From an uncultured Clostridia bacterium (GTDB lineage Bacteria > Bacillota > Clostridia > TANB77 > CAG-508): 46,546 nucleotides of DNA. The notes beneath the pieces were generated by a model. The model saw nothing but the letters and a program-made list of their open reading frames with translations, made no database searches and was not told where the DNA came from. Below, piece after piece: positions 1-46,546 of this stretch (the first letter of the stretch is position 1; every line of letters begins with the position of its first letter). A program made the position numbers and the translations under genes. The stretch spans positions 1 to 46,546 of the forward strand of contig CANQSP010000007.1 in assembly GCA_947626555.1 (NCBI GenBank), in the 5' to 3' direction.

Positions 1-32
1 TAAACTATTTAACCCCGTCCCCTATAGTTTAA
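1..32. repeat. Right end of a long-hairpin element (partial copy)
   Basis: This is the terminal inverted repeat of the element found complete at 23015, 40730 and 45768, cut by the window edge. It matches the other ends (TAAACTATTTAACCCCGTCC, then CCTATAGTTTAA) except that the junction reads CCCCTATAG instead of CCCTATTAG. It overlaps the stop codon of the branching enzyme gene (29-31), so the TAA is made of element sequence. Confidence 0.8.
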
Positions 33-1624
33 CTGCAATAAATGCGAAAATCTATATCAGGGAAAATGCAATCTCTTTCTTGCATTTGTTTTAATAAGTC
101 GGTATCAATATTTGTGTTTCCTTTAATTTGTTCATACAATTTTGTAAATCTACCAATATGTTCTTTAATTCTCCTCTTAGCATAATCTACCATAGTTCCA
201 TTTGTAATAATAAATAACCAATCACTACTTTGTGCAAGTAGAAGTTCTCTAGCAGCTTGATTTAAAGCACTAATCTTTAGAGTATCTGTTTCATTTTTAA
301 ATAAATTAGCGAGTTCAACCATTCTATTTCCTGCAACGTGAAGATGCCTATGAACATAGTCATTAGTTTGATTTAGCCATACTTCGCTATAACCGTTAGC
401 ACCCCAACTAGAACGGCAAGGGGTGCATACTTGCATTTCAGGGTATTTGTCTATATATTCTCCTGGTGTAATTAGTTTAAATTCATTTTGATCGAAATGA
501 ATTTTCTTAAATAAAATATATAACCAATATGGACCTTCATACCACCAGTGACCATAAAGTTCAGCATCATAAGGGCATAAAATAATAGGAGTTTTATCCA
601 TATATTTAATTGCATTATTTATTTGAGAAATTCTAGAATCTAAAAAGTGACCAGCTTGCATTTCAGCAGAATCTTTAGCCCATTGTATATTATAATAATC
701 TTTATTTTCAGTTTTTCCAGTAATTCTATGATATTTAATACCAGTATGAACTCTAGCACCGTTAGAAGCTATATAAGGTTTTATATAGTCATAATCTGTG
801 TCATAACCAATATCTCTGTAAAATTCGCGATAATTGAAATCTCCAGGATATCCATTTATTGAACTCCAAACTTGTCTTGAAGATTCCATGTCACGACCAA
901 AAGCTACAACACCATTTGGTGAGACAATAGGGGAAAGAGTACCATAAATAGGAGTAGGGTCAGCATATAAAATACCATGTGATTCTGTAATTATATATTC
1001 AATACCAAATTCTTTTAAAAATTTATCAGATTCTGGAATATAGCCACATTCTGGAAGCCATATTCCACGTGGCTTTCTTCCAAAATATTTTTCATAAGTT
1101 TGAACACCGACGCCAATTTGAGCTTTTATGGTTTCAGGTGTCATATATAAGATAGGGAAGTAACCATGTGTTGCACCACAAGTAATAATTTCAAGTACAC
1201 CTATGTCCTGAAAATGTTTGAATCCACTTATTAAATTACAATTATATATGTCTTTAAAAACATGTAAATCGTTAGAGTATCTATCGAAATAATATTTAGA
1301 TAAATTATTTACTCTCTCATCATAAACAGTTCTTTTTATTTCTTTTTTTGCAAGTTCAATATGTTTCTCTAAATATTTAATATATCTTTCTTGCAAAAGT
1401 TTGTTATCAAGCATATTTAAAAGTGGAGGAGTAATAGACATTGTTATTCTAAAGTCTACATGTTCTTCCACTAATTTTTCAAAATTTAAAAGAAGAGGAA
1501 TGTAGGTTTCAGAAATTGCTTCATATAGCCATTGTTCCTCTAAATAATCTTCACTTTCAGGGTGATGTATAAAAGGTAGATGTGCATGTAACACAAAACT
1601 AACATAACCTTTTGGACTTTGCAT
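29..1624 (-). CDS. GH57-family 1,4-alpha-glucan branching enzyme (DUF1957 type)
   Basis: This enzyme would move alpha-1,4-glucan segments onto alpha-1,6 branch points during cytoplasmic glycogen-like polymer synthesis. The N-terminus (SFVLHAHLPFIHHPE) is the GH57 motif 1. GIWLPECGY near residues 187-195 holds the family nucleophile (Glu192), and CPYDAELYGHWW near 360 holds the acid/base Asp363. A helical domain with the DUF1957 WLFIITNGTMVDYA region follows. The length of 531 residues is normal for the family. The start is the ATG at 1624, with GGAG 8-9 bases upstream. It lies 58 bp after the DUF4912 gene on the same strand, a pairing seen in other Firmicutes, so the two are probably cotranscribed. 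Its stop codon lies in the hairpin element at 1-32. The family call is secure; branching rather than hydrolytic activity is inferred from family. Confidence 0.9.
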   Translation of the reverse strand: MQSPKGYVSFVLHAHLPFIHHPESEDYLEEQWLYEAISETYIPLLLNFEKLVEEHVDFRITMSITPPLLNMLDNKLLQERYIKYLEKHIELAKKEIKRTVYDERVNNLSKYYFDRYSNDLHVFKDIYNCNLISGFKHFQDIGVLEIITCGATHGYFPILYMTPETIKAQIGVGVQTYEKYFGRKPRGIWLPECGYIPESDKFLKEFGIEYIITESHGILYADPTPIYGTLSPIVSPNGVVAFGRDMESSRQVWSSINGYPGDFNYREFYRDIGYDTDYDYIKPYIASNGARVHTGIKYHRITGKTENKDYYNIQWAKDSAEMQAGHFLDSRISQINNAIKYMDKTPIILCPYDAELYGHWWYEGPYWLYILFKKIHFDQNEFKLITPGEYIDKYPEMQVCTPCRSSWGANGYSEVWLNQTNDYVHRHLHVAGNRMVELANLFKNETDTLKISALNQAARELLLAQSSDWLFIITNGTMVDYAKRRIKEHIGRFTKLYEQIKGNTNIDTDLLKQMQERDCIFPDIDFRIYCS

Positions 1625-1682
1625 TTGTAATTCTCCTTTGTGATTTATTATAATATAATAAATAATAAAATTGATTTATAAA

Positions 1683-2888
1683 TTATCTAAAAGTAGATGT
1701 AGGATTTCCTGATGATGGATTGCGTAAATTGAATTCATCAAAAGAAAAGTTTTTATTTGTATATAACTTATCATAAAATTCTTTTATGTTATATAATTTG
1801 CCAATTTTCTTTAAGAATGAAAGAGAAGCAATATCAATACTTGTAACTTCTCCAGTTTTAACATTTCTAAAATAAATTGTATTAGGCATTGTTTCAAATA
1901 ATATATGGTCATTTGGAGATTCAAGTTCATTAGAAGATGAAATATATAAATAATTGTTAGGAATACTAATATATTTATTAATTCCACGTCTGCCAAGTTC
2001 AATTTTATATTCACATTTACTATCATTTACTTTTAAATACCAACTATTTGCATAGTCGTTAATATCTATTTCAAAACTATAATTTTTTGTAAGATTATGA
2101 ACAATTAATACTGGTTTAGTATTGTTGTAAAAATATTCTCCGTATTGCGCTATGTAGCGCTTTTTATCTTCATCAGAAACATCCCAATATACGAATAATG
2201 TAGTAGGTGTTTGAGCAATAATTTTTACAACGGTTTCATTGTATCTATAAGGTAAGTCATAATATTCTATAACTTCAATTTTGTTAGAATTCTTTTTCAC
2301 AACTTTAGCCGAAGATTTAGTTGCTGTGGATTTAGCAGAGGTAACTTTTTTTGTACTAGCTTTAGCAGTTTTAGCAGATGTAGGCTTTTTTGTACTAGAT
2401 TTAGCAGTTTTAGTAGAAGTAGCTTTTTTTGTGTTAGCTTTAACAGTTTTAGCAGTTTTAGCAGAAGTTGCTTTCTTGGCGCTAGTTTTAGCTGTTTTTG
2501 TAGAAGTTAGCTTTTGGGTGCTAGCCTTGGTAGCTTTAGCAGAAGTAGTTTTTTTAGTATTAGTTTTAGTTGTCTTTGCAGAAGCTGTTTTTTTGCTACT
2601 AGCTTTTATAGTTTCTGAAGTACTTTCTTTTTTACTGCTAGTTTTATTAACCTTTGAAGTAGCTTCATTTTTAGTGTTAACTTTAGTAAGTTTTGGAGTA
2701 ATATTCTTTTTACCACTAGTTTTAGTAGTTTTTTGTTTAGTTGACTTTTCTTCTATATTTGTAGTACCAGAACTGCTACTAGATTTTTTTCTAGTAGTTT
2801 TTTTGTTAACATCTTTTTTACCTATAACTTCTTTTTTTACTACATCTTTTTCCTTTACATCTGTTGTATCTTTTGCTTTTCTTGGCAT
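1683..2888 (-). CDS. DUF4912 protein with a long histone-H1-like Lys/Ala/Thr/Ser tail
   Basis: The protein has 401 residues. The first ~205 are extremely basic and low in complexity, built from imperfect repeats of about 11-12 residues (TSAKTAKASTKK-like), resembling bacterial histone-H1/AlgP-type tails. From about residue 205 a DUF4912 domain begins (YDLPYRYNETVVKIIAQTP then LFVYWDVSDEDK). A second conserved stretch includes LGRRGINKYISIPNNY. DUF4912 proteins are often encoded next to GH57 DUF1957 enzymes, as here, suggesting a link to glucan metabolism, but the biochemical role is unknown. The start is the ATG at 2888 with an AAGGAGG site 7 bases upstream. No signal peptide is visible. The tail could bind DNA or a polyanion, which is inference from charge only. 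Confidence 0.85.
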   Translation of the reverse strand: MPRKAKDTTDVKEKDVVKKEVIGKKDVNKKTTRKKSSSSSGTTNIEEKSTKQKTTKTSGKKNITPKLTKVNTKNEATSKVNKTSSKKESTSETIKASSKKTASAKTTKTNTKKTTSAKATKASTQKLTSTKTAKTSAKKATSAKTAKTVKANTKKATSTKTAKSSTKKPTSAKTAKASTKKVTSAKSTATKSSAKVVKKNSNKIEVIEYYDLPYRYNETVVKIIAQTPTTLFVYWDVSDEDKKRYIAQYGEYFYNNTKPVLIVHNLTKNYSFEIDINDYANSWYLKVNDSKCEYKIELGRRGINKYISIPNNYLYISSSNELESPNDHILFETMPNTIYFRNVKTGEVTSIDIASLSFLKKIGKLYNIKEFYDKLYTNKNFSFDEFNLRNPSSGNPTSTFR

Positions 2889-3088
2889 TTAATTTCCTCC
2901 TTAGTGAAAATAAAAAATTCTTAATATATATACTATATCAAAAAACGAATAAATTCAATAGAAAACGACAAAAAAATTATACTTATTTTTTGTGAAATTA
3001 TAAAATAAAAATGCAAGGGAAAAATATTAAGTGAAAACAAAATTCGACTGTATGAAGTAGATAAAAATAATAGTATTTAACAGATATT

Positions 3089-3117
3089 TTGAAAATTATG
3101 TAAAATTGTGCTATAAT
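3089..3117 (+). promoter_or_regulatory. Sigma-A promoter for the 78-residue orphan
   Basis: TTGAAA (3089-3094), a 17-base spacer, then TATAAT (3112-3117). The leader of about 55 bases holds a short hairpin (GGGG at 3149-3152, CCCC at 3161-3164) ending right before the AAGGAGG ribosome site at 3165-3171. Confidence 0.7.
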
Positions 3118-3177
3118 ATATTTATGTAACCGTAAACGATATTTTCAAGGGGCTAATTATCCCCAAGGAGGAAAAAA

Positions 3178-3414
3178 ATGAATTTGTATCAACTATGTTT
3201 GTATGCTGACAAGATGGAAAAGCAACAGGAAGAAAAGCCGGCTCCGGCTGAGCAGCAGTTAACGCTCAAAGAGGCTATCGAAGCCGATAGTATTATCGGT
3301 GAGATGGAACGGAAGCGCGAGCTGCCCAATCCGTTTATGAAGAACGGTATGGTAAACTGGTCGCTTCTTTTTGAGGCGGATAAGTATGCTGCGGATCATC
3401 CTGAAGTGTTTTGA
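3178..3414 (+). CDS. Small high-G+C orphan protein (78 aa)
   Basis: I do not recognise this protein. It has 78 residues, is soluble and charged, and opens MNLYQLCLYADKMEKQQ, followed by a Pro/Glu/Gln stretch and a C-terminal region with WSLLFEADKYAADHPEVF. Its codons (gccggctccggct, gagcagcag, gagctgccc) are far richer in G+C than the flanking genes, which points to recent import. The gene is a self-contained unit: its own promoter (3089-3117), a strong AAGGAGG site 7 bases from the ATG, and a perfect 12-bp terminator immediately after the stop. That layout resembles the 407-residue cassettes at 18755 and 21627 and the orphan at 8935. No function can be assigned. Confidence 0.7.
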   Translation: MNLYQLCLYADKMEKQQEEKPAPAEQQLTLKEAIEADSIIGEMERKRELPNPFMKNGMVNWSLLFEADKYAADHPEVF

Positions 3415-3421
3415 AGTCAAG

Positions 3422-3449
3422 AATCGAGTTTGGTATTCCAAACTCGATT
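3422..3449 (+). terminator. Intrinsic terminator
   Basis: Perfect 12-bp stem (AATCGAGTTTGG / CCAAACTCGATT) with loop TATT, followed by TCTTATG. It starts 8 bases after the stop of the 78-residue orphan. Confidence 0.8.
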
Positions 3450-3509
3450 TCTTATGAAAAAATATAGAATATTGATTATAAATTTAAAAGAAAAATGTAT
3501 ATTAAAACA

Positions 3510-3538
3510 TTGACAACGAAAACTAATAAATATAAAAT
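3510..3538 (+). promoter_or_regulatory. Probable sigma-A promoter of ligA
   Basis: TTGACA (3510-3515), 17 bases, TAAAAT (3533-3538), about 45 bases before the ligA start. Confidence 0.6.
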
Positions 3539-3545
3539 CATATAA

Positions 3546-5673
<2,128 letters not shown>

Positions 5674-5703
5674 ATAAAATGATTTAGGAGAAAAGGAGAG
5701 CAT

Positions 5704-5943
5704 ATGGACGGTAAATATACATTCGAAAGATTTGAAAGAGAATTAGATGAGGGATTTGAACTATATTATACTTATGTAAGAAATAGATACTTATTATTTA
5801 AAACAAACGATAATTGTTATACGCAGAAATTATTATCAGTTCATGCAAAAAATCCGTTACCAATAATGTCTATGTTAACCAAGAAGAGAATTCATGAAAT
5901 GTTCCCATTTATGGAGGACATAGAGTATAAAGTGAGACAGTAA
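5704..5943 (+). CDS. Small conserved-looking protein of unknown function (79 aa)
   Basis: I do not recognise this protein. It has 79 residues, is soluble and rich in Phe/Tyr/Glu/Arg (TFERFERELDEGFELYYTYV, then TKKRIHEMFPFMEDIEYKV), and has no membrane segment or signal peptide. The start is well supported by AAAAGGAGAG just before the ATG. Codon use matches the A/T-rich host genes, so it is probably native. It lies between ligA and a convergent traX-like gene, with a shared bidirectional terminator directly after its stop. The aromatic and charged pattern suggests a small helical domain; no function is claimed. Confidence 0.75.
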   Translation: MDGKYTFERFERELDEGFELYYTYVRNRYLLFKTNDNCYTQKLLSVHAKNPLPIMSMLTKKRIHEMFPFMEDIEYKVRQ

Positions 5944-5986
5944 AAAATATATCCAATAGAAGCACATATTCTATTGGATATATTTT
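5944..5986. terminator. Bidirectional terminator
   Basis: Perfect 18-bp stem (AAAATATATCCAATAGAA, 7-base loop, TTCTATTGGATATATTTT) between convergent genes. The right arm ends inside the TraX-like stop codon. Confidence 0.85.
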
Positions 5987-6665
5987 AGTATATACAATAA
6001 TGTAAGAAATATAAAAATAGCAAATGAGCTGGATAGAAAACATAAAATAAATATTTTGCATTAGGACCTCGTTTACCATTATATAAAGCAATTAACATTA
6101 ATGATATACAACAACAAATTATTATAGGCAGATAATAACTATAAAATGAAATAGTAGTATCTAACATATATCTAATAACATAATTAATAATAATGCAACT
6201 TGCTACAGATATGTTTAGCCACAATTTATTTTGTCTAAAAATATAAAATAATAAAATAATGGTTACTCCAAAAGCACCATAGTCTACTCTTATAATTTGT
6301 GCAATAGCGCTTATTAAAACACAAATACTTAAGCCTAAATATTTATTTTTTATTTTATCAAATGATAAAATTGCCAAAACTCCTAAAATCATGGTAAAAC
6401 CTATATTTAGTGATAATGAAGCTGAAAAAGTAGATGTAAACAACATAAAAGGTATTTGAGAAATTATTGCAAATATAAGTAATCTAAATATATATTTTTT
6501 TAAGTCTTTGGTATGTATATAACCTTGAGCTATCTGAAATGCAAAAATAGGAAAAGCAATTCTTCCAATTAAATTGTAATATGAAAAATATCCTAATGTT
6601 GCATCTCCTAAATGGTCACAGAACATAGAACATAGACCTATTAGTTTTAATACAAAACTTGTCAT
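5985..6665 (-). CDS. TraX-family integral membrane protein
   Basis: This is a 226-residue polytopic membrane protein of the TraX family (named after the F-plasmid pilin acetylase). The recognisable region is the N-terminus: KLIGLCSMFCDHLGD, then YNLIGRIAFPIFAFQIAQGYIHT, with the conserved His/Asp and GRIAFP pattern. About seven hydrophobic helices follow, ending YVFYPAHLLFLYFLHY, a typical TraX C-terminus. Chromosomal Firmicute homologues are usually called TraX but need not act on pilin; an acyltransferase-like role is only inferred. The start is the ATG at 6665, preceded by AAAGGAATG. It is convergent with the 79-residue gene and shares its terminator. Confidence 0.85.
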   Translation of the reverse strand: MTSFVLKLIGLCSMFCDHLGDATLGYFSYYNLIGRIAFPIFAFQIAQGYIHTKDLKKYIFRLLIFAIISQIPFMLFTSTFSASLSLNIGFTMILGVLAILSFDKIKNKYLGLSICVLISAIAQIIRVDYGAFGVTIILLFYIFRQNKLWLNISVASCIIINYVIRYMLDTTISFYSYYLPIIICCCISLMLIALYNGKRGPNAKYLFYVFYPAHLLFLYFLHYCIY

Positions 6666-6746
6666 AACATCATTCCTTTATTATATAATTAAAAAAATTA
6701 TATAATAAATTCATAAAAAAACAATATTTTTTGTGAAAAAAATATA

Positions 6747-6775
6747 TTGCATAAATAAATCAGTTGATATAAAAT
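6747..6775 (+). promoter_or_regulatory. Possible pgi-rdgB promoter
   Basis: TTGCAT (6747-6752), 17 bases, TAAAAT (6770-6775), about 68 bases before the pgi start. This is a moderate match in a very A/T-rich gap. Confidence 0.4.
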
Positions 6776-6843
6776 AACCATATAATAAAATAAGAGATAG
6801 ATTGCAAAAGAAAATTTCAAAAAAATGAGATAGGAGGATTGAA

Positions 6844-8181
6844 ATGTCAAATATTAAAGTAGATTTAAAAAATACTAAAATAGATATGAAACAAATTATG
6901 GAATTTGCAAATAAAGTTGAAAAAATACATAAAGAATTACATCAAAAGGCAAATGATGAAAATGAATTTATTGGTTGGCTAGAGCTTCCTTCAAAGTATG
7001 ATAAAAAAGAATTTGAGAGAATAAAAAAATGTGCTCAAAAAATAAGAAAAGATTCAGATGTACTATTAGTAATAGGAATAGGAGGATCATATCTTGGTGC
7101 AAGAGCAGTAATAGAAAGTTTAACACATACTTTTTATAATTGCTTAGATAAAGAACAAAGAAAGTTACCTCAAATTTTATATGCAGGCAATAATATTAGT
7201 GGTTCATATTTGAATGATATGATAGAGTTAATAGGAGATAGAAATTTATCTATAAATGTCATTTCAAAATCTGGAACTACTACAGAACCAGCTATTGCAT
7301 TTAGAATGTTTAGAGAATATTTAGAAAATAAATATGGAATAAAAGAGGCTAGAAAAAGAATTTATGTTACTACAGATAGTGAAAAAGGAGCACTTAAAAC
7401 ATTAGCTGATGCAGAAGGATATGAGACATTTGTTATACCAAACAATGTAGGAGGAAGATATTCAGTATTAACAGCAGTTGGATTACTACCTATAGCAGTA
7501 GCTGGAGTTAATATAGATGATTTAATGAGTGGAGCAAGAATAGCACAAGAAAAATATAGTGATCAAAATTTAAAGTATAATGAGTGTTATCAATATGCAG
7601 TTGTAAGAAACATGCTTTATTCTGATTATAAAAACATAGAAATATTAGTAACATATGAGCCAAAAATGCATTATATAATAGAATGGTGGAAGCAATTATT
7701 TGGTGAAAGTGAGGGAAAAGACAGCAAAGGTATTTTCCCAGCAGGTGCAGAATTTACAACAGATTTACATTCTTTAGGGCAATATATACAAGAAGGAAGA
7801 AGAAGTTTGTTTGAAACAGTTATAAATATTGAAGAACCTACTTCAAATATAAAAATAAGAAGTGATGAAGATGATTTAGATGGATTAAATTATTTAGAGG
7901 GAAAGACATTAGATTATGTGAATAAAAAAGCAATGCAAGGCACAATACAAGCACATGTGGACGGCGATGTACCAAATATATTAATAAATATGGATAGATT
8001 AGATGCAAAAACCATAGGTCAATTAATATATTTCTTTGAACTTGCATGTGCTGTTTCTGGAAAAATACTAGGTGTAAATCCATTTAATCAGCCAGGTGTA
8101 GAAAAGTATAAAAAGAATATGTTTAAATTATTAGAAAAGCCTACGCATACAAGTCATGAAATGGGAAAGAGATATAAATAA
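6844..8181 (+). CDS. pgi: Glucose-6-phosphate isomerase
   Basis: Pgi interconverts glucose-6-phosphate and fructose-6-phosphate in glycolysis in the cytoplasm. Two SIS folds are visible: an N-terminal region with [19 protein letters not shown] and [16 protein letters not shown], and the conserved [21 protein letters not shown]. The C-terminal signature includes [16 protein letters not shown]. The length of 445 residues matches the short Gram-positive form. The start has GGAGG 6 bases upstream. The downstream rdgB gene begins about 25 bases after this stop, so the two are likely cotranscribed. Confidence 0.97.
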
Positions 8182-8206
8182 TATTAAAGAAAGGTATATA
8201 TTAAAA

Positions 8207-8782
8207 ATGCAAGAAATAATTGTAATGGCTTCAGGCAATGAAGGAAAAATAAAAGAAGCACAAGAAATATTAAAACAATATAAAATTGTACCAATGAAAG
8301 AAATGGGAGTAAATATAGATGTAGAAGAAGATGCAGATACATTCGAAGGAAATGCTATAAAAAAAGCAGAAATTATAGCAAAAGCTATTGGAAAAATGTG
8401 TATAGCAGATGATTCTGGAATAGAAATTGAGTATTTAAATGGATTTCCTGGAGTTCGTACAAAAAGATGGTTTGATGGAACTGATAGAGAAAGAAATTTA
8501 GCTATAATTGAAAAATTAAAAGATGTTCAAAAAGAGAACAGAAAAGTAAATTTTATAACTGCAATAGCAATCTCAGATGGAGAGAATACAACTGCAAAAG
8601 TAGAAAAAATACAAGGATATATATCACAAAATCCAAGAGGAAATAATGGATTTGGTTTTGATGAAATCTTTGAATTAGAAAATGGCAAAACATTAGCCGA
8701 GTTAACTGATAACGAAAAAAATCAAATAAGCAGTAGAAAAAAAGCATTAGAAAGCATAAGAAAATATTTAGAAAAAAATTAA
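8207..8782 (+). CDS. rdgB: RdgB/HAM1 family non-canonical purine NTP pyrophosphatase
   Basis: The enzyme hydrolyses dITP, ITP and XTP to monophosphates, cleaning the nucleotide pool. The substrate-binding motif MASGNEGKIKEAQEIL opens the protein, and the catalytic ADDSGIEIEYLNGFPGVRTKRW follows near residues 63-84. NPRGNNGFGFDEIF and a C-terminal NQISSRKKAL are also family-typical. I place the start at the ATG at 8207 (191 residues) and not at the in-frame ATG at 8156 inside pgi. The later ATG puts the motif at the N-terminus as usual and has AAAGAAAGG upstream, although the spacing of about 13 is long. The gene is followed by a strong terminator. Confidence 0.93.
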   Translation: MQEIIVMASGNEGKIKEAQEILKQYKIVPMKEMGVNIDVEEDADTFEGNAIKKAEIIAKAIGKMCIADDSGIEIEYLNGFPGVRTKRWFDGTDRERNLAIIEKLKDVQKENRKVNFITAIAISDGENTTAKVEKIQGYISQNPRGNNGFGFDEIFELENGKTLAELTDNEKNQISSRKKALESIRKYLEKN

Positions 8783-8824
8783 ATTAATAGTATAATAATT
8801 AAGAATATAGAGAGATAAAAAATT

Positions 8825-8872
8825 AAGAGGGTGAAATGAACATTTGTAAAAAGTGTTCTATTTCATCCTCTT
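8825..8872 (+). terminator. Long terminator hairpin after rdgB
   Basis: An 18-base left arm (AAGAGGGTGAAATGAACA) pairs with TGTTCTATTTCATCCTCTT with one G-T pair and one bulge. It is longer than typical intrinsic terminators and lacks a strong U run. Confidence 0.65.
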
Positions 8873-8903
8873 ATGAAATTGTGCAATAGAGAAATCAAAA
8901 GTT

Positions 8904-8929
8904 CTAAATGGCCTATGCCTACCATTTAG
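8904..8929 (-). terminator. Probable terminator of the minus-strand orphan
   Basis: CTAAATGG / CCATTTAG 8-bp perfect stem. Read on the minus strand it lies just after the stop at 8935 and is followed by AACTTTTG. Confidence 0.55.
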
Positions 8930-8934
8930 TGAAA

Positions 8935-9270
8935 TTACATCATAATAAAACTTTTGGTTTCTCTATGCGAGCATACTTCCTTCCTGTCAATTCCGCTTGA
9001 GTCAGTATTATATGGAATACTCCATATATCTAAGTACCATTTGTTAAAGTAACATTTCATGCGGACAAACCAAGATGTCTTTTTACTGTCGATAGTGAGT
9101 ACGCAGCCCTCTTTTAACCAGTCAAGAGGAATATATATGTCTTCCTCTTTTTTGGCATTAGAAGGATTATAGATTTTATCGTTAATTCGACAGTTACTAA
9201 TTGGTTTTACAGCTGTACCGCGCTCAACGTCCTTTACGAATAACAGATTAAAATCATTTAGTGAATTCAT
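8935..9270 (-). CDS. High-G+C orphan protein (111 aa)
   Basis: I do not recognise this protein. The likely start is the ATG at 9270 (MNSLNDFNLLFVKDVERG), preceded by AGGGGG; an upstream in-frame ATG at 9333 lacks a ribosome site. The product has 111 residues, is soluble, and contains a basic C-terminus and several Trp/Cys residues (IPLDWLKEGCVLTI, WFVRMKCYFNKWYLDIW). Codon use (gtcgat, ccgcgctcaacgtcc read on plus) is richer in G+C than neighbours, suggesting transfer. Its leader ends in AAATCTTTTTAGGGGGA, nearly the same 17 bases that precede the 407-residue genes (AAATCTTTTTAGGAGGA), hinting at a common origin. It has its own promoter and terminator, so it is a stand-alone cassette. Confidence 0.6.
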   Translation of the reverse strand: MNSLNDFNLLFVKDVERGTAVKPISNCRINDKIYNPSNAKKEEDIYIPLDWLKEGCVLTIDSKKTSWFVRMKCYFNKWYLDIWSIPYNTDSSGIDRKEVCSHRETKSFIMM

Positions 9271-9323
9271 ATAAGTAATCCCCCTAAAAAGATTTGGCAT
9301 AGTAAATAATAAGTTACTGCAAT

Positions 9324-9352
9324 ATAATATCATATAATTATGTAAAATGCAA
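9324..9352 (-). promoter_or_regulatory. Promoter of the minus-strand orphan
   Basis: On the minus strand: TTGCAT (9352-9347), 17 bases, TATTAT (9329-9324), roughly 55 bases before the ATG at 9270. Confidence 0.55.
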
Positions 9353-9380
9353 TATTTGAGTTTTTAAAATACTTGTAATA

Positions 9381-9419
9381 TTACCAACAAAATTGTATTA
9401 TAAAAATGTCTAAATAATA
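9381..9419 (+). promoter_or_regulatory. Conserved upstream element (copy A)
   Basis: TTACCAACAAAA ... TGTCTAAATAATA over 39 bases. An almost identical arrangement lies at 33781-33818, upstream of another membrane-anchored gene. CCAAC and GTCTAAAT, 18-19 bases apart, could be the -35 and -10 of an alternative (ECF-type) sigma factor; that is inference. Confidence 0.4.
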
Positions 9420-9462
9420 AAGGAAGTCTATATAAATCATAAATAAATATTAATATGGAGGG

Positions 9463-10348
9463 ATGAAGATGAAAAAAGTATTAAAAATAATAGGAATTAT
9501 TTTAATTATAATTGTAATAGTAGCATTAATATTAATTGGTATAGATTATTTTAGAGTACGTAATGGGGAAAAGCCGATATTAGAGTCTATGAGTCCAACA
9601 ATAAAAGCGGTTGTAGTAGAAGCAAATGAAAAGAGTATGATTGTTATGGGCATTGAAGGTGAAAGTGGACTATTATCTTCAGGCTTTGGAAAAAATGGAA
9701 ATATTGGCTTTAAGCAAGGACAAGAAATATTAATTTATTTTAATGGAGATATAATGACTACTTATCCTGCACAAATTGGAAATGTTGAAAAAATAGAGAT
9801 TTTAAAAGAAAAGAGTGATATAGAAATACCTACTACATATTTAAGGTATTGTTATAGTTCAGAACATAATGTTAAAGTTACAGTAAATGAATTAACAACT
9901 GTGGGAATGACACTTAGTATAGTAGATACAAATGAATTACCTTATGAATACACTACTAGATATAAAATAAATAAAAAAGTAAAGAATGAAGAGTATACTG
10001 GAAAGGGAGAAAAAATAGGAGAAGATACAGAACATTCAACTTCAGGATATACTCGGAACAGGACCTGAATACATATGGAAAGAATTAGATAAAAAGATAA
10101 ATATTGAAAGTCAGTATACAGCAGAGCCATTAACATATAATTTACCAAACATGACAGAAGAAAGTCATTATACGGTAGTTGGGTGGAAATTTGATTGGAC
10201 AGAACTTTATGGAGAATTGGACGAAGGAGAATATGAATTTTTATTACCAACAACAGATTCGTTATACATAAGAATTAAGTTTGAAATAGATGATAAAGGT
10301 AAAATTGAATACGAGATAGAAAGTCCAAAAGAAGATACTTCAGAGTGA
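9463..10348 (+). pseudogene. Membrane-anchored extracytoplasmic protein, interrupted by a +1 frameshift
   Basis: The first part (9463-10068) encodes a basic start, one membrane helix (about residues 7-27, IIGIILIIIVIVALILIGI) and an extracytoplasmic domain with ESMSPTIKAVVVEANEKSM. It then runs into a stop at 10066. The next frame is open from 10019 to 10348 and continues naturally (LQDILGTGPEYIWKELDKK, then TVVGWKFDWTELYGELDEGEYE). The switch must lie between 10019 and 10065 and needs removal of one base, for example in the GG at 10018-10019. The start has GGAGGGATGAAG upstream; the ATG at 9469 is an alternative. I do not recognise the domain. It may be a truly decayed gene or a sequencing indel. 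The conserved element at 9381-9419 lies upstream. Confidence 0.65.
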
Positions 10349-10372
10349 TTGAAAAAACTGAACGTGTAGTAC

Positions 10373-10407
10373 AAAAGCAAGTGATTTCTTGAAAATTACT
10401 TGCTTTT
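10373..10407 (+). terminator. Terminator, GCAAG family
   Basis: AAAAGCAAGTGATTT ... AAATTACTTGCTTTT imperfect stem followed by A/T. It is one of a set of related hairpins (12397, 29987, 31677, 33744 and the 18662/20246 pair). Confidence 0.75.
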
Positions 10408-10504
10408 ATGTTATCATAATTTTGCATATATGAAGTAAAAAAATATAGTATTATAAAAATGATTTTTATAAACTAAGTATATGTAAGGATGGAAGGGAAA
10501 AATT

Positions 10505-12364
10505 ATGAGTTTTATAAATATAAAAATACCAAAAATAAAATTTAAAAAACTAAAGATAGATAATAATATAATAGATGACTTACAATACATAGATTATGAA
10601 AAATTAGAAAGGAAAAACATAAAACATAGAAATACACCATATGAAGATATGACGAATTATAAAACAGTAAAGGAGTTTTTCTTAAAATCAATAAAAGAAT
10701 ATGCAAATAATCCATGTATATTGGAGAAGCCCAGCCATAAAGAAGAATATAAAACAATTACATATAAACAATTTGGTGAAGATGTAATTGGACTTGGAAC
10801 TGCATTAATAGATATGTTAAATCTTAAAGGCAAAAGAGTAATTATAATTGGAGAAACACAATATGAATGGTATATTTCATATATGGCTATGTTATGCGGT
10901 GTAGGAATAGCAATTCCTACAGATAAGGAATTACCTGTAAATGAATTAACCAATATAGTGCTTCGTTCTAATGCTTCTGCAATTATTTATTCTAAGAAGT
11001 TAGAGGGTAATATAAAAAAAGTAAAAGATAAGGATTTAGGAATAAAATATTTTATAGAAATGAAGTCAAATGATGAAATAGATGGAAATGAAGTGGGATT
11101 AAATTATTTAGTAGAAGAAGGAAAAAAACTAGTTGAAAGTGGAAAAAACTTTTTCGAAAAAATAGAAATTGACCCTGAGGAATTTAAAATACTATTCTTT
11201 ACTTCAGGAACAACATCTAATTCAAAAGGCGTTATGCTAAATAATAGAAATTTGGCAGAAAACATAAATGCTGTATCTGCATATGTAAAAATATATCCAG
11301 TAGATAGACTATTTTCAGTTTTACCATTACATCATTGTTATGAATCTACAATAGGTTTCTTATTACCAATAGCAACAGGTGCTTCAATTGCCATATGTGA
11401 AGGTCTAAAATATATTGTACCAAATATACAAGAAGCAAAGCCTACAGGAATATTAACAGTACCATTACTTGTTGAAAGTTTATACAAAAAAATAAATGAA
11501 AAGATAGTAAAAAGTAAAAAAGATAAATTAATTAATACAATGATTTCTATTACCAATGCTTTAAAGAAAACAGGAATAGATATAAAGAGAAAAGTATTTA
11601 AAGAGATATATGATAATTTAGGTGGTAATTTAAGAATTATAGTATCGGCAGCAGCACCAATAGATAAAAAAGTAGGTGTATGGTTAGAAAATATTGGTAT
11701 TAGCTTTTTACAGGGTTATGGCTTAACAGAAACAGCACCGATATCAGCATTAACACCAGAATATAATCCATGTATAGGTTCAGTTGGAAAGCCAATTGTG
11801 CAAGCTGATGTAAAAATAGAAAATCCAAACGAAAATGGTGAAGGAGAAATATTAATAAAAACGCCAACTTTAATGATTGGTTATTATCAAGATGAAGTAG
11901 AAACTAAAAAGGCGATAGATGAAGATGGTTACTTCCATTCAGGAGATGTAGGCTATATTGATGAAGAAGGTTATATTTTTATTACCGGAAGGAGTAAAAA
12001 TGTAATAGTAACACAAAATGGTAAAAATATTTATCCGGAAGAAATAGAAATGTTATTAGATAAAGAAGATGAAATTAAAGAGTCAATGGTATATGGAAAA
12101 AAGCCAGAAGCACAAAGTAAAAAAGAAGAAAAAGAACTTATTATAACAGCAAGGGTAATACCAGATTATACTAAAATAGAAGAAATATATGGAAAGCTTT
12201 CAAAAGAAGAAATATATGATGTAATATGGAAGAAAATAAAAGATGTAAATAAAAAATTAACATCATATAAGGCTGTAAAAAATCTTGAAATAAAAGAAGG
12301 CGAATTTGAAAAAACTTCAACAATGAAGATAAAAAGGTATAAAGAATTAAGTAACCAAAATTAG
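10505..12364 (+). CDS. AMP-binding enzyme, long-chain fatty acid-CoA ligase type
   Basis: This ANL-superfamily enzyme would activate a fatty acid with ATP and load it on CoA. The P-loop motif reads LFFTSGTTSNSKGVMLNNRNL near residues 237-257; the usual Pro before Lys-Gly is Ser here. GYGLTETAP near 400 and YFHSGDVGYIDEEGYIFITGRSKNVIV near 480-506 are the A5 and A7/A8 core motifs, and the C-terminal lysine region (KTSTMKIKRY) is present. An N-terminal extension of about 40 residues, rich in Lys and Ile, precedes the domain. The length of 619 fits long-chain acyl-CoA synthetases. The start has GGAAGGG upstream. It is a single-gene unit flanked by terminators at 10373 and 12397. The substrate is not determined. 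Confidence 0.88.
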   Translation: MSFINIKIPKIKFKKLKIDNNIIDDLQYIDYEKLERKNIKHRNTPYEDMTNYKTVKEFFLKSIKEYANNPCILEKPSHKEEYKTITYKQFGEDVIGLGTALIDMLNLKGKRVIIIGETQYEWYISYMAMLCGVGIAIPTDKELPVNELTNIVLRSNASAIIYSKKLEGNIKKVKDKDLGIKYFIEMKSNDEIDGNEVGLNYLVEEGKKLVESGKNFFEKIEIDPEEFKILFFTSGTTSNSKGVMLNNRNLAENINAVSAYVKIYPVDRLFSVLPLHHCYESTIGFLLPIATGASIAICEGLKYIVPNIQEAKPTGILTVPLLVESLYKKINEKIVKSKKDKLINTMISITNALKKTGIDIKRKVFKEIYDNLGGNLRIIVSAAAPIDKKVGVWLENIGISFLQGYGLTETAPISALTPEYNPCIGSVGKPIVQADVKIENPNENGEGEILIKTPTLMIGYYQDEVETKKAIDEDGYFHSGDVGYIDEEGYIFITGRSKNVIVTQNGKNIYPEEIEMLLDKEDEIKESMVYGKKPEAQSKKEEKELIITARVIPDYTKIEEIYGKLSKEEIYDVIWKKIKDVNKKLTSYKAVKNLEIKEGEFEKTSTMKIKRYKELSNQN

Positions 12365-12396
12365 TATGTAAAGTACATAAGTGTCCAATATGTAGT

Positions 12397-12429
12397 AAAG
12401 CAAGAAATTATTTGATAATTTCTTGCTTT
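12397..12429 (+). terminator. Terminator, GCAAG family
   Basis: Perfect 14-bp stem AAAGCAAGAAATTA / TAATTTCTTGCTTT with a short loop, then TATG. Confidence 0.85.
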
Positions 12430-12494
12430 TATGATATTATATTATAGCAAAAATAACTTGATTAATTATAGTATCAAACAAATTGGAGAAAAAA

Positions 12495-14399
12495 ATGAAT
12501 TATAAAATTACGAATGGTTCTGTATCTTATGGAGCGGAAACCATTTTAGAAGAAATAAATTTTGAAGTTAAAGATAGAGAAAAAGTTGCAATAGTAGGTA
12601 GGAATGGAAGCGGAAAAACTACTTTATTAAAAGCACTTATAAATAACGAACTTCTTTCAGAAGGGATAGGAACAGATAAATTCAGCATATACAAAGAAAG
12701 TGTAAAAGAAATAGGCTATCTTAAACAAATTGACTTTGAAGATGATAGTATAACTATGCTAGATGAAATATTAAAGGTATATGAACCAATAATTGAATTA
12801 GAAAAAAAATTAGAAAATTTAGTTGTTGAAATGCAAAATAATAGTTCAGAAGAATTAGCAAAAGAATATTCTAAAACTCTTGATAAATATGAACTTTTAG
12901 ATGGTTATACATATAAAAAAGAATATGAAACGGCAATTAGTAAATTTGGTTTTACAAATGACGATAAATATAAAAAGATAAGTGAATTTTCAGGAGGACA
13001 AAGAACTAAAATTGCTTTTATAAAATTACTTTTAAGTAAGCCAGATTTATTACTTTTAGATGAGCCAACAAACCATTTGGATATAACTACTATTGAATGG
13101 TTAGAAAGTTATTTAAAAGATTATCCAAAGGCTGTTGTTATAGTTTCACACGATAGAATGTTTTTAAATAAAATTGTAAATAAAATTTATGAAATAGAGT
13201 ATGGAGCTATTACAGAATATAGTGGTAACTATGAATTTTTTGAAAGACAAAAAAGAGTAAATTATGAAAAACAGCTTAAAGACTTTGAATTTCAACAAAA
13301 AGAAATAAAAAGATTAAATGATATAGCTGATAGATTTAAGTTTAAGCCAACAAAAGCAAAGATGGCATTGTCTAAATTAAAACAAATTGAAAGAATGGTA
13401 AAAATAGAGGAACCTAATAAATACGATTTAAAATCATTTAAAGCAAATTTTGAAATTAATATAGAAAGTGGAAATAATGTTTTAACAGTAAAAAATTTAG
13501 AAATAGGATATAAAGAAGTTTTAGCAAAGTGCACATTTAATCTATATAAAGGTCAAAAGCTAGGAATAATTGGAGGAAATGGAACAGGAAAGTCTACTTT
13601 ACTAAAAACATTAGTAGGGGAAGTAAAACAAATAGACGGAAGTTTTGAATTTGGTCATAATGTGCAAATAGGATATTTTGACCAGCAAATGCTTGGGGTA
13701 GATCCTGAGAAAACAGTATTTGATGAGTTCTTAAATGAATTCCCAACACTTACAACAACGCAGGTAAGAAATTCTCTAGCTGCATTTATGTTCACTGGAG
13801 ATGACGTATTCAAGAAAGTAAGAATGCTTTCAGGAGGAGAAAAAGTAAGACTTTCAATTAGTAAAATATTAAAAAAAGGAGCAAATCTTTTAATACTTGA
13901 TGAACCTACAAACCATATGGATATTGTAGGGAAAGAATCTTTGGAAAATATGTTAAAAGAATATAAAGGAACCTTAATATTTGTTTCTCACGATAGATTT
14001 TTTGTAAACAAAATAGCGGATTCAATTTTGAGTTTTGAAAATGGAACGACAAAATTTTATCCGTATGGATATGAGTATTATTTGGAAAAAAGAGATGAAA
14101 ATGCAGTTCAAGAAATAGCACCAAAACAAGAAAAGGCAAAAAAAGAATATATAAATCCATTAAAGGAAAAGGAAAAATTGGAAAGAAAAATAAAAAGGGC
14201 AGAAGAAGAAATAGCTAAGAGAGAACTTGAAAGGTCTAATTTGCAAGATGAACTTTCAAAGGAAGAAGTATATTCAGATTATATAAAAGTTGGGGAAATT
14301 CAAGATAAAATAGATTTATTAAATAAAGAGATTGATGAATTTATGCTTTCATGGGAGAAGTGTCAGGAAGAAATAGAAAAGTTAAATTGGAAAGGATAA
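12495..14399 (+). CDS. ABC-F family ATPase (ribosome-associated or antibiotic-resistance type)
   Basis: This soluble protein has two ABC nucleotide-binding domains and no membrane helices. Domain 1 has Walker A GRNGSGKTTL, signature FSGGQRTKIAF and Walker B LLLLDEPTNHLDI. Domain 2 has GGNGTGKSTL, LSGGEKVRLSIS and LLILDEPTNHMDI. The inter-domain linker (KRLNDIADRFKFKPTKAKMA) and a C-terminal coiled coil (about 560-634) match Firmicute ABC-F proteins of the Uup/YdiF/YfmR kind. ABC-F proteins bind the ribosomal E site. The true start is the ATG at 12495 (634 residues), with GGAG and 6 A's upstream; an in-frame TTG at 12483 overlaps that site. It is followed after 3 bases by the PAP2 gene. Subfamily assignment needs alignment. 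Confidence 0.92.
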   Translation: MNYKITNGSVSYGAETILEEINFEVKDREKVAIVGRNGSGKTTLLKALINNELLSEGIGTDKFSIYKESVKEIGYLKQIDFEDDSITMLDEILKVYEPIIELEKKLENLVVEMQNNSSEELAKEYSKTLDKYELLDGYTYKKEYETAISKFGFTNDDKYKKISEFSGGQRTKIAFIKLLLSKPDLLLLDEPTNHLDITTIEWLESYLKDYPKAVVIVSHDRMFLNKIVNKIYEIEYGAITEYSGNYEFFERQKRVNYEKQLKDFEFQQKEIKRLNDIADRFKFKPTKAKMALSKLKQIERMVKIEEPNKYDLKSFKANFEINIESGNNVLTVKNLEIGYKEVLAKCTFNLYKGQKLGIIGGNGTGKSTLLKTLVGEVKQIDGSFEFGHNVQIGYFDQQMLGVDPEKTVFDEFLNEFPTLTTTQVRNSLAAFMFTGDDVFKKVRMLSGGEKVRLSISKILKKGANLLILDEPTNHMDIVGKESLENMLKEYKGTLIFVSHDRFFVNKIADSILSFENGTTKFYPYGYEYYLEKRDENAVQEIAPKQEKAKKEYINPLKEKEKLERKIKRAEEEIAKRELERSNLQDELSKEEVYSDYIKVGEIQDKIDLLNKEIDEFMLSWEKCQEEIEKLNWKG

Positions 14400-14402
14400 T
14401 TA

Positions 14403-15059
14403 ATGAAAATACAAGAGTTAAAAGAGTGGTTTTTAAAAAACGCTAAATGGATAGTATTATTTTTAGCTATAATAGGATTTTTAGCTTTAGCTGAAAATGT
14501 ATGGAATAAAGAAATTATGAGTTTAGACATTGTTGGATATAAAATTATTTCTACTGTTTTAATTTCGGAATTTATGACACCTATAGCAAAATTAATAACA
14601 AATTTAGGAGGTGCACTCTTTTTAATTTTTATAGCCATAACATTATTAGTGCTTATAAAAAATAAGAAAATAGGACTATCTATATGTTCAAATTTAGTAA
14701 TTGTAACAGTGTTAAATATATTATTAAAAAATATATTGCAAAGACCTAGACCAACAGAATTTAGATTAATAGATGAAAGTGGATACAGTTTTCCATCAGG
14801 TCATTCAATGGTAAGTATGGCATTTTATGGATTTTTAATTTATCTAATATATAAAAATGTAAAGAATAAGAAAATTAAATGGGCATTAATAATTATTTTA
14901 AGTATATTGATATGCTTTATAGGTATAAGCAGAATATACTTGGGAGTGCATTATACAAGCGATGTGTTAGGTGGATTTTTAATATCAATTTCATATTTAG
15001 TAATATATGCAAGTATTATAAAAAAATTCATGTTTGCAAGTTCACAGACAACAAAGTAA
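14403..15059 (+). CDS. PAP2-family membrane phosphatase
   Basis: This 218-residue membrane protein has about five to six helices. The three phosphatase motifs are all present: KNILQRPRP (about 114-122), SFPSGHSM (about 133-140) and SRIYLGVHYTSDVLGG (about 180-195), which carry the catalytic His/Asp. Such enzymes dephosphorylate phosphatidate, undecaprenyl diphosphate or PG-phosphate on the outer face of the membrane. The gene starts 3 bases after the ABC-F stop and is probably translated from the same mRNA. The substrate cannot be decided from sequence. Confidence 0.9.
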   Translation: MKIQELKEWFLKNAKWIVLFLAIIGFLALAENVWNKEIMSLDIVGYKIISTVLISEFMTPIAKLITNLGGALFLIFIAITLLVLIKNKKIGLSICSNLVIVTVLNILLKNILQRPRPTEFRLIDESGYSFPSGHSMVSMAFYGFLIYLIYKNVKNKKIKWALIIILSILICFIGISRIYLGVHYTSDVLGGFLISISYLVIYASIIKKFMFASSQTTK

Positions 15060-15197
15060 AATAGAAAATTATAAATTTTTTTGACGAAAATTGAAACTTT
15101 TTTTTGATAAATGGAACTATATAGATGTAAGTATTTTATAAAAAAATAGATTAAAATGTCTAAAATTGTTGGTAGAAAACATATTTGAATAAAACTA

Positions 15198-15225
15198 TTG
15201 TATTTTTTTAAAATTGTAATATAAT
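15198..15225 (+). promoter_or_regulatory. Promoter of gshAB
   Basis: TTGTAT (15198-15203), 16 bases, TATAAT (15220-15225), about 97 bases before gshAB. The rest of the 262-bp gap (15060-15321) is A/T-rich with poly-T tracts and shows no other clear signal beyond the short reading frame at 15254. Confidence 0.5.
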
Positions 15226-15253
15226 AGATACACTGTGGAGGTAAAGCATTAAC

Positions 15254-15352
15254 ATGGGAAGAATAATTTTTTTTCATGATTATATAGCTTACTTAGCAGA
15301 GCAAGAAAGGAATATTTTAATATGGAAGAGAGCTTATATAGTATTGGAATAG
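15254..15352 (+). CDS. Possible short upstream reading frame (32 aa) overlapping gshAB
   Basis: An ATG at 15254 with GGAGG about 12 bases upstream opens a 32-residue frame (MGRIIFFHDYIAYL...) that ends inside gshAB in another frame, overlapping its start by 31 bases. It could be a regulatory leader peptide. A T8 run inside it could alternatively hide an indel that would extend the GshAB N-terminus. It may equally be chance. Confidence 0.25.
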   Translation: MGRIIFFHDYIAYLAEQERNILIWKRAYIVLE

Positions 15353-17481
15353 AAAGGGAAGGGTTAAGGTGTGATGAAAATGGAAATTTATCTCAAAAAC
15401 CACATCCACAAGCTTTCTATGATAGGAAGAAGAATAATTTTATAACAACAGATTGGGGAGAAGCACAAATGGAATTAAGAACTCCAGTGTGCAAAGATAC
15501 AAATGAATGTTATGAGAAACTAAACGAAATTACAAATGTTGCTTTATGCGAATTAAATAATCAGCAGGAGGTTATGTGGCCATATAGTATGCAATGCATA
15601 CTTCCAAAAGAGGAAGATTTCCCATGGGGAAATTATGGAACATATATGTATGAATATGAGTATGAAATGTATTTATATAAAAAGTATGGTTATAAAATGC
15701 ATTGTATGTCAGGTATACATGTTAATTGTTCTTTTAGCAATGTATTGTTTGAAAAAATAAAAGCAACATACAAAAGTATACCACAAAATTTAGATGACGC
15801 ATATTGTAAAATAATGAGAGTTTTTATGAAAAGAGCTTGGATATTAATGTATTTCTTTGGAGCAACTCCTTTACAACTTGATGGGGAGGAAAAAAGTAAA
15901 ATATCAATAAGAAATTCAGAAAAAACAGGTTTTACAAACACGAAAAAAATAGAAATAGATTTAACAAGTAAAGAAAAATATATAAATTCAATAAGAAAAT
16001 TAATAAATGAAGGAACTATTAAAGCAGCTACAGAGGTATATTTGCCAATTAGAGTAAAGTCTATAGATAAAAATGATGTACTTAAGGAACTTGAAGAACA
16101 ACCAATAAATCATATAGAAGTTAGATTATGTGATATTAATCCTTTTGATAAATGTGGTATAAATAAAGAGCAAATGGATATAGTAGTCTTATTTTTAATA
16201 AAATGTCTTATTGAAAATGAGGATGATGTAAAGGGGTACAATTATAAGCAAATTGCAAAAGATGGTTTTAATAAAGAGCAAATAGAGCAACTTGCTCAAG
16301 AATTAGACTCATATAAGGAAATAAATGAGACATTAGAACTTGAATTTAAAGAAACTATTGAAAAATATCAAAAAGATATTCAAAATGGAGAAGCAACAAT
16401 AGCAGAAAGAGTAGTAAAATTAGCTCATAGTGAAGGTTTATTAAATGCAATTTTAAATCTTGCTAAAAAGTATAGTGAAGAAGCGGAAAAAATGAGGTAT
16501 AAAATAACTGGACATGCTAATCTAGAGCCATCAACACAAATATTAATAAAAGATGCTATTTCAAGAGGTGTTGACTATAAAATCATTGATGAAAAGAAAA
16601 GCTTTGTAGAATTTAGCAATGGAGATGTAAGAGAGTGTGTAATTCAAGCATCAAAAACATCTAAGGATTCATATATATATCCTTTTATTACTGATGATAA
16701 AATGTATGCCAAAAGAATAATGATTGAAAATGGCATAGATACTCCAATGTGCATATATATTAATAAGAAAATGAATCAAGAAAAGATAGGAAAAGTGATA
16801 AAATCTTTAGTAGGTAAAAAAGTAGTTGTAAAACCTAGAACCACAAACTATGGTGACGGCATTACAATTATTGACAATCCAGCTACAGAAGAAGTTTTGA
16901 AGAATGCAATAGAGTATGCATTTTCTTTTGACGAAGATGTTTTAATAGAAGAATACGTTAAAGGAAACGAATATAGATTTTTGGTATTAGATGGAAAATG
17001 TATTCATGTATCTTGGAGAAGACGTACAAGTGTTGTTGGAGATGGCGTATCTACTATACAACAATTAATAGATAAAAAGGTAAATAGTCTATTATACACG
17101 AGATTTAATAGAAAAATAGTTGTAAATCAACTTATGTTGGATTATCTTTCAGAGCAAGGATATTCATTAGAATATGTGCCTTCAAAAGATGAAAGAATAT
17201 ACCTTCATAAAATTTCAAATGTAAGTAAGGGTGGAGAGGCAGTAGGAGTAAACGAAATAATGCCAGATTACTTTAAAAAGATTGCAGAAAAACTTGTTAA
17301 AGCATTTAATGCAAAAATATGTGGAGTTGATATTATAATAGATGATTTAAATTCAACAAATTACAAAGTTATAGAATTAAATGATAATCCTGGTTTCCTT
17401 TCAAATGAATATCCAGTTGAAGGACAAGGAGTAAAAGTCGGAATAGAAATTCTTAAGTTTTTGAATTTAATAAAAGATTAA
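15322..17481 (+). CDS. gshAB: Bifunctional glutamate-cysteine ligase / glutathione synthetase GshAB (GshF)
   Basis: The enzyme makes gamma-glutamylcysteine and then glutathione, both ATP-dependent, in the cytoplasm. The N-terminal half is a GshA-type ligase: SIGIEREGLRCDENGNL at the start, then TTDWGEAQMELRTPV, MSGIHVNCSFS and IEVRLCDINPFDKCGI. From about residue 475 an ATP-grasp domain follows: KRIMIENGIDTPMCIY, VVVKPRTTNYGDGITII, EEYVKGNEYRFLVLDGK, and a C-terminal VIELNDNPGFLSNEYPVEG. The length of 719 is slightly short against about 750 for Listeria or Streptococcus GshF, mainly at the N-terminus. The start has AAGAAAGGA upstream. Glutathione synthesis suits an anaerobe facing oxygen or bile stress. 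Confidence 0.93.
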   Translation: MEESLYSIGIEREGLRCDENGNLSQKPHPQAFYDRKKNNFITTDWGEAQMELRTPVCKDTNECYEKLNEITNVALCELNNQQEVMWPYSMQCILPKEEDFPWGNYGTYMYEYEYEMYLYKKYGYKMHCMSGIHVNCSFSNVLFEKIKATYKSIPQNLDDAYCKIMRVFMKRAWILMYFFGATPLQLDGEEKSKISIRNSEKTGFTNTKKIEIDLTSKEKYINSIRKLINEGTIKAATEVYLPIRVKSIDKNDVLKELEEQPINHIEVRLCDINPFDKCGINKEQMDIVVLFLIKCLIENEDDVKGYNYKQIAKDGFNKEQIEQLAQELDSYKEINETLELEFKETIEKYQKDIQNGEATIAERVVKLAHSEGLLNAILNLAKKYSEEAEKMRYKITGHANLEPSTQILIKDAISRGVDYKIIDEKKSFVEFSNGDVRECVIQASKTSKDSYIYPFITDDKMYAKRIMIENGIDTPMCIYINKKMNQEKIGKVIKSLVGKKVVVKPRTTNYGDGITIIDNPATEEVLKNAIEYAFSFDEDVLIEEYVKGNEYRFLVLDGKCIHVSWRRRTSVVGDGVSTIQQLIDKKVNSLLYTRFNRKIVVNQLMLDYLSEQGYSLEYVPSKDERIYLHKISNVSKGGEAVGVNEIMPDYFKKIAEKLVKAFNAKICGVDIIIDDLNSTNYKVIELNDNPGFLSNEYPVEGQGVKVGIEILKFLNLIKD

Positions 17482-17511
17482 AAAGGAAAAAGTTCATTTT
17501 AAACAATATAA

Positions 17512-17551
17512 AAATATATAGAAATTAAAAATAATTTCTATATATTTTTTT
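17512..17551 (+). terminator. Terminator after gshAB
   Basis: Perfect 15-bp stem AAATATATAGAAATT / AATTTCTATATATTT with a 6-base loop and trailing T's. Confidence 0.85.
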
Positions 17552-17622
17552 AAACTTGTAACCTTTTTAAAATAAATGGTATTATATTAATGAAAGTGCT
17601 TTTATAGGAGTTTAGATCTAAA

Positions 17623-18183
17623 TTGAATGATAATAAAATAATTAAAGATTTTAAATGTAACAAAAACTTAAATATTGAGGAAATAATAGAAACATATAAT
17701 AACTATCTCTACACAATTATTAATAAATTTATTTCTAATCAAGAGGATATAGAGGAAGTTTTATCAGATGTATTTGTTGTATTATGGAATAATTGTAATA
17801 ATAACAAAGTAGATGAGAATGTAAAAATAAAGCCATACTTGGTGGGGATAACAAAGAATTTGGTAAAGAAAAAGTATAGAATTTACAATATGCAAGTTTC
17901 TGTAAAAAGTATGGATGAATTAGAGGTAGAAATTCAAGACAATTATGATATTTCGCTATTAGCGGAAAATAATGAGAAAAGTAAAATTATTCTTGAAGTA
18001 CAAAATAGTATGAAAGAAGAAGAACAAAAGATTTTTATTATGTTTTATTACCAGAACCAAAAAGTAAAAGATATTGCTAAAGTTCTTAATATATCAGTTT
18101 CGAAAGTAAAGATAGTACTTCATAGATTAAGAAATTTAGTAAAGAAAAAATTGAAAGAAAGAGGGTATGACTATGGAAAATAA
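17623..18183 (+). CDS. ECF-like sigma-70 family RNA polymerase sigma factor
   Basis: This is a 186-residue protein with two sigma domains. Region 2 is near residues 15-75 (YNNYLYTIINKFISNQEDIEEVLSDVFVVLWNN, matching the DAEDxxQDxF pattern). Region 4 is near 120-180 (EEEQKIFIMFYYQNQKVKDIAKVLNISVSKVKIVLHRLRNLVKKKL, a helix-turn-helix). It would direct RNA polymerase to a small regulon. The start is a TTG at 17623 with AGGAG about 12 bases upstream. The next gene overlaps its end and encodes a single-pass membrane protein, the usual sigma/anti-sigma arrangement. The promoters it recognises may be those at 9381 and 33781, but that is speculation. Confidence 0.88.
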   Translation: MNDNKIIKDFKCNKNLNIEEIIETYNNYLYTIINKFISNQEDIEEVLSDVFVVLWNNCNNNKVDENVKIKPYLVGITKNLVKKKYRIYNMQVSVKSMDELEVEIQDNYDISLLAENNEKSKIILEVQNSMKEEEQKIFIMFYYQNQKVKDIAKVLNISVSKVKIVLHRLRNLVKKKLKERGYDYGK

Positions 18184-18616
18184 TGAATTAAATAAAACAA
18201 TAATAGATAAGGTGAGAAGTAAAGTAGTTGTATCTAATTTAGAAAGAGAGGAAAAAATGAAATTAAGTAAAAGAAAACAAGTTATTTCAGTAGTAGCAGT
18301 ATTAATGGTATTTTTATTAGGAGGAGTTGCTACAGTAAATGCTGCAACAAATGGCAAACTAGTAGAAGAGATAAAAGGTACATTAAAGGTATTCTTTGTA
18401 AAGGCAGATAATGGAACAATGCAATTAACTTATGAAGGTGAAAGTGAAGAACTACCAGAGGGTGAAGAACAACCAAGTGTAACATATAGTATTACAGGTG
18501 ATTCAGATTTAGAAGTTGAAAAATATTATGTAAAAACGAATGTTATAAATAGTGATGATTTAACTAATAGTGAGGCAATGGAACAAGGAATTGTAGTACG
18601 ATACGAAAATAAATAA
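18173..18616 (+). CDS. Single-pass membrane protein, probable partner of the sigma factor
   Basis: The likely start is the ATG at 18173 (MENNELNKTIID), with GAGGG about 8 bases upstream; an ATG at 18167 is too close to that site. The gene overlaps the sigma factor stop by 11 bases, showing translational coupling. The product has 147 residues: a short cytoplasmic N-terminus (about 35 residues), one membrane helix (QVISVVAVLMVFLLGGVATV), and an extracytoplasmic acidic domain with EGESEELPEGEEQ. The layout is that of an anti-sigma factor or DUF4179-like protein, but no zinc-binding HxxxCxxC is present. The 3' end of this gene is duplicated at 20146-20199. Confidence 0.7.
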   Translation: MENNELNKTIIDKVRSKVVVSNLEREEKMKLSKRKQVISVVAVLMVFLLGGVATVNAATNGKLVEEIKGTLKVFFVKADNGTMQLTYEGESEELPEGEEQPSVTYSITGDSDLEVEKYYVKTNVINSDDLTNSEAMEQGIVVRYENK

Positions 18617-18716
18617 AATATAATTTATTAAAAATGCTAGTTAGTGAATTATAACTTATATATGCAAGTGATTATTTAGATAGTCACTTGTATTTTATTT
18701 TTACATGAAAAAACTT
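18567..18716 (+). repeat. Direct repeat, copy 1 (gene end plus terminator)
   Basis: This covers the last 50 bases of the anti-sigma-like gene and its downstream terminator (CAAGTGA ... TCACTTG, 18662-18692). It is repeated with few changes at 20150-20300, on the other side of the first 407-residue cassette. Confidence 0.85.
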
Positions 18717-18759
18717 TTAAACTTTGAAAAACTGTTTAAGTATAAATCATTTAATTCTA

Positions 18760-18877
18760 TTTACATTTGACATAAAAAGTATTATAATATAGCCTATAAA
18801 TTGGTTATTGCACAACCGAGTATAAAAATATACGGGGGAGTGCAATTCCTCCGTAAATCTTTTTAGGAGGAAAAAAT
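18760..18877 (+). promoter_or_regulatory. Promoter and kissing-loop structured leader, copy 1
   Basis: The promoter is TTTACA (18760-18765), 17 bases, TATAAT (18783-18788). Leader hairpin H1 (18801-18819) has stem TTGGTT/AACCGA and loop ATTGCAC (18807-18813). H2 is optional (GTATA AAAA TATAC, 18820-18833). H3 (18831-18855) has a 9-bp stem TACGGGGGA/TCCTCCGTA and loop GTGCAAT (18840-18846). The H1 and H3 loops are fully complementary over 7 nt. The H3 strand TTCCTCC (18846-18852) is fully complementary to GGAGGAA (18866-18872), which contains the ribosome site. H3 followed by AAATCTTTTT also resembles a terminator. No known riboswitch class is matched. Confidence 0.7.
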
Positions 18878-20101
18878 ATGTCAGTATTAACAGTAATGCC
18901 TAAATTTCGATATCCTTGCTCGAGGCAGTTTCCTTTTGATGAAACTGCCGAAGAAATAGTGAGGGCTATCGAAAAGCGGAATTGGAAAGTACCGGGTATA
19001 ACAGTTGAGTTTGAAACTAATGGCTCTGGAGAAGAAAAATATCAGGAGGTTCAGTATATTACAGGAGATAACTTCAAACTGTACTTTTGCCGAGGTCAAG
19101 GAAATTTTGATGATGGCTCGCATAATTCGGCAGCACTTGAAACTATTTGTATTCCGAAGCAAATGATTGAGGTTTATGAAGACGAATCGGGACCGAGGTA
19201 TTATTTGTATGTAGGTAAGGATTGGGAGGCGGATAAAAAGTGGTTTATGAATTCTATCAAAATAAATGCTAAACTCTTTAAAGAGCCACGAAGATATCTG
19301 GTATACCATGGCAAGCATAATGCCGATAGTCGGAGAGCCAAAGAGTTAGTTGCTCGTAGTGATTTAGGACGAGAGTACTTACCTATAGGTGACGAGCCGT
19401 TTTGGATTAATCTTGAGCAGAAGTTTAATGAGTTTACAATATGGTTAAAAGAAAATGTTCTCGACTATATTCTTACATTTCCAGAAGCAGATGTTATACA
19501 GCCACCAACACCAATGGAAGAACTTATTCCATACGAAGGTCCATGGAAGACAATTTTTAGTATATGTGGGTCACGAGATGCAGAAAGAATAGAAATAGGT
19601 ATGGAAAACCCAAAAAAGTTGATTCCGAAAGCACGACATGCATATTTTGGTAATGGAAGCCGATTAGTACCATTAAGTGTTCAGAATAAAGGTAAGTTCC
19701 CCAAGATAGCATATGACGGTTTTATTTGGTGTGATGTAAATCAGGAAGGTAATGTCACTAAAAATTCAAAATTTGTAGATGAAGTACGGAGTGAGATGTC
19801 TCCTTACCCTTATTTTAGTTCTTGGTACATTGTTGCCATAAAACTCAAATATGCAAATGGTGTTTATGTGGCAGATAATTCAAAGTATGAGGAAACACGG
19901 GAAAAACTTTTTGAGGCTATAGCTCCGCGTGAAAGGCTCACAGATGAGGAACTTAATAGTGCAATTGCCGAAAGGGGAGCGACTATTGTTCCTGTTACCG
20001 AATATAAGGGCAATTACAAAGAGCCAATAGTTCTTATTAACCGTGAATTAGACTTTGATGAAATTGATTGGATTAAAGAAGTTAAAAATCTTGATGAGTA
20101 A
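18878..20101 (+). CDS. Unrecognised 407-residue protein, paralogue 1
   Basis: I do not recognise this family. The protein is soluble with no signal peptide or membrane helix. It starts MSVLTVMPKFRYPCSRQFPF and holds conserved-looking blocks FDETAEEIVRAIEKRNWKVP, QGNFDDGSHNSAALETICIP, YHGKHN, QPPTPMEELIPYEGPW, YDGFIWCDVNQEGNV and a C-terminal RELDFDEIDW. The start is firm (AGGAGG 7 bases upstream). Codons are richer in G+C (gccgaa, cgg, ccgcgtgaaagg) than in the host genes, suggesting import. The second copy at 21751 is nearly identical at both ends but differs in clusters through the middle (roughly residues 148-330). Mixed alpha/beta with many aromatics; enzyme or antagonistic-type function cannot be judged. 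Confidence 0.75.
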   Translation: MSVLTVMPKFRYPCSRQFPFDETAEEIVRAIEKRNWKVPGITVEFETNGSGEEKYQEVQYITGDNFKLYFCRGQGNFDDGSHNSAALETICIPKQMIEVYEDESGPRYYLYVGKDWEADKKWFMNSIKINAKLFKEPRRYLVYHGKHNADSRRAKELVARSDLGREYLPIGDEPFWINLEQKFNEFTIWLKENVLDYILTFPEADVIQPPTPMEELIPYEGPWKTIFSICGSRDAERIEIGMENPKKLIPKARHAYFGNGSRLVPLSVQNKGKFPKIAYDGFIWCDVNQEGNVTKNSKFVDEVRSEMSPYPYFSSWYIVAIKLKYANGVYVADNSKYEETREKLFEAIAPRERLTDEELNSAIAERGATIVPVTEYKGNYKEPIVLINRELDFDEIDWIKEVKNLDE

Positions 20102-20111
20102 TACTGATGTT

Positions 20112-20140
20112 GGACTCCTGGAGATAATCTCTGGGAGTCC
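20112..20140 (+). terminator. Hairpin ending cassette 1
   Basis: 13-bp stem GGACTCCTGGAGA / TCTCTGGGAGTCC with loop TAA. The copy at 22985 replaces a G-T pair by A-T, keeping the fold. There is no U run, so it may act as an RNA 3' end stabiliser instead of a terminator. Confidence 0.65.
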
Positions 20141-20145
20141 ATTAA

Positions 20146-20199
20146 ACTAATAGTGAGGCAATGGAACAAGGAATTATAGTGCAATACGAAAGTAAATAA
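20146..20199 (+). pseudogene. Duplicated 3' fragment of the anti-sigma-like gene
   Basis: This encodes the last 17 codons (TNSEAMEQGIIVQYESK and a stop) of the protein at 18173-18616, with three residue changes, and lacks any start or ribosome site. It is joined to the end of cassette 1 at the shared bases ACTAATAG. It is the front part of direct repeat copy 2. Confidence 0.85.
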
Positions 20200-20300
20200 A
20201 ATATAATTTTATTAAAAATGCTAGTTAGTGAATTATAACTTATATATGCAAGTGATTATTTAGATAGTCACTTGTATTTTATTTTTATATGAAAAAACTT
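20150..20300 (+). repeat. Direct repeat, copy 2
   Basis: This matches 18567-18716 with a few substitutions and one extra T. It carries the gene fragment and a second copy of the CAAGTGA/TCACTTG terminator (20246-20277). The match stops at GAAAAAACTT, after which a separate hairpin (20291-20321, GAAAAAACTT/AAAGTTTTTTC) occurs. Confidence 0.85.
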
Positions 20301-20338
20301 CATAAAATTTAAAAGTTTTTTCATAATTTTGAAAAAAC

Positions 20339-20367
20339 TTGACTATAATAATATAAAAGAGTATAAT
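20339..20367 (+). promoter_or_regulatory. Sigma-A promoter of the DUF4143 ATPase gene
   Basis: TTGACT (20339-20344), 17 bases, TATAAT (20362-20367), 22 bases before the GGAGG site. Confidence 0.75.
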
Positions 20368-20389
20368 AAAAGTAGTTGGAGGAAAGTTT

Positions 20390-21607
20390 ATGGAGAGAAT
20401 AAAAAGAGAAAATTATTTATCTATATTAAAAAATTTCAAAGATGAGCAAATTATAAAAGTGATAACAGGAATTAGGAGATGTGGTAAATCTACTTTATTA
20501 GAGCTATTTCAAGACTATTTAAAAGAAAATGGAGTAGAAGATAATCAAATTATATCAATCAATTTTGAGGATGCAGATTATGAAGAATTACAAGATAGAA
20601 AAAAGTTATATAATTATTTAAAATCAAAATTAGTAAAAGGCAAAAAAACATATATATTTTTGGATGAAATCCAAAATGTTGATGAATTTGAAAAAACAGT
20701 AGATAGTCTTTTTATTAATAAAAGTGTGGATTTATATATAACTGGTTCAAATGCGTATCTTTTATCATCAGAACTTGCAACGTTACTTACAGGAAGATAT
20801 ATAGAAATTAAAATGTTGCCTTTATCATTTAAAGAATATATGTCAGCATTTGAAGATAAAACAGATTTATCAAGGAAATTTAGAGATTATTTACAATACA
20901 GTTCATTTCCACAGGCTACCCAATTATTTAAAATTAATCCACAAAACATTAATTTATTTTTAGATGGAATATACAATACTATTTTATTTAAAGATGTAAT
21001 GCAAAGAAGGGGAATAACAGACAAGAACACATTAGAGAGAGTAACTAAATATTTATATGATAATATAGGAAATAGAACTAGTATGAAAAATATAAGTGAC
21101 AATATAGAAGGATTAGAAAAAAATAATTCATATAACACAGTTTCAACATATGTGCAAGCATTAATAGATAGTTATATTGTATATAAAGCAAATAGGTATG
21201 ATATAAAAGGAAAAGAGTTTTTAAAAACTCAAGAAAAATATTATGCAGTAGATATAGGACTTAGATATTATATGTTAGGTCAAGGTTCTGGTAAAGATAT
21301 GGGACATATATTAGAAAATGTAGTTTATTTGGAACTATTAAGACGAGGATATGAAGTTTATATTGGAAAGTATGACGATTTAGAAGTGGATTTTGTAGCA
21401 AAAAATCCAGAAAATACAATATATTATCAAGTGGCATTAACCACAAGAGAAACAGCTAATGGTAGTATATTAGAAAGAGAATTAGCTCCATTGAAAAAAA
21501 TAAATGATAATTATCCTAAATATATATTAACATTAGATGATGATTTAAATGCTGATTTTGATGGAATAAAGAAAATTAATGTAATAGATTGGTTGCTTAA
21601 TGATTAA
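20390..21607 (+). CDS. AAA-type ATPase with DUF4143 C-terminal domain
   Basis: The N-terminal AAA_14 domain has Walker A TGIRRCGKSTLL (about residues 27-38), Walker B KTYIFLDEIQNV (about 87-98), and a sensor region YITGSNAYLLSSELATLLTGR. The C-terminal DUF4143 region (about 200-400) contains YAVDIGLRYYMLG, ENVVYLELLRRGYEVYIGK and VDFVAKNPENTIYYQVAL, the last resembling a restriction-endonuclease-like core. The length of 405 is typical. These ATPases are common, often horizontally moved, and functionally undefined; some may act as toxins or DNA-binding factors. Codon use is A/T-rich like the host. It sits between the two 407-residue cassettes and has its own promoter. Confidence 0.9.
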   Translation: MERIKRENYLSILKNFKDEQIIKVITGIRRCGKSTLLELFQDYLKENGVEDNQIISINFEDADYEELQDRKKLYNYLKSKLVKGKKTYIFLDEIQNVDEFEKTVDSLFINKSVDLYITGSNAYLLSSELATLLTGRYIEIKMLPLSFKEYMSAFEDKTDLSRKFRDYLQYSSFPQATQLFKINPQNINLFLDGIYNTILFKDVMQRRGITDKNTLERVTKYLYDNIGNRTSMKNISDNIEGLEKNNSYNTVSTYVQALIDSYIVYKANRYDIKGKEFLKTQEKYYAVDIGLRYYMLGQGSGKDMGHILENVVYLELLRRGYEVYIGKYDDLEVDFVAKNPENTIYYQVALTTRETANGSILERELAPLKKINDNYPKYILTLDDDLNADFDGIKKINVIDWLLND

Positions 21608-21631
21608 TTAGCGTTAAATTATGTAGTTCTA

Positions 21632-21750
21632 TTTACATTTGACATAAAAAGTATTATAATATAGCCTATAAATTGGTTATTGCACAACCGAGTATAAAAT
21701 TATACGGGGGAGTGCAATTCCTCCGTAAATCTTTTTAGGAGGAAAAAAAT
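21632..21750 (+). promoter_or_regulatory. Promoter and kissing-loop structured leader, copy 2
   Basis: TTTACA (21632-21637), 17 bases, TATAAT (21655-21660). H1 is 21673-21691 with loop ATTGCAC (21679-21685). H3 is 21703-21727 with loop GTGCAAT (21712-21718). TTCCTCC (21718-21724) is complementary to GGAGGAA (21738-21744). The only change from copy 1 within the hairpin region is one A-to-T in the H2 region (GTATAAAATTATAC), which keeps the possible H2 pairing. Confidence 0.7.
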
Positions 21751-22974
21751 ATGTCAGTATTAACAGTAATGCCTAAATTTTTATATCCTTGCTCTAGGCA
21801 GTTTCCTTTTGATGAGACTGCCGAAGAAATAGTGAGGGCTATCGAAAAGCGGAATTGGAAAGTACCGGGTATAACAGTTGAGTTTAGAACTAATGGCTCT
21901 GGAGAAGAAAAATATCAGAAGGTTCAGTATATTGCCGGAGATAACTTCAAACTGTACTTTTTCCGAGGTCAAGGAAATTTTGATGATGGCTCGCATAATT
22001 CGGCAGCACTTGAAACTATTTGTATTCCGAAGCAAATGATTGAGGTTTATGAAGACGAATCGGGACCGAGGTATTATTTGTATGTAGGTAAGGATTGGGA
22101 GGCGGATAAAAAGTGGTTTATGAATTCTATCAAAATAAATGCTAAACTCTTTAAAGAGCCACGAAGATATCTGGTATACCATGGCAAGCATAATGCCGTT
22201 AGTCGGAGAGCCAAAGAGTTAGTTGCTTATGGTAATTTTGGAAGAGAGTATTCACCTATAGGTGACGAGCCGTTTTGGATTGATCTTGAACAGAAATTTA
22301 ATGAGTTTACAACATGGTTAAAAGAAAATGTTCTTGATTACATCCTTACGTTTCCAGAAGCAGATGTTATACAGCCACCAACACCAATGGAAGAACTTAT
22401 TCCATACGAAGGTCCATGGGAAACAATTTTTAGTATATGTGGGTCAAGCGATGCAGGAAGAATAGAAATAGGTAAAATAGACCCAAAACTTTTGATTCCT
22501 AGCGCACGACATGCATATTTTGGTAAAAGTAATCGATTAGTATCATTAAGTATTCAAAATAAAGGTAAGTTCCCCAATGTAGCATATGACGGTTTTATTT
22601 GGTGTGATGTAAATCAGGAAGGTAATGTCACTAAAAATTCAGAATTTGTATATGAAGTGCGGAATGGCATGACTCCTTACTCTCTTTCTAATTCTTGGTA
22701 CATTGTTGCCATAAAACTCAAATATGCAAATGGTGTTTATGTGGCAGATAATTCAAAGTATGAGGAAACACGGGAAAAACTTTTTGAGGCTATAGCTCCA
22801 CGTGAAAGGCTCACAGATGAGGAACTTAATAGTGCGATTGCCGAAAGGGGAGCGACTATTGTTCCTGTTACCGAATATAAAGGCAATTACAAAGAGCCAA
22901 TAGTGCTTATCAACCGTGAATTAGACTTTGATGAAATTGATTGGGTTAAAAAAGCTGAAAATCTTGATGAGTAA
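21751..22974 (+). CDS. Unrecognised 407-residue protein, paralogue 2
   Basis: Same length and family as the protein at 18878. The N-terminal ~147 residues differ at about five positions (for example KFLYP for KFRYP). The C-terminal ~75 are identical except in the last ten (DWVKKAENLDE for DWIKEVKNLDE). The middle differs repeatedly: VAYGNFGREYSPIG for VARSDLGREYLPIG, KIDPKLLIPSARHAYFGKSN for MENPKKLIPKARHAYFGNGS, and YEVRNGMTPYSLSNSW for DEVRSEMSPYPYFSSW. The gene is intact with the same strong ribosome site. Retention of both copies with clustered replacements suggests functional diversification or gene conversion with a third relative. The function is unknown. Confidence 0.75.
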   Translation: MSVLTVMPKFLYPCSRQFPFDETAEEIVRAIEKRNWKVPGITVEFRTNGSGEEKYQKVQYIAGDNFKLYFFRGQGNFDDGSHNSAALETICIPKQMIEVYEDESGPRYYLYVGKDWEADKKWFMNSIKINAKLFKEPRRYLVYHGKHNAVSRRAKELVAYGNFGREYSPIGDEPFWIDLEQKFNEFTTWLKENVLDYILTFPEADVIQPPTPMEELIPYEGPWETIFSICGSSDAGRIEIGKIDPKLLIPSARHAYFGKSNRLVSLSIQNKGKFPNVAYDGFIWCDVNQEGNVTKNSEFVYEVRNGMTPYSLSNSWYIVAIKLKYANGVYVADNSKYEETREKLFEAIAPRERLTDEELNSAIAERGATIVPVTEYKGNYKEPIVLINRELDFDEIDWVKKAENLDE

Positions 22975-22984
22975 TACTGATGTT

Positions 22985-23013
22985 GGACTCCTAGAGATAA
23001 TCTCTGGGAGTCC
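22985..23013 (+). terminator. Hairpin ending cassette 2
   Basis: GGACTCCTAGAGA / TCTCTGGGAGTCC, 13 bp, loop TAA. It is followed after one base by the long-hairpin element. Confidence 0.65.
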
Positions 23014-23014
23014 A

Positions 23015-23286
23015 TTAAACTAATAGGGACGGGGTTAAATAGTTTAGTGGAAATATATTAAAAATATTTGCAAAACATTAAGATATTATTTATTTAGTAA
23101 CATTTTGTGGGGACCAGCAAATTATAGCTTGTAAAAAAATTTATTTTGTAAAACTTGTTTTGCATAAATAAATTTTTTTTACAAGCTATTATGTAGCTGG
23201 GAGTTACTAAATAAATAATATCTTAATGTTTTGCAATAGAGTAATCAAATCCACTAAACTATTTAACCCCGTCCCTATTAGTTTAA
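23015..23286. repeat. Long-hairpin MITE-like element, copy 1
   Basis: 272 bp. The ends are inverted repeats beginning TTAAACTAATAGGGACGGGG and continuing TTAAATAGTTTAGTGG. Inside are a perfect 32-base inverted pair (from GCAAAACATTAAGATATT to its complement) and a perfect 21-base pair (ATAGCTTGTAAAAAAATTTA...). An asymmetric internal bulge (TTTTGTGGGGACCAGCAAATT opposite TATGTAGCTGGGAG) is conserved between copies. There is no open reading frame. Together with the hairpin at 22985 and the sufC promoter it fills the 384-bp gap after the second 407-residue gene. Confidence 0.85.
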
Positions 23287-23289
23287 TTG

Positions 23290-23318
23290 TTTACAATCTA
23301 ACATATTTATTGTATAAT
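23290..23318 (+). promoter_or_regulatory. Sigma-A promoter of sufCB
   Basis: TTTACA (23290-23295), 17 bases, TATAAT (23313-23318). It lies immediately outside the hairpin element, 41 bases before the sufC start. Confidence 0.75.
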
Positions 23319-23358
23319 ATGTAATGTACTAAAAAAGGCAATATAGAAAGGAAAAATT

Positions 23359-24078
23359 ATGTTAGAATTAAAAGATATTTGTTTTACAAGGGAAAATAAA
23401 AAAATATTAGACCATGTTAGCCTAAACATAGATACTGATAAATTTGTTGTTATTACAGGACCAAATGGTTCAGGTAAATCTACGCTGGTTAAAATAATTA
23501 TGGGAATTGAGAAGCCAGATGAAGGAAAAGTTTTATTAGAAGGAAAAGATATTACAAATTTATCTATTGATGAAAGAGCAAAAATGGGTATAGGTTTTGC
23601 ATTTCAGCAACCAGTTAAATTTAAGGGAATAACAGTATATGATTTATTAAAATTATCTTCTGGAAAAGAATTAAATAAAAGCGAAGCCTGTGATATTTTA
23701 TCAAAAGTAGGGTTATGTGCTAAAGAATATGTAGATAGAGAAGTAAATGGTTCTTTATCAGGTGGGGAACTAAAAAGAATAGAAATTGCAACAGTAGCTG
23801 TACGTAATTCAAAATTTACTATTTTTGATGAACCAGAGGCAGGAATTGATTTATGGAGTTTTCAAAGTTTAATAAAAATATTTGAAGATATGAGAAAAAT
23901 AGTAAGGGGAACTACTCTTATAATTTCACATCAAGAACGTATTTTAAATATAGCAGATGAAATTATTTTGATGAAAGATGGAAAAATAGAAGCAGAAGGA
24001 AGCAAAGAAGATTTATTAGGAAAAGTACTAGAAAGACCTATATGTTGTAAGTTAGGAGGTAGTAAAGACAATGGATAA
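23359..24078 (+). CDS. sufC: SufC-type ATPase of iron-sulfur cluster assembly (SmsC)
   Basis: A 239-residue soluble ABC ATPase: Walker A GPNGSGKSTLVK (about 34-45), Q-loop FAFQQPVKFKGI, signature LSGGELKRIEIA (about 135-146), Walker B FTIFDEPEAGIDLW, and an H-loop ISHQER. The EPEAGIDLWS form after Walker B and KFKGI after the Q-loop are SufC marks, distinguishing it from transporters. It drives conformational change of the SufB scaffold. The gene overlaps sufB by 8 bases. Only sufC and sufB are present; no sufD, sufS or sufU is adjacent, matching the minimal SmsCB form described in archaea and clostridia. The start has GAAAGGA upstream. Confidence 0.93.
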   Translation: MLELKDICFTRENKKILDHVSLNIDTDKFVVITGPNGSGKSTLVKIIMGIEKPDEGKVLLEGKDITNLSIDERAKMGIGFAFQQPVKFKGITVYDLLKLSSGKELNKSEACDILSKVGLCAKEYVDREVNGSLSGGELKRIEIATVAVRNSKFTIFDEPEAGIDLWSFQSLIKIFEDMRKIVRGTTLIISHQERILNIADEIILMKDGKIEAEGSKEDLLGKVLERPICCKLGGSKDNG

Positions 24079-24991
24079 AATAGATGTTAACTTATTACAT
24101 GAAATTACTGATATGCAGGGAGAAACTTTTGAAGGTGCTTATAACATTCGTAAAAATGGAGCAGGTATTGAAAGAAAAGTAACAGATAATGTTAATATTG
24201 TAACTAAAAAAGAGGTATCGGGAATAGATATTTATGTTAAAGAAAATACGAAGTTTGAATTTATTCATATACCGGTAATTATTACAGAAAGTGGATTAAA
24301 TGATGTAGTTTACAATGATTTTTATATTGGAAAAAATGCAAATGTTGTTATAGTAGCAGGTTGTGGAATTCATAATGACCATCATAAAGATTCACAACAT
24401 GATGGAATCCATCGTTTCTTTTTAGAAGAAGGTGCTAAAGTAAAATATATAGAAAAACATTATGGCGAAGGAAGTGGCACAGGAAAAAGAATTTTAAATC
24501 CAGTTACAGAGGTTTATTTAAAAGAAGGAGCAACTTTAGAAATGGAGTCAACACAAATAAAAGGAGTGGACTCTACAGTAAGAGAAACAAAGGGTGTATT
24601 GGAAAAAAATACTAACTTTATTGTTACTGAAAAAATTATGACACATGGAAAACAATATGCAAAAACAATTTTTAATGTAGATTTAAACGGAGAAAATGCT
24701 AGCACTAAAGTAACTTCAAGGTCAGTTGCTACAGAAAATTCAGTGCAACAATTTGAATCAAAAGTAACTGGAAACACTAAATGTTTTGGACATGTTGAGT
24801 GTGATGCAATTATTAAAGATAAAGGAAAGGTAATTGCAATTCCGGAAATTATTGCAAATGATGTTAATGCAAATTTAATTCATGAAGCAGCTATTGGAAA
24901 AATTGCAGGAGATCAACTTATGAAATTAATGACTTTAGGGTTAAATGAAAAAGAGGCAGAACAAGCTATTATTGATGGCTTTTTAAAGTAA
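24071..24991 (+). CDS. sufB: SufB/SufD-type scaffold of the minimal iron-sulfur system (SmsB)
   Basis: A 306-residue protein, far shorter than about 465 in classical SufB, because the N-terminal region is missing. The beta-helix core is visible, with VVIVAGCGIHNDHHKDSQHDG (about 97-117) containing Cys and a His cluster that could hold a cluster or iron. The C-terminal family signature reads FGHVECDAIIKDKGKVIAIPE then NANLIHEAAIGKIAGDQL (about 237-280), including the conserved Cys and His of SufB. A single SufB-like protein would work as a homodimer with two SufC. The operon has its own promoter. Known family members of this short type are annotated SufD or SufB interchangeably. Confidence 0.9.
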   Translation: MDKIDVNLLHEITDMQGETFEGAYNIRKNGAGIERKVTDNVNIVTKKEVSGIDIYVKENTKFEFIHIPVIITESGLNDVVYNDFYIGKNANVVIVAGCGIHNDHHKDSQHDGIHRFFLEEGAKVKYIEKHYGEGSGTGKRILNPVTEVYLKEGATLEMESTQIKGVDSTVRETKGVLEKNTNFIVTEKIMTHGKQYAKTIFNVDLNGENASTKVTSRSVATENSVQQFESKVTGNTKCFGHVECDAIIKDKGKVIAIPEIIANDVNANLIHEAAIGKIAGDQLMKLMTLGLNEKEAEQAIIDGFLK

Positions 24992-25086
24992 AATAAATGA
25001 CTTGAAAAAGAGTATAATAAAAAGGATTGCTAATGGAATATAATAAATGGTTTGATATAAAACAAAATAAAATGATTAAAAAATAG

Positions 25087-25129
25087 AAAATGGTTTAAAA
25101 ATTAGTTAAATAATTTTTCAAACCATTTT
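25087..25129 (-). terminator. Terminator of tetR that overlaps its coding end
   Basis: AAAATGGTTTAAAAATTA (25087-25104), a 6-base loop, then TAATTTTTCAAACCATTTT (25111-25129, one bulge). On the minus strand it is followed by a T-rich run. The first arm encodes the last residues of the TetR protein and the stop codon lies in the stem, so gene end and terminator are fused. Confidence 0.75.
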
Positions 25130-25653
25130 TTCATGTTAAATAATAATTCATCTAAAGAATATGAGCTTTCATTTCTAAAATATTTTAAAATTTCCATTAA
25201 TATTCCATTCATAAGAAATGAGATATTAAGTTCAAGATATTTATCATTGTAAGAATCTTTTAAGGCATTATATACTTTTTGACTAGCTATTTTTTTTAAT
25301 TCTTCCAAAAATAGAAGAGATTCATCAGCAGAAAGTAGTAATTTATATGTTTCTTCATTGTCTTTCAAACATTGGATAATATTGTCGAAATAATTTATAA
25401 TATCTTGTTTAGAATACAATTTCAAATCATCACTACATAAAAGTTCAATTGTTTGTAATTGATAGTCATGAGCTACTTCATATATATTATCATAATGTGT
25501 ATAAAATGTACTTCTAGTTAGTCCAGCTCTATTAACTAATTCTGTAACAGTTATTTTGTCTAATTGTTTTTTCTCATTAATTAGTTCAGCAAAAGTTTTT
25601 TTGATTAAATTTCTAGTTTTAACAGAAGAAGAATTTAGACATTGTACTTTCAT
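25102..25653 (-). CDS. TetR/AcrR-family transcriptional regulator
   Basis: The likely start is the ATG at 25653 (MKVQCLNSSSVKTRNLI, 183 residues), because GAAAGGA lies about 12 bases upstream; ATGs at 25686 and 25665 are in frame but lack proper spacing. The N-terminal helix-turn-helix reads KTFAELINEKKQLDKITVTELVNRAGLTRSTFYTHYDNIYEV, a classic TetR pattern. The C-terminal domain (about 80-180) resembles the TetR_C_33 type. It is divergent from the MMPL transporter, and a perfect palindrome at 25788-25815 lies between them, so it probably represses both genes and responds to an exported compound. Confidence 0.92.
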   Translation of the reverse strand: MKVQCLNSSSVKTRNLIKKTFAELINEKKQLDKITVTELVNRAGLTRSTFYTHYDNIYEVAHDYQLQTIELLCSDDLKLYSKQDIINYFDNIIQCLKDNEETYKLLLSADESLLFLEELKKIASQKVYNALKDSYNDKYLELNISFLMNGILMEILKYFRNESSYSLDELLFNMKKWFEKLFN

Positions 25654-25787
25654 AGTAAATTTCATTCCTTTCTTGCTTTTTTTCAAGGCGTATATAGTAA
25701 TGAAAAATTCAAGCTATAATCCTTTCTATAAGAGCAAAATATAAAACATTATAACACACTTTTATTAAAACATAAAGACAATTTCAT

Positions 25788-25815
25788 TAAAAGTGTCTAA
25801 ATTTAGACACTTTTA
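25788..25815. promoter_or_regulatory. Perfect 28-bp palindromic operator
   Basis: The half-site TAAAAGTGTCTAAA (25788-25801) is followed directly by its exact complement to 25815. It lies between tetR and the MMPL gene, upstream of a TATAAT-like -10 (25850-25855). The size and symmetry fit a TetR-dimer operator. Confidence 0.8.
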
Positions 25816-25890
25816 TTAAGTTTATACTTCCATTGGAATAATAATGAGAGTATAATATAACGCAGGCAAAAAAGAAAGGAAGGATTTATC

Positions 25891-28800
25891 TTGAGGAAAA
25901 TTACAGATTTTATAATAAACAAAAGACATTTTATTTTAGTTTTATTTATAGTCCTTACAATAATTGCAGCTATATTATCATCAAATGTAAAAATTAATCA
26001 TGATATAGCCAAATATATGCCAGATACATCAGAAACAAGAATTGGTATGGACATTATGGAAGAAGAATTTTCTGATACTGAAACAAGTACTCTGAATTTG
26101 ATGTTTGAAAATTTAGAAGATGAAAAGAAATTAGATATAAAAAGTAATTTGGAAAATATAAACGGAGTAGAAAGTGTAGATTATGATAGTTCTGAAGACT
26201 ATAATAAGGAAAATTATACCTTATATGTTATTACAGTAGATGATAAATCTGATTCTAAAACGGCAACAGATGTATACAACGAAATAACAAAGGAATATAA
26301 GGACTATACAATTTATACTAGTGGAAATGTATCTGAAACTAATAAAACAGTATTACCATTTTGGATTATTGTGCTTGCAGTTGCTTGTGCTCTAGTTATT
26401 TTACTTATAATGTGTGAATCTTATGTAGAACCATTTCTTTTCTTAACATCTATATTGATGGCAGTAGTGCTAAATAAAGGAACCAATATTATATTTCCAA
26501 ATGTATCACATATTACCAATGCAATATCAGCAATATTGCAAATGGCACTATCAATGGACTACTCAATAATGTTAATGAATAGGTATGACCAAGAAAAGAA
26601 AGTCGAAAAAGATAATGTAAAAGCAATGAAAAATGCTTTATATAAAGCATTTCAAGCTATATCAAGTAGTTCTGTTACAACAATAGTTGGTCTTTTAGCA
26701 TTAGTATTTATGAGTTTTAAAATTGGAAAAGATTTAGGATTTGTGTTAGCTAAAGGAGTATTATTTAGTTTAGTTTGTATTTTCTTTGTACTTCCAGCTT
26801 TAATACTAATGTTTGATAAATGGATAACAAAAACCAAAAAGAAAAGTCCAAATATTAAGTTAAATAAATTAGGCAAATTAAGCTATAAAATGAGATTTAT
26901 TGCTGTTCCACTATTTCTTATAGTATTTGCTATAAGTTTTGCAATGAAGGGAAATTTAGGAATTGATTATACAGATTCACAAACAGATGAAATAAGTGAA
27001 GTATTTGATGAAAATAATCAAATAGCTATAATATATAAAAACGAAGATGAAGCAAAAATTTCAAAATGTTTAGATGAGCTAGAGAGTGAAGAAAAAATAG
27101 ACGAAGTATTAGCTTATGGCAATACAATTAATGAAAAATTACCATATGATAAATTGAATGACAAATTAAATGAACTAGATTCAGATGTTAACATTGAAGA
27201 TTATTTATTAAAAATAGTATATTATGATTATTATAATCCAGATGGAAGAGAACAGTTGACCTTCAATGATTTTATAAATTTTATTGAAGAAGAGGCATAC
27301 AACAACGAAAAGACAAATGAAAAAATAGATGCTAAAACTAAATATGACATTACAAGATTAAAAAACTTTGTTACAGAGCCTTCTATGAATAAAAAAAGAA
27401 CATCAAGTGATATAGCAAGTATATTAGAAATAGATAAAAGCAAAATAGATGACATTTTTATTTATTATCTTTCTAAAAATAATAATACACAAATTAGTTT
27501 AAATGAATTTATTAATTTTATGAACAAAGACGTTTTAACAAATGGAAAATATGCTAGTAAAATTGATAGTGCAAGTAGAAATAAATTAAATACTTTGTCA
27601 AAATTTACAAATAAACAAATATTACAAAAGAAAATGGCAAGTAAGGAAATGGCAGAAATCTTTGGAATTGATAGTAATACAATGAATGAATTGTATAAAT
27701 ATTATATTCTTGTAAATGACATTGATACAAAAATGACAATTTCAGAATTTTCAAATTTTGTATTAAATGATGTATTAAAAGATAGTAATTATACAAATAG
27801 TTTTGATAAAGAAACAATTCAAAATATAAAATTATTAGCAACATTTAGTGATAAAAATACAATTAGCAAACAGATGAATTCTAAAGAATTATCTAGTTTG
27901 TTGGGAATAGAAGAAGAAAAAGTTAATCAATTATTACTTTTAAAATATAGTAATGAAAATAATTTAACAAAGTTAAGTGTAACAGAATTTATATGTAACA
28001 CAATAGCTATAAAAAATAACACTCATTATTTAGATGGAGTAGATGTAAGCAAATTAGAAAATGTGTTAGTGTTTGCTCAAAATAAAAATAATATTAATAC
28101 AACGAAAATGAATAAAGCAGGTTTAAGCAAAATATTTGATAGTTTTGGAAAAGGACTTGTAGATAATGTATATTTACTTGCAGGGTTACCAGATGAAAAA
28201 ACAATGACACCTCAAGAATTTGTAAATTTAGTTTTAGATTTTTGTACTAATAAAAGTGCAGATATGAGCAATTTTACAGTAGACAAAAATACTGTTGATA
28301 CTTTAAAACTATTAAAGTTAATAATAGATGATAGTGTTTCTAGCACTAAAATTAAATATACAGCTAAACAATTGTCTCAAATATTAAATATGGACGTAAG
28401 TCAAATGTATAAATTATATAGCTTAATTGACTATACAAATGGAAATATAAGCAAATGGACTGCTACACCTAATGAAATTGTAAAATTAATATTAGATAAT
28501 AATAGTGCTGATGAAGCGACCATAAAACAACTACAGTTATTATCTACTATTATGACAAGTACTATAAATAATAAAAGTTTTACATATCAAGAACTTTCTA
28601 AAATTATAGGAATAGAAAGTAGTAACACAAAAAACATATATACCTTATATGTTTCAAGTAAAAATAATACAAGTTTAACACCACAAGAGTTTGTAAACTT
28701 TGTACTTACACACCAAAATGATGCTACTCTTGCTAGCAAAATAAGTAAAAGTACTATTAATGATTTAACTTTATTGCAATCAGCTATGAATGGAGTAATG

Positions 28801-29979
28801 AATAATAAAAAATATAATACAAGTGAATTATCTTCATTATTAGGAATAGATAAAGAAAATGTAAATTTACTTTATGGTCTATATAATTCTAAATATATAA
28901 ATAAAAATTTAAGCATATCATTAAAAGAATTTATTAATTTTCTACTTGAGGATGTAACTAAAAATAGTGAGTATGCAAGTAATTTTAGTAATGAACAAAT
29001 CTCAAAGCTAAATACAGTAAATAGCATTATGAATGCTACAATAAATAATACTAAATATAATGCAGATGAAATATTTGTTATTATTAATAATTTAAGTGAT
29101 TCTGTAGAAAAAAGCACTGTAGAAATGCTTTATACTTATTATGGAAGTAACAAGCAGTATAATAACGCATGGAAAATGACGGTAGAGGAATTTGTAAATT
29201 TTCTTAATGATGATATTTTACAAGATGAGAAATTTACAGATTTTATAGAAGATGATATGAGAAATGATATCATAGAGGCTAAAACAACAATAAAAGATGC
29301 GAAGGAGATGTTAATAGGAGATAATTATTCAAGAGTAGTATTAAATACAACATTTGATTTAGAAACCCCAGAAACATTTGAATTTATAGCGAATGTAAAA
29401 GAGATGGTTGGAAAAGAATTAGATGATTTCTATGTAATAGGTGATTCTCCTATGGCCTTTGAGATGAGTAAAACTTTTGATAATGAATTAAATACAATAA
29501 CAGTAATAACAATGATATCAATATTTGTAGTAGTAGTAATTACATTTAAGTCAATAACTATACCGGCAATATTAGTGCTTACAATACAAACAGCAGTATA
29601 TTTAATAATGGGAATATTATCAATTATTGGTGAAAATGTATACTTTATAGCAATACTTATAGTTCAAAGTATATTAATGGGAGCAACCATTGACTATGCT
29701 ATTCTTTATACATCATATTATCTTGAACACAGAAAAAGCGAAGGAATAAAAGAGTCAATTATAGATTCATATAATAAGTCAATACATACTATATTAACTT
29801 CAAGTTCAATACTTATTATAGTAACATTAATTATTGCTAATTTTGCATCAGCTATTGCAGCTAAAATATGTAAAACAATTTCAGAAGGTACGCTTTGTTC
29901 TACAATTTTAATTTTAGTTTTATTGCCAGCAGTTCTTGCTTGTTGCGATAAATTAATAGTTAAAAAGAAAAAAGTATAA
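25891..29979 (+). CDS. Giant MMPL/RND-family transporter with a repeat-filled extracytoplasmic domain
   Basis: The protein has 1362 residues and starts at a TTG at 25891, with AAGGAAGGA 6 bases upstream. N-terminal half: one helix (about 12-30), a small external domain, and a helix bundle (about 153-310) with ALSMDYSIMLMNRYD, the MMPL Asp motif. A helix follows at about 332-350. The C-terminal bundle (about 1200-1355) repeats the motif as ILMGATIDYAILYTSYY. Between them, residues about 455-1105 hold nine imperfect helical repeats spaced about 80 residues, each with an L(T/S)xxEF(V/I)NFxL core and often a SSLLGID-type segment. Related MMPL proteins (YdfJ class) are about 700-1050 long, so the external domain is greatly expanded. 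It is likely an exporter of a lipid or drug controlled by the divergent TetR. Confidence 0.9.
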   Translation: MRKITDFIINKRHFILVLFIVLTIIAAILSSNVKINHDIAKYMPDTSETRIGMDIMEEEFSDTETSTLNLMFENLEDEKKLDIKSNLENINGVESVDYDSSEDYNKENYTLYVITVDDKSDSKTATDVYNEITKEYKDYTIYTSGNVSETNKTVLPFWIIVLAVACALVILLIMCESYVEPFLFLTSILMAVVLNKGTNIIFPNVSHITNAISAILQMALSMDYSIMLMNRYDQEKKVEKDNVKAMKNALYKAFQAISSSSVTTIVGLLALVFMSFKIGKDLGFVLAKGVLFSLVCIFFVLPALILMFDKWITKTKKKSPNIKLNKLGKLSYKMRFIAVPLFLIVFAISFAMKGNLGIDYTDSQTDEISEVFDENNQIAIIYKNEDEAKISKCLDELESEEKIDEVLAYGNTINEKLPYDKLNDKLNELDSDVNIEDYLLKIVYYDYYNPDGREQLTFNDFINFIEEEAYNNEKTNEKIDAKTKYDITRLKNFVTEPSMNKKRTSSDIASILEIDKSKIDDIFIYYLSKNNNTQISLNEFINFMNKDVLTNGKYASKIDSASRNKLNTLSKFTNKQILQKKMASKEMAEIFGIDSNTMNELYKYYILVNDIDTKMTISEFSNFVLNDVLKDSNYTNSFDKETIQNIKLLATFSDKNTISKQMNSKELSSLLGIEEEKVNQLLLLKYSNENNLTKLSVTEFICNTIAIKNNTHYLDGVDVSKLENVLVFAQNKNNINTTKMNKAGLSKIFDSFGKGLVDNVYLLAGLPDEKTMTPQEFVNLVLDFCTNKSADMSNFTVDKNTVDTLKLLKLIIDDSVSSTKIKYTAKQLSQILNMDVSQMYKLYSLIDYTNGNISKWTATPNEIVKLILDNNSADEATIKQLQLLSTIMTSTINNKSFTYQELSKIIGIESSNTKNIYTLYVSSKNNTSLTPQEFVNFVLTHQNDATLASKISKSTINDLTLLQSAMNGVMNNKKYNTSELSSLLGIDKENVNLLYGLYNSKYINKNLSISLKEFINFLLEDVTKNSEYASNFSNEQISKLNTVNSIMNATINNTKYNADEIFVIINNLSDSVEKSTVEMLYTYYGSNKQYNNAWKMTVEEFVNFLNDDILQDEKFTDFIEDDMRNDIIEAKTTIKDAKEMLIGDNYSRVVLNTTFDLETPETFEFIANVKEMVGKELDDFYVIGDSPMAFEMSKTFDNELNTITVITMISIFVVVVITFKSITIPAILVLTIQTAVYLIMGILSIIGENVYFIAILIVQSILMGATIDYAILYTSYYLEHRKSEGIKESIIDSYNKSIHTILTSSSILIIVTLIIANFASAIAAKICKTISEGTLCSTILILVLLPAVLACCDKLIVKKKKV

Positions 29980-29986
29980 AAATAAG

Positions 29987-30019
29987 AGCAAGAAGTTATT
30001 TTGATAATTTCTTGCTTTT
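29987..30019 (+). terminator. Terminator, GCAAG family
   Basis: AGCAAGAAGTTAT / ATAATTTCTTGCT stem (one G-T pair) followed by TTT, 7 bases after the MMPL stop. Confidence 0.85.
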
Positions 30020-30105
30020 ATTGTATAAGGAAAATTTATCATCTTGACAAGGAATTTACTAAAATATATAATTCTTTTTAAGAGATAAAAGGGGGGAATT
30101 CTATT

Positions 30106-31341
30106 ATGAAATGTAAAAAATGTGGGGCAGAATTTGAGGGTGAAAAATGTCCTAATTGTGGAGAAATGGGTGCAAAAACTATGAAACCATTTTATAAAAA
30201 ATGGTGGTTTATCACTATCATTATTATTATAGTTATTGCAATTATTGTAGGTATAATTGTTATTCAAAATTTTAAGCCAATGGATAAACTAGATTTTTCT
30301 GCTTTAGAATTAGGTGAATATTTACCAGAACCTGATAGCAAAAGTGGTAAAATTGAAATAGACAGGTCAGATGTTCTAACTATTAAAATTCCTAATGTAG
30401 AAAAACAAAAATTTAAAGACTATGTAAAAAAATGTAGTAATGATGGCTATAATATTGATCTTGAATATGAGGATTGGGATACTGTTTATGGAGCATTTAA
30501 CAAAGCTGGTTATAATATTAGAATTATTTATTTGGAGTCTGATAAAAGTATGAATATAACATTAAGTGCTCCAGAAAAAATGAGTAAATTCAAATGGCCA
30601 ACAAGAGGATTAGGTAGTATGTTACCAGCAACGGAGTCAACATACGGAAATATTTCTTGGGATAATAGTAAATCATTTATAGTTCATGTAGGTAAAACTA
30701 GTATTGACGAATATAATGATTATGTAGAAGAATGTGAAGATAAGGGATATACAGTTGATTATAGAAAAGATAAAAAAAGTTATTCTGCTGAAAATAGTGA
30801 TGGATATAAATTGCATTTAAGTTATTTAGGAGGTAATGTAATTGAAGTGTCTTTAGAGGCACCTGAAGGAACAACTACCAATAATTCTTCAACAGAAAAT
30901 ACACAAACCTCTGAAAATACTATAGAAAATGTTGTAGGAAATAGTATAGGAAATAACCAAACTTCAGAAAATACTCAAAGTTCTGAGAATACTTTAGAAG
31001 ATAATAATACTTCAAAAAATACCATAGATAATACTCAACAATCTGGCAATAATTCTTCTGATAATAGTAATAATGGAGAGATTAGAAAAGAGTTTAAAGA
31101 TGCGATGGATAGTTATGAGTCATTTATGGACGAATATGTGGCTTTTATGAAAAAGTATAAAGACTCTAATGGTACGGACATGAGTTTAATGACTGATTAT
31201 TATAGCTATTTAAATAAATATACAAAACTATGTCAAGATTTTGAAAAATGGGAGGAAGACGATTTAAATACAGCTGAAATGTCTTATTATATTGATGTTC
31301 AAGCAAGAGTAAATAAAAAACTTCTTGAAGTTACAAATTAA
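30106..31341 (+). CDS. Zinc-ribbon, membrane-anchored protein with DUF6591-like C-terminus
   Basis: A 411-residue protein. Residues 1-22 form a zinc ribbon (MKCKKCGAEFEGEKCPNCGE, four Cys). One membrane helix follows (about 34-57, FITIIIIIVIAIIVGIIVI). Two homologous external domains come next (about 66-165 and 166-250), each with LGxxLP, an I(S/D)xS(D/K)S box and a KFKDYVKKC/EYNDYVEEC helix. A Thr/Asn/Ser/Glu-rich linker (about 255-325) follows, then a C-terminal helical domain (EFKDAMDSYESFMDEYVAFM) resembling DUF6591. The start has GGGGGGAA upstream. The function is unknown; the layout suggests a surface-exposed domain anchored from the cytoplasmic zinc ribbon. It lies between terminators, so it is probably monocistronic or shared with the next gene. 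Confidence 0.8.
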   Translation: MKCKKCGAEFEGEKCPNCGEMGAKTMKPFYKKWWFITIIIIIVIAIIVGIIVIQNFKPMDKLDFSALELGEYLPEPDSKSGKIEIDRSDVLTIKIPNVEKQKFKDYVKKCSNDGYNIDLEYEDWDTVYGAFNKAGYNIRIIYLESDKSMNITLSAPEKMSKFKWPTRGLGSMLPATESTYGNISWDNSKSFIVHVGKTSIDEYNDYVEECEDKGYTVDYRKDKKSYSAENSDGYKLHLSYLGGNVIEVSLEAPEGTTTNNSSTENTQTSENTIENVVGNSIGNNQTSENTQSSENTLEDNNTSKNTIDNTQQSGNNSSDNSNNGEIRKEFKDAMDSYESFMDEYVAFMKKYKDSNGTDMSLMTDYYSYLNKYTKLCQDFEKWEEDDLNTAEMSYYIDVQARVNKKLLEVTN

Positions 31342-31399
31342 AAAAATATAATTTTTAATAATTCGTGTTATAGGCAAACAAGAAAGGAATGAATATAAA

Positions 31400-31666
31400 A
31401 TGAAATATACTTATAAAACGGAAAATACATGTAGCAAAGAAATCGAATTTACATTAGAGGGGAATGTTGTAACTAATGTTAAATTTTTAGGTGGAGGATG
31501 CCCTGGAAATTTACAAGCATTACCTAAACTTGTGGAAGGAATGACAGTAGAAGAAATAGAAGAAAAAATAGGTGGAATTATTTGTGGAATAAAAGGAACT
31601 TCTTGTGCAGACCAATTAGCAAGAGCAGTAAGAAAAGCCTATGAAGAATCAAAAAAATCTGCTTAA
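31400..31666 (+). CDS. TSCPD domain protein (TIGR03905 family)
   Basis: An 88-residue soluble protein. The family signature is seen as FLGGGCPGNLQALPKLVEGM (about 30-49) and the terminal GIKGTSCADQLARAV, whose TSCADQ is the TSCPD motif variant. Cys residues near positions 12, 35, 67 and 73 may bind metal. TSCPD domains occur alone in clostridia and at the C-terminus of some ribonucleotide reductases; the stand-alone function is not known. The start follows AGAAAGGAATG. A strong terminator follows at 31677. Confidence 0.88.
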   Translation: MKYTYKTENTCSKEIEFTLEGNVVTNVKFLGGGCPGNLQALPKLVEGMTVEEIEEKIGGIICGIKGTSCADQLARAVRKAYEESKKSA

Positions 31667-31676
31667 AATAAAAAAA

Positions 31677-31713
31677 TAAAAGCAAGAAATTATATTTGAT
31701 AATTTCTTGCTTT
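31677..31713 (+). terminator. Terminator, GCAAG family
   Basis: Perfect 16-bp stem AAAAGCAAGAAATTAT / ATAATTTCTTGCTTTT with a 5-base loop. It is nearly the same as the stem at 12397. Confidence 0.9.
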
Positions 31714-31822
31714 TATATTATAATGCTGATTAACAAATAAATTATATAACAAAAGTGACATAATATGAAGCTTTTGGGGGAACGTTAACCTTTAAATATA
31801 TTATACAAGGGAGGAATTGAAT

Positions 31823-32797
31823 ATGTGTACTGCAATAACTTATTATACAAAAGACCATTATTTTGGAAGGAATTTAGATTTAGAATATTCATACAAAGAA
31901 ACCGTTACAATAACACCAAGAAATTATGAATTTAAATTTAGAAAAGTAAAAAGCATAAATAAACATTATGCAATTATAGGAATGGCTTATGTAGCAGATA
32001 ATTATCCACTTTATTATGATGCCATTAATGAAAAAGGTTTGGGAATGGCAGGCTTGAACTTTCCTGGCAATGCAGACTATAAAGAGGAAGCTATAGATAA
32101 AGAAAATATTGCACCATTTGAGTTTATTCCTTATGTATTAGCACAATGTTCAAATATAAGTGAAGCAAAGGAATTATTGAAAAATATAAATATAGAATTA
32201 ATTAATTTTAGTAATGAATTACCCGTATCTCCATTGCATTGGATTATTTCAGACAAGGAATCATCTATAACAGTAGAAAGTGTTAAAGAAGGTCTAAAAA
32301 TATATGATAATCCAGTAGGAGTGCTTACTAATAATCCTACATTTGATATTCATATGTTTAATTTAAATAATTATATGAGTTTATCAACAGAACAACCTGT
32401 AAATAATTTTTCAAAGCAACTAAATTTAGAAACTTATAGTAGGGGTATGGGTGCCATGGGCTTACCAGGAGATTTATCTTCTGCTTCAAGGTTTGTAAAA
32501 GCAACATTTACTAAAATGAATTCTATATCAGGTAGTTCAGAAATAGAAAGTATCAGCCAATTCTTTCATATATTAGGTTCAGTATATCAACAAAGAGGTT
32601 GTGTTCATATGGGAGGAGATAAATATGAAATAACTATTTATAGCTCTTGTGCAAATATGGATAAAGGAATTTATTATTATAAGACTTATGAAAATAGTCA
32701 AATTACAGCTGTAGATATGAATAAAGAAAATTTGGAAGGCACAGAATTAGTAAACTATGACTTAATTAAAAATCAAGAAGTATTTATGCAAAACTAA
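31823..32797 (+). CDS. cbh: Bile salt hydrolase / choloylglycine hydrolase
   Basis: This N-terminal-nucleophile enzyme cleaves glycine or taurine from conjugated bile acids. The start is set at the ATG at 31823 (324 residues) so that Cys2 becomes the nucleophile after Met removal; GGAGG lies 8 bases upstream, and an in-frame TTG at 31817 is unlikely. MCTAITYYTKDHYFGRNLDLEYSY shows Cys2, Arg16 and Asp19, the counterparts of the family's Cys2, Arg18 and Asp21. AGLNFPG (Asn near 79), VLTNNPTFD (Asn near 170) and DLSSASRF (the family's late Arg, near 223) are also present. Resemblance to Clostridium perfringens bile salt hydrolase is strong throughout, including KGIYYYKTYEN and VDMNKENLEG. Penicillin V acylase activity is less likely. 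The enzyme points to a gut habitat. Confidence 0.92.
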   Translation: MCTAITYYTKDHYFGRNLDLEYSYKETVTITPRNYEFKFRKVKSINKHYAIIGMAYVADNYPLYYDAINEKGLGMAGLNFPGNADYKEEAIDKENIAPFEFIPYVLAQCSNISEAKELLKNINIELINFSNELPVSPLHWIISDKESSITVESVKEGLKIYDNPVGVLTNNPTFDIHMFNLNNYMSLSTEQPVNNFSKQLNLETYSRGMGAMGLPGDLSSASRFVKATFTKMNSISGSSEIESISQFFHILGSVYQQRGCVHMGGDKYEITIYSSCANMDKGIYYYKTYENSQITAVDMNKENLEGTELVNYDLIKNQEVFMQN

Positions 32798-32845
32798 TAA
32801 AAATTTAAGTATTTAAATAAATTATAGGGGAGAAAATTATAAAAT

Positions 32846-33502
32846 ATGAGTAAAGAAAATGAAAAAACAGTTCGAGTATATGAAAAAAATGCTAGTAAAT
32901 ATTTAGAAACAAGTATTGAACATGATAATCTTGACCCAGATAAAGCTAAACGCAAGCGTGAAAAATTAAAAAAATTTATTAAAGATAACATTGGATTATT
33001 ACCTAAAGGAGCAAAAGTTTTAGAAATCGGTTCTGCAGATGGCTCAAATGCAAAGTATATTGAGAGTTTAGGATATGATGTAACTGCAAGTGATGTAGCA
33101 GAAGATTTTCTTAATGCAATAAAGTCAAAAGGTTTAACACCAATTAAATTTAATATATTAGAAGATGAATGTCGTGAAAGATATTCTGCAGTTTTATGTT
33201 GGAGAGTATTTGTTCATTTTACTAAAGAAGATGTATATAAAGTTTTACAAAGGGTACATGATATACTTGAAGATGGAGGAATATTCATATTCAATTGTAT
33301 TAATAGAGAAACAAGAGATGTAGATGAAGAATGGGTAGATTTTTCTAACGAATATCACATGGGAGTAGAACGTTATTATAAATATTTTAGAGAAGAAGAG
33401 TTAAATGAGCTTATTGAAAAGACAGAATATAAAATTTACAATTTTCACAAAGAAGGTGGAGATGATAACAACAAGTGGTTAGTGTATGTTCTAAAAAAAT
33501 AG
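32846..33502 (+). CDS. Class I SAM-dependent methyltransferase
   Basis: A 218-residue soluble protein. The Rossmann motif I is VLEIGSADGSNAKYIE (about 59-74, with GSADGS in place of GxGxG), motif II is VTASDVAEDFLNAI, and motif IV is SAVLCWRVFVHF (about 113-124). The later FNCINRETRDVDEEWVDF replaces the common FSN region. It resembles ubiquinone/menaquinone-type or small-molecule methyltransferases, but the substrate is not evident. The start follows GGGGAG. It is located 48 bp after the bile salt hydrolase and may share its transcript. Confidence 0.85.
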   Translation: MSKENEKTVRVYEKNASKYLETSIEHDNLDPDKAKRKREKLKKFIKDNIGLLPKGAKVLEIGSADGSNAKYIESLGYDVTASDVAEDFLNAIKSKGLTPIKFNILEDECRERYSAVLCWRVFVHFTKEDVYKVLQRVHDILEDGGIFIFNCINRETRDVDEEWVDFSNEYHMGVERYYKYFREEELNELIEKTEYKIYNFHKEGGDDNNKWLVYVLKK

Positions 33503-33564
33503 GATTTGCTTGATTTGTGCACTTCTTATTTATATATTACATATAATGTAAAGAGGTATTATAT

Positions 33565-33720
33565 ATGAACTCTTGTGAATTTGTAACTTTTATTTCTACT
33601 TTAGCATGCGCAATTGCAAAAGATAAAACACAAGAAGAATTAAATATTTTGTCTGCCTTTTTTACTCAACTTGGAGACTCATTGGCAACAATTTCTGCAT
33701 GTAGTTCAAATAATGAATAA
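33565..33720 (+). CDS. Small DUF6774-like protein (51 aa)
   Basis: A 51-residue frame starting MNSCEFVTFISTLACAIAKD, with AAAGAGG 8 bases before the ATG and a TATAAT at 33542-33547. The sequence contains three Cys and ends QLGDSLATISACSSNNE. It matches my memory of the short DUF6774 proteins of gut Clostridia (MNSCELVTFISTLACAIA-like start, LGDTLATI near the end). It is hydrophobic in part but has no clear transmembrane span. The function is unknown. A GCAAG-type terminator (33744) follows. Confidence 0.7.
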   Translation: MNSCEFVTFISTLACAIAKDKTQEELNILSAFFTQLGDSLATISACSSNNE

Positions 33721-33743
33721 ACATCTTTTGTATATAAATAAAG

Positions 33744-33777
33744 ACAAGTAATTCTATTAAAATTACTTGTTTTTTTG
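33744..33777 (+). terminator. Terminator
   Basis: ACAAGTAATT / AATTACTTGT perfect 10-bp stem with a run of seven T's. Confidence 0.9.
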
Positions 33778-33780
33778 TAA

Positions 33781-33818
33781 TTACCAACAAAAATAAAAAT
33801 AGAATTGTCTAAATAATA
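33781..33818 (+). promoter_or_regulatory. Conserved upstream element (copy B)
   Basis: TTACCAACAAAA ... TTGTCTAAATAATA, matching 9381-9419 at both ends with one base less in the spacer. It lies 16 bases before the GTG start of the next gene and right after the terminator, so it must be the promoter region. Confidence 0.5.
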
Positions 33819-33834
33819 GAGGGAGTTGGTAAAA

Positions 33835-34347
33835 GTGAAAAAAATTATATTAATAGTTACAATAGTTTTAATTTTATTTGCAGTTGTGGGAATTGTAATA
33901 GCTTTGAATGTTACTAATAACATAGAGACTAATGGAAATGTAGAAAATGCTAGTAACTTTAAAGATGTAAACAGAATAGCTTCAGTTGGAACAGAAAAGG
34001 AAACTATATCTTTAGAAATACCTGAAAAGTGGGAATATGAAATAATAGACAAAGAAGATGAAGAGAGTTATTATGGAATTAAATTTTATTTGGATAATGA
34101 AGATAAGTATGTAGAAATATATTCTATGAAGAATGTATTTGCTGTTTGTGGAACAGAACTTACAACTGAAAAAACGAGTTCAAACAATGATTATAAAATG
34201 ATTGTAGGGTACTATAGTGAGTCATGGAATTTTGCAACTTTCGAAATAGAAGGAACTGAATTAGTAGCTTTTAATAAAGGATTTGAAAATGAAGAGGCGA
34301 AAGAAGCTATGGATATATTGAAAACGCTTAAATATGAAAATAAATAA
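33835..34347 (+). CDS. Membrane-anchored protein of unknown function (170 aa)
   Basis: The start is a GTG at 33835 with GAGGGAG 9 bases upstream; an in-frame TTG at 33826 overlaps that site. The product begins with a membrane anchor or signal sequence (KKIILIVTIVLILFAVVGIVIAL, split here for reading) and an external domain with ISLEIPEKWEYEIID, YYGIKFYLDNEDKYVEIYSM, SESWNFATFEIEGTELVAF and a C-terminal MDILKTLK. The pattern resembles small PsbP/DUF1795-like folds (a protein opening with IPExW), but I am not certain. It shares its promoter element with the broken gene at 9463. Confidence 0.7.
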   Translation: MKKIILIVTIVLILFAVVGIVIALNVTNNIETNGNVENASNFKDVNRIASVGTEKETISLEIPEKWEYEIIDKEDEESYYGIKFYLDNEDKYVEIYSMKNVFAVCGTELTTEKTSSNNDYKMIVGYYSESWNFATFEIEGTELVAFNKGFENEEAKEAMDILKTLKYENK

Positions 34348-34356
34348 GACAATAAG

Positions 34357-34393
34357 AAAACAGAATTGCTTTATAAATAGCAACTCTGTTTTT
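34357..34393 (+). terminator. Terminator
   Basis: AAAACAGAATTGCT / AGCAACTCTGTTTT stem with one mismatch and a T run. Confidence 0.8.
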
Positions 34394-34434
34394 TCTCTAT
34401 ATATGGAGGAGAAAAACTCCTCTTTTACTTATAA

Positions 34435-35646
34435 TTAAACTAATTTATGGAATATTTTCTTACCCTTCTTTATAATAGCAAAACCATCTTTAAAATCAGA
34501 ATCAGATAAAGTATAGTTAATATCAGTAACCTTTTCATCATTTAAAGAAATTCCACCTTGTGAGATTAATGTTCTTGCTTGACTTTTGGAAGGGGCAAAA
34601 CCTATTTGAGTCATAACATCTAAAATAGATATATTTTTATTTTCTAATTCTGTAGAAGGCATATTATCTAAACTTCCTTGACCATTAAATAGGGCATTTG
34701 CAGCTTCTTCAGCTTTTTTAGCTTCTTCCTCACCATGAATTAACTTTGTAATTTCAAAAGCAGCAACTTTTTTAGCTTCATTTATATGCTCATCTTTTAA
34801 TTCACATAAACGATTAATTTCTTCCATAGGTAAGAATGTAAGCAAGCATAAAACATTTCTTACATCTTCATCTGCAATATTTCTCCAATATTGATAAAAT
34901 TCATATGGAGAAGTTTTTTCGGCATCAAGCCATAAAGCACCTTTTTCTGTTTTGCCCATTTTCTTACCTTCTTTAGTAGTAAGAAGTTTAAAAGTAAATC
35001 CATAAGAATCGCTATGACCAATACGACGAATTAAATCTACACCACCTAATATATTAGACCATTGGTCATTTCCACCCATTTGTAATTTACAACCATATTT
35101 ATCATGTAAAATTAAAAAGTCATAAGATTGCATTAACATATAGCTAAGTTCAAAGAAAGTTAAACCTCTTTCCATTCTTTGCTTATAACATTCGGCTGTA
35201 AGCATTTTGTTAACAGAAAATAGGGAGCCGATATCTCTAACAAAATTTATAAAATTTAAGTCTAAAAGCCAATCTGCATTATTAACTATAATAGCAGCAT
35301 TTTCGCCTTCAAAACTTATAAATTTAGAAAATTGTTTTTTAAAACATTCAACATTGTGGTCAATTTCTTCTCTAGACATCATTCTTCTCATATCACTTTT
35401 TCCTGATGGGTCTCCAATAGTTGCAGTACCACCACCAATTAAAAGTATTGGCTTATGACCACATCTTTGCATATGTGATGCAACCATTAAAGAAATAAAG
35501 TGACCTATATGTAAGCTATCTGCTGTAGGGTCAAAGCCTATATAAAAAGGAACACTCTCTTTTTGAAATAATTCCTTAATTTCTTGCTCGTGTGTTAGTT
35601 GTTCAATAAAACCTCTTTCTTCTAATATTTTAAATACATTTGACAT
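34435..35646 (-). CDS. tyrS: Tyrosyl-tRNA synthetase
   Basis: TyrRS attaches tyrosine to tRNA-Tyr in the cytoplasm. The HIGH signature reads [13 protein letters not shown] (about 39-51) and the KMSKS loop reads KKMGKTEKG (about 230-238). Tyrosine-binding residues lie in [10 protein letters not shown] and [13 protein letters not shown]-terminal S4 RNA-binding domain (about 340-403, [23 protein letters not shown]) is complete. The length of 403 is normal. The start has AGGAGGAATACTT upstream. No T-box leader (specifier loop or TGGN motif) is visible in the short gap upstream, unlike many Firmicute tyrS genes. Confidence 0.97.
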
Positions 35647-35785
35647 AAGTATTCCTCCTTGTTTTTAATTTGCTAGCATATATTTTAACATAAATATATA
35701 AAAAAGCAAATATTTTATTTTATTTTTATAATTAATATGATAAAATAAAAAGAGATAGAATTAAGTGTTCGAAGAATAAACGTAG

Positions 35786-35813
35786 GGGCACTCCAGAAGT
35801 TGGAAGAGTGCCC
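35786..35813 (+). promoter_or_regulatory. G+C-rich hairpin in the leader of the ABC operon
   Basis: GGGCACTC (35786-35793) and GAGTGCCC (35806-35813) form 8 bp; the loop holds a second possible CCA/TGG pairing. It is isolated in an A/T-rich gap, 40 bases before the ABC ATPase start. It may be an attenuator, an RNA-protein site or an RNA of its own. Confidence 0.5.
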
Positions 35814-35852
35814 TGTTGTATTCAAAAAAGTCCATAAAGAAAGGAAGAAAAA

Positions 35853-36554
35853 ATGGCATATATCGAATTTAAAAATGTTGTTAAAGAATATAAAATGGGA
35901 GAAGTAACAATTAAAGCATTAGATAATACAAACTTTGAAATAGAAAAAGGTGAACTTATTGCAATAGTTGGACCAAGTGGTGCAGGTAAAACAACAACAC
36001 TAAATATACTAGGTGGAATGGATAGTGTAACTTCTGGAGAAGTTATAGTAGACGGTAAAAGAGTAGATAAATTAAAAAATAAGGAATTAATAAAATATAG
36101 AAGAGAAGATATTGGTTTTGTATTTCAATTTTATAATTTAGTACAGAATCTTACAGCAATAGAAAATGTAGAACTTGCAACTCAAATATGTAAACATTCA
36201 TTAGATCCTCATACTGTTATGAAAAAAGTTGGACTAGAAAATAGAGAAAAGAATTTTCCGTCACAATTATCTGGAGGAGAGCAACAAAGAGTTGCAATAG
36301 CAAGAGCTGTTGCTAAAAATCCAAAACTTTTATTATGTGACGAACCAACAGGAGCATTGGACTATAAAACAGGAAAGCAAATTTTACAACTTTTACAAGA
36401 TACTTGCAGAAAAGAAAAAATGACAGTTATTATAATAACACATAATACTGCAATAGCACCAATGGCAGATAAAGTAATACATTTTAAAAATGGAACTGCT
36501 CAAAAAATAGAAGTTAATGAAAATCCTACACCGATTGAAGAAATTGAGTGGTAA
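35853..36554 (+). CDS. ABC exporter ATPase (MacB/LolD type)
   Basis: A 233-residue ABC ATPase: Walker [13 protein letters not shown] (about 39-50), Q-loop [18 protein letters not shown], signature [19 protein letters not shown] (about 138-156), Walker [13 protein letters not shown] and H-loop [21 protein letters not shown] is the mark of the MacB/LolD subfamily, which pairs with FtsX-like permeases. The partner permease follows on the same strand. The start follows AAAGAAAGGAAG. It is probably one operon with the permease. Confidence 0.93.
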
Positions 36555-36584
36555 AAAATAAAAGATTTACAAAAATTGAAAAAA

Positions 36585-36665
36585 ATGAAGAATATAATTA
36601 ACAAATTTGCAGTAAAACAAAAGAAAAATTACGAAGTAATAGAAAGTAGAAAGGTAAGAAAGTGA
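36585..36665 (+). CDS. Possible 26-codon frame coupled to the permease
   Basis: An ATG at 36585 opens MKNIINKFAVKQKKNYEVIE..., whose TGA (36663-36665) overlaps the permease GTG (36662-36664). This layout could couple translation, but no good ribosome site precedes it and Lys-rich frames arise easily in this base composition. Confidence 0.2.
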   Translation: MKNIINKFAVKQKKNYEVIESRKVRK

Positions 36666-39600
36666 AAAGAGCATTACTAAAAGATAGTATAAAAGAAATA
36701 AAAAATACATATAAAAGATTTATATCAATACTACTAATGGCGTTCTTAGGAGTAGGTTTTTTTGCGGGATTAAGGGCATCAAGTCCAGACATGGTAGATA
36801 CAATAGATAATTTCTATGATAAGCAAAATGTGTATGATGTAGAAGTATTATCTACTCTAGGCTTAACAAATGAAGATATTGAAGCATTGAAGCAAATAGA
36901 AGGAATAGAAAAAGTATATGGAGAATACAGTAAAGATGTTATTTTAAGTGATGAAAATACAGAACTAGTTGTAAAATTAATGTCCATTGATGAGGTGAAT
37001 AAACCGATATTAAAAGATGGAAAAATGCCTGAAAGTATAAATGAATGTTTAGTAGAGGAAAGCTTCCTTGAAAAAATGCACAAGCAGATAGGAGATAATA
37101 TTGAAATAGAAGAAGGTTTAGATGAAAATGGAGAAAATAGTAATCAAAACAATGATGTAAAACAAGAAAGTGAAAATGAACAAGATAATATGATAAAACA
37201 AGATGAATTAAAAATAGTTGGAACTATGCAAAGTCCACTATATATTTCAAGAGACAAAGGGACAAGTAAATTAGGTGCAGGAAAAATAGATTATATAATT
37301 TATTGTAATAAGGATAATTATAGTTCAGACATATATACAGAAATTTATACAACTTTAGAAAAAACAAGGGATATGACAACTTCTACAAATGAATATAAAA
37401 GTTATGTAGAGAATGTTATGGATAAAATAGAAGGAATAAAAGAAGAAAGACAAACAGCTAGATATAATAGTTTAATAGATGAGGCAACAGAAAAAGTAAA
37501 TTCAGCAGAGGCAGATTTTAATAAAGAAAAGGCAGATGCAGAGCAGAAAATACAAGATGCAGAAGCAGAAATTCAAAAAGCAAAAGATGAGATAAATTCT
37601 AATGAAAGTACAATAAATCAAAATGAAGCAAAGGCAAATTCTGAATTTTCACAAGCAGAAAATAAAATAAAGCAAGCTAAAGATGAACTTGCTAAATCCG
37701 AAAAGGACTTTGAAACCAAAAAGAAAGAGGCAGAAAAAGGTTTTACAGAAGCAGAAAACTTAAAGAAACAAACACAAGAACAACTAAATACTGTAAATAA
37801 AAATTTAGAAGATGTTCAAAAACAATATAATCAACTTTTAGAAGCATTAAAAAATGAAAATCTTCCAGAAGAAACGAAAACTAAATTAGAAGAACAGCAG
37901 TCACAATTAGAACAATCTATTGCAACAATGCAAACTGCTAAAACAGAGTTGGAGGCAGGAGTTAAAAATATTGATGATGAAATAACAAAACGGGAAAAAT
38001 GAGCTAAAAGAAGCAGAAAAACAAATAAATAATGCAAAAAATGAGATAAGCAAGAATGAGTCAAATTTGCAAACTACAAAAAATAACACATATTCTCAAA
38101 TACAATCAGCAAGGGAAAAATTGAAAGATGCGAAAATTGACTTACAAAATGCCGAAAAAGAATTAGAGGAAAACAAAACGGAGTTTAATGAAAAAATAAA
38201 TGATGCAGAACAAAAACTAATAGATGCAAGACAGAAAATATCAGAAATAGAAAATCCGGAGTGGTACATACTAGATAGAAATTCGAATATAAGTTACAAT
38301 AGTTTTGTGCAGGACACACAAAATATAGAAAATATAGCAACAGTATTCCCAATAGTATTTTTCATTGTTGCCACTTTAATATCACTAACATCTATGACAA
38401 GAATGGTAGAAGAGCAAAGAGTTCAAATAGGAACATTAAAAGCATTAGGATATAATAAATTTCAAATAGCTAGTAAATATTTAATATATGCTGCACTTGC
38501 TTGTATAATAGGTGGAATATTAGGTATGTGCGTAGGATTTGCAACACTTCCAAGAATAATTTGGCTAATGTATAGTATGATGTATACAATAGATGAATTT
38601 GTAGTTAAATTCGATGTACTATATGGTGGAATTGGCTTAATATTAATTAATGTTTGCATATTAGGAGCAACGCTTATAACAGTATTAAAAGAGTTAAAAT
38701 ATGCACCAGCAGAATTAATGAGACCAAAAGCACCAAAAATGGGAAAAAGAGTTTTACTAGAAAGAGTAACATTTATTTGGAAAAGATTAAGTTTCTCAAG
38801 GAAAGTAACAATTAGAAATATATTTAGATATAAGAAAAGATTTTTAATGACTATATTTGGAATTTGTGGTTGCACAGCTTTAATATTAACAGGCTTTGGT
38901 TTAAAAGATTCAGTATCAAGAATACTTTCAGACCAATATGGAAGAATAAATAAGTATAATATGCAAATAACATTAAAATCAAGTTTAGAAGAAGATCAAA
39001 AAGTTAAATTTATACAAGAGTTAGCTACAAAACCAGAAATAGAAAATGCAGTAGAAGTAAATATTTCATCAGGAAAATTAAACAATATAGATAATAAAGA
39101 TTTGCCAGAAGAGCAGAAAATCAGCAAAGAAAAAGAGGTACAAATAATAGTTCCAAAAGATAGTAGCCAAATATCAAAAGTTATAAATATATTGAGTGCA
39201 AAAACAAAGAAGGAATTAAGTTTAGAAGATGGAAAAGTATATATAACGCAAAAAGTATCACAATTAATTGGTGCAAATGAAGGAGATAAAATACTATTAA
39301 AAGATAAAGATGATATAGAAAAAGAAGTTGAAGTTGGTGGAATAGTAGAAAATTATATTTATCATTATACATATATGACTAAAAATACATATGAACAATT
39401 ATATGGGGAATATAGCACCAATACAATATCTGTAACAAATGTAGAAAATTTAAGTAAAGAAAGTTTTGATGAACTTTCAAAGCAAATATTAGAAAGAAGT
39501 GAAGTTGCTTCTGTAATGAGAACTGATGTAATAGAGAGCATGATGGATGACATGATGAGTTCACTAAATTATGTAGTAGTAGTGCTAATTATATCAGCTG

Positions 39601-39965
39601 GATTACTTGCATTTGTAGTATTGTATAATTTAGCATACGTAAATATGAGTGAAAGAATTAGAGAACTTGCTACAATAAAAGTACTTGGCTTTTATAATAG
39701 AGAAGTTTATGAATATGTAACAAGAGAAACAGTATTATTGACAATAATAGGAATAATACTAGGATTAGCATTCGGCTATTTCTTAAACATATTTGTATTG
39801 TCTACTTGTGAACTAAATATGTTAAAATTTAGTACAGATATAAATTTTGAAAGTTATATATATTCAATAGTTATAACTTGGGTATTTACTATGATAGTAA
39901 ATTTAGCCACATATTTTGCATTAAAGAAAATAGACATGGTAGAAAGTTTAAAGAGTATTGAATAG
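36662..39965 (+). pseudogene. FtsX-like ABC permease with a coiled-coil insert, split by one base
   Basis: The reading starts at a GTG at 36662 with AGAAAGG upstream. Part one (36662-38002) has a helix near 18-40 (FISILLMAFLGVGFFAGLRA), an external MacB-like domain, and a long coiled coil (about 245-446). It meets a TGA at 38000. The next frame, open from 38001, continues the coil (ELKEAEKQINNAKNEISKN) and then has the two FtsX helix clusters (about 95-215 and 500-632 of the second frame). Removing one A from the A5 run at 37995-37999 restores one protein of about 1100 residues (ITKRENELKEAEKQ). The ATPase at 35853 is its partner. It is either a homopolymer sequencing error, a phase-variable run or a recent mutation. 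Confidence 0.85.
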
Positions 39966-40054
39966 AGGAATGGCATGCTGTTTTTTAATTGGCGAATATG
40001 AATGCTTTGAGTATGGGGCAAACATTCCTTAAATTCATTAGTTAGGGGGCAAAT

Positions 40055-40729
40055 ATGGAGGAATTTGATTGGAAAAACAATATTACAAATAAGGAAGAAA
40101 AAATAAGATTAGGAAAAGAAATTGCTAAAAAAGTAAAAGATGGAGATATTATAGGATTTGGGTCAGGAAGTACGTCTTACATGGCAATATTAGAAATTGC
40201 TAAAAAAATAAAAGAGCAAAACATAAAAATTAAGGCAGTACCAACCTCTAAAATAATAGAAGATTTATGCGAAGAACTCAAAATAGAAACCTGCAAAATA
40301 GGAGAAGTAGAACTAGATTGGTATTTTGATGGCGCTGATGAAATAGATAAAAATAAATGGCTAATAAAAGGAATGGGAGCCGCATTATACAGAGAAAAAT
40401 TAAACATGAAAAGTTCAAACAAAAACTATATATTAGTAGATAATAGCAAATTTGTAGAAAGATTGGGTAAAAATCACCCGGTCCCTGTAGAATGTGATAT
40501 AGATAAAATTGAAAATGTAAAAGAAGCATTAATAAATTTGGGAGCAAGAAGTGTTGAAATAAAAAAATCAAAATTAAAAGATGATATATTTATAACAGAT
40601 AATGGAAAAGCAATGTTACACGCTTGGTTTGATAAAATAGAAGAAGACTATGAAAAAAAGATAAATGAAATAGATGGGGTATTAGATAATGGTTTATTTA
40701 TAGGCTATGACTTCGAGGTGCTAAACTAA
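40055..40729 (+). CDS. rpiA: Ribose-5-phosphate isomerase A
   Basis: RpiA interconverts ribose-5-phosphate and ribulose-5-phosphate in the pentose phosphate pathway. The motifs are GDIIGFGSGSTSYMAILEI (about 33-51), DWYFDGADEIDKNKWLIKGMGAALYREK (about 88-115, with the catalytic Asp and Glu), and VERLGKNHPVPVEC. The C-terminal GVLDNGLFIG is usual. The length of 224 residues is normal. The start follows TTAGGGGGC. The stop lies in CTAAACTAA, directly adjacent to the long-hairpin element. Confidence 0.95.
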   Translation: MEEFDWKNNITNKEEKIRLGKEIAKKVKDGDIIGFGSGSTSYMAILEIAKKIKEQNIKIKAVPTSKIIEDLCEELKIETCKIGEVELDWYFDGADEIDKNKWLIKGMGAALYREKLNMKSSNKNYILVDNSKFVERLGKNHPVPVECDIDKIENVKEALINLGARSVEIKKSKLKDDIFITDNGKAMLHAWFDKIEEDYEKKINEIDGVLDNGLFIGYDFEVLN

Positions 40730-40999
40730 TAAACTAATAGGGACGGGGTTAAATAGTTTAGTGGATTATAATTATTATATAGCAAAACATGAATATATTA
40801 TTTATTTAGTAACTCCCAACTTCATAATAGCTTGTAAAAAAAATTTATTTGTGTAAAATAAATTTTACAAAATAAATTTTTTTACGAGCTATAATTTGTT
40901 GGTCCCCACAAAATGTTACTAAATAAATAATATATTAATGTTTTGCAAATGTTTTTATACTTTCCACTAAACTATTTAACCCCGTCCCTATTAGTTTAA
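40730..40999. repeat. Long-hairpin MITE-like element, copy 2 (inverted core)
   Basis: 270 bp with the same 36-bp ends as copies 1 and 3. The core is in the opposite orientation: AACTCCCAACTTCATAATAGC occurs on the left and GGTCCCCACAAAATGTTACT on the right. The inner arms (GCAAAACATGAATATATT and AATATATTAATGTTTTGC) differ from copy 1, mostly in paired positions. It fills the whole interval between convergent rpiA and rnhA. Confidence 0.85.
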
Positions 41000-41004
41000 C
41001 CCAA

Positions 41005-41442
41005 TTAGTTTAGCTCATCTATAGCGTTTCTTGCAAGTTCATCGCAACGATTATTGAATTCATTATCGCTGTGACCTTTAACTTTATTAAAAGTAATATC
41101 GTGTGTTTTAGTAAAATTATATAGTTCTTGCCAAAGTTCTTTGTTTTTAACAGGACTTCCGTCGGCAGTTTTCCAATTCTTTTTTATCCAATTATAAATC
41201 CATCCTTGTAGAAATCCATTAACAACATAGGCACTATCACTATAAATGTTAATTTTACATGGAAATTTAATTAACTTTAGAGCTTCAATAACAGCAGTAA
41301 GCTCCATAATATTATTTGTTGTTTCTTTCATTCCACCTGAAATTTCTTTTTTTATATTTTTATACATTAAAATTGCACCCCATCCGCCTGGTCCAGGGTT
41401 TCCAGAACATGCTCCATCAGTATAAATTGTAATTTCTTCCAT
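41005..41442 (-). CDS. rnhA: Ribonuclease HI
   Basis: RNase HI degrades RNA in RNA-DNA hybrids. The catalytic carboxylates are in [22 protein letters not shown] (Asp9), [13 protein letters not shown] (Glu47), [12 protein letters not shown] (Asp69) and [16 protein letters not shown] (His, Asp near 134). The length of 145 is typical of the bacterial type. The start is the ATG at 41442; the upstream ribosome site is weak (AAAGGGC). The stop lies 5 bases from the hairpin element. Confidence 0.95.
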
Positions 41443-41602
41443 AATATTTGCCCTTTCGATTGTAAAATTTATAATTTTATGTTATTATATCATATAGGAG
41501 AAATTAAACAATGTTTTATAAGAATAAAACTTATTTTTTTATAAAATGTAGAAAAATGTTAAATTTTTGTAAAATATATAAATGGAAAGGAGAAGAGTTT
41601 TT

Positions 41603-42841
41603 ATGGCTGACAAAGTACTTGGAATAATAGCAGAATATAATCCTTTTCACAATGGACATTTATATCATATTCAAGAAGCAAAAAGGCAAACTGGAAGTAA
41701 ATATGTTATTTGTGTAATGTCGGGAAATTTTGCACAAAGAGGAAACACTGCAATTGTAGATAAATGGGTAAAAACGCAGATGGCTCTTCAAAATGGAGTA
41801 GATATAGTAATAGAACTTCCAACTATATATAGTATATCTAGTGCAGAAAATTTTGCAGAGGGTGCAATAAAAATATTAGATCAATTGAAAATAGTAAATA
41901 CTTTGGCATTTGGAACAGAGACAGATGATTTAGCTGCGTTAAATAATATTACAAATGTTTTATATAATGAACCTAAAGAGTATGTAGCAATTTTAAATCA
42001 TGAATTAAGTACAGGAATATCTTATCCAAAGGCTAGAGAAAATGCTTTAATGATGTATTTAAATAATATAAAACGATATGCAAATATCTTATCAGGTTCA
42101 AATAATATATTAGCTATAGAGTATTTGAAAGCTATAAAAAAGTTAAAAACAGATATAAAGCCATATGCAATACAAAGGAAAAAGGTTTATTATAATGATG
42201 ACAAAATAGTAGATGAATTTGCAAGTAGCACGGCTATACGAAAATTATTAACTAGAAACGAATTTTCAGATATAAGAAAGGTAATGCCAGAAAATGCATA
42301 TTTCATTTTAAAAGAACAAGTGAATAGAGGTAAATATGTACTAGGAATAGAAAAATATGAAAAGGAAATTTTATATATTTTAAGAAGAATGAGTATAGAA
42401 GAAATTTCAAATTTACCAGATGTAAGTGAAGGATTAGAAAATTTAATAAAAAATGCTTGTAATAGTTGTAATAATGTAAATGATTTAGTAAATATAGTGA
42501 AATCCAAAAGGTATACGCAAACTAGAATACAAAGAATATTATTATATGCTTTACTTGGAATTACGAAAAAAGATATGCAAAATTCTAAAAAAGTTAATCC
42601 CTATGTAAGAGTTCTAGGATTTAATAGTAGCGGAAAACAAATGCTATCTGATATATGCAAAATAAATCAAAAGATAAATATAATAACATCTGTAAAGAAA
42701 TTTGAAGAAAAAAATAGTAATAAAGTGTTAGGAGAAATGTTAGAAAAAGACATATTAGCAAGTAATATCTATACTCTAGGTTATGAATATGATTCTTGGG
42801 CTAATTTAGATTATACAAATAAATTAATAATAATGAAATAA
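41603..42841 (+). CDS. tmcAL: tRNA(Met) cytidine acetate ligase TmcAL
   Basis: TmcAL uses acetate and ATP to acetylate the wobble cytidine of elongator tRNA-Met. The nucleotidyltransferase HIGH-like motif is LGIIAEYNPFHNGHLYHI (about 5-22), followed by VMSGNFAQRGNTAIVDKW and IELPTIYSISSAENFAEGAI. The later RIQRILLYALLGI and VLGFNSSGKQMLSDI are family-typical. I set the start at the ATG at 41603 (412 residues), with AAAGGAG 9 bases upstream, in place of an in-frame ATG at 41582 that precedes it. It lies upstream of coaE. Confidence 0.93.
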   Translation: MADKVLGIIAEYNPFHNGHLYHIQEAKRQTGSKYVICVMSGNFAQRGNTAIVDKWVKTQMALQNGVDIVIELPTIYSISSAENFAEGAIKILDQLKIVNTLAFGTETDDLAALNNITNVLYNEPKEYVAILNHELSTGISYPKARENALMMYLNNIKRYANILSGSNNILAIEYLKAIKKLKTDIKPYAIQRKKVYYNDDKIVDEFASSTAIRKLLTRNEFSDIRKVMPENAYFILKEQVNRGKYVLGIEKYEKEILYILRRMSIEEISNLPDVSEGLENLIKNACNSCNNVNDLVNIVKSKRYTQTRIQRILLYALLGITKKDMQNSKKVNPYVRVLGFNSSGKQMLSDICKINQKINIITSVKKFEEKNSNKVLGEMLEKDILASNIYTLGYEYDSWANLDYTNKLIIMK

Positions 42842-42913
42842 GAAAAATATCAAAATCATTAATTTAATAAAATTTTATATATCTTTGTATAAGTAGAAAG
42901 GAATGAAATTTAT

Positions 42914-43492
42914 ATGAAAATAATAGGAGTAACAGGTAGTTCAGGTGCTGGAAAAACAGAATTATGCAAATTTATACAAAAAAGTAATGATGCGGAAATA
43001 ATAGATGCAGATCAAGTTGCAAAGAAATTATCTAAAAAAGGAACTATGTATTTAAATTCAATAATTGATAGTTTTGGTGAAGATATTATATATAAAAATG
43101 GTGCTTTAAATAGAAAAAAATTAGCTAATATTATATATGAAGATGATAGTAAAAGAGAGCAATTAAATAGTTGCACATTTGATTACATCGTTCAAGATAT
43201 AAAAAATAAGATTAATAGTACTAATCACAAAGATATAATTTTAATAGATGCTCCACTTCTATTTGAAAGTGGTTTAGATTCAATTTGTGATTTTGTAATT
43301 GTTCTTATATCAGAAAGAGAAGAGCAAATAAAAAGAATTTGTAAAAGAGATGGAATAAGTGAAGAAGATGCAATAAAGAGGCTAAATGCACAAAGTACAA
43401 ATGAATTCTTTTTAGAAAATGGAGATATTATAGTTTATAATAATAAAACTTTGAAGGACCTAGAAAATGAAGTTAAAAAATTACATATCTAA
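42914..43492 (+). CDS. coaE: Dephospho-CoA kinase
   Basis: CoaE phosphorylates the 3'-OH of dephospho-CoA, the last step of CoA synthesis. The P-loop is GVTGSSGAGKTELCKFI (about 5-21), followed by IIDADQVAKKL, a LID region (ISEREEQIKRICKRDGISEEDAIKRLNAQ) and DAPLLFESGLD, all conserved. The length of 192 residues is normal. The start follows AGAAAGGAATG. It lies 72 bp after tmcAL. Confidence 0.95.
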   Translation: MKIIGVTGSSGAGKTELCKFIQKSNDAEIIDADQVAKKLSKKGTMYLNSIIDSFGEDIIYKNGALNRKKLANIIYEDDSKREQLNSCTFDYIVQDIKNKINSTNHKDIILIDAPLLFESGLDSICDFVIVLISEREEQIKRICKRDGISEEDAIKRLNAQSTNEFFLENGDIIVYNNKTLKDLENEVKKLHI

Positions 43493-43498
43493 ACAAAG

Positions 43499-43541
43499 TA
43501 ATGTTTATACTTGTTAGCAAAAGTATAAACATTATTTTTTT
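43499..43541 (+). terminator. Terminator after coaE
   Basis: TAATGTTTATACTT / AAGTATAAACATTA perfect stem with an 8-base loop and a T run. The following 240 bases (to 43778) have a short TGCAATC...GATTGCA inverted pair near 43575-43591, and otherwise nothing I can name. Confidence 0.9.
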
Positions 43542-43778
43542 GCCGTAGACAACAAGGTTCTGGATACAAACTTGCAATCTTTGATTGCATAAGTAGTTAA
43601 GACTCTTATTGTTACAGATAAATTACAATTACATTACATTTAAATTACAATATTGAATAAGAAAAAATAATAGAATATAATAAAAAAAAGGTATTATATG
43701 TTGTTTTTTTAAATTACAAAATTATACTATAAAAAGATAAACATTATGATATAAGCTTAGTGAAAGGAAATGAAAAAT

Positions 43779-44321
43779 ATGGAAGAATCATTTGCAAGCT
43801 ACATATTGTCTGAGAAAGACTGGATTAGAAAAATGGAAATAATGTATTACTTAGAAAGAAAAACAAATATATTTTTTGATAAATCTGTAGTTTTTAAAAC
43901 AGAACTTGCAAAATTATTTATGGAACAAAAGAAAATAGATGTAGATAAAAATTTAGTAATAACAGCTTGTTTACTATGTAATTGTAAAAAGCCAAAACAG
44001 TTTACGGATTTTGACAAAGTAAGGTTATATGCTAGAGAAGGGGCTAAATATCTAGCACAATTAGGTTTTTCAAAAAGATTTTGTAAAATTTGTGAAGAAG
44101 TTAATAGGTATAGCGGAAGTAATCCTAGAGAAAAAGAAAGTGATATTTTAGAGTTGGTAGATCAATATGGGGGAATGCTTTTAGATAGACCAGAAAGAAT
44201 AGGATTTAGACCAGACGAGGCCTTAGTTTTATTGGAGTATAGAAACTTAAAAGATAAAAACAATATATATTTAGAAGATTTTAAAGAATTTGTAAATGAA
44301 ATGCAGGAGGTATATGTATGA
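43779..44321 (+). CDS. HD-domain-like protein with a changed metal motif
   Basis: The start is the ATG at 43779 (180 residues), with AAAGGA 10 bases upstream; the ATG at 43770 is too near that site. The helical pattern LVITACLLCNCKKPKQF (about 70-86) aligns with the HD motif (usually ACLLHDxxK), but the His-Asp pair is Cys-Asn here. REGAKYLAQLGFSKRFCKICEEVNRYSG and DILELVDQYGGMLLDRPERIGF follow. This suggests a degenerate HD-type protein without usual metal-dependent hydrolase chemistry, which is inference. The stop overlaps the next start (ATGA), so it is coupled to the 80-residue gene. Confidence 0.7.
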   Translation: MEESFASYILSEKDWIRKMEIMYYLERKTNIFFDKSVVFKTELAKLFMEQKKIDVDKNLVITACLLCNCKKPKQFTDFDKVRLYAREGAKYLAQLGFSKRFCKICEEVNRYSGSNPREKESDILELVDQYGGMLLDRPERIGFRPDEALVLLEYRNLKDKNNIYLEDFKEFVNEMQEVYV

Positions 44322-44560
44322 ACAAACCAATTATAATAGATATGCAAGAAAAGTATAATAATATACAAGGCAAAGGAACAAAAGAAGCAGTTATTACAGC
44401 ATATGAAACATACAATGAATATATGAAAAGTATTGATGAAAAAAATAAAGAAAGTATTATTAAAACTGATAAAAATGAAACAATACAAATACCTACAACT
44501 GAAGAAATTAGAAATGGAGTAGAAAGATTAGTAATAGATGATAATATAGAGGAAAGATAG
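44318..44560 (+). CDS. Small coupled protein of unknown function (80 aa)
   Basis: I do not recognise this protein. The ATG at 44318 overlaps the previous stop (ATGA), with GGAGG just upstream. The product has 80 residues, is soluble and charged: MNKPIIIDMQEKYNNIQGKG, then a helix EAVITAYETYNEYMKSIDEKN and a C-terminal TTEEIRNGVERLVIDD. It is the middle gene of a three-gene operon with the HD-like protein and the EndoQ-family gene (next start 3 bases after its stop), suggesting a shared task, perhaps nucleic acid repair. Confidence 0.75.
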   Translation: MNKPIIIDMQEKYNNIQGKGTKEAVITAYETYNEYMKSIDEKNKESIIKTDKNETIQIPTTEEIRNGVERLVIDDNIEER

Positions 44561-44562
44561 TT

Positions 44563-45757
44563 ATGAATGAGGTTTTTGCAGATTTACATGTTCACATAGG
44601 AAGAACAGAAAATGGTAAGCCAGTAAAAATTACTGCGGCTAAGTCACTTAATTTTGCAAATATTGCAAAAGAATGTGCAGATAGAAAAGGAATAAATATA
44701 GTAGGAATTATAGATTGTGCTTCACCTTATGTTATAGAAGACATAGAAAACTTTTTAAAGACAGGAGAGGCTTATGAAGTACAAGATGGGGGAATAATAT
44801 ATAAAGATAAAGTTTGTATATTGCTAGGAAGTGAGGTAGAAACCTCAGAAATAGGGAGAAATGGAAATAAACGGAGCAGCACATAATGTCTGCTTTTTTC
44901 CTCATTTGGAGGATATAAAAGCTTTTTCAAAAGAAATGGAAAAGCATATAAAAAATATAACTTTAAGTACACAAAGGTCAGATATATCTGGATACGAATT
45001 AATAGATATAGTAGAAAAATATAATGGAATTCTAATACCAGCACATGCTTTTACACCACATAAAAGTTACTATGGAAATTGCGTAGACAGTTTAAAAGAT
45101 GTATTTAAGGAAAAATTTAATAAAATTTTTGCATTAGAATTAGGATTGAGCGCAGATACATATTTAGCAGATATGATTTCAGAATTAGAAAATATAACAT
45201 TTGTAACTAATTCAGATGCTCATTCACTACCTAAAATAGCCAGAGAATACAATAAAATGGAGCTAGAAGATATTTCGTTTAAAGAGGTAGTAATGGCATT
45301 AAAAAATGAAAAAGGAAGAAAGATAATTGCAAACTATGGTCTAGATCCAAAACTTGGAAAGTATCATAGAACATATTGTGATAATTGTAATACAACAATA
45401 GAAACAAAAGAGCCAGTGCAAAAATGTCCAAAATGCGGAAGCGATAAAGTTACTTTTGGTGTTTTTGATAGAATAGAATTAATAAGAGATAAAAAAGAAA
45501 GTAAAAGTCCTGCAGATAGACCACAATATATATATCAAATACCATTACAATTTGTTCCAGGAATGGGAGGAAAATCAATAGATAAATTGTTAGCAAATTT
45601 TGGTACTGAAATGACAATTTTACATAAGCTTTCAAAAGATGATATAGAAGCAGTAGTAGGAGAAAAGTTAGCGGAAAACATTGTACGTGCAAGAGAAGGT
45701 AAAATGCACATACAAAGTGGTGGCGGAGGCATTTACGGTAAAGTTTCTAATAGTTAA
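44563..45757 (+). pseudogene. Endonuclease Q-family / PHP-domain protein, interrupted by a +1 frameshift
   Basis: The first frame (44563-44886) begins VFADLHVHIGRTENGKPVKITAAKSL, the PHP metal motif and EndoQ family start, and continues to LLGSEVETSE. It then stops. The second frame (open from 44855 to 45757) has GAAHNVCFFPHL, LIPAHAFTPHKSYYGNC, FVTNSDAHSLPKI, a C4 zinc finger (YCDNCNTTIE ... CPKCGSDK, about 185-210 of the second ORF) and a helix-hairpin-helix-like C-terminus. EndoQ cleaves DNA 5' of deaminated bases. Removing one G from GGG at 44854-44856 joins the frames. The start follows AGGAAAG. It may be an assembly indel or a broken gene. Confidence 0.85.
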
Positions 45758-45767
45758 AATATCAGGG

Positions 45768-46042
45768 TTAAACTAACAGGGACGGGGTTAAATAGTTTAG
45801 TGGAAACAATTACCACTACAAAAGCAACACATGAATATATTATTTATTTAGTAACATTTTGTGGGGACCAACAAATTATAGCTTGTAAAAAAAATTTATT
45901 TTGTAAAACTCGTTTTACACAAATAAATTTTTTTTACAAGCTATTATGAAGTTGGGAGTTACTAAATAAATAATATATTCATGTGTTGCTATAAAATAAT
46001 TATAAACCACTAAACTATTTAACCCCGTCCCTGTTAGTTTAA
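45768..46042. repeat. Long-hairpin MITE-like element, copy 3
   Basis: 275 bp. The ends read TTAAACTAACAGGGACGGGG; the C in AACAG (T in copies 1 and 2) is matched by a G at the other end (CTGTTAG). The inner arms GCAACACATGAATATATT and AATATATTCATGTGTTGC are again complementary although different from copy 1. It fills the interval between the convergent EndoQ-family gene and sspH. Confidence 0.85.
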
Positions 46043-46047
46043 CCTTT

Positions 46048-46215
46048 TTATTCATACAAATCTTCAATATATACATCTCTTTCTTCATTATTATCAACAA
46101 AACCAACTTTAGCAACATTATCATTTACTTCTTGAATCCACACAGGTCTATCATCATAAAAAACGTCACATATTTCTCTATTTTTTACAATCTCATGAAC
46201 TCTTTTTGATGTCAT
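46048..46215 (-). CDS. sspH: Small acid-soluble spore protein, H type
   Basis: A 55-residue protein, MTSKRVHEIVKNREICDVFY then DDRPVWIQEVNDNVAKVGFV, ending RDVYIEDLYE. It matches the SspH pattern (xRAxEIxxSxxxIxVxYxGxPVWIxxxxxxxxTAxV, with a terminal VxVxEL). Such proteins are made in the forespore and loaded on spore DNA or the spore core, so the host forms spores. The start is the ATG at 46215 with AAAGGA upstream. A possible promoter lies at 46252-46281. The stop is 5 bases from the hairpin element. Confidence 0.85.
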   Translation of the reverse strand: MTSKRVHEIVKNREICDVFYDDRPVWIQEVNDNVAKVGFVDNNEERDVYIEDLYE

Positions 46216-46251
46216 AAAAATCACAATCCTTTCTATTTTTCATTTGTTTAA

Positions 46252-46281
46252 ATTATATACAAGCTATATAAAAATATTCTC
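46252..46281 (-). promoter_or_regulatory. Possible forespore-type promoter of sspH
   Basis: On the minus strand, GAGAATA (46281-46275), 17 bases, then TATAAT (46257-46252). The GAATA -35 resembles sigma-G sites, while TATAAT is sigma-A-like; this is only suggestive. Confidence 0.3.
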
Positions 46282-46440
46282 ATAAAATTATTTTTTATAA
46301 GAAGTAATTATTATTTGCTATGGAGGGTAATAAGAATACATAAATTTAGACAATCGAAATATTAGATACAGATATTAAATAATGATATAAGATTTATGTC
46401 ATATACAGATTATAATGAACTATATAGTATTACAGTAAAG

Positions 46441-46469
46441 TTGACTTAAAAACGATATATACATATTAT
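46441..46469 (+). promoter_or_regulatory. Promoter reading out of the window
   Basis: TTGACT (46441-46446), 17 bases, TATTAT (46464-46469). The transcript would start near 46476 and carry the hairpin GAAACGTC/GACGTTTC (46523-46546) at the edge of the window. The interval 46282-46440 shows no gene. Confidence 0.6.
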
Positions 46470-46546
46470 TGGTAAGTTGTAAAAGTAACATCCAAAAGAA
46501 AAAGTAAATTCCAAATGTAATAGAAACGTCAACTTTTAGACGTTTC

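Follow-up and report, generated by a model that had tools for sequence, protein, structure and literature searches.

The closest described counterparts of the leader reported here are riboswitch expression platforms and attenuators, whose logic it shares. In translational riboswitch platforms of the anti-anti-Shine-Dalgarno kind, mutually exclusive helices likewise set whether an anti-Shine-Dalgarno (anti-SD) sequence pairs with the Shine-Dalgarno (SD) sequence. Unlike these platforms, the leader has no recognised aptamer or ligand pocket, its first pairing segment comprises just a few nucleotides close to the 5′ end, and its sequences vary from class to class with the pairing logic kept. Guanidine-II and guanidine-IV riboswitches likewise have two short hairpins with loops able to kiss, whereas the leader is without an Rfam match, carries other loops and has a loop complement that extends into an alternative stem. 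Attenuators of the erm type follow the same segment logic, 1:2 and 3:4 against 2:3, and differ from the leader, which has no conserved leader peptide. In the Helicobacter pylori aapA3 type I toxin mRNA (PMC6733600), metastable hairpins block the SD for a time and a small toxin is what the mRNA encodes; competing anti-SD pairings form in sequence during transcription, as we propose for the leader, whose transient state is, unlike that of aapA3, predicted to expose the SD and whose products are diverse and reach 400 aa.

Database searches returned no known class for the leader, in agreement with the original prediction made from this DNA. At the gathering threshold, none of 4227 Rfam families matched the window (the whole 46,546-nt stretch analysed), the 20 leader loci searched gave two tRNAs only, and at a relaxed threshold the leader drew only sub-threshold matches, the best being sraA at 24.3 bits against a threshold of 56. 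The leader was likewise not recognised as described in the parts of the literature covered by a full-text search, which included portions of PMC6429828, PMC8040213, PMC11109978 and PMC6733600. PMC8040213 lists, from human microbiomes, 508 candidate structured RNAs that lie immediately 5′ of genes, and overlap with the leaders is possible. To judge from its sequence, the leader looks like a variation on established attenuator and riboswitch-platform logic that is itself undescribed. The elements of the leader, of its second copy and of the genes behind them are as follows.

18760..18788, + strand: promoter, TTTACA, 17-nt spacer, TATAAT (11/12 consensus matches)
about 18794-18796, + strand: predicted transcription start, a few bases 5′ of H1
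18801..18819, + strand: H1, weak hairpin presenting L1 (-0.7 to -2.9 kcal/mol)
18807-18813, + strand: L1, ATTGCAC, flanked by GGTT (18803-18806) and AACC (18814-18817)
18820..18833, + strand: H2, short GTAT/ATAC hairpin, forming the tip of the long OFF hairpin as well
18831..18855, + strand: H3, hairpin tying up the anti-SD CCTCC in the putative ON state (-12.8 kcal/mol)
18840-18846, + strand: L3, GTGCAAT, flanked by ACGGGGGA (18832-18839) and TCCTCCGT (18847-18854)
18807..18846, + strand: predicted alternative OFF hairpin, L1:L3 (7 pairs), AA/GA internal loop, CC:GG, H2 tip (-15.5 kcal/mol)
18846..18872, + strand: predicted SD-hiding hairpin, anti-SD TTCCTCC (18846-18852) with GGAGGAA (18866-18872) (-11.0 kcal/mol)
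18865..18870, + strand: SD, AGGAGG, with a 7-nt gap to the ATG at 18878
18878..20101, + strand: putatively regulated gene, 407 aa, without recognised domain, G+C 37.5% (window 27.4%)
21663..21753, + strand: second leader copy, L1 at 21679-21685, L3 at 21712-21718
21751..22974, + strand: second copy of the 407-aa gene, protein 90% identical

The original prediction described H1 and H3 as a pair of hairpins with perfectly complementary 7-nt loops, and the loops, stems and coordinates are as it gave them, ATTGCAC at 18807-18813 being complementary to GTGCAAT at 18840-18846. A set of two 7-nt loops that complement each other perfectly, with 4 or more pairs beneath each, arose in 2/20,000 dinucleotide shuffles of the 87-nt leader, compared with 4321/20,000 for a bare 7-nt complement without stems; because the bare complement is common in shuffles, it is the stems that make the loop pair unusual. 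A scan of both strands of the whole window returned stem-borne complementary 7-nt loops at the two leaders and at one further site, an ATGTTTA loop pair on short stems at 43501 and 43526 that is possibly due to chance. The stems had been called firm, which holds for H3 and not for H1 (-0.7 kcal/mol at 4 pairs, -2.9 at 6), and the loops have exactly 7 nt as sequence, whereas RNAfold adds pairs that narrow the H3 loop to 3 nt. The same loop pair is indeed present in the second arrangement pointed out at 21673-21727, but this copy gives no independent support, because the two leaders are 96% identical over 139 bases and their proteins 90% identical.

The predicted fold of the leader places these loops in a different context. 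The RNAfold minimum-energy fold (-31.1 kcal/mol, z = -4.95, 0/200 shuffles as stable) breaks both the H1 and the H3 stems, pairing L1 with L3 in one long hairpin, the alternative hairpin listed above with its CC:GG extension and H2 tip, and the CCTCC of the H3 3′ arm with the GGAGG of the SD. From this best fold it follows that the loop complement is also half of an alternative stem and that the H3 3′ arm is an anti-SD. Of the kissing geometry first proposed, the complementary loops on two hairpins stand, whereas the best fold is one long hairpin; the complementarity behind the loop-loop pairing is conserved, and the pairing extends beyond the loops, as an alternative stem, into the 5′ arm of H3. 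We read the "kissing loops" mainly as half of that stem. Pairing between the CCTCC of the H3 3′ arm and the SD, the source of the switching logic of the leader, had no place in the original prediction, and the idea that the leader senses something is an interpretation.

Taken together, the leader looks like an undescribed translational on/off switch, because two competing folds, one of which hides the SD, recur before many different genes of related uncultured bacteria. We consider it probable that it is a five-segment bistable translational switch acting on the SD and OFF at equilibrium. Segment 1 would be the 5′ arm of H1, segment 2 L1, segment 3 the 5′ arm and loop of H3 (GGRGG...), segment 4 the anti-SD CCTCC and segment 5 the SD GGAGG. 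CCTCC is able to pair either with the H3 arm, leaving the SD free, or with the SD, hiding it. Pairing of 1:2 together with 3:4 would accordingly leave the SD free (ON) and pairing of 2:3 together with 4:5 would hide it (OFF), with segments 3 and 5 competing for one CCTCC and segments 1 and 4 competing for segments 2 and 3; H1 would thereby compete for L1 and hold it back from H3. OFF would be the more stable end state. As long as the SD is still to be transcribed, H3 is predicted to match or outweigh its competitor, so that the RNA could start out ON and drop into OFF, a course that an intervening ribosome or other factor could prevent. An early ribosome, a trans-acting RNA or protein on L1, or an altered 5′ end that removes segment 1 would each be a compatible trigger. 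We infer the translational nature of the control, its direction, the folding order and any trigger.

The leader DNA was searched against the genus, which gave a match before a different gene in another genome (G014), and a covariance model built on H1-H2-H3 was searched against 292 genomes of the family. At E<=0.1 the model matched 75/292 family genomes, many of the matches being weak, and above 45 bits it matched 15 places in 12 genomes. Fifteen strong matches, which represent 14 distinct leaders and are termed class A here, were aligned. Over 21 pairs in the 14 leaders, 96.9% of cells are paired, and 7/21 pairs have changed on both sides (shuffle mean 1.9, 0/500 as high; slid controls 0-1). 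The L1:L3 helix is paired in 99% of cells with both-side changes in 2/7 pairs, H1 in 98.2% with one pair changed on both sides, H2 in 89.3% with both-side changes in 2/4 pairs, and H3 in 98.8% with both-side changes in 2/6 pairs. The covariance-model search called for originally thus returned homologues with covariation in H1, H3 and L1:L3, and where the loops change, which had been named as the point at which the idea could fail, the complement is mostly kept: L088 carries ATTGTAC/GTACAAT and retains 7/7 pairs, and L181 and L089 retain 6/7, L089 being without an SD and without a gene. The anti-SD:SD helix gave no covariation in the 14 class A leaders, though 91.8% of its cells are paired; since an SD is not free to change, this result speaks neither for nor against the helix. 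TATAAT-like boxes also lie 5′ of homologous leaders, and promoter-like sites in the region overall show no excess over shuffles.

The genes behind class A leaders form three groups with no mutual similarity detectable by BLASTP, namely the 407-aa family (10 rows), a family of 164-179 aa (L082 and L087) and a third (L088 and L181). Loops and stems are conserved within class A; between classes, only the pairing logic and GGAGG/CCTCC are common.

A wider superfamily, in which H3 (GGAGG-loop-CCTCC) is followed by the real SD GGAGG before many different genes, was found with the pattern GGRGG-N4-14-CCTCC-N5-30-GGAGG, which matched 145/292 family genomes, some matches being coding repeats. The pattern occurs three times in the genome of the window itself, and the third occurrence (L277, G000:C58, 831-863) lies before a 60-aa membrane-like protein and has a TTGCACC-class L1 with 6 pairs. 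Leader rows were taken from 30 loci, and most of the others were chosen by eye among the matches listed (100 stretches, including a few weak covariance-model matches; coding-repeat-like rows were left out by eye). The 137 distinct rows comprised 130 with a start codon and open frame and 7 without, and 125 stayed after overlap removal; a set of 116 leaders was obtained from these by excluding nine rows, seven of them dnaJ leaders and the other two GC-rich or coding. Clusters are rough, being built on shared 6-mers, and the largest problem case, with 32 members, is mixed.

At least 7 Watson-Crick pairs between the GG plus loop of H3 and the upstream 62 nt were found in 50/125 leaders, compared with 1.7 expected when loops were matched with upstream segments of other clusters. 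Counting one leader per cluster (48 clusters), 12.3 have at least 7 pairs and 0.8 are expected. Examples of L1/L3 in other classes are TTTACACAGC/GCTGTGTAAA, TTAGAAACC/GGTTTCTAA, TATGAACACC/GGTGTTCATA and TAATGCC/GGCATTA. In the GAAACC/GGTTTC class, the next outward pair is T-A in 5 leaders, A-T in 9 and C-G in 3, with a mismatch in 2/19, so that this flanking pair is Watson-Crick in 17/19 leaders, which was equalled in 1/200,000 shuffles. When L1 was paired with the whole 5′ arm and loop of H3, the duplex beat the mean of swapped partners in 114/116 home-family leaders and fell in the best 5% in 76/116 (p 1.6e-20), with a median rank of 0.014. By cluster (45), the mean rank was in the best 5% for 24 and in the best 25% for 33, and 12/45 clusters ranked poorly, with a mean rank >0.25. 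Outside class A the complement runs to as many as 13-14 continuous pairs, L1 of one class forming 13 as UUGCACCUUUGAA:UUCGGAGGUGCAA; in class A, to which the window belongs, and in the GAAACC class it is interrupted by the AA/GA internal loop, followed in class A by CC:GG. What computation establishes is the complementarity, its conservation through sequence change and the predicted stabilities given below, and the anti-anti-SD partner is kept by compensatory change among homologous leaders and across the superfamily.

Related layouts were also observed. Seven leaders from several genomes (L220, L221, L222, L225, L226, L227 and L170) have GGAGG-loop-CCTCC-GGAGG between an upstream gene end and a dnaJ-like gene, apparently without an L1, and L141 (G000:C22:22131-22212, minus strand) has GGGGGAA / TTTCCCC / GGGGGAA ahead of a start codon, a comparable decoy-SD arrangement in other letters in which no L1 was recognised.

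Predicted stabilities were computed as nearest-neighbour energies with kissing energies left out. With its own upstream segment, the OFF state that hides the SD is more stable in 96/116 leaders, compared with 66/116 when upstream segments are swapped (p 7e-14), and the median preference for OFF is -3.6 kcal/mol with the own segment against -0.7 kcal/mol with swapped ones; OFF is not favoured in 20/116 leaders. In the transcript that ends before the SD, H3 is favoured in 86/116, and a flip from H3 to OFF upon the appearance of the SD is predicted in 66/116. Over the whole set, the upstream hairpin (1:2) that competes for L1 exceeds shuffled sequence in stability (p 1.4e-10), with individual significance (p<=0.05) in only 30/116. 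For the window leader, whose upstream hairpin gives p=0.22 against shuffles, the two states tie before the SD (-0.1) and OFF is favoured by 9.0 once the SD is present; because the earlier state is tied, the window leader does not have to start out ON.

Leaders were also examined in a second family, f5, which belongs to the same order. The strict Watson-Crick test on the GG plus loop failed there, with 1/14 leaders having at least 6 pairs and 1.0 expected. In the whole-arm test, which was picked post hoc after this failure because pairing in f5 visibly runs into GGAGG with G-U pairs, 12/14 fell in the best 10% of partners drawn from the home family, the 14 amounting to fewer independent cases because near-identical leaders are included. 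The pattern also occurs in other families of the order (94/191 genomes, home family included), and f5 alone was examined among them. A class-wide search matched 173/291 genomes, with controls about as frequent and the listed matches mostly coding-like; the reversed-pattern control, in this search as in those of the family and of the order, is not independent, because real leaders can also match the reversed pattern. In family f4, G596:C176:1237-1269 has a hairpin-to-SD stretch, GGAGGTGCAAACCTCCGAACAATTATAAGGAGG, identical to that of home-family leaders, and this identity suggests transfer or strong conservation.

The proteins behind the leaders are diverse and mostly without recognisable family. 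Some are short membrane-like peptides and others reach 400 aa. Among 111 such proteins, Pfam gave 21 families with 22 member matches in all, and thus at least 89/111 are without a Pfam match (E<=0.001); for the same proteins PHROGs gave 19 families and PADLOC 4, one member each. The 407-aa protein has no match to solved structures, to Pfam above cut-off, to PHROGs or to NCBIfam, and is absent from the viral contigs and phages searched. Its distant relatives, at 28-33% identity, lie on Bosea and Methylorubrum plasmids, and a 56%-identical relative (L007) has no such leader. A structure model had a mean pLDDT of 40.3 (four sequences) and was unusable. Leader genes of the home family have a median G+C of 36.5% (106 genes), compared with 28.5% for nearby long open frames (92; p 4e-22), and exceed their neighbours, taken as mechanical open frames, in 58/67 paired loci. 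In f5, leader genes range from 24 to 38% G+C, with no plain GC excess.

Viral contigs were also searched for the loops as a possible source. The class A pattern gave 62 stretches, all without flanking stems; the ACACAGC pattern gave 97, one with GGAGG/CCTCC nearby that is not a leader; the GAAACC pattern gave 5 matches that are not leaders by eye, and a third pattern gave 0.

Around the window leader, the DNA is partly duplicated. In the block at 18567-22974, the last part of a short gene (18167-18616) and the DNA downstream of it recur at about 20145-20290, and an AAA_14/DUF4143 ATPase gene (20390-21607) lies between the two leader-gene copies. Further upstream, 17623-18616 encodes a sigma-70-like factor and, after it, a protein weakly similar to DUF4179, possibly a sigma/anti-sigma pair, and 15322-17481 encodes Glu_cys_ligase and ATP-grasp_6, a glutamate-cysteine ligase fused to an ATP-grasp domain, which is the arrangement of bifunctional glutathione synthases.

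Other explanations of the leader were weighed against the five-segment switch. The best of them, which we hold to be possible though unlikely, is that L1 or L3 is the target of an RNA or protein acting in trans, the intramolecular pairing being what forms by default and common loops marking a regulon. The same L1/L3 does precede different genes, in class A before three protein families and in the ACACAGC class before many proteins, and leaders with a common loop sequence may be regulons opened by one trigger; no such partner emerged from the searches described here, and control of this kind adds a trigger to the five-segment switch and does not replace it.

Less probable still is a kissing-loop riboswitch or sensor, in which H1 and H3 would stay folded, the two loops would pair, and binding of a ligand or ion would hold the complex together, with H3 formed and the SD free. 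The exact 7-nt loops, their exact conserved complementarity and the similar geometry of the ACACAGC class (L164, L168) all fit it, and kissing would add pairs to the ON state, the L1:L3 7-bp duplex being worth -7.2 kcal/mol. Against it, H1 is weak, the loops differ wholly between classes, neither a common ligand-binding core nor an Rfam match was seen, and L1 of other classes is not a loop-presented segment with a loop-only complement; as the complement in those classes runs through the H3 arm, a kissing pair with intact H3 cannot use it. Sequence data alone cannot separate a kissing complex from an extended stem; the former could form in classes that place L1 in a 7-nt loop, namely the window class and the ACACAGC class. 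Within the five-segment switch, kissing in such classes could be an intermediate or an ON-state contact, and kissing of L1 with L3 may, in the window class, be a first contact that gives way to the long OFF stem.

Transcriptional control, with H3 as an intrinsic terminator and L1 as an antiterminator arm, is very unlikely. In the window, H3 together with the AATCTTTTTA behind it is picked up by a terminator scan, but the U-run is not kept, other classes having GAACAATTATAA, AAGAAAATTTAA or AGATAATTA after H3, and H3 lies directly 5′ of the SD, which CCTCC complements throughout, by search pattern. We give slightly less credence again to a DNA element, such as a recombination or insertion site, in place of an RNA switch: home-family leaders precede compositionally foreign genes and the window is partly duplicated, yet the position between promoter and start codon, the SD:anti-SD complementarity and the GU-containing helices fit RNA, and the pieces do not flank genes. 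Leader-peptide attenuation of the erm type is the least credible, as the open frame from a TTG in H1, starting LVIAQP, that 9/15 class A rows have is missing in four rows (the second L086 copy, L088, L181 and L089), is shortened in L082, has a shifting frame at its 3′ end and no SD seen before it, and encodes no conserved leader peptide.

Finally, the five-segment switch can be extended to a larger proposal, which we put forward tentatively and regard as doubtful at present, namely that these leaders form an order-level class, aptamer-less and OFF by default, gating the translation of foreign genes of unknown function, each gene having a leader of its own, in which the loops are free to change within the five-segment logic. 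Such a default-OFF gate, if true, would be an RNA counterpart of foreign-DNA silencing. A 7-nt "kissing" complementarity can be the visible piece of a longer competing stem, and the leaders would, if the reading is correct, offer a natural design for switches made solely of competing helices. Many domain-less genes would become experimentally approachable through whatever opens their leader, and a group of uncultured Clostridia would be using one RNA logic, in which no aptamer can be recognised, before many genes that are unrelated to one another and for the most part uncharacterised.
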